Source: Halostagnicola larsenii XH-48 (lineage in GTDB: Archaea; Halobacteriota; Halobacteria; Halobacteriales; Natrialbaceae). Taken from it: DNA of 64,000 bases. This document shows positions 1-64,000 of the stretch, piece by piece. The notes beneath the pieces were generated by a model. The model was given only the letters and a program-made list of their open reading frames with translations. It was not told where the DNA came from and did no database searches. The position numbers were made by a program, and so were the translations under genes. The stretch spans positions 434,001 to 498,000 of the forward strand of contig NZ_CP007055.1 in NCBI RefSeq assembly GCF_000517625.1, in the 5' to 3' direction. The stretch's first letter is position 1; each line of letters begins with the position of its first letter.

Positions 1-76
1 CGTGGAGAATCGGTCCGACGATCAGGAGGGAGCCGATGACCATCAACAGGACGGCATACTGGAGTCGAGAAGGCAT
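1..76 (-). CDS. N-terminal fragment of a membrane protein
   Basis: An open frame starts with ATG at 76 on the minus strand and runs off the left edge of the window, giving 25 residues. After a short basic start (MPSR) the sequence is strongly hydrophobic, as in a first transmembrane helix or signal anchor. Too little is present to assign a family. It is divergent from the acetyltransferase gene to its right. Confidence 0.5.
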   Translation of the reverse strand, partial: MPSRLQYAVLLMVIGSLLIVGPILH

Positions 77-221
77 TGGCTGAACATGTGAACGCCCCTG
101 AATGTATCTTCTGATCGCCGCTTATCGCACGACCGTTGATCGGCTCTGCCTTCCGGGTCGCTCTGCGTCGTGCGAAGCGCTTTCATATCGCTCCAGCCAA
201 TTGCCTAGCGTTCGATCGACG

Positions 222-1181
222 ATGACAACAGGTTCAGACGCCGATGCCGTGGAAATCCGCCGCGCGACCCACGACGATTACGAGGACGTGGCCGCGTTCA
301 CCGGCCGGATCTGGGCGAACCGGGGCGGCGATTACATCCCCGACGTCTACCACGACTGGCTCGAGGACGACGACGAGACGGGAAAGAAGACGTTCCTCGC
401 CGAACTCGAGGGCGACGTGGCCGGCATCGTTCAGGGGGTCATGCTCTCGCCCGAGGAGGCCTGGTTTCAGGGCATGCGCGTCAATCCCGCCTACCAGCGC
501 CGGGGCGTCAGCCAGCGGCTCAACGAGGCGTCCTTCGAGTGGGCTCGCCGGCGGGGCGCGACGATCGGTCGCGTGATGGTCTTCTCGTGGAACTCGCCGT
601 CGCTCGGGGCGGCCCGAAAGAGCGGCTTCGAACCGATCACGGAGTTTCGCTTCGCCACCCCCGAACCCGACGCGGACGCGTCCGGGCCGCTATCGGTCTC
701 GAGCGATCCCGCCGACGCGTGGCGCTTCTGGCACGAAAGCGACGCCCGCGATCACCTCCGCGGGCTCGGGATGGCGCTCGAGCAAAGCTGGGCGCTCAGG
801 GAACTCACGCGCGAGGACTTCTCGAGGGTCGCCGATGAAACGGCGCTGTTCGTGGTCGAGGGCGGCGAATCCGCCGACGGCTTCGCGACGCGCGACCGGA
901 ACGGTGCCCGCGCGATTGCCTATCGAACGCGAACCATGGAGCCACCCGACGACGGCGAAGAGACGACCCTCGCCGAGTACGGCGTCGGAGCTTGGGCGGA
1001 TGTCGACGCGGCGCGGTCGCTGTTCGCGGCCATCGCTCGAGACGCCGCGGCGATCGGAGCCGACGAGACTCGAGTGTTGATCCCCGAAACGGCCGAATAC
1101 GTTAGCGACGCCTCCTACGCCGGCGTTGGCGTCGCGGACGAGCCCGATTTCGTTCTGGGGATCGACCTGAGCGGCGCTTGA
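222..1181 (+). CDS. GNAT-family N-acetyltransferase
   Basis: 319-residue protein with a GNAT fold in its N-terminal half. The acetyl-CoA loop is seen as QRRGVSQRL, following a beta strand (FQGMRVNPAY), and a downstream SLGAARKSGF segment matches the end of the GNAT core. The C-terminal ~150 residues are a second, weakly GNAT-like region without a clear CoA loop. The ATG at 222 is preferred to upstream starts because the preceding residues are basic and not halophile-like, while the protein becomes acidic from here. The substrate is unknown. The gene stands alone, divergent from the fragment at the left edge and convergent with the SAMP gene. Confidence 0.85.
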   Translation: MTTGSDADAVEIRRATHDDYEDVAAFTGRIWANRGGDYIPDVYHDWLEDDDETGKKTFLAELEGDVAGIVQGVMLSPEEAWFQGMRVNPAYQRRGVSQRLNEASFEWARRRGATIGRVMVFSWNSPSLGAARKSGFEPITEFRFATPEPDADASGPLSVSSDPADAWRFWHESDARDHLRGLGMALEQSWALRELTREDFSRVADETALFVVEGGESADGFATRDRNGARAIAYRTRTMEPPDDGEETTLAEYGVGAWADVDAARSLFAAIARDAAAIGADETRVLIPETAEYVSDASYAGVGVADEPDFVLGIDLSGA

Positions 1182-1235
1182 TATCCGTGGCCACACAGAG
1201 CGTCTGACTCGACTACTGCTGGAGAATCGAGCCGC

Positions 1236-1511
1236 CTATCCGCCGCTGACGGGCGGAAACAGCGCCAGTTCGTCGCCCGCTTCCAGGTCCGTCTCGAGGC
1301 CCTCCTCCTGTGTCAGGACGTTCGTTCCGTTGCGGAGGATGTTGATCTGCGATCGCAACTCGCCGTCTTCGAGCACCCGATCCTCGAGCGCCGGTCGATC
1401 CGCGAGCAGCGCCTCGAGGGCGTCTTCGACCGTCGCACCGTCCTCGACGTCGACGGAGACGTGTTTGTCACCCGCCAGTTCGGCGAGGTCGGCGAACAGC
1501 TTCCAGTTCAT
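1236..1511 (-). CDS. samp: Ubiquitin-like small archaeal modifier protein (SAMP/MoaD-ThiS fold)
   Basis: 91-residue acidic beta-grasp protein ending in Gly-Gly after an LALFPPVSGG tail. This is the ending used by MoaD, ThiS and archaeal SAMPs for adenylation by a UbaA/MoeB-type E1 enzyme. In haloarchaea such proteins serve as isopeptide-linked protein tags and as sulfur carriers for molybdopterin or tRNA thiolation. The start MNWKLFADLAE is typical of the family, and the longer upstream frame is basic and probably not coding. SAMP1-like by length and tail, although SAMP1 and MoaD roles cannot be separated by sequence reading alone. No E1 or MoaE gene is nearby. Confidence 0.88.
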   Translation of the reverse strand: MNWKLFADLAELAGDKHVSVDVEDGATVEDALEALLADRPALEDRVLEDGELRSQINILRNGTNVLTQEEGLETDLEAGDELALFPPVSGG

Positions 1512-1602
1512 GTGCGGCCGTATCAGCGCCGCGGGCAAGTAGCTACCGCTCTCAGGAGTGTCGGACCGTCTGTCGATGACTCCGTGATTTTCCGGCCGCG
1601 AA

Positions 1603-1608
1603 CTTATT
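1603..1608 (+). promoter_or_regulatory. TATA-like box of the Bat-type regulator
   Basis: The sequence CTTATT ends 24 bases before the ATG at 1632. That spacing is expected for a leaderless haloarchaeal transcript and supports this start codon. Confidence 0.5.
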
Positions 1609-1631
1609 CCGCTCAGTCCCATATCCGGGTT

Positions 1632-2294
1632 ATGAGCGTTATTGCGGAGTTTTCGGTCAGATCGGAGGATTTCGCGTTACACGGTGCGCTCACCGCAGCT
1701 CCGAACATGATCGTCGAAATCGAGCGAATCGTTGCAACACAGAAAGACCGGGTGATGCCCTACTTTTGGGTCAGCGGCGGCGACCAATCCGAATTCGAAA
1801 CCGCGTTCCGCGACGACGATTCCGTACAGAATATCACCGCCGTCGACGACGTGGAGGACGCCAAACTCTATCGCACCGAGTGGACCGAGAACATCCAGGC
1901 GGTCGTCTTCGCGTACGTCGAAATCGGCGCAACGATCCTTCAGGCTACCGGACGCGGCGAACGGTGGGAACTACGGATGCGCTTTGACGACCGTGATACG
2001 TTGTCGGAATTCCAGACGTACTGCGACGAGCGGGAGATCTCGTTCGAACTCACCGGTCTTACCGAGCAAGAAGAGCCGATGGCGAGTTCCCAGTACAACC
2101 TCACGTCGAAACAACGCGAAACGCTGGTTACTGCGCTCGAGGCGGGGTACTACAACGTCCCGCAGAAAGTGACGATGAGCGACCTGGCGGACGAACTCGG
2201 GATCACACAACAGGCGCTTTCGAAGCGATTTCACGCCGGTCATCGGAATCTCATTACGAGCGTATTGACCGTCGGCCGTCCCGACGACAAGTAA
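1632..2294 (+). CDS. Bat-type helix-turn-helix transcriptional regulator (HTH_10)
   Basis: 220 residues. The N-terminal ~150 residues form the alpha/beta sensor-like domain common in haloarchaeal bacterio-opsin-activator-type proteins. The C-terminal ~55 residues are an HTH_10 domain: an LTSKQRETLVTALEAGYY helix, then DLADELGITQQALSKRFHAG as the recognition unit. It should be a DNA-binding regulator. Nothing in the sequence identifies the ligand or regulon, and the neighbours give no clue. The ATG at 1632 fits the TATA-like box about 25 bases upstream. Confidence 0.88.
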   Translation: MSVIAEFSVRSEDFALHGALTAAPNMIVEIERIVATQKDRVMPYFWVSGGDQSEFETAFRDDDSVQNITAVDDVEDAKLYRTEWTENIQAVVFAYVEIGATILQATGRGERWELRMRFDDRDTLSEFQTYCDEREISFELTGLTEQEEPMASSQYNLTSKQRETLVTALEAGYYNVPQKVTMSDLADELGITQQALSKRFHAGHRNLITSVLTVGRPDDK

Positions 2295-2733
2295 CACCGC
2301 AAGACTGTCACGGTATATATACGGTTGGTCTATACAACCCCGATTTCTATTCATCGGAAAGCACAATTAGGAATGATGACCGATCTTCGACGGACTGAAA
2401 CGAACCGCGGGATCACCGCTGCGGTTTTCGGCCATCGGACTGAGCATCACAACCGTAAGTCCGTGTCCGACGGCCCTCGCAGGCGACGACTCTGGTTGCT
2501 CGAGAACCACACGGCGCCGCGAGACCAGGAAGGCAAACTCGTCCGCAAGATCGAAACGCACAGTACGACCGTTCGGACGGACGCGAAAACGCGACGAGCT
2601 GGCTCTCGCCGTAGAACGCCGCAATTCACGGATCGACGGATCGTCCACTGTGATCGGTGGAACGGCTCGGTGACACAACCCGAACACGGTACGGGACTCG
2701 AGCGCCGATACGCCCATCTCACGGGTGAGTACG
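2295..2733. other. Stretch without a convincing gene
   Basis: About 440 bases. Open frames exist on both strands (a 141-codon frame from 2325 on plus, a 116-codon frame ending at 2367 on minus), but both are Arg/Ser/Thr-rich and neither shows acidic haloarchaeal composition or a recognisable motif. AT-rich sequence at 2310-2375 (tatatacgg, tatacaac) could hold a promoter. It may be the remnant of a decayed gene. Confidence 0.4.
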
Positions 2734-2892
2734 ATGTCGAAGATGCGTGACCGAGTGAAAGCGGCCGCGAGATGCGATGAATGCGGCGCGATCTACTCGG
2801 CGTGGAAACTCCCCGACGGTTCGATTCGGATCATCGGACGAAAGGACGGCTGTCGATGCGGTGCAACGTCGTTTCAAATCTTGCGTGACTGA
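2734..2892 (+). CDS. Small zinc-ribbon-like protein
   Basis: 52-residue protein (MSKMRDRVKAA...) with a CDEC pair near residue 14 and a CRC pair near residue 40, the spacing of a treble-clef or rubredoxin-like zinc knuckle. Such CPxCG-related micro-proteins are abundant in haloarchaea and mostly uncharacterised. The sequence between the pairs (AIYSAWKLPDGSIRII) looks like a compact beta hairpin. No operon partner: the K+ channel gene begins about 130 bases downstream with its own TATA-like box. Confidence 0.65.
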   Translation: MSKMRDRVKAAARCDECGAIYSAWKLPDGSIRIIGRKDGCRCGATSFQILRD

Positions 2893-2993
2893 CGACACTG
2901 CCCGGTATAGATCCCAACGCGACGATGGGTACGTTCGGATTGTCGATCGAAATTGAGCGGCGGGACTCGCTTCGCGGCGCGCCGAACGAAGAG

Positions 2994-3000
2994 GCTTATC
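2994..3000 (+). promoter_or_regulatory. TATA-like box of the K+ channel gene
   Basis: GCTTATC lies with its end 25 bases before the ATG at 3025, matching the leaderless spacing seen elsewhere in this window. Confidence 0.5.
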
Positions 3001-3024
3001 TGACCGCGCGTCCGATCCGGCTGT

Positions 3025-4206
3025 ATGAGCGGCGAGCGCTCGCTCGAGTGGCTCCCGAGCGACTGGAAGTGGCTGGTGACGACGCGGGTAGCCGTCGGGC
3101 TCGCCCTCGTGGTCGCGTTGTTGTCGGTCGTTACCGGGGTTATCCAGATCGGCCAGTCGAGTGTCGGCAGCGGTCCGCTCGCCGGGGAGGTCCCGGTCGT
3201 CGTCCAGGAAACGGTCGGATTTACCGGCGCGCTGACCGGCTTTCTGATGGTCGGAAGTACACTCGCCCTGCGACGCGGCCTGCGAGCCGGCTGGTACGCG
3301 ACGCTGATCCTCCTCCCGGTGACGGCGATTCAGGGGTTGTTGCAGGTCAGCGAGTACTCCTATCCGCTCGTCTTTCTCTCCGTGCTCACGATCCCGTTCC
3401 TGCTCGCCAGCCGCAATCGATTCGACAAGAAACTCTCCCTGACGACGACCCAGCTGGCCGCCGGGGCCGCGCTCGTCGGCGTGCAGGCCTACGGTACGTT
3501 CGGCTCCTACACGTTGCGCGAGAGCTTCGACGGAATCAACACCCTACTCGACGCCTTCTACTTTACGCTCATCACCTCGAGCACCGTCGGCTACGGCGAT
3601 ATCGGTCCGCAGACCCAGGGTGCCATCTTGTTTACGATGTCCGTCGTCGTCCTCGGTGTCGCCAGCTTCGGTATCGCGATCGGTGCCCTCGTCGGCCCTG
3701 CGATTCAGGCTCGTATCTCGAAAACCTTGGGAATCATGTCAGACTCAAAGATAGAACTCATCGACCGACACGTCCTCGTGCTCGGCTACGGCGAACTGAC
3801 AGAACCGATCGTCGACGAACTCGCGACCAGCGGCGAATCGTTCGCCGTCGTCACGGACGACGAACACGCGGCCGAATCGCTCGCAGAGCACGAGGTCCCG
3901 GTCGTCGTCGCCAACCCCAGCGACGAAGAACCCCTCGAGCGAGCCCACATCGAACGGGCTCGAGCGATCCTCGTCGCGACGGATACGGACGCCGAAGACG
4001 CGCTGACGATCCTTACGGCTCGCCAACTCGCACCCGAGACGCCAATTATCTCCGCCGCGACGGACCGCGAAAACATTCCGAAACTCGAGCGCGCGGGGGC
4101 GGATACGGTTATCAGCCCGGCCGTACTCGGCGGTCATCTGCTCGTCCGATCCGCGCTGGGAGAGGACGACTCGGATCTCATCGATCGGATCGTCAGCGAC
4201 GAGTGA
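3025..4206 (+). CDS. Potassium channel with C-terminal RCK/TrkA-N domain
   Basis: 393 residues. Several hydrophobic segments fill residues 20-135, more than the two of a minimal KcsA-like channel. A pore helix and the K+ selectivity filter TVGYGD follow at 187-192, then another transmembrane helix. A cytoplasmic Rossmann-fold RCK domain starts near residue 250 (VLVLGYGELTEPIV, a GxGxxx nucleotide-binding loop). In this family RCK domains gate the channel in response to NAD(H), nucleotides or Ca2+. It is probably important for the high internal K+ of a salt-in halophile. Monocistronic by spacing. Confidence 0.92.
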   Translation: MSGERSLEWLPSDWKWLVTTRVAVGLALVVALLSVVTGVIQIGQSSVGSGPLAGEVPVVVQETVGFTGALTGFLMVGSTLALRRGLRAGWYATLILLPVTAIQGLLQVSEYSYPLVFLSVLTIPFLLASRNRFDKKLSLTTTQLAAGAALVGVQAYGTFGSYTLRESFDGINTLLDAFYFTLITSSTVGYGDIGPQTQGAILFTMSVVVLGVASFGIAIGALVGPAIQARISKTLGIMSDSKIELIDRHVLVLGYGELTEPIVDELATSGESFAVVTDDEHAAESLAEHEVPVVVANPSDEEPLERAHIERARAILVATDTDAEDALTILTARQLAPETPIISAATDRENIPKLERAGADTVISPAVLGGHLLVRSALGEDDSDLIDRIVSDE

Positions 4207-4265
4207 TATTCCAATCGCGGCGTGGCTGACGACCGGACTACTCGGGAACGTCCAGAAAGTGGGCG

Positions 4266-4901
4266 CTACTCGGGAGCGTCCTCGAGAACCTCGACGCCGC
4301 TCGAGGCCCCGATCCGCTCGGCACCGGCCTCGATCATCTCCATCGCCTTCTCGTAGCTCCCGACGCCGCCGCTGGCTTTGACGGGGAGGTACTCGCTCAT
4401 GAGCTCGACGTCCTCGACGGTCGCGCCCCCATCGGCAAACCCGGTCGAGGTTTTGACCATCGTGGCGTCTGCATCGACGGCCGCCTGACAGGCGTCGTGT
4501 TTCTGCTCGTCGGTCAACAGCGCCGTCTCGATGATCGCCTTCACCGGGATCGGCACGGCGGCGACGAGTTCCTCGAGTTCCGCGGCGACGGCCTCGAGTT
4601 CACCCGCTTGCAGCCGGCCGACGTTGATCACGACGTCGAGTTCATCCGCGCCGGCCTTCCACGCCAGGACGCCCTCGCGGCGTTTCGTGTCGTGGTCGTT
4701 CTGTCCGTGGGGAAAGCCGATGACCGTCGCGAGCGTTACGTCGGGCGCGTACGACGTGGCTTCCTCGAGATGGTACGGCGGGATACAGGCGTTCATGCCG
4801 TACGCCGCGGCGTCATCGAGGACGGCTTCGATGTCAGCGGGCGTCGTTTCGGGGCCGAGGACGGTGTGGTCGATCAGGGGTGCGAGTTCGTGCCGGTCCA
4901 T
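4266..4901 (-). CDS. deoC: Deoxyribose-phosphate aldolase
   Basis: 211 residues, normal for archaeal DERA. It converts 2-deoxy-D-ribose 5-phosphate to acetaldehyde and glyceraldehyde 3-phosphate. The Schiff-base lysine is K150 in VKTSTGF, the second active-site lysine K175 in VKASGGV, and the catalytic aspartate D89 in [10 protein letters not shown]. The start [17 protein letters not shown] is the conserved family N-terminus, so longer upstream frames are rejected. Two more pentose/nucleoside enzymes lie within 3 kb on the other strand (PfkB kinase, uridine phosphorylase), pointing to nucleoside salvage. Confidence 0.96.
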
Positions 4902-5052
4902 ACCATGACGAACGACCGGAGGATGAAAAACCCGTCCGGTTCCGTTCACTCGCCACGGCGAGGGATCGAGAGCCGCCCATCTGGCGGCCGACTCGAGGCC
5001 GATCCGTGCGGATCGGAAACGGTTAGTCGCTGGCACGTACCAGTTGCCGTAT

Positions 5053-5874
5053 ATGGTGCTCCCAGAGGGATTCGCCGTCCCGCCGCTGGAACTTCTGGTG
5101 CCGCTCTTGTGCGCCTTCGTCGCTGCCCTCGCACTGGTGTGGAAAACAGCTCCGCCCGTGACCGACCGGACGGTGCTCGCGTTCGCGCCCTGGATGGTAC
5201 TGGGATCGACGTTCTACGTGCTCTATCAGGTCGCCGCCGTCCCCGAGGCGGTCAGTCCGTTGTTCGGTGCGCCGGTCGTCTACGTGACGACGGCGACGCT
5301 CGCGGGATTCGTCTGGATCGGCGGTCTATCCCTCCACCGAGCAGGATTCTCGCAGTCTGCTGAGACCGTGCTCGGCGCAGTCGGTGCCGTCTGCTTCGTC
5401 GGCGCTGCGGGCTACGCCCTGCGAACCGGTCTCGAAACCGGGACGCTCGAGGCCTTTTGGCCCGGTGTCTCGGTCATCCTTGCGGCGATTCTCACCGCGC
5501 TCGCCTGGGTCGGAGTGAGCCAGTGGGCGAGTGAAACCGCGGCGCTAACGGGCACGACGGGAATTCTCGTCGTCTTCGGGCACGCACTCGACGGCGTTTC
5601 GACCGCCGTCGGCTACAGCGTTCTCGGCGCGAGCGAGAGCGTTCCCGCCTCGCAACTGATCCTCGCCGCCGGCAAGGCGCTCCCGACGGCCGAGTATATC
5701 GGCGCTGGCTGGCTGTTCGTCGTCGTCAAGCTCGCGCTCGCGCTGGCCGTCGTCGGCCTGTTCAAAGAGTACGTTCGCGACGCGCCGCGACAGGCGCGGC
5801 TCCTGCTCGCCTTCATCGCCGCCGTCGGGCTCGGCCCCGGCGTTCACAACGTGTTGCTCTTTACGATCGCCTGA
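5053..5874 (+). CDS. DUF63 family polytopic membrane protein
   Basis: 273 residues, almost wholly hydrophobic with about seven to eight predicted transmembrane helices. Conserved-looking features include [14 protein letters not shown] and [16 protein letters not shown], typical of the haloarchaeal DUF63 family. The function is unknown. ATG at 5053 is preferred to a TTG three codons upstream. It lies between deoC (opposite strand) and the PfkB kinase (same strand, 59 bases downstream). Confidence 0.8.
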
Positions 5875-5933
5875 TGCTTTCAGTTCCTGAACGCAACTGT
5901 TTTTCTCCCGCGGGGCCGTTCTCCGAGCCGTGA

Positions 5934-6815
5934 ATGGTCACGGTGCTCACCGCCGGTCACGTCAACTGGGACGTGACCCTTCGCGTCGATAGATTCCCCG
6001 AACCTGACGGCGAGGCAGCTATTCGATCCCGGCACCAATCCGGAGGCGGGAGCGCCGCCAACGTCGCGACCGCGCTGTCGGGACTCGAGATCGAGACGGG
6101 TATCATCGGAAGCGTCGGCGACGACGAACACGGGATCTCGGCCCGGCGAGACCTCGAACAGTCGGGGATCTCGCTCGACGGGCTTCACGTCGTCGAGGAC
6201 GCCGCGACCTCCGTGAAGTACCTCCTCGTCACCGACTCGGGTGCGGTTTCCGTGCTCGGAAACGACGGCGTCAACGAAGCGATCGGCCCCGAGGATGTCG
6301 ATCCCGAACCGATCCAGTCGGCTGACCACATCCACCTGACGGGACAACGACCCGACACGGCCGCCGAAATCGCGCGGCTGGGAACGCAGTCGGGGTCGAC
6401 CGTGAGCTTCGATCCGGGCCGTCGGCTCGGCGACCGCGAGTACACTGAAACGCTCGCGCTGGCCGACATCATCTTCGCGAACGACCGGGAACTCGAGACG
6501 ATGGTCGATACCGACGACGACGTCGCGGCGTTTACCGAAGGGACGGTCGTCGCCAAACACGGGCAAGACGGCGGGAAGGTCCACACGCCGGACGGATCGT
6601 TCGTCCACGACGGATTCGAAGTCGACCCCGTCGATACGAGCGGCGCAGGCGACGCCTTCGCCGCGGGCTTTATCGCCTCGCACTTTCGAACGGGAGATCC
6701 GAAAGCCGCGCTCGAGTACGCAAACGCCTGTGGCGCGCTCGCCGCGAGTCGAGCTGGCCCGCGAAGCGCGCCGACGATCGACGCCGTCGAAACCTTTCTC
6801 GAGTCTCGAGGGTGA
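5934..6815 (+). CDS. PfkB/ribokinase-family sugar kinase
   Basis: 293 residues with both PfkB signatures: an N-terminal SGGGSAANVATAL glycine motif and the C-terminal DTSGAGDAFAAGF motif that holds the catalytic Asp and the ATP anion hole. PfkB kinases phosphorylate ribose, ribose 1-phosphate, fructose, nucleosides and similar substrates. With deoC and uridine phosphorylase nearby, ribose, ribose 1-phosphate or a nucleoside is the likely substrate, but this is inferred from context. A ribose-1-phosphate kinase of this family has been described in halophilic archaea. ATG at 5934 follows a T-rich box (TGTTTTTCTC) about 27 bases upstream. Confidence 0.9.
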   Translation: MVTVLTAGHVNWDVTLRVDRFPEPDGEAAIRSRHQSGGGSAANVATALSGLEIETGIIGSVGDDEHGISARRDLEQSGISLDGLHVVEDAATSVKYLLVTDSGAVSVLGNDGVNEAIGPEDVDPEPIQSADHIHLTGQRPDTAAEIARLGTQSGSTVSFDPGRRLGDREYTETLALADIIFANDRELETMVDTDDDVAAFTEGTVVAKHGQDGGKVHTPDGSFVHDGFEVDPVDTSGAGDAFAAGFIASHFRTGDPKAALEYANACGALAASRAGPRSAPTIDAVETFLESRG

Positions 6816-6956
6816 CCGACACGGATATATAATCTGTCGTGAAAGATTCGGACCCAGCGCCTGCTGAAGTTCTCACCCAGTGTCGTCTGACGGTAGCTAT
6901 ATACCCGACGCCGTTGGCCGTTTGACCAGGAAGTCACGATCCCGTGACTGAGAGAC

Positions 6957-7259
6957 ATGATGAAAGGTACCCCCTGGGCGTCTGCACCTGGAGACAACCG
7001 CACGCACGTCCAATACGACAGACGCGACGACGAGCCGCCGAGCGTCGCCGTTGCAACGGCACTCGCATCGTTTCACAACGAGGACGTGACCGCTGGCAGT
7101 ACCCAACTCTACCAGTACATCGACCCCGACGCGCTCGACGACCTCTTCGAGAGCACCTTCGGCGGGGTCGACCGAGCGGCCGGAACGGTTCGGTTCGAGG
7201 TCGACGACGCAATCGTCGTGGTCCGGCCCGAACGAGTTCACGTTTACGCTGCCCACTGA
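6957..7259 (+). CDS. HalOD1 output-domain protein
   Basis: 100 residues. After an N-terminal acidic/arginine stretch the protein is a HalOD1 domain: VAVATALASFHNEDVT, the diagnostic YIDPDALDDLFES segment, then a beta-hairpin ending in IVVVRPERVHVYA. HalOD1 is a Halobacteria-specific module predicted to act as a signal-output domain. This one is stand-alone, so it may partner with another protein. Two consecutive ATGs occur at 6957 and 6960. Confidence 0.82.
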   Translation: MMKGTPWASAPGDNRTHVQYDRRDDEPPSVAVATALASFHNEDVTAGSTQLYQYIDPDALDDLFESTFGGVDRAAGTVRFEVDDAIVVVRPERVHVYAAH

Positions 7260-7534
7260 TCGATGAATTACCCGCACAGGAGTCGCCTGTGCGGACTCGA
7301 CCGTGCGCGGACACCGCTTTGCGGGCTCGAGAGGTCGATATCCGCGCCGGCCTCTAATCCACCAACCTCTAACCCGTAGCCTCTAATCGCCAGCACTGAT
7401 TTCTACCGGCGCTTGCACGCTCATCAACCACTTTATCGACCGCTATCGCCTGTTCGCCGCCGCTCTTTTTGTCCACCGCGGCGACCTGATCGGACTGGAG
7501 AAGGTTTTTCTCGCCGCCCGCGGAACCGGTGGGT

Positions 7535-8263
7535 ATGGCGACACAACCGCATTTACTCGTCGATGAGGGCGACCTGACGGATATCGCGTTGATCCCCGGC
7601 GATCCGGGACGCGTCGATCGAATCGCGAGCCACTGCGACGACTCAGAGACCATCGCACAGAACCGCGAGTACAAGGTCGTCAACGCGACCTACGATGGCC
7701 AGGAACTAACCATCTGCTCGACCGGGATCGGCTGTCCGTCGGCCGCCATCGCCATAGAGGAGCTGGCGAACGTCGGCGTCGAGACGTTCGTTCGCGTCGG
7801 GACGACCGGCGCACTCCAGTCCGACATCGAAATCGGCGACATGATCGTCGCGACGGGCGCGGCCAAAAACGAGGGAACGAGCAAGCGGTACGAGGCCGTC
7901 GAGTACCCGGCCGTTCCGGACTACGAGGTGCTCTCCTCGCTCGTCGACGCCGCTGAGGCGAACGGCGAAGACGTTCACGTCGGCCCCATTGCAAGCGACG
8001 ACGCCTACTACGCGGAAACGTCCGAACACGTCGATGACTGGGAAGACGCGGGGCTGCTCTCGGTCGAGATGGAAGCCGCCGCGGTCTTCTCGCTTGCGCG
8101 CCGCAAGGGGCTGCGCGCGGGCGCGATCTGTACCGTCGACGGCAACCTCGTCGAGGGTACGCAGAAAGGAACCGACACCGAAGACGACGAACTGCCCGAG
8201 AAAGCGAAGAACAACGTCGGCCGAGCGATCGATCTTGCACTCGAGGCCGCGACCGAACTCTAG
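7535..8263 (+). CDS. udp: Uridine phosphorylase / nucleoside phosphorylase
   Basis: 242 residues of the NP-I family. Motifs are the phosphate-binding IPGDPGRVDRIA near residue 20, the CSTGIGCPSAAIAIEEL strand-loop, VRVGTTGAL, and the ribose/phosphate site LSVEMEAAAVFSLA near residue 180. It phosphorolyses uridine, or another nucleoside, to base plus ribose 1-phosphate. Purine nucleosides cannot be excluded. ATG at 7535 is preferred to a GTG two codons earlier. With the PfkB kinase and deoC it forms a dispersed nucleoside-catabolism set; each gene seems to have its own promoter. Confidence 0.92.
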   Translation: MATQPHLLVDEGDLTDIALIPGDPGRVDRIASHCDDSETIAQNREYKVVNATYDGQELTICSTGIGCPSAAIAIEELANVGVETFVRVGTTGALQSDIEIGDMIVATGAAKNEGTSKRYEAVEYPAVPDYEVLSSLVDAAEANGEDVHVGPIASDDAYYAETSEHVDDWEDAGLLSVEMEAAAVFSLARRKGLRAGAICTVDGNLVEGTQKGTDTEDDELPEKAKNNVGRAIDLALEAATEL

Positions 8264-8390
8264 GCGTCTCTGCTCGTCGATCGCGGTTTCTTCTCATCTC
8301 AGTCCGTCGTACAGCTTGCTAACTGCTCGAGCGAGTGCTCGACGGAGAGCATCATCCGTCGTCGATCCTCACTCGCCTGTTATCTGTGGG

Positions 8391-8777
8391 TTACATGTCT
8401 CTAAGCCGGATACCGTCCTCGACGAGTCTGGCGTTTCGTTCCCGATCGAGCCGGTCACCCAGATCGTCGTGTTCGTGTAGCTGGGCGATCACGTCGGCGT
8501 AGAGGGTTCGCCACGAGATCGCGTAGATGGGCGACTGGCCCCACGCGCGAAGCTCCGGAACCAGTTCGTCGTAGGTCTCGAGTCGGTCTTCGAACCGCTC
8601 GATCACAGTGAGCACGGTCGCGGCAGCCTCGCTTTCGTCCTCCGCGTCCTCGAGCGCTCGGTTGAGCCGCTGCTCCCAGCCGGCGACGGCGCGTTGCATG
8701 TCCATCGCGGCGTCGTCGCTATCCGCTGGAAGCTGCTCGAGCACCGGTTCCGGAACGCCGAGTGAGATGTCGTCCAT
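8391..8777 (-). CDS. Conserved haloarchaeal hypothetical protein
   Basis: 128 residues, acidic and predominantly helical, beginning MDDISLGVPEPVLEQLPAD. No known motif recognised. A WRTLYADVIAQLHEHDDL segment near the C-terminus looks amphipathic. The longer open frame upstream overlaps the acetyltransferase gene in another frame and is basic, so the ATG at 8777 is chosen. It lies 83 bases after the acetyltransferase gene on the same strand and may be co-transcribed with it. Confidence 0.7.
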   Translation of the reverse strand: MDDISLGVPEPVLEQLPADSDDAAMDMQRAVAGWEQRLNRALEDAEDESEAAATVLTVIERFEDRLETYDELVPELRAWGQSPIYAISWRTLYADVIAQLHEHDDLGDRLDRERNARLVEDGIRLRDM

Positions 8778-8860
8778 ACTCGGAATAGGTGGGCCCTCAT
8801 CAAGAAACCTGCAGGAGATGCGCACGTCAGCTGACTCACTTCCACCGTCGCGCTTTCCGC

Positions 8861-9685
8861 CTACTCGAGCCAGGTTCCAAGCAGCACTTCGTCGGCGAAC
8901 GAGCCGTCGATGCAGTACTGTCGCTCGCGCTCGCCTTCTCGCTGCCAGCCCTGATCCGCGAGAAACTCGATCGCCCGCTCGTTCGTCGCCGGCAGGTTCT
9001 GCGTGATCTTTCGGTAGCCGGCGTCTTTCGCCCACTCGAGGCCGTACTCGAGGAGTTCCGAACCCACTCCTTCCCGACGAATCTCGGGGCGAACGCCGAC
9101 GGTAACCTCGGCGGTGTGGCGAAGCGACGGCAGCTCCGGTGCGTCGAGGTGGAGCCACCCGACGACGTCGGACCGGGGTTCGGATTCCGTGTCGGCGTCC
9201 GGTTCGAACTCGGCGACGAAGAACACGCGCGAGCGGTCTTCGTTGGCCCGGACGAGCGCCGAGTCGCGCTCGAGTCGTTCGGCCACGTTCTCTGCAACGA
9301 TGTACCGTTCCTCGCTTGCAACCTCCCGCATCGCGTCGACGAGCCCATCGCGGTCTGTCTCCCGCGCCGGACGGATTCGAACGATACCGTCCTCGAGTTC
9401 CGCGGTTCGCTCCGGCGCGGTCACGCTGATCCGCAGGTGGCCATCGGTCTCGAGGAGGTAGCCGCCCCTCTTCAGCTCGTCGAGCGCGTCTTGTAGTCGT
9501 TCGCTCGAGAGCCGAACCTGCTGGCGGTACTCTGCTGACCGGGCCGGTTTCGACTGCGACCCGCCCGCGTCGACGCGGATCGCTCGAGCGAGTTCGTCGG
9601 GCGGGACAGCGCCGTTTCGCTCGACGTATTCGTACACCCGCTGCTGTACGGGGTCGTCGAACGCAAACGTCGGATGGGTGTTCAT
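8861..9685 (-). CDS. GNAT acetyltransferase with N-terminal winged-helix-like region
   Basis: 274 residues. Residues ~10-85 look like a winged helix (DPVQQRVYEYVERNGAVPP..., then SSERLQDALDELKRGGYLLE). Residues ~100-260 form a GNAT domain with the core AEVTVGVRPEIRREGVGSELL (acetyl-CoA loop RREGVG) and a following YGLEWAKDAGYRKITQNLPATN. The fusion suggests a DNA- or RNA-associated acetyltransferase, or a regulator that responds to acetyl-CoA, but no target is visible. Start MNTHPTFAFDD; a 12-base palindrome sits over the presumed promoter. Confidence 0.87.
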   Translation of the reverse strand: MNTHPTFAFDDPVQQRVYEYVERNGAVPPDELARAIRVDAGGSQSKPARSAEYRQQVRLSSERLQDALDELKRGGYLLETDGHLRISVTAPERTAELEDGIVRIRPARETDRDGLVDAMREVASEERYIVAENVAERLERDSALVRANEDRSRVFFVAEFEPDADTESEPRSDVVGWLHLDAPELPSLRHTAEVTVGVRPEIRREGVGSELLEYGLEWAKDAGYRKITQNLPATNERAIEFLADQGWQREGERERQYCIDGSFADEVLLGTWLE

Positions 9686-9709
9686 GGTAACCGAACCCGG
9701 CGACGGCGA

Positions 9710-9721
9710 CCATAATTATGG
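9710..9721 (-). promoter_or_regulatory. Perfect 12-bp palindrome over the TATA region of the winged-helix acetyltransferase gene
   Basis: CCATAATTATGG is a perfect inverted repeat whose proximal end lies 25 bases before the start codon at 9685, where the TATA box should be. It may be TATA plus an operator, for example for autoregulation by the encoded winged-helix region. Confidence 0.4.
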
Positions 9722-10907
9722 ACACCGTACTATCGATCCGGTTCGGCGAAATTCGGGAAAACGACGGCTTTCCGGACCACAATAGACCGTGCCCGTCCGC
9801 GAGGAATTTGATTTCCACCTGCGCGCTCGACTCGAGCGCGCTGTCTCCCCGCGTTCGTGATCCGACCTTGTCATCGCGCCCTTCCGAATTTAATATCCCA
9901 TTATATGGTTTATCGTGTCTGCTCGTCATCGGTTTTCGTCGAACTTCCGTCGAGAGCTAGCTTCGATGATCGGCGGTCTTCGATGGTCGAGGAGCCGGTG
10001 GTGACGGGTATTTTTTCGAGTGGGTGATGGTGGTTCGTCGATGCTCGAGCAGCGTGGCACAAGATGGTGCGATCTCAGGGTGGAGATCGAACAGTGGTGC
10101 CTGGACACGCCAATGCGGTGTCGGTGGACGATTATCTGGCCGTGTAGCGATAGATGAGGTAGACGAGAGTGCGACAGACGAGGTAGACGAGAGTAAGCCA
10201 GTAATCCATACGCGCGCGTATTACGCAAAATCCACCGAGGAACATACCCCGGGCAATCCTCACTGAGACATTCGATTGAGAAAGACTGACTGTGGTCTCC
10301 TCTCTCGAGTCGTCCAACCGTCGGTTTGCGCTGTCGTCATCAGAGCCAGCCGCGTTATTGCTGGTCAGTATTATCAAACTGACTCTCGAACGCGACTCGA
10401 GTCGTCGCTTCAGTGGCAGTTGCGTTAGTCGGCGTTCTCGTTCTCGGGTTATCTCGAGCCCGCGCCGTCTCGGTCAGTGACGCGGTCGATTTCTCAACCT
10501 GCAGGGGACTCGGGATGCGATCGCTGTTCGATGGATATTCAGGAGCCGATTCTCAGACCTCGCAGGCGAGTTATCCGAGGTCAATTTCTGAATTCTCTTG
10601 CGATGTCGACGGTTCGGCTGGATCTCTCGAGCTGGGTTTCGCGGCCGTTCATCAGGGGTTCGAGCGGCTGTTTCGGCGATCCAATCGTCGATCGGATTGG
10701 AGTTGCAGTTATGCAAACGGATCTGCGTCCTCGAGGATCGCAACACGGCTCGCGAATGGTTTCGTCAGCTCTCTCGATTGAGCCCTCCTTGCCAATAAAC
10801 CATATGTTGCGATACTGAATTGCGCTATCCAGTCCACGAGGCACCTCTCTCGGCGCCGTTCGTTCGACTCGCTAAAAAATGGCGTCTCGAGCGGCCGTTT
10901 GCGATCG
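9722..10907. other. 1.2-kb stretch without a recognisable gene
   Basis: No open frame here shows convincing haloarchaeal coding character. One minus-strand frame (10377 to 10132) would encode a short protein with a hydrophobic Tyr/Leu/Val-rich tail. One plus-strand frame from 10413 begins with a hydrophobic AVALVGVLVLGL segment reminiscent of a signal peptide, then becomes Ser/Arg-rich. A 15-base direct repeat is present. The stretch could be decayed genes or a lineage-specific spacer. Confidence 0.4.
10156..10194. repeat. Two 15-bp direct repeats, period 24
   Basis: GAGGTAGACGAGAGT occurs at 10156-10170 and again at 10180-10194. The 24-base period equals eight codons. On the minus strand it encodes a repeated TLVYL within a short hydrophobic frame. 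Confidence 0.6.
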
Positions 10908-11660
10908 CTAGGATCGTCGTGCGACCAGTGTGATCGTGAGCGCCGCGATGGCCGCGAGCGCGGGTCCGATAGCGAAGCCGGGGACCGAATCTCCGTCCGA
11001 GCCGTCATCTTCTGCGGATTCGTTCTGTGACGCAGATTCCTCCCCGCCGTCGCCGACGGTGAGGGTGCCGGCCGCTCGAGCCGGATCGATGGCGTCGCCG
11101 CCGTCGGCGTCGAGTTGGGCGTCCGAGACGCGCAGGTTCGTCTCGCCGTGATCGACGCCGGTGACGTCGATCTCCGCCAGCGTGACGTCCGTTTCGCCGG
11201 ACGTGACCGCATCCTCGAGGTCGATCGCTTCGACCGTGACCGTTTGCTCGTCGCTACTCACGACGGGATCGGTCGTGAGTCCGAACCGATCCGGATAGCT
11301 GGCGTTTCCGATTGTCGCGACGCCCTCGGTCTCGAGCGCAAGCGTGACCTCGAAGCCCGCCAGTCCATCCGGCGCGTCAGTCAGCGCGATGCGGTGTGTC
11401 GCGGTGGACTGGGGATCGACCGTCTCGTTGGAGACGACGAGCGTCGGGTCGGCTGCCGCGTCCTGGCTCCCGACGGTCGCGCTGGGAGTCGATTCGGCTC
11501 CGGCGACTGCGACCGGTCCGATCGCGGTCGATCCGACCGCGACGAGAATCGCCACCGTGGCGATGACCGTCCGGATCGTCCGCCGTCGGTTCGGCGGTTG
11601 ACCCGGGACCCGCGCGTCGGTGGTCGGCCCGCTCGAGTCGGTTCCACCCATCGGGGTCAC
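10908..11660 (-). CDS. Membrane-anchored cohesin-like surface protein
   Basis: 250 residues, GTG start overlapping the stop of the PhoX gene (GTGA). A hydrophobic segment at residues ~30-55 is a signal peptide or anchor. Residues ~70-198 form an all-beta domain of the cohesin/carbohydrate-binding type (DPTLVVSNETVDPQST..., DAPDGLAGFEVTLALE..., GETDVTLAEIDVTGV). An Asp/Glu/Ser-rich linker follows, then a C-terminal VPGFAIGPALAAIAAL helix ending in ARRS. That tail resembles PGF-CTERM signals processed by archaeosortase A. The domain is clearly paralogous to one in the neighbouring PhoX protein. An alternative start is the ATG three codons in. Confidence 0.78.
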   Translation of the reverse strand: MTPMGGTDSSGPTTDARVPGQPPNRRRTIRTVIATVAILVAVGSTAIGPVAVAGAESTPSATVGSQDAAADPTLVVSNETVDPQSTATHRIALTDAPDGLAGFEVTLALETEGVATIGNASYPDRFGLTTDPVVSSDEQTVTVEAIDLEDAVTSGETDVTLAEIDVTGVDHGETNLRVSDAQLDADGGDAIDPARAAGTLTVGDGGEESASQNESAEDDGSDGDSVPGFAIGPALAAIAALTITLVARRS

Positions 11661-14290
11661 AGTTCGCCGGCGAGCGCGACGATGTCGTTGTAATCGATGC
11701 GGCCGTTCTCGTTGAAGTCGAACGCTTCGTCGTTCAGCCGGACGGAATCGCCTTCGATGTTCTCGAATAAGACGACGACGTCGTCGTAGTCGAGTCGGCC
11801 GTTTCCGTTGACGTCCTCGAACGTCCCGTCGCCGTTGGGGTCAGTTGGCGGACGGCCGCCGGGTCCGCCGCCGAGCGACGGCGGCCCGGTGACGACGACG
11901 CCGGGTCGGGGCTGGGGATCGATGGGCATCCCCGAATCGTCGTCCATCGTGTGGACCTCGAGCGTGATGTCGGTCGTCCCCGCGCCGACGCCCTCGAGTT
12001 CGATCGACGCCAGCGTGACGTTTCGCTCGCCGGATTCGATCCCGTTTCCGATATCCGCGAACCGGAATTCGATCGTCGAACCGTCGTCGCTGACGGTCGG
12101 ATCGGCGGTGAGTTCGATGCCGTCGGCGTAGTTCGCGCCCGTAATTTCGGCGACGTCCGTGTGTTCGACGGACGCGGTGATGCGCCCGCCCGCGAGTCCG
12201 TCGGGAACCGACGAGAGCGTCAGATCGACCTCGCCCGTCGCCTCCTGACTGACTCCGAGGGAGTCGACGTGGAGCGTTGCCGGCGGCTCGTAGACCCACA
12301 GGGTGTCGTTGGCATACGAGCGGCCGAATCCGCCCTTGTCCTCACAGAGCAGGACGCGGCCGTCGTCCATCACCATCACGTTGTCGACGTTGATCAGCGA
12401 GACGTCCTTCAGCGACTCGGGGTCGCTCGCGTTCGGGCCGACGACGATCGGTTCGAGTCTCGAGACGTCGTATCCGGCCTCGAGTTCGGCGCGGTAGACG
12501 ATGCCGCTGTCGACCTCGTCGAACCGGAGTTCTCCCTTCTCGTCGGTCATGTATCCGCTGAGCGAGGAGATGCCGAAGTAGATGAAGTCGCCGGGTTCGG
12601 CGTCGTCGTGGGAGTCGATCCCTTCGGCCTTGTTGAACTCGATGCTGGCTCCGATCTCCTTGGCGGCGGCGCGGGTCTCGAGGAACGGAACGCGGCGCAG
12701 GTTTTCGTCGACCTCATCGGGACCGCGTTCTTCGTACTGCCGGGCCCACTCGACGATCTCCTCGTCGGTGATATAGTCCCGATTGCCGTTGATGGCGACT
12801 TCCTCGTCGGCCTCGGCGAGGGCGGCCTCGAGGTCGTCCTCCCAGTCGGTCTCGGCGTGGGTCTCGAGGTAGTCGACCTGCGTCACGTCGTCGTAGTCCG
12901 TGATCCAGGACTCGACTTCGGCGTTGCTCGCGCTGCCCAGCTCGAGCCACTCGACCTCGAGGTCCGTCTCGGCGACGGGACCCTCGCCGACTTCGGTCGC
13001 TTTTATGGCGAAGAGCGTGCCGCTGACGTCCGCTCGGCTCTCGTACTCCGGAATCGGCTCGTCGGCGACGAACTTGTAGAGCCCCTTCGCGCCGCCGTCG
13101 GCGGCCAGATAGACCGTCCGCTCGTCGGGCAGGACTTCGGGGCATTCCCACGACGACCGGCCGAAGACGTGGTGTTTGACGGGGATCGGCTCGTCGCTCG
13201 TCGGCTCGGTGATCTCGACGATCTTACCGTAGCGGTAGCGATTCGGGAACACGTCGTCGCCGATGGGCTGGGGCGTGTCCTCGCCGTCTTCGATGTCGAC
13301 CGGTTCGGCGCCGAGATGGTAGGCGATCTTCTCGGTGCCTCTGTTGTTGCTCAGCCCCATCGGGTACCAGCTCTCCTCTTCACCGAAGATTTCCACGAGA
13401 GCGTTCTCGACGCCGAGAATATTCGGGCGGTTCCAGAACTCACTTCCGCCGCGGAGGCCGACCCCGCTGCCTTCCTCGACGATGTCGCTGACCGTCGCCA
13501 GGCCGCCAACCCGCGGGTGGCCGTACTCCTCTTCGGCCGACAGCGGCGTCTCCCACGGACTGAGGTCGCCGTAGCAGTTGATCTTCGTTCCGCCGACCTC
13601 GCGGAACGCCTCGGTGTTCTCGAGTTCCATCGCGTTCTCGAGGTCGGCCTGCCAGTAGCCGTCCTCGTCGCGCGAGAGCGGCGTTCGCGAGATCGCGCCG
13701 GGGCGCGTCTCGTTGTTGGTAAAGAGGTATCCCTCGGTTCCCTCGTCGTTCGTCGAGACGAAGAAGTTCATGTCGGGCTGGTCGCCGACGCCCTCGTAGC
13801 CCTCCTCGACGACGTCGGCGATGTCGGTTCCGTCGGGGGTTTGCGGGTGGCCGAATCGCTCGGTCCCGCCGTTGATCTCGTCTCCCGTCCGAACGAGGAG
13901 ACGATACTGTCCGCCGGCCGTCTGCACCTGGGCTTGTTCTGCGTTCGTCCGCGGCGGTGCTAGCTCCTCGAAGTCGTCGTTGTTCCCGTCGAACGTGAAT
14001 CGGAAGTCGTCGACGACGCCGACGCCGCCCCAGTCGAACGGTTCGGGGTTGTCTTCGCTCGGGTGCTGTAGGCTGTAGAGCAACTCGCCCGTTTCGAAGA
14101 CGAACGGCCCGGTCACCTCGGCACCGCGCGCCGTCGTCGAGAAGCGTTTGAGTTCTCCGTTGACGTACGGCGCCGTCGGCGTGTCGTGTTCGTCCGGTCG
14201 ATCCGCCGCGCCAGCGGTACCGACCACGCCGGCACCGACCGCCGCTGCCATCGACGATGCCATCAGATTACGTCTGGTAAATTCGGGCAT
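11657..14290 (-). CDS. Tat-exported PhoX/DUF839 protein with cohesin-like and dockerin-like modules
   Basis: 877 residues. It begins MPEFTRRNLM followed by a hydrophobic Ala/Gly run, a twin-arginine signal. Residues ~35-660 match the PhoX (DUF839) family, a beta-propeller that in bacterial PhoX is a Ca/Fe-dependent alkaline phosphatase. Residues 672-801 are a cohesin-like beta domain. After a Pro/Gly linker, residues 826-837 and 858-869 are two dockerin-type Ca2+ loops (DVNGNGRLDYDD, DFNENGRIDYND), each followed by a hydrophobic helix. It overlaps the downstream cohesin gene by 4 bases, so the two are probably co-translated. Phosphatase activity is inferred from family only. Confidence 0.85.
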   Translation of the reverse strand: MPEFTRRNLMASSMAAAVGAGVVGTAGAADRPDEHDTPTAPYVNGELKRFSTTARGAEVTGPFVFETGELLYSLQHPSEDNPEPFDWGGVGVVDDFRFTFDGNNDDFEELAPPRTNAEQAQVQTAGGQYRLLVRTGDEINGGTERFGHPQTPDGTDIADVVEEGYEGVGDQPDMNFFVSTNDEGTEGYLFTNNETRPGAISRTPLSRDEDGYWQADLENAMELENTEAFREVGGTKINCYGDLSPWETPLSAEEEYGHPRVGGLATVSDIVEEGSGVGLRGGSEFWNRPNILGVENALVEIFGEEESWYPMGLSNNRGTEKIAYHLGAEPVDIEDGEDTPQPIGDDVFPNRYRYGKIVEITEPTSDEPIPVKHHVFGRSSWECPEVLPDERTVYLAADGGAKGLYKFVADEPIPEYESRADVSGTLFAIKATEVGEGPVAETDLEVEWLELGSASNAEVESWITDYDDVTQVDYLETHAETDWEDDLEAALAEADEEVAINGNRDYITDEEIVEWARQYEERGPDEVDENLRRVPFLETRAAAKEIGASIEFNKAEGIDSHDDAEPGDFIYFGISSLSGYMTDEKGELRFDEVDSGIVYRAELEAGYDVSRLEPIVVGPNASDPESLKDVSLINVDNVMVMDDGRVLLCEDKGGFGRSYANDTLWVYEPPATLHVDSLGVSQEATGEVDLTLSSVPDGLAGGRITASVEHTDVAEITGANYADGIELTADPTVSDDGSTIEFRFADIGNGIESGERNVTLASIELEGVGAGTTDITLEVHTMDDDSGMPIDPQPRPGVVVTGPPSLGGGPGGRPPTDPNGDGTFEDVNGNGRLDYDDVVVLFENIEGDSVRLNDEAFDFNENGRIDYNDIVALAGEL

Positions 14291-14310
14291 GCAACTTGAT
14301 GGCCGAATCA

Positions 14311-14320
14311 TCGATAAATA
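14311..14320 (-). promoter_or_regulatory. TATA-like box of the PhoX gene
   Basis: On the minus strand TATTTATCGA sits 21-30 bases before the ATG at 14290, fitting a leaderless transcript. The sequence beyond it (14321-14400) is very AT-rich. The rest of the stretch to 14596 holds no gene I can support. Confidence 0.5.
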
Positions 14321-14596
14321 GACGTTTATAATAGGTATAATAAACGCTATTACCAATATATTTTCTGTAGATATTATCCTGTATACTAACTGAGTCTCCC
14401 GATGACTATTGACCGATACGGAGGACTCGAGACCGGGCGTCGTGTCGTACGGTCGGTCGAATCGTCGTGGCGGAAATGATCGGCAGTTGGCCAGTCACAC
14501 GACTCGAGAGCGTCTCGACTCGTTACCGAACGGTGAACCACAGGAACGAGTGGAATTCCCGCGGGAGGTGAAAAACGGCTTTCGGACGGAACGCAA

Positions 14597-15010
14597 TTAC
14601 TCGAGGTTCTGTGCCGTCACTTCGCCTCGTATTTCCTCGGCCCGGTCGTGGACCCACGAGCGATACCGGTCGATATCGGTCGGCGTGACACCGTAGAACG
14701 ACGCGACCCAGTTCGTATCGGCCCAGGGAAGCGTCAGGAGGTACGCGGCGAGGGTGTCTTTGCCGGCCTGAATAATCTCCGGCGGCACGCCGCGAGTGCC
14801 GGTGTCAGCCTCGACGAATCCGTTGACGTCGAAGTAGACGTCGGCGTACAATCGAGCGTCCTCGAGGCTGTCGAAGGTGATTCCGACGTGGTCGGGCGCC
14901 TCGAACCGGTAGTCGTCGCCGGCCCCGTCGGTTTCGACGATACGAACTCCCAGTACGTACTCCTCGAGCACCGAGCCGTCGGCGTCGGAAACGGTATCGG
15001 ACGTAGACAT
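14597..15010 (-). CDS. Conserved haloarchaeal hypothetical protein
   Basis: 137 acidic residues (MSTSDTVSDADGS...). An N-terminal alpha/beta part (YVLGVRIVETDG, GITFDSLEDARLYADVYFD) precedes a helical C-terminus with ASFYGVTPTDIDRYRSWVHDRA, which resembles a helix-turn-helix of the sort used to recognise DNA or protein. No family name can be assigned with confidence. It lies alone, divergent from the Orc1 gene. Confidence 0.7.
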   Translation of the reverse strand: MSTSDTVSDADGSVLEEYVLGVRIVETDGAGDDYRFEAPDHVGITFDSLEDARLYADVYFDVNGFVEADTGTRGVPPEIIQAGKDTLAAYLLTLPWADTNWVASFYGVTPTDIDRYRSWVHDRAEEIRGEVTAQNLE

Positions 15011-15233
15011 GAGTTGGTTTCCTCGATTTCAGGCGCGGCCACCGCACCATTAAGAATTTATATGATTGCTATATTCTCCTCGAGACCGAAACGTATCGTC
15101 ACATCCTTTTCGAGAGCGGACGATGCGCTATCGAACGTCCATCGGTTGATTCGACCCCGCGTCGAATCAATCGCCGATTCACCATCGCGACGACCGGTCC
15201 GATTTCGGAACTATCGGAACCACCGCACCGTCG

Positions 15234-15239
15234 CTTAAG
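15234..15239 (+). promoter_or_regulatory. TATA-like box that decides the Orc1 start
   Basis: CTTAAG lies 25 bases before the GTG at 15264 and only 4 before the upstream GTG at 15243, so it supports the shorter protein. Confidence 0.45.
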
Positions 15240-15263
15240 GGAGTGGCACCCGAACCACGAGCC

Positions 15264-16271
15264 GTGATCGTCGACGACCGCGTCTTACACGAGGATTTCG
15301 TCCCGAGCGAGGTGGTCCACCGCCACGAGGAGGTCAACCACCTCTCGGAGACCCTCGAGCCGCTGCTTTCCGACGCTCGGCCCGAGACCGCCTTCCTCTT
15401 CGGTCCGACCGGCGTCGGCAAGACCTGTATCGCGCGCTACACCGTCGACCAACTGTGCGAGCAGCTACCGAGCGTTCGGACCGTCTACGTCAACTGCTGG
15501 CAGGAGTACACCCGATTTCGGGTGCTCTACAGCGTTCTCGAAGCCATCGACCGAGCGTTCGACATCCATCGATCGACGCCCAAAGACGAACTCTTCCGGC
15601 GTCTTTCGGACGCGGACGACCAACCTATCGTCGCGATTTTGGACGAAGTCGACCAGCTCGAGGAGACCGAAGTGCTCTATGACCTCCATCGGCTCCCTCA
15701 CGTCTCGCTCGTGCTGATCGCCAACCGCGAGGAGGAGCTGTTCGCGAGCTTCGACGACCGCGTTCGCTCCCGACTGCGGGCCGGCACCCGCGTCCAGTTC
15801 GACCGCTACGGAACGGACGAACTCGTCGCGATCCTCGAGGAGCGCGCCGTGCAGGGGCTCGAACCGGGCGCGATCGACGAGCGCCACCTTCGAACCGTCG
15901 CCGACGCCGCGGCGGGTGACGCCCGCGTCGGGATCGGAATCCTTCGCTCGGCGGTTCGTCGCGCGGATCGACGCGGCCTCGAGTCGGTCACCGACGACGT
16001 GCTCGCCGAGTCGATCCCGGACGCGCGGACGGCGATCCGCCGCAAGACCGTCGAACAACTGATCGAGCACCAGCGGGTGCTCTACGACCTCATCGCCGAG
16101 GCGGGCGAGATCGAACCCGGCGAACTCTACGCGGCCTACGAGGCGGCGGTCGACGACCCGAAGACCAACCGGACGCTGCGAAACTACCTGACGAAGATGG
16201 TCCACTACGACCTGATCGAGGCCGTCGGCGAGCGCCGAGGACGGACGTACCGGCTCGTCGACGACGAGTAG
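15264..16271 (+). CDS. orc: Orc1/Cdc6-family AAA+ ATPase
   Basis: 335 residues. The AAA+ domain has Walker A GPTGVGKT at 47-54, Walker B ILDEVDQL near 127 and sensor-1 VLIANREEEL. A C-terminal winged helix (residues ~255-335: VLYDLIAEAG..., RTLRNYLTKMVHYDLIEAVGE) would bind DNA. Haloarchaea carry many Orc1 paralogues; only some act at origins. I see no origin-recognition-box repeats in the adjacent 200 bases, so this may be an accessory or regulatory paralogue. Start at GTG 15264 is favoured by the promoter spacing over GTG 15243. Confidence 0.9.
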   Translation: MIVDDRVLHEDFVPSEVVHRHEEVNHLSETLEPLLSDARPETAFLFGPTGVGKTCIARYTVDQLCEQLPSVRTVYVNCWQEYTRFRVLYSVLEAIDRAFDIHRSTPKDELFRRLSDADDQPIVAILDEVDQLEETEVLYDLHRLPHVSLVLIANREEELFASFDDRVRSRLRAGTRVQFDRYGTDELVAILEERAVQGLEPGAIDERHLRTVADAAAGDARVGIGILRSAVRRADRRGLESVTDDVLAESIPDARTAIRRKTVEQLIEHQRVLYDLIAEAGEIEPGELYAAYEAAVDDPKTNRTLRNYLTKMVHYDLIEAVGERRGRTYRLVDDE

Positions 16272-16368
16272 GGCGGAGCGCCGATCGTCTCGTCGACGAA
16301 TCGGACGTGGTGAGCGCCTGTCGCCTCGTCGGCGAGTCGGCTGCAGCGGGTCCCACCATCTCGAGCGG

Positions 16369-16374
16369 CTTACA
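16369..16374 (+). promoter_or_regulatory. TATA-like box of the ZIP-like membrane protein gene
   Basis: CTTACA ends 24 bases before the GTG at 16398, supporting that start over the ATG at 16449. Confidence 0.4.
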
Positions 16375-16397
16375 GTTCGCTGCGCTGATCAGTTCGC

Positions 16398-17198
16398 GTG
16401 GGTGACCACCTGCAACCTACATCCCTGTCGGCGTGGTCCATTCTCGAGATGTCCGCAAGCGGTCTATCGACACCCCTCGCGTTTCTCGTCGCAGTCTCTG
16501 CCGTCGCGCTCGCGCTCGTCCACCTCTTCGTCGGCAGACTCGAGCTCGTAGACCGCGTTCCGCGAAGTCGCTGGCTCTCGTTCGCGGGTGGAGTCTCCAT
16601 CGCGTACGTCTTCGTCCACATCATCCCGGAGATCCACGAGGCCGTCCTGGCGGTCGCCGGCTGGGACCCCGTCGTGTCGTTCGCCGAGGCGCACGTCTAC
16701 CTGATCGTGCTCCTCGGGTTCGTCGTCTTCTACGGCCTCGAGCAGTACGTTCGGTCGTCGAACGTCACGGCCATCCGGTACGGCCTCGAGCCGAGTACGG
16801 GCGTCTTCTGGATCCACGTGGGGTCGTTCGCCGCGTACAACGGGCTCATCGGCTACCTGCTGGTTCACCGCGAGGACCCCGGCGTCGCGGGGTTGGCGAC
16901 GTTCGCCGTCGCGATGGCGTTGCACTTCGCTGTGAACGATTCAGGGCTTCGGTCCCACCACGGCCGGCTTTACCACGACTACGGGCGCTGGGTGCTGGCG
17001 GCGGCGGTGCTCGTCGGTTCCAGCGTCGGGTTCGCCGTGGAGATCACAGAACCGCTCGTTTCGGTACTCTTCGCCTTTCTCGCCGGCGGGATCATCCTCA
17101 ACGTGATCAAGGAGGAACTGCCAGCCGAACGCGAGAGTCGGTTCTGGGCGTTCACCCTCGGCGCGACGATGTACGCCGCGGTCTTATTGTTCGTCTGA
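16398..17198 (+). CDS. Polytopic membrane protein, ZIP-transporter-like
   Basis: 266 residues with seven to eight hydrophobic helices. Histidine/acidic motifs inside helices (AYVFVHIIPEIHEAV; ALHFAVNDSGLRSHHGRLYHDYG) recall the metal ligands of ZIP-family transporters, and a late AFLAGGIILNVIKEEL helix also fits. The family call is tentative because the canonical HNxxD order is not evident. GTG 16398 is chosen by promoter spacing; an ATG start at 16449 would give 249 residues. It sits between the Orc1 gene and the RecA-like/polymerase cluster. Confidence 0.65.
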   Translation: MGDHLQPTSLSAWSILEMSASGLSTPLAFLVAVSAVALALVHLFVGRLELVDRVPRSRWLSFAGGVSIAYVFVHIIPEIHEAVLAVAGWDPVVSFAEAHVYLIVLLGFVVFYGLEQYVRSSNVTAIRYGLEPSTGVFWIHVGSFAAYNGLIGYLLVHREDPGVAGLATFAVAMALHFAVNDSGLRSHHGRLYHDYGRWVLAAAVLVGSSVGFAVEITEPLVSVLFAFLAGGIILNVIKEELPAERESRFWAFTLGATMYAAVLLFV

Positions 17199-17426
17199 AC
17201 GCCACAGTCCTGCTGTTCGTCTGGACGACGCGTCCTGTTTCGTCTGGCGGTCACCGTTTCGGTCCGATTGCCCGATTTCTGTCGCCATCTCTGCCCGGGT
17301 TCCGTCGCGTCTCCCCTCGTTTCGGAACTCGAGCGATCGCGGCGATCGCTCGAGCGCTCCCCCGTCGTTCCTCCCGAACGCGCTCGAATCCGTTCCTATC
17401 GGAAATCCGGAACCCGCGTTCCGCCG

Positions 17427-17432
17427 CTTATG
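17427..17432 (+). promoter_or_regulatory. TATA-like box of the RecA-like/polymerase operon
   Basis: CTTATG ends 25 bases before the ATG at 17457. It contains the competing ATG at 17430, which is therefore probably promoter rather than start codon. Confidence 0.5.
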
Positions 17433-17456
17433 GACCGGCCGGCCGACCGTTCGGGT

Positions 17457-18164
17457 ATGTCACGCCTCGAGTTCGAACCCGGACTGACGTGCTGTCGAGT
17501 GCCGTCGCCGCGGTCGCCGATCCTCCACGAACTGGTCTGTTCGCGGCTCGCGGAAACCGTCGGCACCGCCTACTGGATCGACGCGGGAAACGTCGCCTCG
17601 ACGCGGGTGCTGTACGACTGCGCCTCGAGTCCCCGCGTCCTCGATTCGCTTCGCATCGCGCGGTCGTTTACGGCCTACCAGCACCACTCGATCGTTCGCC
17701 GCGTCGTCGAGAAAGCGACCCCGCGAACGTCGGTGATCGTCGCGCCGAACGTCGTCGGCAGGTATCGCGACGACGACGTTCCCGCCTGGGAGCGCGACGA
17801 ACTGCTCGCGGCGAGCCTCGAGACGCTGGCCGAACTCGGCCGGGCGCTCGAGGTTCCGGTGCTGGTGACGGCGGTGAGCGATTCGGCCGAAGAGCGGGTC
17901 GCCGAGCACGCAGATTACCGCGTCGAGTGCATCCGGACGCGGGAGGGCGTCCGTCTCGAGGGCGACGGCGCGGAGACGATGGGCTACTGGCAGGGAACCT
18001 ACTGGCAGACGACGATCCCCTACTGGGTCGATTGCTGCGGCGTCGCCGACCGGATCGATCCCGTCGTCGCGGCGGCCGACCGCGGGCTGTTCGACGCGGT
18101 TCCGGAACCGGGTGGCTCAAGCGGCGGGTCACCGTCGGCACTCGAAACGGAGGTGTCGGGGTGA
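17457..18164 (+). CDS. RecA-superfamily-like protein without a P-loop, partner of the PolB-like polymerase
   Basis: 235 residues. The pattern of strands and helices resembles a RadA/RecA ATPase core (YWIDAGNVASTRVLYD, then RTSVIVAPNVVGRYRDDD, then EVPVLVTAVSDSAEERV). No Walker A glycine-rich loop is visible where one should be (PSPRSPILHELV), so ATP binding is probably lost. From the family literature, inactivated archaeal B-family polymerases are encoded beside RecA-superfamily paralogues; this gene matches that arrangement. It overlaps the next gene by ATGA, and the two after it follow the same pattern. Confidence 0.7.
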   Translation: MSRLEFEPGLTCCRVPSPRSPILHELVCSRLAETVGTAYWIDAGNVASTRVLYDCASSPRVLDSLRIARSFTAYQHHSIVRRVVEKATPRTSVIVAPNVVGRYRDDDVPAWERDELLAASLETLAELGRALEVPVLVTAVSDSAEERVAEHADYRVECIRTREGVRLEGDGAETMGYWQGTYWQTTIPYWVDCCGVADRIDPVVAAADRGLFDAVPEPGGSSGGSPSALETEVSG

Positions 18165-18526
18165 TGGGCCGGACGAACCCGACCTACCGCGACGCGGCCG
18201 CGAGCCTCGAGTCCGAGTGGAGACCGATGCGTCGCGCGCTTCGCCGCGAGTACCAGGACGATTTCGACCGCCTGTTCGAGCGCGCTCGCGGGTTCGCCGA
18301 CGCGGCGGGCCACGCGAACGCGACCGATCCCGAACGCGCGCTCTTGCTATCAGTGCTGCTCGCCCACGAAGTCGAACTTCGGCAGGTACGCGGGCGACTC
18401 GAGGAGGCGGAGCGTCGACTCGAGGACGCCGAGGGACGACTCGAGCGGGTCGAGACGGGACTCGAGCGGACGGAAACGAGTCTCGAGACGACGGAAACGG
18501 AATTCGAGGGGGAAGAGAGCCCGTGA
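18164..18526 (+). CDS. Coiled-coil protein of the polymerase operon
   Basis: 120 residues. The first half is helical and mixed in charge (DAAASLESEWRPMRRALRRE). The second half (residues ~75-115) is a heptad-like coiled coil with repeated LE-R-E motifs (GRLEEAERRLEDAEGRLERV). It probably mediates oligomerisation or links the RecA-like protein to the polymerase. It overlaps both neighbours (ATGA upstream, GTGA downstream), implying translational coupling and a fixed stoichiometry. I do not recognise a named family. Confidence 0.78.
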   Translation: MGRTNPTYRDAAASLESEWRPMRRALRREYQDDFDRLFERARGFADAAGHANATDPERALLLSVLLAHEVELRQVRGRLEEAERRLEDAEGRLERVETGLERTETSLETTETEFEGEESP

Positions 18527-20925
18527 CCGAGCCTTACACCTTCGAGTTCGAGGACGAACTCGTCCGCGAGTGGCACCTGACCACAGACGGTGCGACGTTT
18601 CGGGAGGTCGAGCACTACCGGCCGTCGCTGTTCGTCTCGGCACCCGACCTCTCGAGTCTCGAAGAGCGCCTGCGGTCGGATCCGAAGGTTTCGGGGACGA
18701 CTCGCGAGCAGTGGGCCGCCGACCTCCACGAGAGCCACGTCGACGAGCGAACGGAGTTCCTACGGGTCAGCGTCGAGCGCGTCGGCGAAATTCGGACGCT
18801 GGCTCGAGAGCTCCGCGGGGCCGCCGGACACGAGCGGTACGCGCCCGGCACGATTCGGCTGTACGACGTCGACCTCGATCCGGGTTTTCGGTACTGTCTC
18901 GACAACGGGATCGATCCGACTCCGGAGCGGGGACCCAGAGCGTCGCAGGGTTCCGACCGCGGGCTCCGGACCCTCGAGATCGAGATCGACGATCCGGGGT
19001 TGGCCGACGAAGACGTCTCGGAGCTACGACTCGACGGCGACCTGGTCACCGGCGACCCCGCGGACGTCTGCTGGTCGATCGGTCGCCGACTCGATCGGGT
19101 CGATCCGGACGTGCTCGTCTTGAGCCACGGCGACCTCGTACCCGTCCTCGAGTCGGCGGCCGCACAGGCGGGGATCGACGAGTTCCACCTGGGACGGCTC
19201 CCCGGCTGGCGGCGCGTCGCGGGTGCGAACACCTACGAGAGCTACGGCGCGGTCGGCCACTCGCCGGCCCGATACAGCGTCCCAGGGCGAGCCATCGTCG
19301 ACAGATCCAACAGCTTCCTCTGGCACCAGTCCGGCCTCCCGGGGCTGCTGTACATGGTCGAACAGACGGGACGGCCCTTACAGGAGGTCGCCCGCGGGAG
19401 CATCGGCACGCTGTTGACCTCGAGACAGATCCGACTCGCGCGAAACGAGTACGACGTGCTCGCGCCCCAGAACAAGTGGGAGCACGAGGAATTCAAGGAT
19501 GTCTCGACGCTCCACGCCGCCGACCGCGGCGGATTTACGTTCTCCCCGGAGGTCGGCTTTCACGAGGACGTCCACGAGATCGATTTCGCCTCGCTGTACC
19601 CGCGGATCATCTGCCAGCGAAACGTCAGCCCCGAGACGATTGGCTGTGACTGCGCTCACGGATCCGACGACAATGCGTCGAGTAATCACGGACCTACTGG
19701 CGGCGTGTCGAGCGAGCATGGACACGACGGCCGCGCGCCGAACGAACACGAACCAGACGGCAACGATGCATCGACGTTCGACTCCGCACGCGACGACGCA
19801 GCTACCGTTCCGGGACTCGAGTACGATCGTTGTTCGGAACCTGGCTTCCTTCCAGAGGTCCTCACACCCCTGCTCAACGACCGCGCCGAGATCAAACGGC
19901 AACTCGAGTCAGATTCGCTCGCGGACGATGCGGCGAGACGGCTCCGGGCCGAGTCGGGCGCGATCAAGTGGGTGCTGGTGTCCTGTTTCGGTTATCAGGG
20001 CTATCGAAACGCAAAATTCGGTCGCATCGAGTGCCACGAAGCCATCAACGCCTACGCGCGAGACATCGCCCTGCGGGCGAAAGCGCGACTCGAGGACGGC
20101 GGCTGGCACGTCGTCCACGGCATCGTCGACAGCCTCTGGGTGACGGCCCGAGCGGATGACCCGGAACCGCTCGAGGCGGTCACTGCGGAGATCTCGAGTT
20201 CGGTCGGCATCGACCTCGAGCACGACGGGCGCTACGAATGGGTCTGTTTCGTCCCGTTGCAGGACTCGAGCGAGCGATCGTCGTCTCCCCGGTCTCTGCC
20301 GTCTCGTCGCTCGCGTTCGGACTCCCGTTCCCACGCAGACCGAACCCCTCGCCCGGGTTCGACTCCGCCGGGCGCGGGCGCGCTCAACAAGTACTTCGGC
20401 AAGCGCACGGACGGGAGCTACAAGTTCCGCGGGATCGAGACCCGCCAGCGGAGCACGTCCGAATACGTCGCCGAGAGCCAGCGCGAGTTCGTCGCGGTTC
20501 TCGACCGCGAGCGCGACCCGGCGGCCGTCTGCGACGCGCTCGAGGCGCGGATCGGGCGGCTCCGACGCGGCGCGGTCGATCCCGACCGGCTCGTCCACAC
20601 GAAACGCGTCTCGCGTCGACTCGAGGAGTACAGCCAGCGCACGCGGACGGTCGCCGCCCTCGAGCGGTACGACCGACGCGGGATCGACCGTCACCCCGGC
20701 CAGTCGGTCGAGTACGTCGTTGCCGACGACGACGCGGGCGGCAGAGAGCGGGTCCGCCTCGCGTTCGAGGACTGCCCGTCAGTCGACGTTGAACACTACT
20801 CGAGCCTGCTCGTTCGCGCCTGTGAGAGCGTCATCTCGCCGCTGGGATGGGATCGACGCAGGATTCGAGAACACCTTCGGGACGGACGAACGGTTCGGCT
20901 CTCGACGTTCGCGTCGCCGGAGTGA
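18523..20925 (+). CDS. polB2: B-family DNA polymerase homologue with altered catalytic motifs (Dpo2/aPolBi type)
   Basis: 800 residues, GTG start overlapping the previous stop. Polymerase motif A is intact (EIDFASLYPRII, Asp354). Motif B is recognisable around K482 (IKWVLVSCFGYQGYRNAKFG). Motif C reads GIVDS at 533-537 instead of the usual D-T-D-S, so the first metal-binding Asp is replaced. The expected exonuclease motifs are also degenerate (SHGDLVPVL). Two low-complexity insertions break the core: a His/Asn/Asp-rich one at ~378-428 and an Arg/Ser-rich one at ~581-620. Archaeal polymerases of this kind were predicted inactive, but a Sulfolobales relative is linked to damage-induced mutagenesis. 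Catalysis here is uncertain. Confidence 0.88.
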   Translation: MTEPYTFEFEDELVREWHLTTDGATFREVEHYRPSLFVSAPDLSSLEERLRSDPKVSGTTREQWAADLHESHVDERTEFLRVSVERVGEIRTLARELRGAAGHERYAPGTIRLYDVDLDPGFRYCLDNGIDPTPERGPRASQGSDRGLRTLEIEIDDPGLADEDVSELRLDGDLVTGDPADVCWSIGRRLDRVDPDVLVLSHGDLVPVLESAAAQAGIDEFHLGRLPGWRRVAGANTYESYGAVGHSPARYSVPGRAIVDRSNSFLWHQSGLPGLLYMVEQTGRPLQEVARGSIGTLLTSRQIRLARNEYDVLAPQNKWEHEEFKDVSTLHAADRGGFTFSPEVGFHEDVHEIDFASLYPRIICQRNVSPETIGCDCAHGSDDNASSNHGPTGGVSSEHGHDGRAPNEHEPDGNDASTFDSARDDAATVPGLEYDRCSEPGFLPEVLTPLLNDRAEIKRQLESDSLADDAARRLRAESGAIKWVLVSCFGYQGYRNAKFGRIECHEAINAYARDIALRAKARLEDGGWHVVHGIVDSLWVTARADDPEPLEAVTAEISSSVGIDLEHDGRYEWVCFVPLQDSSERSSSPRSLPSRRSRSDSRSHADRTPRPGSTPPGAGALNKYFGKRTDGSYKFRGIETRQRSTSEYVAESQREFVAVLDRERDPAAVCDALEARIGRLRRGAVDPDRLVHTKRVSRRLEEYSQRTRTVAALERYDRRGIDRHPGQSVEYVVADDDAGGRERVRLAFEDCPSVDVEHYSSLLVRACESVISPLGWDRRRIREHLRDGRTVRLSTFASPE

Positions 20926-21057
20926 TCGTGTTTTGCAGTGGGTTCTCGGTTTCGCTTTCGACCCGAACGACGGTCCGTCGAATTCGACTGTCAGTGCCGC
21001 TAACGGGTTGAGCGCTACATTTACACCGCTCGGCCGTCTTTTCCGATTTATTCTAAC

Positions 21058-24000
21058 ATGGCAACCTCCGACCGCTCTCGAGATGCCCTTCGATCTCGCG
21101 TTCGACAGCAGGAGGCCGTCGCTGCCCTCAGTCGACGAGCCCTCGAGACCGACGACGTCGACGAACTGTTGTGCGAGGGGACAGCGGCAGTTACGGAGAC
21201 GCTACAGGCCGACTGCTGTGGTGTTTTCGAGTCGCTCGGCAAGGAGGACGGACTTCGTCTGAAAGCGGGCCACGGGTGGGAGCCCGATTTCGTCGAAACG
21301 TCGCCCATTCTCACGAACGGTGGTTCCGACGCAACACCGGAACTGCTGTCCTCGATGCCGGTGACCATCCCGGAACTCGAGGCCGATCCCCGGTTCGACG
21401 GCGCGGGGCTGTTCGACGCACACGAACTCGAGAGCGGGCTCTGTGTCGGTATCGGAACGTCCGACGATCCGTGGGGCGTTCTCGGCGCGTATACGGGGAC
21501 GCGCCGGGAGTTTACCGACCACGAGGTCACGTTCGTCCGGACCGTCGCCAACGTTCTCGCATCGGCCATCGACACCGAGCGAACGAAACGGTCGCTGCGG
21601 GACGCGGAGACACTCACCGATCGAATCGTCGAGACGAGTCCGGTCGGGATCACCGTCATCGACGCCGACGGACGGAACGTCTTCGCGAACAGTCGCGGAG
21701 AAGAACTCCTCGGCCGGCCCCTCGAGACGCTCCGGTCCTACGACCACGACGACGACCGCTGGAATCTCGTCGACGAACGCGGCGACCCGCTCTCGAGCGA
21801 CGAAATGCCGTTCTCGCGGGTCGAGGAGATGGGAGAGCCGGTCTACGGCGAAACGCTCGGTCTCGACCATCCCGACGGAACGCGGGTGTGGCTGTCGGCA
21901 CACTGCGCGCCGCTGACCGACGACGACGGCGAGTTCGACGGCGCGGTGTACGCCCTAGAAGACATCACCGAACGGACGCGCCTCGAGAACGAACTCGAGA
22001 CGACGCTCGATCGCGTAACGGATGCGTTCTATTCACTCGACGACGACTGGCGGTTCACCTATCTCAACGATACCGCCGAGGAACTGATCGATTTCCACGA
22101 CCGGGGTCTGGTCGGCGAGCCGATCTGGGAGGCGTTCGAGTGGGCGGCCGACTCGCGGCTTCGAACGGAGTACGAGCGGGCGATGGCGACGCAGGAGCCG
22201 ACCTCGTTCGAGTTCTACTATCCCGAACCGCTCGAGCGCTGGTTCGAGGTCAACGCCTACCCATCCGAGACGGGGTTGTCGGTCTACTTTCAGGACATTT
22301 CCGATCGGAAGGTGATCGAACGAGAACGGGCCCAGAACACCGAAACACTCAACCGACTGTACGCGATCGCGTCGGATCAACATCGGTCGTTCGACGAGAA
22401 GGTTGATCGAATGCTCGAGATCGGCCGCAAACGGCTCGGTCTCGAGGTCGGCTATCTGGCGAAGACTGACCTCGAGGCGGATCAGTTCGAAGTGACACAC
22501 GCCAGCGGCGAGAGCGAGAACATCTATCCGGGATCGACAGCGCCGCTGTCGGAGACGTACTGTCAGCGGACGGTCGACGCCGACGGGTTGTTCGGATTCG
22601 CCGATATTTCGACGACCGACTCGATCGACGAACACGTCTACGATCGGTGGAACTTGGACTGTTATCTCGGCGGCGAGGTGATCGTCGACGGCGAGCGATA
22701 CGGAACGCTCTGTTTCGAAGATACGGCGGCGCGGTCGTCGCCGTTCATGCCGGCCGAAGAGACGTTCGTCGAACTCATCACGCAGTGGGTGAGCTACGAA
22801 CTCGGTCGCGAACGGCGCGAACGCCACCTTCAGCGGTACATTCGATATATCGATGCAGTGCTCGATACGATCGACGACGTGTTCTGTATAATCGACGAGG
22901 ACGGGGGGCTTCGTCGGTGGAACGAAACGCTTCCCGAGGCAACGGGGTATCCGCCGGCTGAAATCGGGTCCCTGGACGTCTCGACGTTCCTCGCGCTCGA
23001 GGACGCCGCCGTCGAAAACGCGATCGACCGAGGGCTCGATACGGGCCAAATCCGGACGGAGGCTCCGCTTCGAACGCGAGACGGCGAAACGCTCGATTAC
23101 GAGTTCGCAGTCTCGGCCCTCGAAAACCCCGACGGAGAGACGGTCCTCGCCGGCATCGGACGAGATATCTCCGAGCGCAAAGCCCGCGAACGCGCACTCG
23201 AGGAGAGCGAACGCCGATATCGGACGCTCGTCGAGCAGTTTCCGAACGGTGCGGTCACGTTGTTCGACGAGGAGTTACGCTACACGCTCGCCGGCGGGCA
23301 ATCCGTCCACGCGGTCGACGCGACGGTCGACGACATCGTCGGTTCGACCCTCTGGGAGCGGTATCCTGAGACGCTCGCGGCGGAACTCGAACCGCACTTT
23401 CGAGCCGCGCTGGACGGCTGCCGACACTCGTTCGACTTCGAGTATCAGGATTCTCACTGGCACGCGCACACGCTCCCGGTTAGTGACGACGAAGGGAAGG
23501 TGTTCGCCGGGATGATGATGGTACAGGACATCACCGAACGGGTCCGGTCCAAGCGCAAACTCGAGCAGCTCGTCGACGAACTCGAGGAATCGAACGAACG
23601 CTTAGAGCAGTTCGCGTACGCGGCGAGCCACGATATGCAGGAACCGCTCCGGATGGTCTCGAGTTACCTCACGCTCGTCGAACGCCGATACGGCGACGTT
23701 CTCGACGATGAGGGCCAGGAGTTCATCGATTTCGCGGTTGACGGCGCAGATCGAATGCAGGAGATGATCAACGGACTGCTCGCGTACTCCCGGATCGATA
23801 CCAACGGGAATCCGTTCGAGCCGGTCGATTGCGAGGAGGTTCTGGACGACGTGTTGGCCGACCTGGAGATGAAAATCGCCGAAACTGACGCCGAGATCAC
23901 CATCGAACCGTTGCCGACGGTTTACGGGGATCCGGGCCAGCTTCGACAGCTGTTTCAGAACCTGTTAGACAACGCGCTCACCTACTCAGGCGAGGAGACG

Positions 24001-24276
24001 CCACGTATAACCGTATTCGCCGAGACGTCTCAGTCATCACGGACGATTTCGGTGCGCGACTCGGGAATCGGGATCGAACCGACGGACACCGACCGGATCT
24101 TCGAGGTGTTTAACCGACTTCACAGCGTCGATGAGTACGCCGGGGCCGGGATCGGACTCGCACTGTGCCAGCGGATCGTCGAACGACACGACGGCCGAAT
24201 CTGGGCCGATTCTACCGGCGTTGATGGATCGACGTTCTCAGTCCAACTCCCAGCGCCCCCACACACAGATGACTAA
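21058..24276 (+). CDS. Multi-sensor histidine kinase (GAF-PAS-PAS-GAF-PAS-PAS-HisKA-HATPase)
   Basis: 1072 soluble residues, with no transmembrane helices. Approximate order: GAF 16-175, PAS 185-300, PAS 305-420, GAF 440-590, PAS 600-710, PAS 720-830, HisKA with phospho-acceptor H858 in [12 protein letters not shown], and a HATPase domain with [11 protein letters not shown] (N box), RDSGIGIEP (G1) and [18 protein letters not shown] (G2). The HDMQEPLR H-box is the phytochrome-like/bacteriophytochrome subclass often paired with Rcp1-like receivers. The stop overlaps the start of the receiver gene by 8 bases, so the two are almost certainly a cognate pair. The signal is probably redox, light or a small ligand. 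Confidence 0.94.
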
Positions 24277-24733
24277 CCCATCACCCTCAAACGCCGAACC
24301 GGCTCGAATTTTACTCGTCGAGGACAACCCCGGCGACATCCGACTGACCAAGGAGGCGTTCAAACGCGGGCGAATCGAGATCGAACTCGACGTCGTTTCC
24401 GACGGCGTTGACGCACTCGAGTTCCTTTCGCAGGAAGGCGAGTACGCGGACGCGCCGCGACCGGATCTCGTTCTTCTGGACCTCAATCTGCCCCGCATGA
24501 ACGGCGACGAGGTCTTGGAGGAACTGCAGGACGATCCGGCACTCCGACGGATCCCAGTGATCGTGCTGACCAGTTCGCAAGCCGAAGAGGACGTCATCAC
24601 GTCGTACGACCTGCGTGCGAACGCCTATCTCACGAAACCGGTCGATCCGGACGCGTTCATCGAAACTGTTCGAACGTTCGAGAAGTTCTGGTTTTCGATG
24701 GTCCGGCTCCCGCCAGAGGATGATTCTGCATGA
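24269..24733 (+). CDS. Stand-alone receiver (Rcp1-like response regulator)
   Basis: 154 residues, a single REC domain: acidic pair in [12 protein letters not shown], phospho-acceptor D71 in [15 protein letters not shown] in VLTSSQ, and K123 in YLTKPVD. There is no output domain, as in cyanobacterial Rcp1 and CheY. It overlaps the kinase gene upstream and the receiver-HTH gene downstream (ATGA), so it could shuttle phosphate between the two. Confidence 0.94.
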
Positions 24734-26478
24734 CCAGCAACGTCCACGAGCCGTCCGACGAGCGGCGTCCCGAATCGGCAAGTCGGCAAACGGCGGAGGA
24801 CGAACAAGAGGCGGCTACCGATCAGGCGGTTCACATCCTGCTGATCGAGGACAATCCGGGTGATGCGCGATTGATCCGTGAGATGCTTCGAGACTCCGAG
24901 GAACTCACCCAGCGGTTCGATCTCGACGAGCGGACGGGTGACCGACCGACGGTTACCTGCGAGTCTCGCCTCGAAGACGGGCTCGAGGCCCTCGAGACGG
25001 CCCGTATCGACGTCGTCTTGCTCGACTTGAACCTGCCGGATAGCGACGGCCTCGAGACCCTCGAGACGGTCCACGAGACGGTCGAAGCCGTTCCGATCGT
25101 GGTGTTGACCGGCGTTCGCGATCAGGAAATCGGCGTTCGGGCGATCCAGCGCGGCGCACAGGATTTCCTCGTCAAAGACGAGGTCACGACGCCGCTTTTG
25201 GTTCGGACGATCTACCACGCGATCGAACGCGCCAGACAGCGCCGCGAGCGCCGACGACGACGCCGTCAGATGGAGGCGCTCAACCGTCTCAATCGGATCG
25301 CCCACGATACGACCCACGCGGTTATCACGAGCGACACGCGACGGGAACTCGAGCAACAGGTGTGTGACCGTCTCGTCGAGTCCGACGCCTACCAGTTCGC
25401 CTGGATCGGCGGGGTGAGCCCGGGTAGCGACGAAGTCACGCCGCGAGCGAGGGCTGGTTCCGAGCGGGAGTACCTCGACCGGATCACGGTCACCGCCGGC
25501 GACGATAAGTACGCGCAGGGACCCGGTGGAACCGCGCTGCAGACCCAGGAGGTTCAGATCACAACCGATGTTCGCACCGATCCCGACTTCAAACCGTGGC
25601 GCGACGTCGCACTCGAGTACGGCTATCGCTCCGTCGCTTCGATTCCGATCAGCCACGAGGAACTCGTCTACGGCGTCCTCATCGTGTATTCGACGACTGT
25701 CGACGCGTTCACCGGCCCCGAACGGGATGTCCTCTCTCGAATGGGTGATGTCATCGGCCACGCGATCACGGCGATCGAGCGCCGGGAAGCGCTCGTCAGC
25801 GACGCGGTCATCGAACTCGAGTTCCAGATCGATGAGCTAGCGGCCCCGCTCGTCAACCTGTCGACGGCGGAATCCGTATCGACTCGCTTCAATCGGCTGA
25901 TCTGGGAGGGGAAAACGCTGCTCGCGTACGGCTCCGCCGAAGGAATCTCTCAGGACACGTTCCGCGAGACGGTCGGCCGAACGACGGGGTTCGAGGACGT
26001 TCGGTTCCTCACGAACGGCGACGAGGAGTTCGAATTCGAGCTGGCCGTCCCGGCCGTCGACTCCCTGTTCGAGACCATCGCGACCCACGGCGGCCGAATC
26101 ACGTCGGTAACGATCGACGACGGCGAGTTCCGGTTCGCGGTGCAGCTCCCACAGGGCCGTGACACCCGTCGAATCGTCGAACTCGTTCGGGAGGGCCACG
26201 AGAATGTCAGCTACCTGTCCCAACGATCCTACGATCAGCGCGACACGGGCGGGTTGGGCGCACAGTCGGTGCTTCAGGAGAAGCTCACGGAGAAACAGCG
26301 CGTCGCGCTCGAGACGGCCTACGCCGCCGGCTACTTCGATTGGCCCCGCGGCAGCACCGGCGAGGAAATCGCCGAGCGACTCGACATCTCCCCGGCGACG
26401 CTCAACCAGCACTTACGAACCGCAGAGCGCAAATTCTTCGACTCGATGTTCGAATCGTCGCAACAAAACGAGCCGTAA
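24730..26478 (+). CDS. Response regulator: REC-GAF-Bat-type HTH_10
   Basis: 582 residues. REC at ~33-160 with phospho-acceptor D99 ([13 protein letters not shown]) and a downstream VLTGVRDQE / FLVKDE. A basic helix ([14 protein letters not shown]) links to a GAF domain at ~200-355 ([28 protein letters not shown]). A bacterio-opsin-activator alpha/beta domain follows at ~360-510, then HTH_10 at ~525-577 ([39 protein letters not shown]). It is the likely DNA-binding output of the phosphorelay begun by the kinase upstream. The 8-base and ATGA overlaps make the three genes one operon. Confidence 0.93.
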
Positions 26479-26554
26479 CCGCCGAACTGCTGTATCAACC
26501 ATTACCGCCGTCGCCAGTTAGTCGTGAAAATAGTAAAAATCGTTCCTCGAGCGC

Positions 26555-27154
26555 TCACGCTCGGCGAGGTTCGCCCGCGGGAGCGCCGGTCTCGTCGCCG
26601 CGTCGGCCGGAGATGGCGACGGCGGCCATCGAGATGCCGGTGAGCAGCAGACTCACGCCGACGATCAGGCCGATGGCCCAGGCGGCGTCGGCCGGGAAGC
26701 CGACCCAGAGCATCGCCGCCAGCACGAGCGAGATCGCGCCGCTTGCGACGATCGTTCCGCGGCCGGGTTCGCCGGCCATGCGGGTCGCCATCCAGAGTTC
26801 GGCGATCCCGTCGACCACCAGGTACGCGACGAGCAGGAGCGTCAGGCTCACGAGCGCGACGACCGGGTTCGCGAGGACGAACAGCCCGGCGATGAGGCTC
26901 ACGGCGCCGACCGCGAGTTGCCAGACCGACCCTTTCCAGCCGCGAGTCGTCACCGATTGTGCGCCGTGGACGATCCCGCTCAGTACGAGCACCACGCCCA
27001 GTGCGACGGTAACCGAGAGCCCGGTAACGGCCGGCAGTGCGATCGCCAACAGGCCGAGTAGTCCGATAACGCCGCCGGCGAGTGCGAGCGTTCGCCATCC
27101 GCGCTCGAGGGAGTATCCGGGGGTCGATTCGTCTGTGGTCGTGGTAGAACTCAT
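26555..27154 (-). CDS. HdeD/DUF308 family membrane protein
   Basis: 199 residues with six hydrophobic helices in three similar hairpins (GVIGLLGLLAIALP, VSLIAGLFVLANPVVALV, GAISLVLAAMLWVGFP), the HdeD/DUF308 pattern. The start MSSTTTTDES is chosen because everything upstream in frame is basic and AT-rich. Bacterial HdeD is linked to acid resistance, but the role in haloarchaea is unknown. No operon partner. Confidence 0.85.
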   Translation of the reverse strand: MSSTTTTDESTPGYSLERGWRTLALAGGVIGLLGLLAIALPAVTGLSVTVALGVVLVLSGIVHGAQSVTTRGWKGSVWQLAVGAVSLIAGLFVLANPVVALVSLTLLLVAYLVVDGIAELWMATRMAGEPGRGTIVASGAISLVLAAMLWVGFPADAAWAIGLIVGVSLLLTGISMAAVAISGRRGDETGAPAGEPRRA

Positions 27155-27380
27155 TGTCTTACACCGACAGTAGATACGACTCGAGCGTAGATATAGGTAT
27201 ATTCGCTGTTTGATAGTAGTTCCGGGAAATAGACCGGTACGAAACTCTAACGGACGATGAGTGGGTTCGATAATCAATTCCTATTCTATCATGTTTCTCG
27301 AGGAATAAACGAAAACGACTGTCGAAAAACCGATCGATAGGGGACCGCATCGGCCGGTGATGCAGAACGTGTCACATCAA

Positions 27381-27827
27381 CTAGTGGGCTCCGAGACGCG
27401 AGCGGTACGTATCCGTCCTCTCGAGTGTCCAGTGTCCAAGTATTGCGCCGATCTTTCCGGCCAGGGCGGAGAGTCCGATGACGAGTAGTGTGAAACAGAC
27501 GAGCATGACACCCTGCAACCCGCTAAATCCGAGCGGCTGGTTCAACCCGGAAATGAACACGAGGAGGTCGACGAACGGCCAGAGTTCCACGAGCGAACCG
27601 ACGAGCCCGATTCGTGCGCCAACTCGGCCCGCCTTCAGACCGGTGCTGTAAGCGAGGGTTCCACCGATCACGCCAGCGAAAAATACGGGGGCGAAGTGGT
27701 GCGTGAAGTCCGGCGACGACTGCCAGTAGAACGCGACCGTGAACGGAATCGAGGCGAGTCCGAGGACGATTGCAAGTCGCCACTCGGGATCGAAGCGCCC
27801 CTTTAGGCGGTTCCAGAGACGAATCAT
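27381..27827 (-). CDS. DUF5518-like four-helix membrane protein
   Basis: 148 residues with four transmembrane helices (WRLAIVLGLASIPFTVAFYW, FFAGVIGGTLAYSTG, LVGSLVELWPFVDLLVFI, VMLVCFTLLVIGLSALAG), a Gly-rich second helix and a short basic C-terminus. This matches haloarchaeal DUF5518-type small membrane proteins of unknown function. The ATG at 27827 sits just beyond a 14-bp palindrome. Confidence 0.72.
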   Translation of the reverse strand: MIRLWNRLKGRFDPEWRLAIVLGLASIPFTVAFYWQSSPDFTHHFAPVFFAGVIGGTLAYSTGLKAGRVGARIGLVGSLVELWPFVDLLVFISGLNQPLGFSGLQGVMLVCFTLLVIGLSALAGKIGAILGHWTLERTDTYRSRLGAH

Positions 27828-27838
27828 ACCGGCATCTT

Positions 27839-27852
27839 GTATATTAATATAC
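27839..27852 (-). promoter_or_regulatory. 14-bp perfect palindrome upstream of the DUF5518-like gene
   Basis: GTATATTAATATAC is a perfect inverted repeat centred about 18 bases before the start at 27827. It could be the TATA region itself or an operator overlapping it. Confidence 0.4.
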
Positions 27853-27928
27853 ATATAACTGCCTGTTCCGTTTCCGGTCGGTGTCTTCAGCAGGGTGCCG
27901 TGTCAGCAGACGCTGCCGACCGATCGAA

Positions 27929-29713
27929 CTACCGCTCTTCGACGTGGCGGATCTCCGCGCCGATACCGCGCGTGCTCTCGACCATCTCCGCTCCGAACAT
28001 CTCGGCGCGGCCGACACCGAAGGCCTTCGGCCCTTCGACGACGACCTCGTCGCCCACGCGGATGTCCTCGTCGGCGTCGACGATTCCCGGCGCGAGCACG
28101 CTGCCGTGGGGGACGAAATTATCGATTTCGACTCGCTTGACCGGCGCGTCGCTGTCGACCCATTGCTTTGCGCCCTCGAGCGTAAACGAGAGGGTGCCAT
28201 AGTTAGGAACCATCGTCGCCAGTTGCGTCTCCTCGTCGTCACGAATCTGGATCTTGGGGTACCTGCTGGTCGTCTGGATGTCGGGAAAGAGGTCGTCGCC
28301 GGCCCCGTCGCCGAGCAGGTAGTCGGCGATGGCCCGGACCGTGTTGTGCTCGCGCTCGCGCTTGCTGTATTTGAGTTCGCCAGATAGCTCGCTCGAGAGT
28401 GCGGCGATCGAGTCCTCGTCGGTCGGGTGTGCGCCCTTCGCGACGGTGTAGGTCACGTCCAGATCGAGCGAGTCTTCGACGCGTTCGACGATGTCGCGGT
28501 AGCCCTCGTCGGGGACGTGGGCAACGATCCGCGGGTACTCGTTGCGCTCGAGGTAGCGCTCGAGGACCGACGCGACGAACCGCTTTTCGTCCTCGGACCA
28601 GCGGCCGGTGACGACGCTGTCGTAGTGTTGGGCCGGGTAGGTCGTCTCGAGTTCCTGCGGAACGACGCCGATGGGCGAGGTCATCGACACCTGGTGGGCC
28701 CGCCACTGGATCGCGTCGTGGAATCGGCCGTGGCTCTTGGATTCGCTGTAGGGTTTCCGGGCCGAACACGGGGTGAGGACGAGCGGGTTCTTGAACCGAT
28801 TCCGGTATCGCGTCGTCACGCGGTCGGCGAAGCGCTGGATCTCGACCCGCCGGATCGCGTCGGCCGTCGAGGCGTCGAGTTCCGCCTCTCGGAGGATCGG
28901 CGTTCGTTCCTCTAAGTACGCCCACTGATCGTCGAGTTCGCGCATCGCCGCGGTGAGCCACTGGTCGTGTCGAGCCTGGCCCTCGATGTAGTCCCGCAGT
29001 CGCCCGTCGCGAATGCGCTGGCGGACGATCGAGAGTTCGGCCTCGAGGGCGGCGACGTTGTGCTCGACGCAGTCCTCGCGGTCGAACGCCTCGATATCGG
29101 TCTCCTCGCTCAGCGGGCCCGGCAGCTCCTCGAGATCCTCGAGGTAGTACTCCCCCTCGCTCGTGAGGTACTTGCCCTGCGTTCCCTTGATGACCGCCCT
29201 CGAGGCGTCGAACGCGTCGACGCCGGCGTACGCCAGCAGGGCGACGTTTCGGGGCGTCGCGACGCCGGAGAAGATAAGCGCGGTGTCGGCCGGGATCGCC
29301 TCGCGGACGGCGACGACGGCTTCGACGAGCGCCGCGCCGTGGCCGACCGCCGACCGGGCGTCGGAGACGATGTACGCGTCGGCTCCGGACTCCGGATCGT
29401 TCGGGCCGGGAATCTCGTGGAACCCGACGCTCTCGCTCGAGACGACGGCGGCGCTCGGAAACTCGACGTCCGGATACTCGACGGCGAACGACTCCTGGAC
29501 GGCTTCGTCGGTCCCGCCCGGAAACCCGCGGTGGGGGAGGACGGTGAGAACGTCGTCGTCGCCCTCGGGTATCGCCCGGTCTGCCGCCCAGAGCGAGCCG
29601 GCGTCCTCGAGGACGTCGTCGACGAGTCCGGGGGTTCGAACGGGCTCGGAGAGGCGGAGTTCTCCGAGACGCGCGGCCCCGTCGCGCGCGTGAATCTCGA
29701 AATAGTCGGTCAT
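27929..29713 (-). CDS. arcS: Archaeosine synthase (ArcS)
   Basis: 594 residues. ArcS carries out the last stage of archaeosine formation at G15 of archaeal tRNA, acting on preQ0 already inserted by tRNA-guanine transglycosylase. The family signature PC-x3-KPY-x2-S-x2-H is present as PCSARKPYSESKSH (315-328, with C316). The N-terminal ~300 residues are TGT-like (SDARSAVGHGAALVEAVVAV, ALLAYAGVDAFDASRAV). A C-terminal PUA RNA-binding domain covers ~515-594 (DNFVPHGSVLAPGIVDAD, GDEVVVEGPKAFGVGRAEM). Start MTDYFEIHARDG is conserved-looking. Monocistronic. Confidence 0.95.
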   Translation of the reverse strand: MTDYFEIHARDGAARLGELRLSEPVRTPGLVDDVLEDAGSLWAADRAIPEGDDDVLTVLPHRGFPGGTDEAVQESFAVEYPDVEFPSAAVVSSESVGFHEIPGPNDPESGADAYIVSDARSAVGHGAALVEAVVAVREAIPADTALIFSGVATPRNVALLAYAGVDAFDASRAVIKGTQGKYLTSEGEYYLEDLEELPGPLSEETDIEAFDREDCVEHNVAALEAELSIVRQRIRDGRLRDYIEGQARHDQWLTAAMRELDDQWAYLEERTPILREAELDASTADAIRRVEIQRFADRVTTRYRNRFKNPLVLTPCSARKPYSESKSHGRFHDAIQWRAHQVSMTSPIGVVPQELETTYPAQHYDSVVTGRWSEDEKRFVASVLERYLERNEYPRIVAHVPDEGYRDIVERVEDSLDLDVTYTVAKGAHPTDEDSIAALSSELSGELKYSKREREHNTVRAIADYLLGDGAGDDLFPDIQTTSRYPKIQIRDDEETQLATMVPNYGTLSFTLEGAKQWVDSDAPVKRVEIDNFVPHGSVLAPGIVDADEDIRVGDEVVVEGPKAFGVGRAEMFGAEMVESTRGIGAEIRHVEER

Positions 29714-29883
29714 ACACTGATTGGGTACCGGAGCGCGAAAGAGACTGTCGATACCGTCGCCGCGTCTCGTTGATCGGATGTCGAAATACTTGGCGACGGT
29801 GATGACTCTCGTTCGAACGCCGTTCCTGTCGGTTGGCCAGAAACTTCATGATAGTTCTATCTGAGTACAGATCATAGACGAAT

Positions 29884-32475
29884 ATGGGACTCAATAGTGA
29901 AGAAATTCTCCCGGAACGAATACGGCGGAGCTACACCGCCAAATTCGGCGCCGTGCTCGCGCTCGTTTTGCTGTGTACGATCGTCGCTGCCGTCTTTTTC
30001 TACGTCGATATCTCGAGTGCGCTGACGGCGGACACGCGGGGGGAGATGGAACTCACCGCCGAGGGCGAGGCGGCCGAACTCTCGAAGTGGGTTGAAGACC
30101 ACGAACAACAGACCCGTCTGCTCGCCGCTCACGAGACGTTCGCGGGCGACGACGAGGACGCCATCGAGGCGTTGCTCCACGACGAACTGGCGAAACAACC
30201 GAACACGACACAGGACATTCACTACTTCGAGTCCGGACTCGGATCGACGAACGCCGTTATCGATCAGAGTACGAACGATGACGCGGTCGGAACGGACGTG
30301 CGAACGCTGCTCGGCAGTTCGAGCGTCCATCACGAAGCCGACGGCGGGGTCGAAGAACGGGGCGTCCGCGACCTCGAGGCGGATTTCACGACGACGTACA
30401 CGGATACGTACGAAACCGACGGCGGGTACAGGGTTGGCTTCCTCAGCCCGATCTACGCCGATGGGGAACCCGACGGGATGATCATGGTCAGCGTCGGCGT
30501 CGATGAGCGGGCCTCGATGTTCGGCAACCCGATCGACGAGAGTTATACGCAGGTCGTAAACGAGGGTGACGAAGCGATCCTCTTCGATTCCGGCGGCGAG
30601 TCGGTCATGGGCTACTACCGCGTCGACGAATCCGAGTCGATCCTCGAGGACGAAGACGTCGACGAAACCGGCGTCACGGAGTACGGCGGGACGAACGAAC
30701 TCGTCTCCTACGCTCCCGTCGAGGGAACCGACTGGGTGCTCGCCTCCCACGCTCCGCAGGGCAACGCGTACGCGCTCGCCGACAGCGTCGGCAACTCGTT
30801 GCTTATGCTCGTTGGCATCTCGCTTCTCGGATTCGTCCTCGTGGGAGCACTGATCGGTCGGCCGACCGCGCGCGCACTCGACGACCTCGCCGGCAACGCC
30901 CGCGCGCTCGCGGCAGGCGACCTCGACGTCGAGATCGAGTCGACCGAGCGGGTCGACGAACTCGGCCGCGTGCAAAACGGCTTCGCCGACAGCACGGACT
31001 ACCTGCGGACGGTCGCCGAGCAGGCGGACGCGATCGCCGGACGGGAGTTCGACGATCCCGTTCTCGAGGAGGACGTTCCCGGCGCGCTCGGCGAATCACT
31101 CGAGACGATGCGACGAGACCTCGAGGAGTTCGTCGCCGAACTCGAGCAATCCCAGACCGAGGCGCGTGCGGCTCGCGACGAGGCGGAGGCGATGGCGCGG
31201 CGACTCGAAGAGCAGGCCGAGCGCGTCAGCGAGGCGATGGCCGCCGCTGCCGACGGCGATCTCACCGAACAGCTAGACGAGGACATCGAGAACGACGCGA
31301 TGGCCGAGATCGCCCGCGCGTTCAACGAGATGATCGACCAGTTAGAGGAGACGATCCTCACGATACAGCGCCTCGGGTCGGAGGTCGACGACGTCAGCGC
31401 GGACGTTGCCGCACGCGTCGACGAAATCGAACGGGCGACACGCCACGTCAGCGAGTCCGCCGAACAGATCGCGGCGGGGACGGACCAACAGGAGACGCAG
31501 TTCCAGAACGTCCTCTCGGAGATGAACGACCTCTCGGCCACCGTCGAGGAGGTCGCGTCGACCGCCGAAACCGTCGCGAACGTCTCGGGAGAGACCGCGA
31601 GTCGCGCCGAGGACGCGAGCGAGTCGACTGCCGAAATCGTGACCGAGATGGACCGCCTCGAGCGCCGGACCGAAGCGATCGCGACCCAGATCGGGTCGCT
31701 TGACGAAGAGGTAGAACGTATCGGCGACATCGTCGAACTGATCGACGAGATCGCGGCGCAGACGAACATGCTCGCGCTGAACGCGTCGATCGAGGCCGCT
31801 CGAGCCGGGCAGGCGGGAGAGCGGTTCGAGGTCGTCGCCGACGAGGTCAAGGAACTCGCCGAGGAAACCGCCGAAGCGACCCAGCAGGCCGATTCGTTGA
31901 TCGGCGAGGTACAAGATAGCACCGACGAGGCGGTCTCGAGCGTCCACGAGATGCGCGAGCAGGTCGACGACAGCGTCGACTCCGTCGAGGACGGCATCGA
32001 GGCGCTCGAGGATATCACGACGCAGGTCGAGGACGTCAACGACGGCGTCCACGAGATCAATCGCGCGACCGACGAACAAGCCAGGGCGAGTCAGGAGGTC
32101 GTCTCGGAGGTCCAGACCGCGACCGACGTGAGCGAGGAGACCAACGCCGAAGCGGACAACGTCGCCGCGGCCGCGGAGGAACAGACGGCCTCGATTGCAG
32201 AAATCGCCGCCGGCGCGCGTTCGCTCGCCGATTCGGCCCAGGCGCTGTCCGACTCCCTCGAGGCGTTCGATGTGGACCAGACGAGCGAAAGTGACGACGC
32301 GGAAGTTCTCGAGTTCGGCGGCGACGAGTTCGAGGATGCTGGTGATGAGTCGGAGAACGATGGAGGAGACGGGAACGGCTCCGGAAGCACTGACTCTGGC
32401 GAGGGGTCCGGAGACATCGATTCCGGCGCGGGGTCTGAAAGCACCGACTCCAACGAGACTCGCGTCTCGAACTAG
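29884..32475 (+). CDS. htr: Methyl-accepting chemotaxis transducer (Htr type)
   Basis: 863 residues. TM1 at ~22-42, an extracellular Cache-like sensor at ~45-290, TM2 at ~300-322, HAMP at ~323-375 plus a second HAMP-like helix pair at ~425-480, then the long MA signalling coiled coil. The highly conserved tip that contacts CheA/CheW is seen in [20 protein letters not shown] followed by [17 protein letters not shown]. The last ~75 residues are a low-complexity Asp/Glu/Ser/Gly tail, with no CheR-binding pentapeptide. No che or fla genes are nearby; the ligand is unknown. Confidence 0.94.
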
Positions 32476-32543
32476 CGGCGCTCTCGTAACGCTGGCGGGT
32501 TCGGCCTCGTCACTATTTTCGTAGATGTCTCGAGACGTGAACG

Positions 32544-32549
32544 CTTAAC
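32544..32549 (+). promoter_or_regulatory. TATA-like box upstream of sppA
   Basis: CTTAAC ends 25 bases before an ATG at 32574 that opens only an eight-codon frame, so the sppA message probably begins near 32574 and carries a short leader. Confidence 0.4.
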
Positions 32550-32583
32550 AGCGAGGCACCCGGAGGTACGGCCATGCAACGAG

Positions 32584-33588
32584 GTGTCTTGTGTGGTTAG
32601 TCGGACCGGAGTCGGTCGGCTCGTAATCATCGTCGCCTTTGCGGTGGTGTTCGCCGTCGCCGGCATCGTCTTGTTCGTCGTCTTCCCGGCCTCGCTGGCG
32701 GATCTGATCGGGGTACTGCTGGCGCTCGCGGTCGCCGCCGTCGGGGTTCGAATCGCCGGAAATATCGCGAGTTCGGTGTTTCCGAGCTACAACGTCGCCG
32801 AGGTCGCCGTCGACGGCCCGATCAGCCGCGACGGCGGTGGCGGCTCGCTGCCCTCGAGTCCGGGCTCGACGCCGGCGGACGACATCGTCGACCAGATCGA
32901 CCGGGCGGACGAGGACGGCAACGTCGAGGCGCTGTTGGTGAAGCTGAACACCCCCGGCGGCGAGGTCGTCCCGAGCGACGACATCAGGCTCGCGGCCGAG
33001 CGCTTCGACGGGCCGACGATCGCGTACACGACGGATCTCTGTGCCAGCGGCGGCTACTGGATCGCAAGCGGCTGTGACGAACTGTGGGCTCGAGACGCGA
33101 GCATCGTCGGCTCGATCGGCGTCATCGGTTCTCGCGTCAACGCGAGCGGGCTGGCCGACAAAGTGGGACTCTCTTACGAGCGGTTCGCCGCGGGTGATTT
33201 CAAGGACGCCGGCACGCCGCTCAAGGATATGGACGACGAGGAGCGCGAGTACCTCCAGGGACTGATCGACGACTACTACGAGACGTTCGTCGAGCGGGTG
33301 AGCGACGGCCGCGACCTCGAGGCCGAGTTGGTCCGCGAGACGGAGGCGCGGATCTACCTCGGCGAGGACGCCCACGAGATGGGGCTCGTCGACGAACTCG
33401 GCACGAGACGGGATCTCGAGGACGAACTCGCCGATCGGTTGGCGACCGACGAGGTGGCAATCGAGACGTTCGAACCGCCACAGCCGTTGATGCGGCGGGT
33501 CGGCACCGGCGCTCGCGGAATCGCCTACGCGTTCGGCGCCGGAATTTCGGGCCTCGCTGAGGACCGGGGCTTCCGGCTTCGGACCTGA
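32584..33588 (+). CDS. sppA: Signal peptide peptidase SppA (S49 family), membrane-anchored
   Basis: 334 residues with two N-terminal helices (RLVIIVAFAVVFAVAGIVLF and LIGVLLALAVAAVGVRIAG) followed by one S49 serine protease domain. The nucleophile serine is in CASGGYWIASG and the general-base lysine in AAGDFKDAGTPLK. An oxyanion-side motif KLNTPGGEVVPSDDI is also clear. SppA degrades cleaved signal peptides in the membrane. GTG 32584 is the longest start; GTG 32593 is equally possible, and an eight-codon upstream ORF overlaps both. Confidence 0.93.
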   Translation: MSCVVSRTGVGRLVIIVAFAVVFAVAGIVLFVVFPASLADLIGVLLALAVAAVGVRIAGNIASSVFPSYNVAEVAVDGPISRDGGGGSLPSSPGSTPADDIVDQIDRADEDGNVEALLVKLNTPGGEVVPSDDIRLAAERFDGPTIAYTTDLCASGGYWIASGCDELWARDASIVGSIGVIGSRVNASGLADKVGLSYERFAAGDFKDAGTPLKDMDDEEREYLQGLIDDYYETFVERVSDGRDLEAELVRETEARIYLGEDAHEMGLVDELGTRRDLEDELADRLATDEVAIETFEPPQPLMRRVGTGARGIAYAFGAGISGLAEDRGFRLRT

Positions 33589-33654
33589 GCGGGTTGGCAC
33601 TCGTTGTCGGTATCCGTCGCAGTCCGCCTCGCGAACGGACGAGCGAGTGCGTGG

Positions 33655-33661
33655 TTTTATC
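33655..33661 (+). promoter_or_regulatory. TATA-like box of the DUF373 gene
   Basis: TTTTATC ends 25 bases before the GTG at 33686 and decides that start over an upstream GTG at 33647. Confidence 0.5.
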
Positions 33662-33685
33662 GTGGCAGGGCGTCGAACGTCTACC

Positions 33686-34999
33686 GTGACTACGCTGGTC
33701 ATCTGTCTCGACCGGACCGACGACGTCGGCCGCCGGACCGGCCTCCAGTCCCCGATCGTCGGCTGGGAGGCAGTGCGCGCGCTCGTGACGGACGTCGGAC
33801 TCGCAGACCCCGAAGACTCCGGCGTAAACTCGTTGCTCGAGTCCCTTCGGGTCGCCCAGAACCTCCGCGACGAGGACGAAGAGACCGTCGTCGCGGTCGT
33901 TTCGGGCGAACGCGAGTCGATGGTCTCGGCGGACCGAGCCGTCGCGCGCCAGCTCGACGACCTCATCGCCGAACACGAGCCGGATTCGGCGGTCGTCGTC
34001 ATCGATAGCGCCGAGGATGAACGGCTCGTCCCGATCGTCGAGAGCCGCGTGCAGGTCGATTCGGTCGATCGGGTCGTCGTCCGACAGGCTCGAGACATCG
34101 AGTCGACGTACTACCTGCTCAAGCAGTTTCTCGCCGACGAGGAGTTGCGCCAGACCGTGTTGGTCCCCATCGGGCTCACCCTGCTCGTGTTCCCGATGCT
34201 CGCGACCGCCTTCGGACCGGCTGAAGGGGCGGCTGCGATCACGACCGTCATTGGGCTGTTCTTGCTGTACAAGGGATTCAACATCGACGAACTCGTGACA
34301 GGGTTCGCCCACCAGATCAAAGAATCGCTGTACACGGGGCAGGTGTCGGTCGTCACCTACGTCGTCGCCGCGGGGCTGACGTTCGTCGGAATCTTCGTCG
34401 GCGCGCTCGGCGTGTCCGGGCTCGAGGAGACCCAGAGCGGGGAGGTGTTGATCCCGGCCGCGGTGTTCGCCTTCGAGGGCGTTCCGTGGTTGGCAACGGC
34501 GGCGCTGACCGCGAGCGCGGGTCGACTCCTCGACGAAATTATCGGCGAACGGCCGGTGCGTGCCTCGTATCTCAACCTCCCGTTTATCGTCCTCGCGATC
34601 GGATTCGTCGTTCGAGGGTTTTCGGCGTACTTCCTCGAGACCCAGGGCGAGATCGACCCGTTGACCGTGCCCGACCTCGATCTCGGCTGGCGGTCGATCG
34701 AGAGTTTCCAGACGACCGCGGGCGAACGACTCGCGGTGTTCGTCCTGATCGGCATTCTGGTAAGTCTCGTCGGCGTTCGCATCGCCGCTTCGTTTAGCGG
34801 CACGCCGGAGGAGTCGACGACGGACGCCGACCGGTCCGACGGCGGACAGGCGGCCGAAGCCGACCTCCCCGACCCCGGCTCGGAGTCCGAACTGACGGAC
34901 GGCGGCGCGAGATCGGTGTCAGCGACCGACGATAACCCCGGCAACCGCGAGAGCGCCGAGAGTGCGGGCGACGACCTCGAAGGCCCGGATCGTTCCTGA
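33686..34999 (+). CDS. DUF373 family membrane protein
   Basis: 437 residues. A cytoplasmic N-terminal alpha/beta domain (MTTLVICLDRTDDVGRR..., ETVVAVVSGERESMVSADRA) precedes about six transmembrane helices from residue ~155 (VLVPIGLTLLVFPMLATAF to LAVFVLIGILVSLVGVRIA). An acidic, Ser/Gly-rich tail of ~65 residues follows. The DUF373 family is widespread in Euryarchaeota with no known function. It lies between sppA and dph6, each with its own promoter. Confidence 0.87.
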   Translation: MTTLVICLDRTDDVGRRTGLQSPIVGWEAVRALVTDVGLADPEDSGVNSLLESLRVAQNLRDEDEETVVAVVSGERESMVSADRAVARQLDDLIAEHEPDSAVVVIDSAEDERLVPIVESRVQVDSVDRVVVRQARDIESTYYLLKQFLADEELRQTVLVPIGLTLLVFPMLATAFGPAEGAAAITTVIGLFLLYKGFNIDELVTGFAHQIKESLYTGQVSVVTYVVAAGLTFVGIFVGALGVSGLEETQSGEVLIPAAVFAFEGVPWLATAALTASAGRLLDEIIGERPVRASYLNLPFIVLAIGFVVRGFSAYFLETQGEIDPLTVPDLDLGWRSIESFQTTAGERLAVFVLIGILVSLVGVRIAASFSGTPEESTTDADRSDGGQAAEADLPDPGSESELTDGGARSVSATDDNPGNRESAESAGDDLEGPDRS

Positions 35000-35054
35000 G
35001 ACGCCCGCCGCTGCTTCTCGGCATCCATTTATCTCCGGCGACGTACACTCGAGC

Positions 35055-35786
35055 ATGAGCGATCAAGCTGGCGCGTGGATCAGCCTCTTTTCGGGCGGGA
35101 AAGACTCCTCGTGGGCGTTATATCAGGCCCTCGAGCGCGACCTGCCCGTCGAACGGTTAGTGACCGTTCATCCGGCGGGAGACTCGTACATGTACCACGT
35201 TCCCGAGACCGGCCTCGCGACGCTCGCGGCCGAGAGCGTCGGAATTCCGCTGGTCGACGTCGAACCCGACGATTTCGACGCTGACGCCGCCGCGGACTCG
35301 GGCGCGCAGGGAGACGACGAACTCGAGCCCCTCGAGGCCGCGCTCGCCGACCTCCAGACCGACCTCGAGGGCGGAATCGCGGGTCTCACGGCGGGAGCGG
35401 TCGAGAGCGAATACCAGACGAGCCGTATCGAAGGGATGTGCGATCGACTCGAGTGCGATCTCTTCGCGCCGCTGTGGCAAGAAGAGCCGCGGGAACTCGC
35501 CGAGGCGATGCTCGAGGCGGGGTTCGAAATCGTAATCGTGCAGGTTGCGGCCCACGGCCTCGACGAGGCCTGGCTCGGGCGCACGCTCGACGCGGACGCT
35601 CTGGACGACCTCGAGACGCTCAACGACGAGTACGGGGTCCACCTGCTCGGGGAGGGCGGCGAGTTCGAGACGCTGGTCGTCGACGGCCCGCACATGGACC
35701 GGCGGATCGACCTCGAGTACGATATCGAGTGGGACGGCACCCGCGGCCGGATTCGCGTGACCGAGGCGAGCCTCGAGGACGTTTGA
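35055..35786 (+). CDS. dph6: Diphthine-ammonia ligase (Dph6)
   Basis: 243 residues. The PP-loop ATP-pyrophosphatase motif SGGKDSSWAL is at residues 13-22, and the family-specific EGGEFETLVVDGP near 195-207 is characteristic of Dph6. The enzyme amidates diphthine to diphthamide on elongation factor 2. A DUF-type internal segment (DAAADSGAQGDDELEPLEAAL) is an acidic halophilic insertion. Start MSDQAGAWISLFSGG is conserved-looking, and TTTATC lies 22 bases upstream. Confidence 0.93.
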   Translation: MSDQAGAWISLFSGGKDSSWALYQALERDLPVERLVTVHPAGDSYMYHVPETGLATLAAESVGIPLVDVEPDDFDADAAADSGAQGDDELEPLEAALADLQTDLEGGIAGLTAGAVESEYQTSRIEGMCDRLECDLFAPLWQEEPRELAEAMLEAGFEIVIVQVAAHGLDEAWLGRTLDADALDDLETLNDEYGVHLLGEGGEFETLVVDGPHMDRRIDLEYDIEWDGTRGRIRVTEASLEDV

Positions 35787-35834
35787 GCGCCGGGTCGCGA
35801 TGGGTCGGATCGCTGCTGGAGACCGCGATCCGGC

Positions 35835-36818
35835 TCAGGAATCGAGCACGAGCGGTTCGTACCACTCCCGGTTCGCTCGATACCAGTCGACGAACTGGCC
35901 GACGCCCTCGCGGATGGCCGTCGAGGGCTCGTAGCCGATCAGTTCGCTGGCCTTCGAGACGTCGGCGTGGGTGTGGCGCGCGTCGGCCTCTTTCGCGTCG
36001 GTGTACTCGAGGTCCACGTCGGCACCCGTCTGCTCGATCACGTGTTTTGCGAGCGCTTCGATGGTGATCGTTCCCGTCGAGCCGATGTTCATCACGTCGC
36101 CGTCGGCGACGTCCGTCTCGAGTAGGGAGAGGTTCGCGTCGACGACGTCGTCGATGTACGTGAAGTCCCGCGTTTGCTGGCCGTCGCCGTAGATGACCGG
36201 CGGGCGGCCGTTGAGACACCGGGAGGTAAAGTTCGTGATCGCCATGTTGGGTCGCATCCGCGGCCCGTAGACCGTGAAGTATCGCAGCGACACGGTGTTG
36301 ACGTCGTAAAGCTCGTTCCAGACTCGACAGTAGTGCTCCGCCGTGAGCTTCGTGACGCCGTAGGGGCTCTGCGGGACGTTCTGGTGATCCTCGTCGTAGG
36401 GGAGGTAGTCGACTTCGCCGTAGACCGACGACGACGAGGCGTTGACGACCCGCTCGACGCCGTGTTCGTCCGCCGCGATCAGCAGGTTGAGCAGTCCGCC
36501 GGTGTTGATCTCGTGGGGTTTCTTCGGATTTTCGACGCTCGTTCTAACCCCCGCCTGTGCGGCCTGGTGGTAGACGAACTCGATGTCGTTGCTCGAGACG
36601 ACCTCTCGAACGAGCGCCTCGTCGGTGATAGAGCCCTCGACGAACGTGAACCGATCGCCGCCTTCGGATCGACACAGCTCGAGGTTTCGCTCTTTGATCG
36701 CCGTGTTGTAGTACGGATCCAGTACGTCGAGGACGACGACGCGGTGGCCCTCTGCGAGCAGCCGGTGGGCGATGTGAGAGCCGATAAAGCCCGCCCCGCC
36801 GGTGACGAGAACGTTCAT
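35835..36818 (-). CDS. NAD-dependent nucleotide-sugar epimerase/dehydratase (GalE-like)
   Basis: 327-residue extended SDR. NAD-binding GGAGFIGSH lies at the N-terminus; the catalytic Ser/Thr is in NASSSSVYGEVDY and the Tyr-Lys pair in SPYGVTKL. A SLRYFTVYGPRMRPNMAI loop suggests UDP-glucose or UDP-glucuronate 4-epimerase activity. It begins the N-glycosylation locus and probably supplies a UDP-sugar. The next gene on the same strand is the AglF-like nucleotidyltransferase, 128 bases upstream. Confidence 0.92.
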   Translation of the reverse strand: MNVLVTGGAGFIGSHIAHRLLAEGHRVVVLDVLDPYYNTAIKERNLELCRSEGGDRFTFVEGSITDEALVREVVSSNDIEFVYHQAAQAGVRTSVENPKKPHEINTGGLLNLLIAADEHGVERVVNASSSSVYGEVDYLPYDEDHQNVPQSPYGVTKLTAEHYCRVWNELYDVNTVSLRYFTVYGPRMRPNMAITNFTSRCLNGRPPVIYGDGQQTRDFTYIDDVVDANLSLLETDVADGDVMNIGSTGTITIEALAKHVIEQTGADVDLEYTDAKEADARHTHADVSKASELIGYEPSTAIREGVGQFVDWYRANREWYEPLVLDS

Positions 36819-36946
36819 ACTCGCCCTAGATGCACAGCGGTGGTTAGTCGCTTACGGACCGTTCCAGCTGTTGAGTAGCGCCATCTCGGAACGCAGAATA
36901 GGTGTTTTGAGCGATGTAGTACCCGCTCTCGATACACGCTACGATC

Positions 36947-37687
36947 TCAGTCGGTGGTCTCGGCGACGACGCCGGATTCTTCTGCGATCCGCTCTTCGGC
37001 TCGCTCTCTGTCTTCGGGGTAGCCGACGTCGATGCGCCAGCCGTCCATCCGGAGCGCGTCGATGGTGCGTCCGGACTGGATCAACAAGTCGATCGCGTCC
37101 GGGAGTTCGTACTCGCCGCGGTCGGAGGGCTGGACGAGGTGACAGGCGTGGAAGATCGCCGGCGTAAACGTATAAAAGCCGGTCATCACGAGGTTCGACG
37201 GCGGGTCGTCGGGTTTTTCCATGACTTCGACGACCTCGCCGTACTCGTTCGTATCGAGGACGCCGTAGCGGGAGGCTTCCTCCCAGGGCACCTCCTCGAC
37301 GAGGAAGGCAGCGTCGGCGCGGTCCTCGCGCTGTCGGTTGATCACGTCGCCGAGGTTTCCGCGGAAGATGTTGTCCCCGAGCATCAGGACGAAATCGTCC
37401 TCGATGTGGGGTTCGGCCTGCAAAATCGCGTGGGCCAACCCGAGTTGCTCGCGCTGGTGGGCGTAGGTGATCGGCACGCCCTGATACTCGTCGCCGTAGC
37501 GTTTGATGATCTTCTCTTTCATGTAGCCGACGACGACGACGAACTCGTCGACGCCGATCTCGAGGAGGTTATCGAAGACGTCTTCGATGAGCGGTTTGTC
37601 GTTGACCTCCACGAGAACCTTCGGCTTGTCTTCTGTGAGTGGCCGGAGGCGTGTTCCCTTGCCTGCGGCGAGGACGACAGCCTGCAT
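36947..37687 (-). CDS. aglF: Sugar-1-phosphate nucleotidyltransferase (AglF-like)
   Basis: 246 residues. N-terminal AVVLAAGKGTRLRPLTEDKPK is the nucleotide-binding signature of glucose-1-phosphate uridylyl/thymidylyltransferases; MLGDNIFRGNL is the metal/sugar-phosphate loop. In Haloferax volcanii, AglF of this family provides UDP-sugar for S-layer glycoprotein glycan assembly. Start MQAVVLAAGKG is at the TATA-like box's expected distance. The symbol is by resemblance and context, so substrate sugar is not proven. Confidence 0.88.
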   Translation of the reverse strand: MQAVVLAAGKGTRLRPLTEDKPKVLVEVNDKPLIEDVFDNLLEIGVDEFVVVVGYMKEKIIKRYGDEYQGVPITYAHQREQLGLAHAILQAEPHIEDDFVLMLGDNIFRGNLGDVINRQREDRADAAFLVEEVPWEEASRYGVLDTNEYGEVVEVMEKPDDPPSNLVMTGFYTFTPAIFHACHLVQPSDRGEYELPDAIDLLIQSGRTIDALRMDGWRIDVGYPEDRERAEERIAEESGVVAETTD

Positions 37688-37710
37688 ATCCAACACGGAC
37701 ACCACCTGCG

Positions 37711-37720
37711 GACAAATACT
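37711..37720 (-). promoter_or_regulatory. TATA-like box of the AglF-like gene
   Basis: On the minus strand AGTATTTGTC ends 24 bases before the start at 37687, supporting the ATG over an upstream GTG. Confidence 0.4.
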
Positions 37721-37793
37721 TTCGGTTACGTCGACAGAATTGGACCTATTCGTCCGCTTGAGCGGGCGAGTCGATCCGGACCGAGACGGCGAG

Positions 37794-39278
37794 CTATCGG
37801 TAGCCGAGCGACTCGAGCCGATCCAGAACCTCCTCTTCGTCGTCGTACTCGACCGCATCGTCGTCTGCATCGTTCGACGGGCCGGATCGCGGCTCGTGTC
37901 GCGAAAGTAGGTCGTCGAGTTCGTCCCGGAGCGCTGCGAGCGTCTCGGGTCGTTCGGCGACGAGGTTTTCGGTCTCCTCAGGATCAGACTCGAGGTCGTA
38001 GAGCTGTTCGGACTCCCCGTGGGATCGTTCGCAGTACCGACAGGTCGGGTCGTCCTCGACCGCCCGGAGGTACTTCCAGCGGTCGGTCCGAACGGCCCTG
38101 AACCGCTGGGTGTTGGCTTCCTCGAGCAACAGCGACTCCCGGGACTCCCAGTCGTCGCCCTCGCCCTCGAGCAGCGGCCGGAGCGACTGCCCGTCGGCAT
38201 CGAGCGCCCGTTCGTCGGCTAGCTCGAGCGCGTCGAGAATCGTGGGCGCGATGTCGGTGATGCTCACCAGTTCGGCCGACCGCTCGACGCCGTCGGATTC
38301 GGGCGGGCGGACGACCAGCGGAATCCGCGTCGTCGGCTCGTAGAGCCCGTGGTGTTCGAAGTAGATCCCGTGTTCGCCGAGCGATTCCCCGTGATCCGCG
38401 AGGACGACGACAAGCGTCTCCTCGAGCAACTCGCGGGTCTCGAGGGCCTCGAGCAGCCCTTCGATGGTTCGATCCGCCTCCGTCGCCGCCGCGTCGTACT
38501 GCGCCCGCGCCAGCGCCGTTCCGACGCCCATCTCGTGGTCCTCCCACCGCTCGTTGTCCTGGTTGACGACGCCGCCGGGGGTGAGGCTGTTCGCGGTGAT
38601 CGACCCCGTCGGGAACTCCTCGGCGACCGCCGAGAGCGGACGGTTCTCATCGTCGTGCTCCTCGAGATAGCGCTCGACGAGCGCGTCGTCGACGTCGTAG
38701 GGCGTGTGGGTGTCCATCAGGTGGACGAGCGAGTAGAACTGATTCGACTCGTCGAGGAAGTCGGTAAACTCCGCGACGACGCCGTCCTCGTCGTCGCTGC
38801 CCGTCCGATCGGTGAGCGCGTTGTACGTGCGAGAGAGCGTGTCGCCGATCGCGGGATGGATGCCGTATAACAGGCTGCTGGCCGACTTCTCGAGGGATTT
38901 GAGTCGCCAGTGGGCCGAGGAGAGTTCCGGATATCGGTCGAATCCGCGACGGTGCCAGCGCCCGAGCGGGCGACCGAACGCAGCCGTGTCGTAGCCCCGC
39001 TCCTCGAGGACCATCGGGAGCGCCGGAACGCCCTCGATCGCTCGTTTTTCCTCGTCGGTGACGTGCGAGCCGTGATTGCGCACGCCGTGAGTTCGCGGGA
39101 GCCGACCCGTTTGCAGCGACGTGAGCGCGGGATCGGTCGCGTTCGTCGTGCTGTAGGCCCGCTCGAAGACGGTTCCCTCCGCAGCGAGTTCGTCGATCGT
39201 CGGCGTCACCCGCCGTCCGTCGTACGCGCCCACGCGATCAGTCCGAAGGGCGTCGACGACGACCACGAGTACGTTCAT
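37794..39278 (-). CDS. Sulfatase (alkaline phosphatase superfamily)
   Basis: 494 residues. Metal-binding residues appear in VLVVVVDALRTDRVG and VVVLADHGESLGEHG. The usual Cys/Ser of the formylglycine motif is replaced: the active-site segment reads TDPALTSLQTGRLPRTHG, so a Thr/Ser nucleophile is likely, as in phosphodiesterase-like members. It could transfer or hydrolyse sulfate or phosphate esters on the surface glycan. It ends in DRLESLGYR, a motif also found at the ends of two other proteins of the locus. ATG 39278 fits a box at 39304-39310; GTG 39287 does not. Confidence 0.9.
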   Translation of the reverse strand: MNVLVVVVDALRTDRVGAYDGRRVTPTIDELAAEGTVFERAYSTTNATDPALTSLQTGRLPRTHGVRNHGSHVTDEEKRAIEGVPALPMVLEERGYDTAAFGRPLGRWHRRGFDRYPELSSAHWRLKSLEKSASSLLYGIHPAIGDTLSRTYNALTDRTGSDDEDGVVAEFTDFLDESNQFYSLVHLMDTHTPYDVDDALVERYLEEHDDENRPLSAVAEEFPTGSITANSLTPGGVVNQDNERWEDHEMGVGTALARAQYDAAATEADRTIEGLLEALETRELLEETLVVVLADHGESLGEHGIYFEHHGLYEPTTRIPLVVRPPESDGVERSAELVSITDIAPTILDALELADERALDADGQSLRPLLEGEGDDWESRESLLLEEANTQRFRAVRTDRWKYLRAVEDDPTCRYCERSHGESEQLYDLESDPEETENLVAERPETLAALRDELDDLLSRHEPRSGPSNDADDDAVEYDDEEEVLDRLESLGYR

Positions 39279-39303
39279 TACCGACACTATTCAGGTCGCT
39301 CTC

Positions 39304-39310
39304 TAAAATA
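39304..39310 (-). promoter_or_regulatory. TATA-like box of the sulfatase gene
   Basis: TATTTTA on the minus strand ends 26 bases before ATG 39278 but only 17 before GTG 39287. Confidence 0.45.
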
Positions 39311-39471
39311 TAGTGGTCTCTGATCGGGTGGCAATTGTCTCGTCGTGACATTGGATACGATTGCGCTCAACCGTCGCTATTGGTTAGCATATTTATGGAT
39401 ATATTAGCAAACTCCAATAAGTTCATATAATTTATAAAAGAAGTAATAATAACTGGAAAGGAACTGCCGGT

Positions 39472-40437
39472 ATGCCCGTCAGCTTCTCCCAGTGGATGCG
39501 AGAGAGCGTCGATCATCTCCGATCCGACGACGGTCCGCTCCCGAAGCGAGTCGTCCGGAGTCTCTATTTCGTCTACGTTTCGATGCTGTTGGAGACGGCC
39601 ACCCGAACGCAGATCGGGACGAACGTGTACGACCGCGAGTGGGACCTCCTGATTATCCTGGACGCCTGCAGGGTCGACGCCATCGAGGCGGTCGCGCCGG
39701 AGTACGAGTTCATCGAGACCGTCGATTCGATCCGGTCGGTCGGCAGCACCTCCTTCGAGTGGATGCCGCTCACGTTCACGTCCGAGTACGCGGACGAGAT
39801 CGCGAAGACGACCTACATCACCGGCAATCCCTACACGGAGGCGGTGTTCGAGCACAAAGATCACCCGCCGGTTCGCGACGCGATTCCGTTCGGCCCGACG
39901 GAGTACGACGCCGTCGATCCCGACGACTTCGCCCACCTCGAGGAACTGTGGAAGTACGAGCAAGACGCCGATTTCAACCGCAAACCGCCCCGGTTTACGA
40001 CCGACAGGGCGATCTCGAGCGCCCGCACTCGAGACTCCGAGAAGCTGATCGTCCACTATATGTACCCGCACAACCCGTTTCCGCTCGCCGAGGAGGGGTT
40101 GCAAAAGCCGTTCGATAAACTCAAATCGGGCGCTGTCTCTCGCGAGACGGTGTGGGACCTGTATCTCGAGAACCTCCGCTACGTGTTAGACGACGTGGAA
40201 CTGTTGCTCGAGAACGTCGATAAGGACCGGGTCGCTATCACCGCCGACCACGGCGAGGCCTTCGGCGAGTACGGCTTTTACAAGCACATCATCGGGTGTC
40301 CGTTGCCCTGCGTTCGACGGGTTCCGTGGATTAGGACATCGGCCACCGATACCGAGAGTTACCAGCCGGAGCAAGAAGAGCTTCCATCGCAGACGGTTTC
40401 GGTCGAAGACCGGCTGGAAGGGCTTGGCTACCTCTGA
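39472..40437 (+). CDS. Short alkaline-phosphatase-superfamily (sulfatase-like) protein
   Basis: 321 residues, shorter than standard sulfatases because the C-terminal subdomain is missing. It keeps the first metal motif DLLIILDACRVDAIE, a candidate nucleophile in RSVGSTSFEWM and the second metal motif AITADHGEAFGEYG. It ends in DRLEGLGYL. No signal peptide, so it acts inside the cell or at the membrane face. It is most similar in plan to the protein at 42233. An AT-rich upstream region with TTTATAAAAG precedes it. Confidence 0.87.
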   Translation: MPVSFSQWMRESVDHLRSDDGPLPKRVVRSLYFVYVSMLLETATRTQIGTNVYDREWDLLIILDACRVDAIEAVAPEYEFIETVDSIRSVGSTSFEWMPLTFTSEYADEIAKTTYITGNPYTEAVFEHKDHPPVRDAIPFGPTEYDAVDPDDFAHLEELWKYEQDADFNRKPPRFTTDRAISSARTRDSEKLIVHYMYPHNPFPLAEEGLQKPFDKLKSGAVSRETVWDLYLENLRYVLDDVELLLENVDKDRVAITADHGEAFGEYGFYKHIIGCPLPCVRRVPWIRTSATDTESYQPEQEELPSQTVSVEDRLEGLGYL

Positions 40438-40523
40438 GTAGCAGTATTCGGTACTCGAGGTTCGTTCGTCACAGCTAACTGCCGCATTCGCGCTCAGTAT
40501 CGGCCGAAGCATGTCAATACGAT

Positions 40524-40533
40524 AAAATATATG
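40524..40533 (+). promoter_or_regulatory. TATA-like box of the small membrane protein gene
   Basis: AAAATATATG ends 25 bases before ATG 40558 and overlaps the competing ATG at 40531, which is rejected as a start. Confidence 0.5.
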
Positions 40534-40557
40534 TTGCAGCCATCGACTGCTAGAAAT

Positions 40558-40761
40558 ATGCCTGATTCGGTGTTCGTCCGCTTCGTGATCACAGCCGCGG
40601 TGGCTTCCGTGTTCGTGTTCACACTCACGACGCTCCTCCTTCCCCCCGACCCCATCTCACAACTGCTTGCGGGAGGGCTACTGGTAGTCGTCGTGCTCCC
40701 TATTTCCTTTCTCCTCAGTTATGGAGGCGGATACGAATCGCTCGCAAAGCGAGTGGATTGA
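40558..40761 (+). CDS. Small two-helix membrane protein
   Basis: 67 residues, nearly all in two transmembrane helices (FVITAAVASVFVFTLTTLLL and LAGGLLVVVVLPISFLLSY) with a PPDP turn between them and a short C-terminal GGGYESLAKRVD. This is the layout of small haloarchaeal membrane proteins such as the DUF7534 type; function unknown. Its only close neighbours are the glycosylation genes. Confidence 0.68.
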   Translation: MPDSVFVRFVITAAVASVFVFTLTTLLLPPDPISQLLAGGLLVVVVLPISFLLSYGGGYESLAKRVD

Positions 40762-41161
40762 TGAGCCACCTCGGGTCAGATCCCGAGATACCCGCCCCGC
40801 TTTGCCTGTCGAATTGCACGGGTACTTGTTTCTCGAATACACATTATCATCGGACGGAAATAATATTTATATGATACTACGGGGCGTTGGGTCGAATGGA
40901 AGCCAAAACTCCACGAAAGGGGGCGTTCGTATTGAAATGCCCCGGGTGCTGGAACCACCCGAGACGTGGCTTCCGAACCCGTCAAGGGTCAGTTTCCATG
41001 ATTGGATATCTTCTCCGCGGGCTTAAACATCCCGTCCGACAGACGAATCGAAGTCGACTACCGCCAATTCTCCCTTACGCACCACCAGCCGCCGCGCACG
41101 CACCACCTGCCGCTCAAACACCACCAACGATCGCGCACACGTTCGGAGGTGGCCACGAGCG
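40762..41161. other. 400-base stretch without a convincing gene
   Basis: A frame from about 40893 would encode a short protein with one CPGC pair and a Pro/Ala/His-rich end, but composition is basic and a second cysteine pair is lacking. The reverse strand also has a short frame. AT-rich sequence near 40845-40880 (AATAATATTTATATG) is a likely promoter. It could be a decayed zinc-finger gene. Confidence 0.35.
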
Positions 41162-41500
41162 ATGACTGCACCGACGGAAAGTCTGGTCGTAGACATCGTC
41201 CGCACCCTCGAGAAGGAGGGCATCCCTCGAGAGTCCTACCAGCTCGCCAGCGAGGTCGATCCTGAAGCGCTCGCTCGACTGCTCGACTCTGGCGGCGGTG
41301 CGGTCGAGGTCCGCCTCGAGGTTCGTGCCGTCTCACTCGTCGTGACGAGTGCGGGCGTTTGGGTCACTGACGAAGATCCGTCGCCCCGTCCTGAATGCCC
41401 CGAGTGTGGACTCCTGGTCACCGATGTCGTCCAACTCGTTCCGACCCATCACACCGCCTATCCCTGTGGCTGTCAGGTTCGGGGTGATCTGCTCGAGTAG
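41162..41500 (+). CDS. HalOD1-like domain fused to a zinc ribbon
   Basis: 112 residues. Residues ~5-70 are HalOD1-like (SLVVDIVRTLEKEGIPRES, SEVDPEALARLLDSGGG, VSLVVTSAGVWVTDE). The C-terminus adds a zinc-binding unit CPECG ... HH ... CGC (residues ~78-106). HalOD1 is a predicted signal-output module of Halobacteria, so the fusion suggests a nucleic-acid- or protein-binding output. It lies between sulfatase-like genes of the glycosylation locus, with no clear functional tie to them. Confidence 0.7.
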   Translation: MTAPTESLVVDIVRTLEKEGIPRESYQLASEVDPEALARLLDSGGGAVEVRLEVRAVSLVVTSAGVWVTDEDPSPRPECPECGLLVTDVVQLVPTHHTAYPCGCQVRGDLLE

Positions 41501-41665
41501 GTGGGAGTGCTCGAGTTGTGTGCTGTCCGCGTTAGGCTGGTCGCGGTCTCAGCCGATGTAACTCATCATCCCTTTTGAGATTGAAACTCGCGGTAAGTAC
41601 AGCGAGTAGACCTATCAATGAATGTTAGCTGAGGGTTCTTGGTCGTGCATCTCGAACTCTTGTGT

Positions 41666-42088
41666 ATGTCCCTAACTGCAACTGAGACGTGGTCAGTATC
41701 GGCAACAACACAGTGGCTACGCGGGTTGTGGGAGTACTACCGGGAATATACACACACCGCAGTCCATGCAGCTTCAGCTGCGGCGCTCACCGCATTTGGA
41801 CTGCTTATATTCGTCAATCGACTATTCGTGGTACTGGCGATTGCCATGTACATCTGTCCGCCCGTCATCCTCTATAGTATCAGTTCTGACGTTGGAAGGG
41901 CTACGGACTCGTCGACAGCGCCACCTGTACAGGCGGACTCTGGGACGAACTCGGATACCGATTCTGACAGTGACTCGGATGGCGACGATGGGGACAGCGA
42001 TTCCGATAGTGATGATGGAGACACTGATACGGATGGTCCTGACGCGGACGCGGACGGTGCCGATGCCGACGCCGATGCTGACGGATGA
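41666..42088 (+). CDS. Membrane protein with Asp/Ser-rich C-terminal tail
   Basis: 140 residues. Residues ~25-85 hold two hydrophobic helices (HAASAAALTAFGLLIFV; LFVVLAIAMYICPPVILY). From ~95 to the end the sequence is a run of Asp-Ser, then Asp-Ala repeats, reflecting a GAY-rich simple DNA sequence. It could be a surface spacer or a glycosylation target, but no N-x-S/T cluster is present. ATG 41666 chosen; a TTG at 41639 would add 9 residues. Confidence 0.65.
   Translation: MSLTATETWSVSATTQWLRGLWEYYREYTHTAVHAASAAALTAFGLLIFVNRLFVVLAIAMYICPPVILYSISSDVGRATDSSTAPPVQADSGTNSDTDSDSDSDGDDGDSDSDSDDGDTDTDGPDADADGADADADADG
41960..42084 (+). repeat. Simple-sequence tract encoding the Asp-Ser/Asp-Ala tail
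   Basis: Imperfect hexamer-like GAY-TCN and GAY-GCN repeats. Such tracts can change length by slippage, so the acidic tail may differ between strains. Confidence 0.6.
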
Positions 42089-42196
42089 CCGTTCTGTATC
42101 CCCTCTCTGCCACTATTGACGATGCCCTTTATCAGTGAATCCGCATCTGTCGTTACTGGGCCGCATAATTCAGCCTCGAGTATTCCCACGCTCGGC

Positions 42197-42208
42197 AAGG
42201 CTTATGTG
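42197..42208 (+). promoter_or_regulatory. TATA-like box, AAGGCTTAT type
   Basis: AAGGCTTATGTG lies with its CTTAT core about 27 bases before ATG 42233. Very similar boxes stand before the GT2 and aglB genes. Confidence 0.5.
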
Positions 42209-42232
42209 TCGGGTTGGAATGCGATGCTGTAG

Positions 42233-43240
42233 ATGGGCCTGCTCCGTAACGCGGCGAACGTCTACGAGCAGCAGGGACTGACCGGTCTCTGTCGACGGTC
42301 GGTCGCGTTTTTCCGCGAGAATCCAGCGTTTCTCTCCCACGGGATCGCGAACGCGCTCTTTTACCTCCGATATGGATCCGGAACGGACGTCATGAGCGAA
42401 GACTGGGACAACTTGATCATCCTCGACGCCTGTCGCTACGACGCGTTCGCGGCTCGAAACACGATCGACGGCGACCTCCAGCGGCGAGTTTCTCGCGGCT
42501 CCTCGAGCCTCGAGTTCATCGAGGGAAACTTCGCAGACCGGGAACTCCACGATACGGTCTACGTGACCGCGAACACGTACTACACCGCCGCCGGAAGCGA
42601 GACGTTCCACTCGCTTATCACCTGCTTCGACCACTGGGACGAGGACCTCCAGACGATTCCGCCGGCGGGCGTGATCGACGAAGCGAAGGCCGCGCTCGAG
42701 CGAAACCCGAACAAACGGCTCATCGCCCACTTCATGCAACCGCACGCGCCGTACATCGGCCCGCGGGGACGGAAGCTCCGCGAGAAAATCGAAGAAGAAG
42801 TCGCCGTCAGAGGGATGAGTCTCGAGCGGGGACTCAACGACGACTGGGACGAGCGCCGAGACGATACCTCGAAGGCGATTCAGGCCATCGAAGCGCCAAC
42901 TATCCCGGGCGTCGACGTGACCGACGCGGAGGTCAGGGCCGCCTACGCGGAAAACTTAGACCTCGTCCTCGAGCGTCTCGAGGAGTTGCTCTCACACCTC
43001 GAGGGCAAGACGGTTATCACGGCCGACCACGGCGAACTGATCGGCGACAGGGTCCCGCCGTTCTTTCGCAAGCGGTACGAACACCCTCTCTACCTCCACA
43101 CGCCGGAACTGTGTCTCGTCCCCTGGTTGGTCGTCGACGAGGGAGACCGGCGGACGATCACATCCGATCCTCCGGAGCGGTACGATTCGATGGACGAGGA
43201 CGAACTCGAGGAGAAACTTCGCGCCTTTGGCTACCGGTGA
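42233..43240 (+). CDS. Short alkaline-phosphatase-superfamily (sulfatase-like) protein
   Basis: 335 residues with the same plan as the protein at 39472: metal motif NLIILDACRYDAFAARN, candidate nucleophile in RGSSSLEFIEG, HFMQPHAPYIGP in the middle and VITADHGELIGD as the second metal motif. It ends in EEKLRAFGYR. No signal peptide. A role in adding or removing sulfate or phosphate groups on the glycan or its lipid carrier is inferred from location only. Confidence 0.87.
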   Translation: MGLLRNAANVYEQQGLTGLCRRSVAFFRENPAFLSHGIANALFYLRYGSGTDVMSEDWDNLIILDACRYDAFAARNTIDGDLQRRVSRGSSSLEFIEGNFADRELHDTVYVTANTYYTAAGSETFHSLITCFDHWDEDLQTIPPAGVIDEAKAALERNPNKRLIAHFMQPHAPYIGPRGRKLREKIEEEVAVRGMSLERGLNDDWDERRDDTSKAIQAIEAPTIPGVDVTDAEVRAAYAENLDLVLERLEELLSHLEGKTVITADHGELIGDRVPPFFRKRYEHPLYLHTPELCLVPWLVVDEGDRRTITSDPPERYDSMDEDELEEKLRAFGYR

Positions 43241-43274
43241 GCTACTGTTGCCTACTCGCCGCCTTTCGCTACCG

Positions 43275-44024
43275 CTAGCGCACGTCGCGGAGATCCGGAT
43301 GGGACGACGTTTCCGTCTCCTCGCCCCGCGCGACGCGGTCGCGTCGGCGCTGCCACCGGTCGTGCCGGACGACGACGCGAACCGGTATCGCGTCTAGCTC
43401 GAGCACTTTGGCGATCGACAATCGGTGGTTTCCACCGCCGCAGAAGACGAGTTCGCCGTCCCGCCCGACGCTCACGCAGACCTGATCGAGCGACGACGCG
43501 ATCCTCGAGTCGGTCCCCTCGTAGTGTTTCGTCGGATCGTACCCGTCGTCTCGAATGCTTTCGTACAGCCGGTCGATCCGCTCGTACCGGCGCTCGAGGT
43601 CGGTCCTCGAGAAGCAGCCGTCGGCTTCGCCCTCCTCGTCGATTCGACGGCACAGCTCGCCGTAGACGTCCGTCTCCGTCCAGTCCATGCCGTCGACGTA
43701 TCGCTGTTCGACCGAACGGTGTTTGATCGACTCGTCGTAGGGGTTCGTCCGCTGGTCCCACTCGCCCCCTCGAATGGCTCCCGTCGCGAGGTACTTGTCG
43801 ATGGACCTGTTGGCCACCGTGATCTCGTTCGGATCGACCGAGATGAGCGCGAACGGGTCCGCGAGGGCGTCGTACGGTCCGACAGTCCGGTAGTACGCCA
43901 GCCGTCCTCGAGCGAGCGCCCGGACCAGAAGCGGGTGGTGACGGAGAAACGCCAGCCCGGACGAGACGAGCCCGCGAACGCCGCCCGAAGAGAGAACGGA
44001 TCGCGCTCTCCCCAGTAGTGTCAT
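43275..44024 (-). CDS. Hypothetical protein with ParB/sulfiredoxin-like core, in glycosylation locus
   Basis: 249 residues. An N-terminal basic/hydrophobic helix region (LLGRARSVLSSGGVRGLV) precedes a core with ALISVDPNEITVANRS and CGGGNHRLSIAKVLELDAIPVRVVV. The GGGNHRLSIAK segment resembles the GxxR/H motif of ParB-like nucleotide-processing folds (compare DGxHRL). Many such proteins are CTPase or kinase/nuclease-like. Homologues near glycosyltransferases would suggest a role in glycan synthesis. It is divergent from the GT61 gene, 88 bases apart, with TATA-like boxes facing both ways. Confidence 0.7.
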   Translation of the reverse strand: MTLLGRARSVLSSGGVRGLVSSGLAFLRHHPLLVRALARGRLAYYRTVGPYDALADPFALISVDPNEITVANRSIDKYLATGAIRGGEWDQRTNPYDESIKHRSVEQRYVDGMDWTETDVYGELCRRIDEEGEADGCFSRTDLERRYERIDRLYESIRDDGYDPTKHYEGTDSRIASSLDQVCVSVGRDGELVFCGGGNHRLSIAKVLELDAIPVRVVVRHDRWQRRRDRVARGEETETSSHPDLRDVR

Positions 44025-44084
44025 TGGTCTGAATACGAACAGATCGGCTAAATAGTCCGTGATTCCGACCTGAACCGTCAGCGA

Positions 44085-44089
44085 CTTAT
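44085..44089 (+). promoter_or_regulatory. TATA-like box of the GT61 gene
   Basis: CTTAT ends 24 bases before ATG 44113. On the minus strand a CTATTTAG box at 44051-44058 serves the divergent gene starting at 44024. Confidence 0.45.
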
Positions 44090-44112
44090 CCGCTGCTTCT
44101 GGAACGATTCGT

Positions 44113-45378
44113 ATGCCACTCCGACGAGTTCGACAGAAGGTTCGCGACGTCGGAGTCCTCGAGTTGCTCAAACGCGGGATCGAAACCGGGGCCGCGCCGA
44201 GGCTGTTCGCGGGAAAACTCGCGCTCGATACCAGAATTAGCTACCTCGAGCGCGCGGGGCTGGCCCGAACGCCGGATGCCGACGCGTTCGCGTTCGGTAC
44301 CGAGGAGTCGATCGCGCTCGAGGCGCCGCCGAGTTCCCCCTCGGAACTCGAGCGGATGGCCGGTTCGTTCTCGTTCGAGCAACCGTTCGTCTGCCGACTG
44401 CCGACGGCTCGACTCGTCGGGCGGGACGCGCTGGCCGTCCGCCCGGATGGATCCTTCCTCCTCGAGACCTCGCTCGGCCGGCGCGACAGACTCGAGCAGT
44501 CGCTGCTGGCGGAGCCGTCCCTGCTCAGTCGGGCGCTGTGGAGACAGTCCGCACTCGGGGCTCCGTCGGCGGACGACCGGAACCTCGAGACGGTTTGTTC
44601 GTTCGTCGACGGCTGCCTCGGCGGCTATTCCCACTGGGTGTTGACCGCGCTGCCCCGGCTCGAGGGCCTCCGGCGGTGGGAAGAACGGACGGGCGAGCGC
44701 GCAACGATTCTGGTTCCGAACGACGCGTCGAGTTGGGTCCTCGAATCGCTCGAATTCTTCGGATACGGATCCGATCGAATCACGGCGTGGAACGGGGAAC
44801 CGACGACGGTCGAGGGGCTAGTCGTCCCGTCGGTTCGCTCCCCCGAGCAGCCCAGGTCGGCCTACGCCCATCGGTTCACGTACGACCTCTCGTACAAGCT
44901 CACGTCGCCGGCCGCCTGCCGGTGGCTCCAGTCGGCCGCTCGAGAAGCGGCGTCCTCCCGGCGTTCCGAGAGTCGCTCCGAACTCGAGCCCTGCCCCGCG
45001 GGCCGCGGCCGGCGCGTGTACATCTCGAGAGCCGACGCCGACCGGCGGCGGGTCCGCAACCGCGACGAACTGCTCGAGGCGCTCGCGACGAACGGATTCG
45101 AACGGTATACCCTCTCGTCGCTCTCGTTCGCCGACCAGGTTCGGCTCTTTCTCGAAGCGGACATCGTCGTCGCACCTCACGGAGCCGGGTTCGCCAACCT
45201 CGCGTTTGCGAGCGACTGTACGGTGGTCGAACTGTTCGGGTCGAAGGTCAAACCCACCTACTGGCTGCTCGCGGGCGCACTCGGACTTGAGTACGAGCAT
45301 CACCTGTGCGAGGCCGCCGGGGACGACCTGCGAGTCGATGTTCGGACCGTAACCGATTCGATCGAGGCACGCTTGTGA
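44113..45378 (+). CDS. GT61 (DUF563) family glycosyltransferase
   Basis: 421 residues. The C-terminal catalytic half shows family hallmarks: RRVYISRADADRRRVRNRDEL, GFERYTLSSLSFADQVRLF, then ADIVVAPHGAGFANLAFA. The N-terminus has a helical leader and a CSFVDGCLGGYSHWVLTALPRL segment typical of DUF563. No transmembrane segment. It should add a sugar to the lipid-linked glycan on the cytoplasmic face. Start ATG 44113 agrees with promoter spacing. Confidence 0.88.
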   Translation: MPLRRVRQKVRDVGVLELLKRGIETGAAPRLFAGKLALDTRISYLERAGLARTPDADAFAFGTEESIALEAPPSSPSELERMAGSFSFEQPFVCRLPTARLVGRDALAVRPDGSFLLETSLGRRDRLEQSLLAEPSLLSRALWRQSALGAPSADDRNLETVCSFVDGCLGGYSHWVLTALPRLEGLRRWEERTGERATILVPNDASSWVLESLEFFGYGSDRITAWNGEPTTVEGLVVPSVRSPEQPRSAYAHRFTYDLSYKLTSPAACRWLQSAAREAASSRRSESRSELEPCPAGRGRRVYISRADADRRRVRNRDELLEALATNGFERYTLSSLSFADQVRLFLEADIVVAPHGAGFANLAFASDCTVVELFGSKVKPTYWLLAGALGLEYEHHLCEAAGDDLRVDVRTVTDSIEARL

Positions 45379-45547
45379 TCGCCGCGAACTCGCCGCCGAG
45401 ATGGCGTAGACGCCGTGCGAACGGCCGCCGGTTCCGTTCGTTCGCTCGAGTCGGTCCACAAAGCCTTTTCACACACATGATCAGACTGATAGGCGTGGCA
45501 CCGAAAGACGCGCACAGACGGGTGGGTGACTCCACCTCGACGCAACT

Positions 45548-46993
45548 ATGAGAATCGGTCAAACGTCGTTCCTCCAGTTCGTCGCCGAAATCGCCGCCTC
45601 GGCGGTCGGATTCGTCGCGACGATTTACTTCGCTCGCGTCCTCGGCGCGGAAGTGCTTGGCTACTATTCGGTCGCGCTGGCCGTGGTGACGTGGCTCGGG
45701 ATCAGCGGGAAGATCGGCCTCTCGAGTGCGGTCACAAAGCGCATGAGCGAGGAAACTGACTCGTACGCGTACTTCTGGGCGGGCGCGTCGATCATCGGGT
45801 CGATATTCGTCGTCCTCGCGATCGGCGTGTTCGTCTTTCAGGGCCAGTTGAACGCCTACATCGGCGAAGAGGTCCACCTCATCGTGGTCCTCATGCTGGC
45901 CGCGGTTCTGTGTAACTCCCTTTTCAACGCGGCGCTGCAGGGCCAGCACAAGGTACACATCTACGCCGTCCTCAAGCCCCTGAAAATTGGCGGGCGGGCG
46001 ATCGTCCAGGTCGCCCTCGTCGTCGCCGGATTCCAACTCACGGGGATGCTGGTCGGCTACTCGACGGGCTGGATGCTGTCAGCGTTCGTCGCCGCCGTCG
46101 TGCTCATGCCGCCGTTCGAACGGCCAACGCGTCGGCACTACAAACGGCTCGTCGACTTCGCGAAGTACGCCTGGATCGGGCGCGTACAGGGCAAGACCTT
46201 CAGCGAGGTCGACATTCTCGTTCTGGGCGCGCTCGTCTCGAGCGCTCTCGTCGGCGTCTACTCGATCGTCTGGGCGCTGTGTTCCTTTTTCTTGATTTTT
46301 GGGTACGCCGTCAGCACCGCGATGTTCCCCGAGATCAGCAAACACGACACGAACGACGAGCGAGGGCGGGTGGCGACCCTGACGACGGAAGCGCTCTCGT
46401 TCGCGGGGTTCGTTCTCATCCCGGGAATCGTCGGCGGCCTCCTCGTCGGCGACCGCGTCTTGGCGATCTACGGAACGGAGTTCATCGAGGGCCAGTACGT
46501 CCTGCCGATCTTGCTGTTCGGCTCGCTGCTGTACTCGTATCTCGATCAGTTGCTCAACACCCTCAACGGGATCGATCGACCGGACGTCGCGTTTCGCGTC
46601 AACGGCCTGTTCATCGTCGCGAACGTCGTCGCGAACGTCGGTCTCGTCGCCGCAATCGGCTGGGCCGGTGCAGCGGTCGGGACGACGCTATCGGCCGGAT
46701 TGGGCCTCGTGGCCGCGTTTTACGCGCTCCGGAACCGCCTCGAGTTCGACCTGCCGCTGGCCGAAATTTCCCGCCAGTGGATCGCGGCCATCGCGATGGG
46801 CGCTGTCGTCTATCCCGCGACGATGCTCGCCGGACCGCCTTCGGAGAGCCTCGAGTCGACGGCCGTCACCGCCGGCATCGTCGCGGGCGGCGCTGCGGTG
46901 TACGTCGTCGTCCTCTTCGCGATGTCGGCGCACTTCCGCGACGTCGTTCGAAACAATGCACCGATCGACATTCCGCGCGTCACGGGCCGATAG
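45548..46993 (+). CDS. Polysaccharide/oligosaccharide flippase (Wzx/MATE-like, AglR-like)
   Basis: 481 residues with about 12-14 transmembrane helices spread evenly from residue 8 to ~465, and an N-terminal QFVAEIAASAVGFVATIYFARVLG typical of polysaccharide-biosynthesis flippases. The role is to flip the dolichyl-phosphate-linked glycan to the outer face for AglB. It resembles H. volcanii AglR in family and context. The 170 bases upstream contain no gene; a box AAGCCTTTTC near 45460 is a possible promoter. Confidence 0.9.
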   Translation: MRIGQTSFLQFVAEIAASAVGFVATIYFARVLGAEVLGYYSVALAVVTWLGISGKIGLSSAVTKRMSEETDSYAYFWAGASIIGSIFVVLAIGVFVFQGQLNAYIGEEVHLIVVLMLAAVLCNSLFNAALQGQHKVHIYAVLKPLKIGGRAIVQVALVVAGFQLTGMLVGYSTGWMLSAFVAAVVLMPPFERPTRRHYKRLVDFAKYAWIGRVQGKTFSEVDILVLGALVSSALVGVYSIVWALCSFFLIFGYAVSTAMFPEISKHDTNDERGRVATLTTEALSFAGFVLIPGIVGGLLVGDRVLAIYGTEFIEGQYVLPILLFGSLLYSYLDQLLNTLNGIDRPDVAFRVNGLFIVANVVANVGLVAAIGWAGAAVGTTLSAGLGLVAAFYALRNRLEFDLPLAEISRQWIAAIAMGAVVYPATMLAGPPSESLESTAVTAGIVAGGAAVYVVVLFAMSAHFRDVVRNNAPIDIPRVTGR

Positions 46994-47110
46994 CCGGAAA
47001 CACTCGTCGATAGGCGGAATCGCTCCACCCACCGCTCTCGGTACTGGACCTCGAGATTCGAGACTGAGTGCCGGGTGCCGAAAACGGCGGCCACGGCTCG
47101 GAAGTTTCGA

Positions 47111-48058
47111 TCAGAGAACGTCGTTGTAGATCCCGAGAATCCGATCGCCGATCCGGTCCCAGCTCACTTCGCGAACTTCTTCGCGGCCGTTCGACCGCGA
47201 GTCTGCCTCGAGGACGGAAACGAGGTGATCGACCAGTTCGTCTTCCGTTTCGCCGACGCCCGAAGGCGAGACGTTCTCGAGACGAGTTCGCACGTCGCCG
47301 ACGGCCGTCGAGACGACCGGGAGGTTACAGGCCATCGCTTCCTTGACCGTGTTCGGGGAGCCCTCGTGTTTCGAGGTGAGCAATAGCGCGTCGGCGGCGT
47401 TCATGTAGACGGGCACCTCCTCGTGGTCGACCCCGGAGATGGTCTGGAGTTCGATCTTCTCGTCGAGGCGGTCTCGAGCGCCCTCGACGACGCGCTCGGC
47501 CAGTGGGTAGTTCTTGCGCTCGTAGTCGGGCGAGTACGGAAAGAGGACCTGCTTCGTGTCCCGGTCCCAGCCGACTCGCTCGCGGGCCTCGAGCCGATCC
47601 ATCGGTTCGAACCGCTCGAGGTCGATGCCGCTCGGGAGGATGTGGGCCTCGCGGCCGAGCAGATCCCGCATCTCCGCGCTGCGGACCGTAATCGCATCAC
47701 AGCGCCACGCACACGCTTTCGTCACCCGACCGTCGAAGCCCACCACGTCCGAGCCCCACAGCGTGAGGACGACGGGCAGCGAAAACTGGGTGATCGCGTA
47801 GGGGGCGGTGAGCCCGTAGTTCGCGTGGATTAGGTCGAACTCGCCGTCGCGGAGCGCGCGTCGCACTCGCGGGAAGAACTCAAGGTACTCCCAGACGCCC
47901 CGCCCACTGCCCATGTCGCCGTCAATCTGGTCTTCGCCCGGCACGACGACCACCGTCGCGTCGACGCCTTTTGACTCGAGGGTCTCGATCTGCTGGTCGA
48001 AGAAGACCTCTCTCGAGGTCGTCAGGTAGAGTACTCGAAGCGGCCGATTCCGGTGCAT
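47111..48058 (-). CDS. GT4-family glycosyltransferase
   Basis: 315 residues with GT-B architecture: N-terminal VLYLTTSREVFFDQQIETL, acceptor-side FDLIHANYGLTAPYAI, hinge LPSGIDLERFEP, and donor-binding KHEGSPNTVKEAMACNLPVV containing the EX7E motif. It should transfer a nucleotide-activated hexose to the growing glycan. It starts 7 bases after the end of the GT2 gene on the same strand, so the two are co-transcribed. Confidence 0.92.
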   Translation of the reverse strand: MHRNRPLRVLYLTTSREVFFDQQIETLESKGVDATVVVVPGEDQIDGDMGSGRGVWEYLEFFPRVRRALRDGEFDLIHANYGLTAPYAITQFSLPVVLTLWGSDVVGFDGRVTKACAWRCDAITVRSAEMRDLLGREAHILPSGIDLERFEPMDRLEARERVGWDRDTKQVLFPYSPDYERKNYPLAERVVEGARDRLDEKIELQTISGVDHEEVPVYMNAADALLLTSKHEGSPNTVKEAMACNLPVVSTAVGDVRTRLENVSPSGVGETEDELVDHLVSVLEADSRSNGREEVREVSWDRIGDRILGIYNDVL

Positions 48059-48064
48059 CGTTGG

Positions 48065-49006
48065 TCAGGACTCCTCGCCGATCAGCGACGCGTCTGATTT
48101 CGAAAGCCCGTACAGGTAGCCGAATCCGACGGCCGCGGTGAACACGAAGATAGCCACGAGCTGTTTGACCTTCGGCAGTGACGGACTGATCGCGAGGTTT
48201 CGGAGCCGGGAGGGAACGAACTCGAGCATGAGCTGTTTCAGGTAGTCGTTCTTGTCGCCCGCGGCTTCCGGAAGGAGGAGGTCCATGATCCGTTTGGAGT
48301 ACCCCTGCCAGAACGACCGGAAGACGAGCCAGCGAAACTCCCCGCGGTAGTCGAAGAGCTTGTGGTGGACGACCGCGTCGGTGTTGTAGATCACGCCGGT
48401 CCCGTACTTGTTCGCGATTCGAATACAGACGGGTGCCTCGTGGGCTTGAATGTGCCTGTCGCCTTTGCGGCCGGTGTTTTGGTCGTAGCCCCCGACGTTC
48501 AGGAAGATATCGCGCCGGTAGGAGATGTTCGAGCCGTAGGTGTTTCGCAGTTCCTCCATGTGCTCGCCCATCCCGCGTTCGTCACAGCCGACGAGCCAGT
48601 AGAACTCCGCGGGGAAGAAGTCGGGTTTCTCGGTCACCCAGTCGGCCGCGACGTGGCCGCCGACGGCGTTCGCGTCGGTCTCCTCGTAGACGCGGGCGAG
48701 TTCGTCGATCCAGTCCGGTTCGGCGACGGCGTCGTCGTCGATGAACGCGACGACCTCGCCGTCGGCGAGTTCGGCACCCTTCGTTCGACTGTAGGAGATG
48801 CCCTGATTCTCGTCGTTACAGTGGACGACGACATCGTCGTGGTCGCCGAAATCGTTCTCGACGCGATCGTAGACGGCGTCGTTGCCGTCGACGACGATCA
48901 CGGTCTCGAGGGGATCGTACCGCTGGGCGAGGACGCTTTCGACGCACTCCGAAAAAACGTCGTACCGCTCCATCGCGTACGTGCAAATGACGACGGAGAC
49001 CTTCAT
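48065..49006 (-). CDS. aglG: GT2-family glycosyltransferase, AglG-like
   Basis: 313 residues. GT-A fold: VSVVICTYAMERYDVFSECV, nucleotide-binding ETVIVVDGND, DDD metal motif in VAFIDDDAVAEPDW, and a late GGYDQNTGRKGD. A C-terminal hydrophobic helix (QLVAIFVFTAAVGFGYLYGL) anchors it to the membrane. H. volcanii AglG has the same length, fold and C-terminal region and adds the second sugar of the pentasaccharide; it too is next to aglB. Divergent from aglB here. Confidence 0.88.
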   Translation of the reverse strand: MKVSVVICTYAMERYDVFSECVESVLAQRYDPLETVIVVDGNDAVYDRVENDFGDHDDVVVHCNDENQGISYSRTKGAELADGEVVAFIDDDAVAEPDWIDELARVYEETDANAVGGHVAADWVTEKPDFFPAEFYWLVGCDERGMGEHMEELRNTYGSNISYRRDIFLNVGGYDQNTGRKGDRHIQAHEAPVCIRIANKYGTGVIYNTDAVVHHKLFDYRGEFRWLVFRSFWQGYSKRIMDLLLPEAAGDKNDYLKQLMLEFVPSRLRNLAISPSLPKVKQLVAIFVFTAAVGFGYLYGLSKSDASLIGEES

Positions 49007-49030
49007 TGGCGATTGATTGCGATGACCGGC

Positions 49031-49044
49031 GAATAAGCCTTTTC
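49031..49044 (-). promoter_or_regulatory. TATA-like box, AAGGCTTAT type, of the GT2 gene
   Basis: On the minus strand AAAAGGCTTATTC ends 25 bases before the start at 49006. Confidence 0.55.
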
Positions 49045-49178
49045 GTTCGCCGGTAGTCGGTGTCGAATCTGTGAGTGACGACGAATCCGACTGGTAGACG
49101 CGGGATAGTTCCAGTTTCGAGTCGAAATTACCCGTCCGTTCGGCCCGTCTCGAGATAGCGGACCGACAAGTAGATGAC

Positions 49179-49190
49179 AAAGCTTATTCC
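49179..49190 (+). promoter_or_regulatory. TATA-like box of aglB
   Basis: AAAGCTTATTCC, with CTTATT ending about 25 bases before ATG 49214, near-identical to the box of the divergent GT2 gene. Confidence 0.55.
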
Positions 49191-49213
49191 CGACTTGGGA
49201 CAGTTCCAAGTTA

Positions 49214-52200
49214 ATGAGTACCGATACGGAACACGTCGGCGAGGAAACGGAGTCCTCCTTCCTCGAGACGTTGAAACAGTGGTATCACCTCCCCCTTATC
49301 GGGGTCGTGATGCTGTTTATGTACTGGGTCCGAATGCGGCCCCGGGATAATTTCACGTACGAAGACGGCTCGCCGATGCTGAGTGGCGTAGACTCGTATT
49401 ATCACTGGCGGACGATCGAATGGACCGCGGAGAACTTCCCGCATACGATGCCGTACGAAGTGTATACCGGATTTCCCTCCGGTGCCTACGTCGGCCAGTT
49501 CGGGACGTTGTTCGATCAACTCATCGTCACGGCGGCGATGATCGTCGGACTCGGCGATCCGTCGTCGGAGACGCTCTTTACCGTCGCGATTCTATCGGTT
49601 CCGATAATGGCGGCACTCGTCGCCGTTCCAGTCTTCTACATGGGGCGGCGCCTCGGTGGCACGGTCGGCGGTCTGGTCTCAATCGTCGTGCTCTCCTTGT
49701 TCCCCGGGAGTTTCCTCGCACGAAGCACCGTCGGGCAACTGGATCACCACGTCGGCGAAGTGCTGTTCATGGCAATCGCCGTGCTGGCGATGATGGTCGC
49801 GCTTCGAGCCGCCGAGCGCGATAAGCCGATCTACGAACTGCTTGTAGACAGAGACTGGGCAACGCTGAAGGCGCCGACGATCTACAGCGCTCTCGCTGGA
49901 CTCGCGGTTTCGCTGTACATCTGGGTCTGGCCGTCGGGCGTCGTCCTCGTCGGCGTTCTCGCCATCTTCTTCGCCGTCCAGCTCTGTCTGGACTACGTCC
50001 GCGGCGTTTCTCCCGATCACATCGCCTTCGTCGGAGCGATCAGCATGGGTGTTACCGCACTCATCACGGCACTGCTGATCGAAGAACTGAGCGCGAGCGC
50101 GACGAGTTTCGGCTACGTCCAACCGGTCGCGGCGCTGCTGGTCGGGTTCGGCTGCGTGTTCATGGCCTGGCTGGCGCGTCAGTGGGATAACCGCGATCTC
50201 GAGTCCCGGTATTACCCGGCGGCGATCGCGGGATTGATCCTGGTCGCATTCGCCGGAATGGCACTGGTTCTTCCCGACCTCTTCGGAACAATCTCCGACA
50301 ATCTCGTTCGCCGACTGGTGCCGTTCGGAGGCGCCGGTACCGACGCGACGATTCAGGAAGCCCAGCGCCCGGAGAACTTCCTCTCGGCGCACGTGTTCGA
50401 GGAGTTCGGTGCCGCCTTCTACACGATGATCGTTGGAATCGTGTTTCTCCTCCTTCGGCCGTACTTCGATCGGGAGTTCCGCACAGAGCACACGCTCCTG
50501 ATCGTCTGGGCACTGTTTCTCACGAGCATGGCGGCGACGCAGGTCCGGTTCGCTTACTATCTCGTTCTCCCGGTAGCCGTGCTCAACGCGGTGTTCATCG
50601 CGGATATCTCTCGGTTCATCAATCTCGACCTCGAGCACGGCCTCCAGAGCGTCAAACAGATCGAGACCTACCAGATAATCGTCATTGGGATGGTCGTGTT
50701 GCTCGTCTTCGCGTCGATTCCGATGGCTGCCGCCAGTCCGTGGCAAGTCACCGGGGACAATCCCGAGGCGGGCAGCCCCGCCCCAGCACCGAGCGCAGGT
50801 TCGCAACTATGGGAGGGATCCAACCAGTGGCTCGCCGAAAACACGCCGGATCCGGGCAACTACGGCGGCGCTGACAATGCCAGCGAACTCCCGTACGACG
50901 GCACCTACGAGTACCCCGACGGCGAGGATTACGACTATCCCGGGGGTGCCTACGGCGTGATGTCGTGGTGGGACTACGGCCACCTGATAACGACGCAGGC
51001 CGAGCGGATCCCACACGCGAACCCGTTCCAGCAAAACGCCGAATCATCCTCGGCGTATCTGACCGCCGATTCCGAAGAGCGCGGTGAGATGATCCTCGAG
51101 ACAATTCGAAGCGACGCGGACGTCGACTGGGAAGACGTCTCCGACGAGGAACTCGAGACCGCACTCGAGGACGCCAACACCACCGACGAGGAGATGCGGT
51201 ACGTGATGATCGACTCGTCGATGGCCGGCGGCAAGTTCGGTGCGATCACGCAGTGGACCGGACCGGACCAGCAGGAGTATTCGCTTCCGGCGGATTACGA
51301 GTCCGGTGATACGATCTCCCCCGATGACCTCGACGAAGAATACGTCGAGGACGAGAGCCTCTACAGCCAGACGATGCTCTCGAAGATGTACTTCGAGAAC
51401 GGCCACAATATGGAGCACTACCGGCTCGTCCACGAGAATACCGACCAGGCGTCGCAGTTCATCAGTTACGCCATCATGGACGGCGACGAAGTACTCGTCG
51501 AGAACGGACAGCCACAGATCGGCGTCAATCGGGAAGCTAGCCGAGGGCTCCAATCCCAGTTAAGACAGATCCAACAGCAATCTCCGTACGACGTGGAGAT
51601 CTTCGACCAACGCATCGGTCCCGGCCTCAAGACCTTCGAGCGCGTCGAGGGCGCGACGATCACCGGCACCCTCGAGGACGAGGAACTCGCCGCCGACGAC
51701 AGCGCGATGATCACGGCGACGCTCGAACTCGAGACGGCTGACGGACGCGTCTTCGGCTACGCACAGGAAGCCGATATCCAAGCGGACGGCAGCTACGAAC
51801 TGACGGTGCCGTACTCGACGAGCGGCGATCTCGGCGTCGAGGACGGCTACACCAACAGCAGCATCGATGCGCTCGACGAGTACAACCTGACGGTAACTGC
51901 AGACGAAGGCAATACGTCCTACGTCGAGCAGTACGACGGGCAGGTCGACGTCTCCGAAACCGCGGTCGTCGAAGGCGAATCGGTCGACGCCGGCACCCTC
52001 GAGGTCGTCGAAGACGGTGATGTCGGCGAACCAGCCGACGATGTCGTGGACGACGGCGGAGACGAAAGCGGCGATGGGAACCAGTCCGACGAGGGCAATC
52101 AAACGGACGACGGAACGAGCGACAACGAAACGGCCGCTGACGACGGTGGCGACGAGACAGCCACTGATGGCGGCGACACCACGGGAGAGAGCGGCGGCGA

Positions 52201-52261
52201 TCAGACCGACGACACGCAGGCCGACGCCGAAGACGATCAGACAACCGACGGCACCGAGTAG
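49214..52261 (+). CDS. aglB: Oligosaccharyltransferase AglB
   Basis: 1015 residues, STT3/AglB family. About 12-13 transmembrane helices span residues 25-520. The first external loop holds the catalytic Asp (GVD at D60, followed by SYYHWR). The signature WWDYG is at 585-589 in the soluble C-terminal domain, with a DxxK-like MSKMYFE region downstream. AglB transfers the lipid-linked glycan to Asn in N-x-S/T sequons of S-layer proteins, archaellins and pilins. The last ~90 residues are a low-complexity Asp/Gly/Thr/Gln tail. ATG fits the TATA-like box. Confidence 0.97.
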   Translation: MSTDTEHVGEETESSFLETLKQWYHLPLIGVVMLFMYWVRMRPRDNFTYEDGSPMLSGVDSYYHWRTIEWTAENFPHTMPYEVYTGFPSGAYVGQFGTLFDQLIVTAAMIVGLGDPSSETLFTVAILSVPIMAALVAVPVFYMGRRLGGTVGGLVSIVVLSLFPGSFLARSTVGQLDHHVGEVLFMAIAVLAMMVALRAAERDKPIYELLVDRDWATLKAPTIYSALAGLAVSLYIWVWPSGVVLVGVLAIFFAVQLCLDYVRGVSPDHIAFVGAISMGVTALITALLIEELSASATSFGYVQPVAALLVGFGCVFMAWLARQWDNRDLESRYYPAAIAGLILVAFAGMALVLPDLFGTISDNLVRRLVPFGGAGTDATIQEAQRPENFLSAHVFEEFGAAFYTMIVGIVFLLLRPYFDREFRTEHTLLIVWALFLTSMAATQVRFAYYLVLPVAVLNAVFIADISRFINLDLEHGLQSVKQIETYQIIVIGMVVLLVFASIPMAAASPWQVTGDNPEAGSPAPAPSAGSQLWEGSNQWLAENTPDPGNYGGADNASELPYDGTYEYPDGEDYDYPGGAYGVMSWWDYGHLITTQAERIPHANPFQQNAESSSAYLTADSEERGEMILETIRSDADVDWEDVSDEELETALEDANTTDEEMRYVMIDSSMAGGKFGAITQWTGPDQQEYSLPADYESGDTISPDDLDEEYVEDESLYSQTMLSKMYFENGHNMEHYRLVHENTDQASQFISYAIMDGDEVLVENGQPQIGVNREASRGLQSQLRQIQQQSPYDVEIFDQRIGPGLKTFERVEGATITGTLEDEELAADDSAMITATLELETADGRVFGYAQEADIQADGSYELTVPYSTSGDLGVEDGYTNSSIDALDEYNLTVTADEGNTSYVEQYDGQVDVSETAVVEGESVDAGTLEVVEDGDVGEPADDVVDDGGDESGDGNQSDEGNQTDDGTSDNETAADDGGDETATDGGDTTGESGGDQTDDTQADAEDDQTTDGTE

Positions 52262-52350
52262 TCGCAATCTCGCGGGCGTATTTTCTCGAGTCCGACACGT
52301 CGAATGCGAGTGAGAACGCTTTTGCCGACACCCGGAATACACCTCGAGCG

Positions 52351-53280
52351 ATGCGTGAATTTCTCCGCGTCTACTGTAAGGGGCTCTCGATGGGTGCGGC
52401 GGATGTCGTTCCCGGCGTCTCCGGGGCGACCATCGCGCTGATCGTCGGCATCTACGATCGCTTGATTCAGGCGATTACGGCGATCGACCCGCGCGAGTTC
52501 GGACCGGCCGTCCGCCTCCACACGCCGGAGGGACGCGAGGCGTTTCTCGAGTTGTTCGAGCGGACGGATGCAGCGTTCCTCATCTCGCTCGGGCTCGGTA
52601 TCGTGACGTCGATCGTCGTCCTCTCGCAAGTGATGCACGACGCGGTGACCTCCTACCCGGTTCCGACCTACGGGTTCTTCTTCGGGTTGATCGCCGCCTC
52701 GGCCGTCGTCCTCTACGGGAATATCGACACGTGGACGGTCCAGCGAGTCGCCGTGGCGGCGGTCGGCATCGCGATCGCGCTCGCCGTTACCGGGGTGTCC
52801 GCAGGGGGAATTTCACACGCTCTTCCGTTCGTGTTCGTCGCGGGTGCGATCGCGATCTGTGCGATGGTGTTACCCGGTGTCTCGGGGTCGTTCTTCCTCG
52901 TCCTGCTCGGGCAGTACGAGTACATGACCGGCATCTTGAGTTCGTTCGTCGACGGCGTTTTCGGACTCGTTACCGGCGAACCGCTCGAGCCGGTCGTTGA
53001 CGCCGGAATAATCGTCGTCGTCTTCGTCGTCGGCGCGGCGATCGGTCTCTTTTCGATGGCACACGTCGTTCGGCGCGCGCTGGATCGATATCGCGCGCTG
53101 ACGCTGGTTTTCCTAGTCAGTTTGATGGTTGGGTCGCTTCGACTGCCTATCGAGAGGGTTGTGTCGAACCTCGACGGCGGTGTCGGTCATTCACCGATCG
53201 CCGCGATCGTCGCCGCCGTCATCGGCGGGGCGGCGGTGCTCCTCGTCGATCGGTACACGGAGGATCTCGAGTACGCGTAA
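52351..53280 (+). CDS. DUF368 polyprenyl-phosphate translocase-family protein
   Basis: 309 residues with nine or so transmembrane helices. The two conserved DUF368 repeats are visible: GLSMGAADVVPGVSGATIAL near the N-terminus and AICAMVLPGVSGSFFLVLLG in the middle. In bacteria DUF368 proteins (PopT) return undecaprenyl phosphate across the membrane for reuse. Lying 90 bases downstream of aglB on the same strand, this one probably recycles dolichyl phosphate released by AglB. That is inference by family and neighbour. Confidence 0.9.
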   Translation: MREFLRVYCKGLSMGAADVVPGVSGATIALIVGIYDRLIQAITAIDPREFGPAVRLHTPEGREAFLELFERTDAAFLISLGLGIVTSIVVLSQVMHDAVTSYPVPTYGFFFGLIAASAVVLYGNIDTWTVQRVAVAAVGIAIALAVTGVSAGGISHALPFVFVAGAIAICAMVLPGVSGSFFLVLLGQYEYMTGILSSFVDGVFGLVTGEPLEPVVDAGIIVVVFVVGAAIGLFSMAHVVRRALDRYRALTLVFLVSLMVGSLRLPIERVVSNLDGGVGHSPIAAIVAAVIGGAAVLLVDRYTEDLEYA

Positions 53281-53489
53281 CCTGCCGACGGTGGCTCGTT
53301 CGGACGCTCGTGGAACCTGCGCCCGATCCGTCACGGAACGCGGTCGTCTTCCCGGCGCTCGAGGCGAGAGTCAGCGGGAATAGGGATCGGAAATCGGGTT
53401 ACTGCTAGCAATTGTCTTCTCACAGACAGCTGAACTTATATTTTGAACCATGTATTTTACATAAAACATCTTTGAGGATATAAGATATA

Positions 53490-53498
53490 TTTATTACC
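53490..53498 (+). promoter_or_regulatory. TATA-like box of the DUF7503-type peptide gene
   Basis: TTTATTACC ends 24 bases before ATG 53523, in a strongly AT-rich stretch from 53440. This is among the clearest promoters in the window. Confidence 0.55.
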
Positions 53499-53522
53499 AA
53501 TGGAAACAATTAATGGAATGCA

Positions 53523-53657
53523 ATGTCCGCAACAGAATCCATGAAAGACTTCCTCGCATCGCACCCACGAATGCTCGGCGCGCTGTTCACGCTCGTGCTG
53601 CTGCTCGGACAGGCAGGAACAGTCGCTGCTGGAACACACACTCAGGTGGGTCCGTAG
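53523..53657 (+). CDS. 44-residue DUF7503-type membrane peptide
   Basis: MSATESMKDFLASHPRM followed by a hydrophobic LGALFTLVLLLGQAGTVAAG helix and GTHTQVGP. The ASHPR-LGxLFTL-LLxxQAGT pattern matches the small haloarchaeal family DUF7503, whose function is unknown. The helix could be a signal anchor or a membrane toxin-like peptide. It converges with the CHAT protease gene, whose stop is 97 bases away, and lies in an AT-rich patch. Its own strong promoter argues that it is a real gene. Confidence 0.75.
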   Translation: MSATESMKDFLASHPRMLGALFTLVLLLGQAGTVAAGTHTQVGP

Positions 53658-53753
53658 GTTTTAGAAGGGAGAAGATCGGTTACTTGGTTTTCTCAACACG
53701 ATCTTAGTTGGAAATGGGATTTATAATTGCTTTTGCTTCGGTTACATGCTTTC

Positions 53754-55835
53754 TCAATCTATTGGTAATGGGCCAATTCCATCATTCCATTCCAACTCTC
53801 CGTTGATTAAAATAGGCAACTCAGTCCATGTGAGGTATTCTTCTAATGATTCCTTTTCGACCCGAGAGGTAGGCATTTTTCCTGGGCTCAGATGGCGGTC
53901 TTGCACGGATTCTAGTAATGATGCTGTTACTGACCCGAGCTTAAACTCCTTTGTTGAGTACGACTGTAGCGCGAATCCAAATTCAGATCCTTCGTACTTC
54001 TCGAGCGAAATTATCGATGGAGCACCGCCTTCCGTTTGTGCGATATCAACTGAACCATCGCCAACGATAAGATATTCGTCGCCGAGTGTCGAGTTCTCTC
54101 GCGTGATCTCGAGTGCGCCTCGAAGCGAAAATCCTCGGTTGAGTAATCGGGCCATCATTTCTCCCGTTTCGACGGCGTGTTCGTTTATAACGTCATTGTA
54201 TGTACTCACTCCTCCATATGCGCCACGCTGAGTGAGTGCAAGTCCCTGTTCATATGAGCGACAGGCGTTTAGGAAGAAGACACCGACATCGACAGAATCG
54301 AGCGTTCTTACGTCAAGGTCGCCATCAAGACATTTGATACCATCTTCAGTAGCGTGGCCAATGTAGTGGACGAAGTCGTACCCGCCTTCGGTCAACAATT
54401 CTGCGAGACGATCCGAACTGACTCCGAATTCAGAGTCGATGTCGAACGGAAGCGTTTCACGATTGCCATAGGTTTGGTCAAGAAAATCGTGTTCGTCGGT
54501 CATCCGTGCATCGTTGCAAACGATGAGAATTTCGATCGATTCACGCAGTGAATCGCGAGACAATTGACTTTGATACGCTTCAACCGACGCTTTTGACGCT
54601 CCAAGAGGAATTTGCTTACCAAACCATGCATGTTCGATTGATTCGTCGGTAACTGCTGGCTTGACGAACGAGTTACTGTCCGTCGACAAATCCACATTCT
54701 CGGTTCTGTATTCGCTTGCTGATCGGACAAACTGCGCCTCTGTCGGCTTGTGCTGTTCTAGTGTTGGTTTCCGATGGGATTTAGTTTCACGAATAATCCC
54801 GAGTTCGTTGACGATAAACGGCAGTAGCTCGGCGTTTTCTGGCGTTGAGGGGACGTGTGCCGTCAGTGGCCAGCGAGGAATGTACTGTTTAATCCAATCG
54901 TATGGAATCTCGAGATATCGTTCAAGTTGTTCGGATAGGGAGAGTGAATACGTTTCAGCAAGGTCAAGTGGGAGCTCATCTTCCAGCATCGTTAACTCGT
55001 GAAGTCTATTCCCAAAAATGCCTTCAGTCCGGGTCAAGCAATCGAGAAAGAAAATTTGCTTTAACAAGCGAGCAAACTCGTCTTCTAATTCCTGTTCAGT
55101 CCCAAGTGCGTAATCGAACTCGCTAGTTTTGAGCAGCGGTTCTGTACCCGGACGAATAGTCGCTCCAAGGTAAAATGCAAGCGGAGCAGCGTGGAACAAG
55201 TTTTGATATTCTGGTGGAATCGTTATTTGAATCTCGCTCTCTGGTTGTTCAGCCCCTTCTGGAATGTGCAGTTCATCACCGAGTTCAATGAGTGGTGGAT
55301 GTCCCCTGAGTGTCGGCCAAGCACGCTCAGCACTTGTCGTTTTAAGTGCCGATGGAAATGCTGAGACTGCTTTCATCATCGATTCTACGTCGTGTGAAGT
55401 TGTAATCGTCTCGGCGGGATGCTCGTGAAGCGATCTCATGCCAAGCCTAACCGTCGCTTCGCTTTCAAGGGATATGCGAATTGACTTCAGACCTACTTCG
55501 ATCGTTGCTGGACAGTCGACTTGTACGTACAATCTAATTGGTCCACTGAGACCGACAAATCGCGTTCCAGTGTCGAGGTTTACAACATCGCCAGCATCGA
55601 GATTCTCTTTCGCCCGGCCTGTATTGTCATGGGTGGTAACAGAGTAAAGCTGATCGAAGAAGAGTTCGGCAGTTTTGAACGTGCATGATTTATCAACAGG
55701 AAAATAAAAATTCTCCGTCGCAACTGGTGTTGGGGAAATAGTATCAGATGTTTTGATCTGTAACCGTCGCTGCTCGATCGAATCATATACTTCAAGCCCA
55801 GCAGGATTTGTCGTCCCTTCAAATTCAATACTCAT
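53754..55835 (-). CDS. CHAT-domain cysteine protease-like protein
   Basis: 693 residues. The C-terminal CHAT (caspase-like) domain has the His-Cys dyad: H494 in YDFVHYIGHATEDG and C525 in FFLNACRSYEQG. The ~400 N-terminal residues are beta- then helix-rich and match no domain I know; they may sense a ligand. CHAT proteases elsewhere act in separase-like, Lon-linked and defence systems. The codons are much AT-richer than the neighbours', suggesting transfer or different selection. The start has a strong AGGAGGT ribosome-binding site, unusual in this window. It lies 63 bases after the Orc-like gene on the same strand. Confidence 0.86.
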   Translation of the reverse strand: MSIEFEGTTNPAGLEVYDSIEQRRLQIKTSDTISPTPVATENFYFPVDKSCTFKTAELFFDQLYSVTTHDNTGRAKENLDAGDVVNLDTGTRFVGLSGPIRLYVQVDCPATIEVGLKSIRISLESEATVRLGMRSLHEHPAETITTSHDVESMMKAVSAFPSALKTTSAERAWPTLRGHPPLIELGDELHIPEGAEQPESEIQITIPPEYQNLFHAAPLAFYLGATIRPGTEPLLKTSEFDYALGTEQELEDEFARLLKQIFFLDCLTRTEGIFGNRLHELTMLEDELPLDLAETYSLSLSEQLERYLEIPYDWIKQYIPRWPLTAHVPSTPENAELLPFIVNELGIIRETKSHRKPTLEQHKPTEAQFVRSASEYRTENVDLSTDSNSFVKPAVTDESIEHAWFGKQIPLGASKASVEAYQSQLSRDSLRESIEILIVCNDARMTDEHDFLDQTYGNRETLPFDIDSEFGVSSDRLAELLTEGGYDFVHYIGHATEDGIKCLDGDLDVRTLDSVDVGVFFLNACRSYEQGLALTQRGAYGGVSTYNDVINEHAVETGEMMARLLNRGFSLRGALEITRENSTLGDEYLIVGDGSVDIAQTEGGAPSIISLEKYEGSEFGFALQSYSTKEFKLGSVTASLLESVQDRHLSPGKMPTSRVEKESLEEYLTWTELPILINGELEWNDGIGPLPID

Positions 55836-55838
55836 GCT

Positions 55839-55845
55839 ACCTCCT
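55839..55845 (-). promoter_or_regulatory. Strong Shine-Dalgarno site of the CHAT gene
   Basis: AGGAGGT on the minus strand, three bases before ATG 55835. Most genes here lack an SD and seem leaderless, so this message probably has a 5' leader or is read from an upstream transcript. Confidence 0.6.
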
Positions 55846-55898
55846 CTCTATCTATCAATTGAGTGCAAAGTACAAAAAACAACCGCTGGTGTCTGACG

Positions 55899-57044
55899 CT
55901 ACTCGGCGACGAGTGACCGAAATGCGATCGGCGAGAACCGCGGTTCGACCGAACTCGGACGACGCCCAGATCCCGTTGAATCCAGCCCAACGCGCTCGAG
56001 AACCTCGAGATCGGCGAGTTCGTAGAGGAATCGCGTCACGGTGCTCGCCGTCACCGACGACTCCGATTCGATCTCTCGTGCGACCTCGCGAATCGGCTTC
56101 GAATTCTCCGAAACTGACAAGAGGTCGAGAAGCACCTTCTGTCTGTTCGATGACAAGGATAGCGTTCGATCGATGTGTACGCCGGTCTTCGGTACGTCCG
56201 CCATCGCGGTCTCGAGGTGGTCTTCGCCGATCCGGCCTTCGTTTGCCTCGTTCGCGAGACTTGCGGCGACGTAGAGCGCTGCGAGCGCGTTGTGGGCGTT
56301 TCCCTCGGCCCAGTCGGCGAGGGCTCGGATCGAGTCGTGTTCGATCGCGCCGGCGGCGAGGCCTGTCGAGGTTCGATCGGCGAGGATGTCGACGAGTTCG
56401 TGGCGTCTGTATGCCGGCAAATCCACCGTCGGCCCGTTCCAGTCGCCGGGTTCGCTCGTGCCCACGGCAACGGTTGTGACATCGTCCTCGACCGACCCGA
56501 GCAGCTCGAGAACCCGCTCGTACGCGAGCGTCTCCGGTTCGTCGTGGTGGTCGATGGCGACGATGGCTCGGTGATTCGGTCGCTCGAGCCGGCTCACCAA
56601 CCGCCCTCGAAGCTCGTCGGTGCCGATGCCGCTCTCCGGAACCGTTTCGTCGGATATGGTCGAGAGCGCGGCTCGATAGAACGCGAAGGGGGTTTTGACC
56701 CGTCGCCCGTCGATGTAGACGAACCACGTCGTCGGCCCCGAGCGATCGGTTCGCGTCGACGTTCCGATTACCCGGCCCGAGTCCCCGAAGATCTCGTTCA
56801 ACGCCGCGAACAGCGCCGTTACGACCGCGGACGTTCCCGATCCCGGCGGGCCGGCGACGGCGATCGGCGGGGGCAACTCGCCGTCGAACACCGGCTCGAG
56901 CGCGTCGAGACAGCGCTCGAGCACCGAGCCGCGACCGACGGGTTCGGACGCGTGGACGGCCGGACTGAGATACTCGCGGTCGACGAGGAGCCGGCCGCCG
57001 TTGTGTGCCGACTGCCGTCGAGCGATCCGTTCGTGCAGATCCAT
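55899..57044 (-). CDS. Degenerate Orc1/Cdc6-like ATPase with winged helix
   Basis: 381 residues. Cdc6-like N-terminal region (SEPVGRGSVLERCLDALEPVF), but Walker A reads GPPGSGTS (65-72) with Thr71 in place of the essential Lys, and Walker B reads VAIDHHDEPE without the DE pair in place. The C-terminal winged helix is intact in appearance (DLLSVSENSKPIREVAREIE, SVTASTVTRFLYELADLEVLERV). It has probably lost ATP hydrolysis and kept DNA binding, so it may be a regulator. It overlaps glpC by ATGA on one side and precedes the CHAT gene on the other. Confidence 0.82.
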   Translation of the reverse strand: MDLHERIARRQSAHNGGRLLVDREYLSPAVHASEPVGRGSVLERCLDALEPVFDGELPPPIAVAGPPGSGTSAVVTALFAALNEIFGDSGRVIGTSTRTDRSGPTTWFVYIDGRRVKTPFAFYRAALSTISDETVPESGIGTDELRGRLVSRLERPNHRAIVAIDHHDEPETLAYERVLELLGSVEDDVTTVAVGTSEPGDWNGPTVDLPAYRRHELVDILADRTSTGLAAGAIEHDSIRALADWAEGNAHNALAALYVAASLANEANEGRIGEDHLETAMADVPKTGVHIDRTLSLSSNRQKVLLDLLSVSENSKPIREVAREIESESSVTASTVTRFLYELADLEVLERVGLDSTGSGRRPSSVEPRFSPIAFRSLVAE

Positions 57045-58438
57045 CAGGCGGCGTCCCCTCCGCTCGCATCGGGACCATCGCCGTTCTCGGAGTCGACCAG
57101 CGCCGCCGAAAGGACCTCGAGCGGGTGTTCGATCTCGTAGCCGGTCCCGTGTTCCATCTGCATCGCGCAGGTCGGACACTCCGTCATTCCGGACTCGGCG
57201 TCTGCTTGCTCCATGTGTTCGAACATCTCCGCGCCGATTGCCATCGACGTATCGTAGTGCTCGTCCTTCCAGCCGTAGGTGCCGGAGATTCCCGAACACG
57301 AATCGCCCACGTCGTGTGCGTCGATGCCGTCGATGGTCGAGAGCACCTCGACGGTCTGGCCGTCGAGGCCTTGATTTCGCGCGTGACACGGCGTGTGGTA
57401 GGCGACGTCCGATCCCTCGACGCTCGTACCGGCGAGTTCGCTCTCTAAGTCCTCGTGAACCCGCAGGAACTCGAGGGCCTCCCAGGTGTGTTCGGCGACC
57501 GTTTCCGTGTCCTCGAAGTCGAAGAGTTCGGGATACTCCTGGCGTAGCGACATCGAGCAGGACGTACAGGAGGCGATGATCTCCGCGCCGTCTTTGATCG
57601 CAGCGCCCAGTTCGTCGACGTTCGTCTCGGCGGCGCGTTCGGCGTCGTCGAGCATTCCGTTCGCGTACATCGGGGTTCCCGAACACCGCTGGTCGGGGAC
57701 GAGGACTTCGTAGCCGAAGTGTTCGAAGACCTGAACCATCGCCTTGCCGACCTCGGGCGTGTTGTAATTCGAGTAACAGCCGTGGAAGTACGCGACGCGC
57801 TTTTGCTCGTCGGCGCTCGAGTCCTTCCGGCGCGTTCTGGCTTCCCGTGCGTTCTTCCTCGAGGCGGCGGCCCCGCCCCGTTTTTCCCACCACTCGCGGA
57901 ACGTCTCCGTCGCGAACGAGGGGAACTCCCGTTCGCCGGTGATCCCCAGTAGCTTCTCGTTTAGTACCTGTGTCACTGTCAACCCCATCACGAAGTTCGT
58001 GAGGCGAGGTACTTTACTTCCGATGCGAGCCATGGTGCCGTAGTTCGAGAGGAGTCGATTCCGCCAGTACTCTCGAGAGAACTTGCTCATGTTCTGCTCG
58101 ACGTACTCGCCTCTGGCCGTGTTGTGCATCTGGGAGAGCGGCACCTCCGAGGGGCAGGCGTTATCACAGCGCATGCAGTTCGAACACTTCATCACCGAGT
58201 CGTCGATGTCGTGGTCGTCCTGTCGCTTGAGCCGCCACTGTTCGGGCCCCTGGAACTTCGGCCCGGGGAACTCGTCGTCGACCTCGGCAACGGGACAGTT
58301 CGTATCGCACGTCGAGCACTTATAACAGTCGTCCGCGCCCGGTCGGAGGTCCATCTCCTCGGCCTCCGGAAAGACCTGTACCGGTTCGAACTCGTTGCTT
58401 TCCGATCCGTCGTCCGTTGGCTGGTGTGTCTCACTCAT
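57044..58438 (-). CDS. glpC: Anaerobic glycerol-3-phosphate dehydrogenase subunit C
   Basis: 464 residues. Two [4Fe-4S] motifs (CYKCSTCDTNCPV and CSNCMRCDNACPS) lie in the first ~115 residues, then two CCG-type domains (CSGTPMYANG, ASCTSCSMSL; PCHARNQG, CSGISGTYG). GlpC passes electrons from GlpA/GlpB to the quinone pool. Its ATG overlaps the stop of a 38-codon ORF, and its stop overlaps the start of the Orc-like gene. Confidence 0.94.
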   Translation of the reverse strand: MSETHQPTDDGSESNEFEPVQVFPEAEEMDLRPGADDCYKCSTCDTNCPVAEVDDEFPGPKFQGPEQWRLKRQDDHDIDDSVMKCSNCMRCDNACPSEVPLSQMHNTARGEYVEQNMSKFSREYWRNRLLSNYGTMARIGSKVPRLTNFVMGLTVTQVLNEKLLGITGEREFPSFATETFREWWEKRGGAAASRKNAREARTRRKDSSADEQKRVAYFHGCYSNYNTPEVGKAMVQVFEHFGYEVLVPDQRCSGTPMYANGMLDDAERAAETNVDELGAAIKDGAEIIASCTSCSMSLRQEYPELFDFEDTETVAEHTWEALEFLRVHEDLESELAGTSVEGSDVAYHTPCHARNQGLDGQTVEVLSTIDGIDAHDVGDSCSGISGTYGWKDEHYDTSMAIGAEMFEHMEQADAESGMTECPTCAMQMEHGTGYEIEHPLEVLSAALVDSENGDGPDASGGDAA

Positions 58439-58551
58439 CGAATCACCGTCGTCGCTCGAGTCGCTGCGGTCGTTCGTCGATCGTCCGTAGACGGCGTGTA
58501 TCGGTCGAACTGCTGAACGTCGCCGTCGTTCGCCGATCGCAGGGCGCTCAT
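58435..58551 (-). CDS. 38-codon mini-ORF bridging glpB and glpC
   Basis: MSALRSANDGDVQQFDRYT... to TTVIR, 38 residues, with ATG overlapping the glpB stop (ATGA at 58548-58551) and TGA overlapping the glpC start (ATGA at 58435-58438). No motif recognised; Thr/Arg/Asp-rich. It may serve only to carry ribosomes from glpB to glpC, or it may be a genuine micro-protein. Confidence 0.5.
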   Translation of the reverse strand: MSALRSANDGDVQQFDRYTPSTDDRRTTAATRATTVIR

Positions 58552-59894
58552 CGTCCCGCCTCCTCGCCGGCGGCGGCCCCCGCGGCGTAGCCGGTCGCCA
58601 GCGAAACGCCGCCGCCGGATTTCTCCGCGGCGGCGTCGAAGCCGCCGAGCACTCCACCCGCGGCGCGCAGGTTCGAAAACTCGCGTTCGCCGTCGGCCCC
58701 CAGCGGGCACAGCGTCCGGTCGACCGCGAGACCGAACCGAGCGAAGGGATGCTCGCCGAAGGCCTCGTCGACGAACCAGTCGTATCGGTCCTCGCCGTGT
58801 GGAACGTGGCAGTCGAAAATCGGTTCGTAGACCCGTTCGCGGTCGGATTGGACGCCCTTGCCGACCAGTCCGCCCGTCGCAAGGATATACTGATCCGCGC
58901 TGTAGGGCACTCGCTTTCGCTTCCGGTCGACGAGGACGCGCTCGATACGCCCGCGGCCGGCGGCGGTTTCGCTCGCGTCGGATGATTCGTAGTCGACGAC
59001 GGGAACGCCGGTCGTCACCCGAACGCCCGCCGCCTCGAGCGCGTCGTAGAGCAGTTCCTCGAGCCGGATGCCGGGAAGGCTCGGCGGTCCCATCGGCACC
59101 TCGAAGACGTCGACGCCGAGTCGTTCCTCGAGGTCGCGACGAACGGTGGTCGCGTGGTCGTCGCCGAGTATTGCGGGCAGTCCGACTCGAGACTCGCCCT
59201 CGAGTTCCGATCCGATCGCGTGGGCGAGCGCCGCCCGTGCGGGAGCCGCGCCGGCACCCGAATCGACCGATTCGTCGCGCTCGAGGATGTGGGCGTACCG
59301 GGTGATCTTCGCGTCGTCCCGTTTGATTCCCGGGAACGAGAGCGTGACGCCGCGGCTCTCGAACGGAACCCCAGCGGCCTGAAGGTGGGCCGAAGCCAGC
59401 GGGGCGTCGAAGTCGGGGAGGGTTTCGAAGCCGACCAACAGGGTCGACCGCGGATCGCTCGCGATCCCTGCGGCTGTCGTCGCCGGGTAGCGGGCGGTGG
59501 GCTTTACGGTCCCGCCGTGGGTCGGAACCAGCGCGTTCGCGTCGGTGTGTTCGCCCGCGTAGGCGTCGCCGACGATCGAATCGAAGAACAACAGCGACTC
59601 GCGGACCGCCTCGAGGCCGACCCGCTCGTAGGGATGGCCCTCGGGGAGGTCGGGAATGACCTCGAACGGATCGACCAGCGGCGTCGTCGATTCTTCCTCA
59701 TCGCGCTCGTCGGCCGTTTCGGCGACTGCCGTCGGCTCGTAGCCGAGCACGTCGATCAGCCCGCTGGCGTGACGGAGGGTGCTTTGCTTGTAGCTGACGA
59801 GGCGAACCGTCGCGTCGCGTTCGGCCGCCGAGAGAGCGGCCGTCGCGCCCGCCAGCCCGCCGCCGATGACGAGGACGTCTTCTTCGATGGCCAT
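58548..59894 (-). CDS. glpB: Anaerobic glycerol-3-phosphate dehydrogenase subunit B
   Basis: 448 residues. N-terminal FAD-binding Rossmann motif VLVIGGGLAGATAALSAAE, then GlpB-type segments (STLRHASGLIDVLGY, VTLSFPGIKRDDAKITRYAHI) and a C-terminal GGVLGGFDAAAEKSGGGVSLATGYAAG FAD-binding end. GlpB is the second flavoprotein-like subunit of the complex. Start MAIEEDVLVIGGG lies one base after the glpA stop. Confidence 0.94.
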   Translation of the reverse strand: MAIEEDVLVIGGGLAGATAALSAAERDATVRLVSYKQSTLRHASGLIDVLGYEPTAVAETADERDEEESTTPLVDPFEVIPDLPEGHPYERVGLEAVRESLLFFDSIVGDAYAGEHTDANALVPTHGGTVKPTARYPATTAAGIASDPRSTLLVGFETLPDFDAPLASAHLQAAGVPFESRGVTLSFPGIKRDDAKITRYAHILERDESVDSGAGAAPARAALAHAIGSELEGESRVGLPAILGDDHATTVRRDLEERLGVDVFEVPMGPPSLPGIRLEELLYDALEAAGVRVTTGVPVVDYESSDASETAAGRGRIERVLVDRKRKRVPYSADQYILATGGLVGKGVQSDRERVYEPIFDCHVPHGEDRYDWFVDEAFGEHPFARFGLAVDRTLCPLGADGEREFSNLRAAGGVLGGFDAAAEKSGGGVSLATGYAAGAAAGEEAGR

Positions 59895-59895
59895 C

Positions 59896-61578
59896 TCAGT
59901 GCTCGCCCCCCGTTCCGCCGTCGAACGCGTCGAAGGCGATCCGTTCGTCACCGCCCGCCGGATCCCGGTCCCGGTTCATCGTCGTCGCGTGCAGGGTGTA
60001 GGTGAGCATCGCCTGCGAGAGCTGTTCGCCCCAGAGGGCGTGGCGCTGGCCCTTCCACCGCTCCTGATACAGCTCGTCGAGCGCCGTTCGCGTCGTCTCC
60101 TCGTCGTACTCGGGGTGGAGTTCGCAGGCCAGCTGCTGGCAGCAAAAGCCGCCCTGACAGTTCCCCATCGAGGCGCGAGTCCGGATCCGGACGGCGTTGA
60201 GGTCCGACCCCGACTGGCCGATCGCGTCCTGTACCTCCGCTCGCGTCACGCCCTCGCAGGCACAGAGCACCGGATTGGCCTGCTCGGTCTCGAGGACGGC
60301 TTCGGACCGGCTCCCCAGGCGCTGTTTGCTGCGTCGCGCGATCGGCGATCGGAGGCCGAAGTCGTCCATCGCGTCCTCGAGAACCGCGAGGTTTTCACTG
60401 CCGGGCAGCGCCGCCTCGGCGGTGTCACAGGTCGCGCGGACGCCGAGTTTGTCACAGACGTGGTCGGCGATCTCCTCGGCCATCGCCCGGTAGGTGGTGA
60501 ACTTGCCGCCGACGATGGTCGACATGCCCGTGACGCCGTCTCGCTCGTCGTGATCGAGCAGGAAGAAATCGCGCGTGATGTCCGTCGGATCCTGCGTCCC
60601 GGTTCCCGGCGGTTCGTAAAGCGGTCGAACGCCCCAGAACGAGCGGATCGTTCGAGATTCCGAAAGAATCGGGAGCAGTTCCGAGAGCGTATCGATCATC
60701 GCGTCGACCTCCCACTCGGCCTCGGGATAGTCGTCGGGATCGTCGACCTCCTCGTCGGTCGTCCCCAGGATCGCCGTCGTCTCGTGGGGAACGACGATGT
60801 CCGCGTCCCCCTTCGGCCGGCAGCGGTTGATGACGGTGTCGACCTGCCGGACGTTCATGATCGTCATCACGCCCTTCGAGGGCCGAACCGCGACCTCGAG
60901 GTCCGCCATCGCACCGATCCGGCCGGCCCACGCGCCGGTCGCGTTCACGACGTAGTCGGCGGTGATCTCCTCGGTGGTGCCGGCCGCGCCGTGGTCTCGC
61001 GTTCCCGGTCCCGAATCGTGTCTCACCTCGACGCCGTAGATGTCGTCGCCGTCTCGAAGAAGGTCGACGACCTCGGCGTGGGTTTCGACGCGCGCCCCGT
61101 GGTTCTCCGCGTCCATCGCGTTCGCGACACAGAGCCTGAACGGATCCACCGCACCGTCGGGCACCTTGATAGCCCGCGTGACGTCGCTCGCGAGGTACGG
61201 TTCGACCTCGCGGGCCTCGCGTCCCGACAGCACCTCGGCGGGGATGTTACACTCCCGACATCCCTCGAGTTTCTCCCGGAAGTACTCGTCCGGATCCTCC
61301 GGGCGCTGGACGAACAGGCCGCCGGTCTCTTCGACGCAGTGGCCCGCGATTTCCCGCAGGATTTCGTTTTCCTCGATGCATTCGGTCGCGCTTGGCTGAT
61401 CGGACACCGCGTACCGCCCGCCGCTGTGTAACAGTCCGTGCATTCGGCCGGTTGTTCCGTCAGTCAGGTTTCCTCGCTCGACGAGGGTTACCTCGAGCCC
61501 GCGTCGCGCCAGATCTCTGGCGGTCCCGCAGCCGGTCGAGCCGCCGCCGAGAACGAGGACCTCCGTATCGTGTGCCAT
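59896..61578 (-). CDS. glpA: Anaerobic glycerol-3-phosphate dehydrogenase subunit A
   Basis: 560 residues. FAD-binding [21 protein letters not shown] at the N-terminus; family motif [16 protein letters not shown]-terminal BFD-like [2Fe-2S] domain with [11 protein letters not shown] and [15 protein letters not shown]. It oxidises sn-glycerol 3-phosphate to dihydroxyacetone phosphate. In haloarchaea this complex is the main route for glycerol, a major carbon source in brines, and is known as GpdABC in Haloferax. It leads the glpA-glpB-miniORF-glpC operon and is divergent from glpK. Confidence 0.95.
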
Positions 61579-61888
61579 CCCTTCACCAACACGTTGGGCC
61601 CAGTCCTCTTTATTTTATCGACACCGTACAACCATCCATAATAAATTCGCTCGAGCCGACTCGACCCGAAATACTATGTGGTGTGTGATTGTACCGTATG
61701 TCATAAATTGACGGAGTTCGAGAGATACCGTGGAGCTGCCGTTTTCATCGTTTGGATCGAGGATCCGTTCGATCTCGATCCATCGAACTTTGAGTATGCA
61801 CGGAAACATTTATCACGATCGTAGATATTGTTTACCACTAACACGCGATCGTCGATAAACTATCGCGTGACTTCCAGGGTGACTACCA
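61579..61888. promoter_or_regulatory. Divergent glpA/glpK promoter region
   Basis: 310 bases with no gene. AT-rich boxes face both ways: ATAAAATAAAG on the minus strand near 61608-61618 for glpA, and GATAAACTAT on the plus strand at 61853-61862, ending 26 bases before the glpK GTG. Between them, further AT-rich elements (TTTATCAC near 61809, AATAAATTCG near 61643) could be operator or extra TATA sequences. I cannot identify a specific regulator site. Confidence 0.6.
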
Positions 61889-63430
61889 GTGACAGATCCG
61901 ACATACGTTGGCGCAATCGATCAGGGAACGACCGGCACGCGGTTCATCGTCTTCGACCACGGCGGACAGGTCGTCGCGAACGCGTACGAGAAACACGAGC
62001 AGATCTACCCGGAACCCGGTTGGGTCGAACACGACCCGATGGAGATCTGGGACGCGACCAAGAGCGTCGTCACGACGGCGCTCGGACAGGCGGGGATCAG
62101 CCCCGACCAACTCGAGGCCATCGGCGTCACCAACCAGCGCGAGACGACGCTGCTCTGGGACGCCGACACCGGCAGACCCGTCCACAACGCCATCGTCTGG
62201 CAAGATCGGCGCACTACCGATCGGGTCGAACAACTCGAGGCCGAGGGGATGGTCGAGGAGATCCGCGAGAAGACGGGACTCGAGGCCGACGCCTACTTCT
62301 CCGCGACGAAAGCGGAGTGGCTCCTCGAGAACGCGGACCCGATCAAACTCGAGCGAAGCCGTCCGGAAGACATTCGCGACCGTGCGGCAAACGGCGAGGT
62401 GCTCTTTGGCACCATCGATAGCTGGCTCATCTACAACCTCACGGGCAACCACATCACCGAGGTGACAAACGCCTCGCGGACGATGTTGTACAACATCCAC
62501 GACCTCGAGTGGGACGACGACCTCCTCGCGGAATTCGGCGTTCCCCAGGAGATGCTGCCCGAGGTTCGGCCCTCGAGCGACGACCAGACCTACGGCACGA
62601 CGGATCCGGACGGCTTTCTCGAGGCGGAAGTGCCGGTCGCCGGCGCGCTCGGCGACCAGCAGGCCGCCCTGTTCGGCCAGACGTGTTTCGATCCCGGCGA
62701 GGCAAAGAACACCTACGGAACGGGCTCGTTCTTCCTCATGAACACCGGCGAGGAGGCCGTCGAGAGCGATCACGGCCTGCTCACGACGATCGGGTTCCAG
62801 CGCTCGGGCGAACCGGTCCAGTACGCCCTCGAGGGGTCGATCTTCATCACCGGCGCGGCGATCGAGTGGCTCGAGGACGTCTCGCTCATCGACGATCCGG
62901 CGGAAACCGCAGAGCTGGCCCGGAGCATCGATTCGACCGACGGCGTCTACGTCGTCCCCGCGTTTACGGGACTGGGCGCACCCCACTGGGACCAGCGTGC
63001 GCGCGGGACGATCCTCGGCATGACCCGCGGCACCCGCAAGGAACACATCGTCCGAGCGACCCTCGAGTCCATCGCCTACCAGACCCGCGATGTCGCCGAG
63101 GCGATGGAAGCCGACTCGGGAATCGAGATGACCTCGTTGAAGGTGGACGGCGGCGCAGTGAAGAACAACTACCTGTGTCAGTTGCAGGCGGACATCATCG
63201 GCTCTGAGATCTCGCGGCCGGTCGTCGACGAGACGACGGCGCTCGGTTCGGCTTACGCCGCCGGCCTCGCCGTCGGCTACTGGGACGACGTCGAGGGGCT
63301 CCGTGACAACTGGCAGGTCGACAGGCGGTTCGAGCCGGAGATGGACGGAAAGACGGCGGATGACATGTACTCACGGTGGTCCGACGCCGTCGATCGATCG
63401 CGCGACTGGGCGCGGGACGGGGAGGAGTAA
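61889..63430 (+). CDS. glpK: Glycerol kinase
   Basis: 513 residues, normal for FGGY glycerol kinases. N-terminal GAIDQGTTGTRFIVF; TNQRETTLLWD; IVWQDRRTTDRV; C-terminal GAPHWDQRARGTILGMTRG and DGGAVKNNYLCQLQADI. It phosphorylates glycerol with ATP to glycerol 3-phosphate, which the divergent GlpABC complex oxidises. GTG start at 61889. Confidence 0.96.
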   Translation: MTDPTYVGAIDQGTTGTRFIVFDHGGQVVANAYEKHEQIYPEPGWVEHDPMEIWDATKSVVTTALGQAGISPDQLEAIGVTNQRETTLLWDADTGRPVHNAIVWQDRRTTDRVEQLEAEGMVEEIREKTGLEADAYFSATKAEWLLENADPIKLERSRPEDIRDRAANGEVLFGTIDSWLIYNLTGNHITEVTNASRTMLYNIHDLEWDDDLLAEFGVPQEMLPEVRPSSDDQTYGTTDPDGFLEAEVPVAGALGDQQAALFGQTCFDPGEAKNTYGTGSFFLMNTGEEAVESDHGLLTTIGFQRSGEPVQYALEGSIFITGAAIEWLEDVSLIDDPAETAELARSIDSTDGVYVVPAFTGLGAPHWDQRARGTILGMTRGTRKEHIVRATLESIAYQTRDVAEAMEADSGIEMTSLKVDGGAVKNNYLCQLQADIIGSEISRPVVDETTALGSAYAAGLAVGYWDDVEGLRDNWQVDRRFEPEMDGKTADDMYSRWSDAVDRSRDWARDGEE

Positions 63431-63433
63431 TCT

Positions 63434-64000
63434 ATGATAGGGATGATACTTCAGGTTCCGATCGTCGACATGGAGTTCGAAGCGTTCGCCGTCCTGCTCA
63501 TCGCCGCACTCGCCGGCGGAGCGTTCGGTGCCGCGCTCGGCGCGCTCCCCTCGTTCGTCTTCACCGGCTTCGTCGTCTTCCTCGGCGAGGGTCTCGCGAT
63601 CCTCGAGCGAGCGATCGGCGGCCTCGATGTCGTTCCCTCGGGCGAACTCGCGACGGGCATCACCGGAACGATCGGGTTCGGCCCGGTCACCGGCCCCCAC
63701 ATCGCCTTCGCCGGCGGCGTCGCCGCGACCGCCTACGCCGGGAGGAAGTACCCCGAGATGGAGCCAGCCGACTGGGACTACCACTTCGGGAAGGACATCC
63801 TCTACGCGTTCGGTACCAAACCCGACATCCTCGCGGTCGGCGCGATCTTCGGCGTCCTCGGGATGCTCATCACGCGTGGACTGGACGGCGTCGGCTTCCC
63901 GACGGACAACATCGCGCTCTCGGTCGTAGCGACGGCCTTCCTGGCGCGACTCGCGTTCGGGTACCCGATCGTGGGTCGAGTCGGCGGCTCGAGCATCCTC
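63434..64000 (+). CDS. Glycerol-operon membrane protein (glpX-like of haloarchaea), partial
   Basis: 189 codons, cut by the right edge. Hydrophobic helices at the N-terminus (FAVLLIAALAGGAFGAALGA, SFVFTGFVVFLGEG) and later (ILAVGAIFGVLGMLITRG). GTIGFGPVTGPHIAFAGGVAA is Gly-rich as in channels. It begins three bases after the glpK stop, so it is co-transcribed. In Haloferax a membrane protein gene of this type follows glpK and has been proposed to help glycerol entry; that role is inferred here. Confidence 0.75.
   Translation, partial: MIGMILQVPIVDMEFEAFAVLLIAALAGGAFGAALGALPSFVFTGFVVFLGEGLAILERAIGGLDVVPSGELATGITGTIGFGPVTGPHIAFAGGVAATAYAGRKYPEMEPADWDYHFGKDILYAFGTKPDILAVGAIFGVLGMLITRGLDGVGFPTDNIALSVVATAFLARLAFGYPIVGRVGGSSIL

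Follow-up and report, generated by a model that had tools for sequence, protein, structure and literature searches.

A dockerin-tailed PhoX protein and its cohesin-bearing neighbour as a probable surface-docking pair of haloarchaea

The window analyzed here is a stretch of 64,000 nucleotides from Halostagnicola larsenii XH-48 (contig NZ_CP007055.1, positions 434,001 to 498,000), and two overlapping genes on its reverse strand are described; all features below lie on this strand (-). The PhoX-family gene (11657-14290) encodes a product of 877 residues composed of a Tat signal, a PhoX domain, a cohesin-like domain, a linker and a dockerin. The gene that follows (10908-11660), called the anchor gene in this work, encodes a protein of 250 residues with an export signal, a cohesin-like domain, an acidic linker, a PGF motif and a transmembrane end. 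The stop codon of the PhoX gene and the start codon of the anchor gene share the four nucleotides GTGA (11657..11660). The anchor reading frame opens with the GTG of this overlap, and an alternative ATG start is located three codons on. Such an overlap suggests translational coupling of the two genes.

The Tat signal peptide occupies residues 1-28 of the PhoX protein (FTRRNLMASS...AGA; 14207..14290). R6 and R7 are invariant among 17 aligned relatives, and no lipobox was seen in the sequence of the signal peptide. The catalytic domain, residues 41-668 (12287..14170), matches PF05787 at E 3e-21, with 76.5 bits against a Pfam cut-off of 24, so that the original prediction of an exported PhoX-family protein is borne out. 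Searched as a single sequence, the PhoX protein gave no PDB match; a profile of the catalytic domain matched Pseudomonas fluorescens PhoX (3zwu) at E 2e-9. The PF05787 domain is common to both proteins, and the residues of the NC, EE, E and D motifs are invariant and aligned with those of 3zwu. C239, E253/E254 and E382 align with C179, E193/E194 and E273, which we take to be the metal ligands of 3zwu. Compared with that enzyme, however, the PhoX protein of the window is very divergent and carries an extra insert in addition to the cohesin-dockerin tail. The invariant D398 aligns with D292, an active-site residue of PhoX (PMC11098088), and the region of R385 falls outside the alignment. By tree path, the nearest PhoX relatives are those of Natrialba and other Natrialbaceae. 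Haloarchaeal PhoX proteins without the tail also exist, for example in Haloferax.

A type I dockerin with two EF-hand-like Ca2+ loops forms the C-terminus of the PhoX protein, residues 824-877 (11660..11821). Loop 1, DVNGNGRLDYDD, corresponds to residues 826-837 and loop 2, DFNENGRIDYND, to residues 858-869, exactly where the original prediction had placed them. Both are duplicated loops of the DxNxNGxxDxxD type with a helix after each one (171-180 and 203-212, numbered as in the AF2 model of the tail), which is the pattern that defines a type I dockerin. Dockerin_1 (PF00404) scored 22.0 bits in the protein scan, slightly below its cut-off of 22.9, and 26.1 bits, above the cut-off, in the whole-genome search; in the latter, no second dockerin was found in the H. 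larsenii genome at E<=1e-3. A PF00404 match at E<1 was obtained for all 47 aligned tails. The mean pairwise identity of the dockerin, 69%, is on a level with that of PhoX itself.

The anchor protein begins with a putative hydrophobic export signal (residues 28-55; 11496..11579), followed by the cohesin domain (residues 73-203; 11052..11444). Its last residues, 227-250 (10911..10982), contain a PGF motif, a transmembrane helix and a basic end, reading VPGFAIG...VARRS, and an ArtA gene lies at another place in the genome (TIGR04125, E 9e-95). These four features together characterize the PGF-CTERM-like membrane tail that had been foreseen for this protein. PF18204 does not call the anchor protein itself and matches 2 of 24 anchor orthologues. 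All 43 named anchor orthologues end in a C-terminal transmembrane-like stretch, and a PGF-like motif is present in only 20 of them.

The internal cohesin domain of the PhoX protein (residues 669-803; 11882..12286) is joined to the dockerin by a Gly/Pro linker. It is paralogous to the cohesin-like domain of the overlapping anchor gene, as originally proposed, with 37% identity over 131 residues (E 1e-18). Among relatives, PF00963 recognizes 5 of 47 tails that include an internal cohesin, the best value being 5.5e-6; for anchor cohesins the count is 6 of 44, with a best value of 5e-4. The term cohesin-like rests on the fold, because the Pfam cohesin model matches neither domain of the window. 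AF2 models were built from alignments of haloarchaeal relatives, with pLDDT values of 87.5 for the anchor and 86.2 for the tail with the internal cohesin. For both models, the leading PDB matches are cohesins (Z 15.9 for the anchor cohesin and 16.3 for the internal cohesin), and the Archaeoglobus fulgidus cohesin 2xdh was matched with Z 15.0 and 15.7, respectively. In these models, both beta domains are beta-sandwiches of the cohesin fold, which agrees with their original description. PDB sequences searched with a profile of the anchor cohesin gave no match. A match of the full-length anchor alignment to an S-layer protein was rejected; it covered only the low-complexity and transmembrane end, and the other matches were due to chance. 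The invariant or near-invariant residues differ between the two families, being E144-A145, L100, P123 and Q182 in the anchor cohesin and R743-F744 in the internal cohesin, and suggest separate partner specificities.

The tail was detected in 131 of the 391 sampled genomes of the class (E<=1e-20). Gene neighbourhoods were compared at 80 named loci, 48 with dockerin-bearing PhoX genes and 32 with testable tail-less PhoX genes. L128 (a cohesin with no dockerin, a contig-end artefact), L152 (too close to the end of its contig) and L144_51 (a fragment) were set aside. An anchor gene is located directly downstream, on the same strand, of 42 of the 48 dockerin-bearing genes, and its cohesin domain begins 92-300 nt past the PhoX stop in these 42 loci; none of the 32 tail-less genes has such a neighbour. 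Among the other six dockerin-bearing genes, one is the first of a tandem sharing an anchor and five have no anchor. Chance is ruled out as an explanation of the pair because the pair is conserved across the class. These locus counts are not independent draws of species, and the figure based on the PhoX tree (91 PhoX domains) is safer: dockerin and anchor change together in approximately 6.5 (mean) of seven independent contrasts, with none opposing (sign test, median p 0.03, range 0.016-0.06). By this sequence comparison, the dockerin and the anchor gene are gained and lost together.

The PhoX proteins of L121 (Haloarcula pellucida) and L173 have kept the internal cohesin and lost the dockerin; neither has an adjacent anchor gene, and their genomes contain only weaker anchor relatives elsewhere. 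The dockerin thus tracks the anchor more than it tracks the internal cohesin. No anchor-type cohesin at all is present in 14 of the 20 genomes with tail-less PhoX. As a control, PF00963 cohesins were found in 15 of 16 genomes lacking the tail and do not track the dockerin. Eight distinct genomes have a tailed enzyme without a neighbouring anchor (seven PhoX, one PhoD), and a whole-genome search of these recovered only the enzymes' own cohesins. In genome G254, a transmembrane-like scrap persists at the expected site of the anchor gene. Losses of the anchor next to a dockerin-bearing PhoX gene belong mostly to one clade. The seven genomes that keep a dockerin-bearing PhoX without the anchor gene count against a docking role, and their dockerin would be either useful alone or decaying.

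Wherever an anchor gene adjoins (44 sequences), the tyrosine at position 10 of loop 1 is conserved without exception; of 8 sequences whose genomes lack such a gene, 7 have lost it. Anchor-less lineages mostly lack this residue, yet loop 2 is kept. On the tree, this association amounts to no more than about two events and falls short of significance; it fits the docking idea and hints that the two faces of the dockerin differ. The correlation of distance matrices between anchor cohesin and dockerin (partial r 0.50) was not above that with the internal cohesin, and this mirror-tree style of comparison did not discriminate between candidate partners.

Other enzymes carry the same tail. The search was performed with a tail-only query built from PhoX tails, and PhoX is over-represented by design; proteins outside PhoX were identified with Pfam and BLAST. 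Close matches (E<1e-50) included nine PhoD alkaline phosphatases, four choice-of-anchor I proteins, two 5'-nucleotidase-type enzymes and one GH5 enzyme. Five more close matches are proteins with the size typical of the staphylococcal-nuclease-domain family, three of the five having been examined. The tails on PhoD and 5'-nucleotidases support a phosphorus-scavenging role of the system. Most genomes with several tailed enzymes have one strong anchor gene, beside PhoX. Where a species has the tail on PhoD, 5'-nucleotidase or choice-of-anchor I proteins as well, these enzymes probably share one type of anchor. Tail-free PhoX proteins have neither a lipobox nor a C-terminal transmembrane segment; they seem to be secreted freely, and with the tail the enzyme would have another location.

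In a genome of the Halomicrobium group (G264, locus L190), four consecutive genes encode a cohesin with a transmembrane segment (Coh-TM), a Tat protein that combines five cohesins with a dockerin (5xCoh-Doc), a GH5-fn3-Coh-Doc enzyme and a GH5-Doc enzyme. This is the arrangement of a small cellulosome made from the same cohesin family, and it is good circumstantial evidence that such cohesins receive dockerins. Clostridial cellulosomes (type I) have the same fold pair, and L190 is arranged like them overall, with an anchor, a scaffoldin of several cohesins and enzymes that bear dockerins. The system of the window, in contrast, has neither scaffoldin nor polysaccharide cargo and consists of one enzyme and a single-cohesin anchor. 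The H. larsenii genome does not encode a cellulosome; its single dockerin (E<=1e-3) belongs to PhoX, and none of the cohesin proteins found has more than one cohesin.

The PhoX protein and its neighbour are likely a non-cellulosomal cohesin-dockerin system for docking phosphohydrolases on the cell surface, in which we infer both the binding and its dependence on Ca2+. This reading is favoured because the genes are almost strictly adjacent, because dockerin and anchor come and go together, and because PhoD and 5'-nucleotidases carry the same tail. PhoX, which has no anchor of its own, would be exported in folded form by the Tat pathway. Its C-terminal dockerin, folded by Ca2+, would plug into the cohesin of the presumably co-transcribed neighbour. 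The anchor would be kept in the membrane by its C-terminal helix or by a lipid link made by ArtA, possibly after ArtA processing. PhoX, presumed to be catalytically active, would thereby be retained at the cell surface and phosphate would be released beside uptake systems. In this way the cell would probably clip PhoX onto its own surface, and some species would do so with several phosphate-scavenging enzymes. The internal cohesin might act as a spacer or supporting module, as a second docking site for chains, or as a self-partner. High salt and low free Ca2+ could change EF-hand docking, and this counts against the proposed mechanism.

The PhoX protein's own cohesin may be the partner of the dockerin, which would speak against docking to the anchor. 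The dockerin would then mainly bind the internal cohesin, in cis or head-to-tail, to give oligomers or fibres, and the anchor would only cap or tether them. Cohesin and dockerin adjoin in one PhoX chain, the anchor-less group of Halalkalicoccus and Halegenticoccus retains both modules, and the invariant residues E144/A145 of the anchor and R743/F744 of the internal cohesin differ as if for separate partners. L121 and L173, however, keep the internal cohesin after loss of the dockerin, with the adjacent anchor gone, and some related enzymes, such as GH5-Doc in L190, have a dockerin without a cohesin. Binding mainly to the internal cohesin is considered unlikely.

The EF-hand pair might also be a mere Ca2+-binding stability module, or one that binds substrate or cell wall, with the linkage of the cohesin gene a relic of cassette transfer. 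Haloarchaeal dockerins have been called substrate-binding parts in the literature (PMC10963439, PMC13260240), and Pfam EF-hand models match the dockerin tail, although weakly. Repeated correlated loss of dockerin and anchor, a dockerin identity as high as that of PhoX, and the scaffoldin layouts of relatives would all be unexpected for such a module, and this explanation appears quite improbable. The least credible receptor is a PF00963-type membrane cohesin encoded elsewhere in the same genome. L006 and L007 both encode a cohesin above the Pfam cut-off with a transmembrane or PGF-like tail, but both are unlinked to the PhoX gene, and cohesins of this type are unlikely receptors because they are present in 15 of the 16 genomes without the tail.

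Docking to the neighbouring anchor may be extended, tentatively, to a "phosphatasome", which we regard as a possible but rather doubtful arrangement. A dockerin of a single type and a single membrane anchor would be common to PhoX, PhoD, 5'-nucleotidase and other phosphohydrolases. Internal cohesins would take the dockerin of the next enzyme to form mixed surface chains; loop 1 would be the contact for the anchor, and loop 2 that for the internal cohesin.

In A. fulgidus, the dockerin of ORF2375 binds the cohesin of ORF2376, and the two ORFs are adjacent (PMC9705933). This pair has been tested for binding, and the original prediction, which described archaeal modules as mostly lacking partners, needs correction on this point. 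The haloarchaeal pair is similar in being non-cellulosomal and archaeal, with the dockerin in one of two consecutive ORFs and the cohesin in the other, and in its cohesin fold, at approximately 14-16% identity in structural alignments. What sets it apart is that a phosphatase carries the dockerin, that the neighbouring protein bears a membrane tail, and that the arrangement recurs throughout the class. ANME archaea have many cohesin and dockerin proteins, the implications of which were called unclear (PMC9012536). Both systems are archaeal and extracellular with diverse cargo, and envelope attachment was suggested for ANME; the ANME cargo, however, is mainly solute-binding and S-layer proteins, and no conserved phosphatase-anchor gene pair was described there. 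A literature search covering journals outside most of the subscription titles found no paper tying haloarchaeal dockerins to phosphatases and no class-wide, co-evolving phosphatase-anchor pair.

The non-cellulosomal cohesins and dockerins of archaea have been known for more than two decades with no clear job. The pair described here would give them a specific, conserved and testable one, the holding of Tat-exported phosphohydrolases on the haloarchaeal surface. Tail and anchor have been lost naturally in some lineages, and Haloferax has a PhoX free of the tail, so that the idea lends itself to a simple genetic test in easily grown organisms; salt-tolerant cohesin-dockerin pairs would serve as useful tools. 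That PhoX, PhoD and 5'-nucleotidases have this tail in common suggests a multi-enzyme complex of a new kind for nutrient scavenging.

The 137-aa gene near the PhoX gene (window 14597-15010, minus strand) recurs in the PhoX neighbourhood in 81 of 83 loci, where it sits upstream or downstream of PhoX, both at loci whose PhoX carries the C-terminal cohesin-dockerin tail and at tail-less ones. The product of the window gene, to which no family was assigned in Pfam or NCBIfam, is a conserved partner of PhoX. At one tailed locus (L192:1039-8445, genome G322), a second PhoX with a cohesin and without a dockerin lies upstream of the tailed PhoX and its anchor gene.

The pairing of a cohesin-dockerin tail with an adjacent cohesin gene is found again on cargo different from PhoX, namely proteins of about 1150 aa (L074, L075, L077 and L078). 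An SNase domain is present in both of those scanned with Pfam, and the L075 protein is a homologue of these two.

Beyond the window, the Halostagnicola larsenii genome encodes two further cohesins of the PF00963 type (L006:1387-2022 and L007:1366-2127), each ending in a PGF/TM-like tail. The L007 gene adjoins an ORF with its own PGF tail, which resembles a 5'-nucleotidase C-terminus as judged by eye.

Multi-cohesin proteins were observed in other genomes. In Haladaptatus sp. DYF46, the gene at L182:436-2142, whose product combines three cohesins with a dockerin, adjoins a second dockerin ORF. The L188/L189 cluster (G043:C1:468000-497000) contains a scaffoldin-like protein with eight PF00963 cohesins alongside several dockerin-bearing subtilases; this is possibly a complex for docking proteases. 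In a Halomicrobium-group genome, a four-gene run (L190:7608-16126, G264) encodes, in order, a cohesin-TM anchor, a scaffoldin-like Tat protein with five cohesins and a dockerin, a GH5-fn3-cohesin-dockerin protein and a GH5-dockerin protein, and looks like a small haloarchaeal cellulosome.
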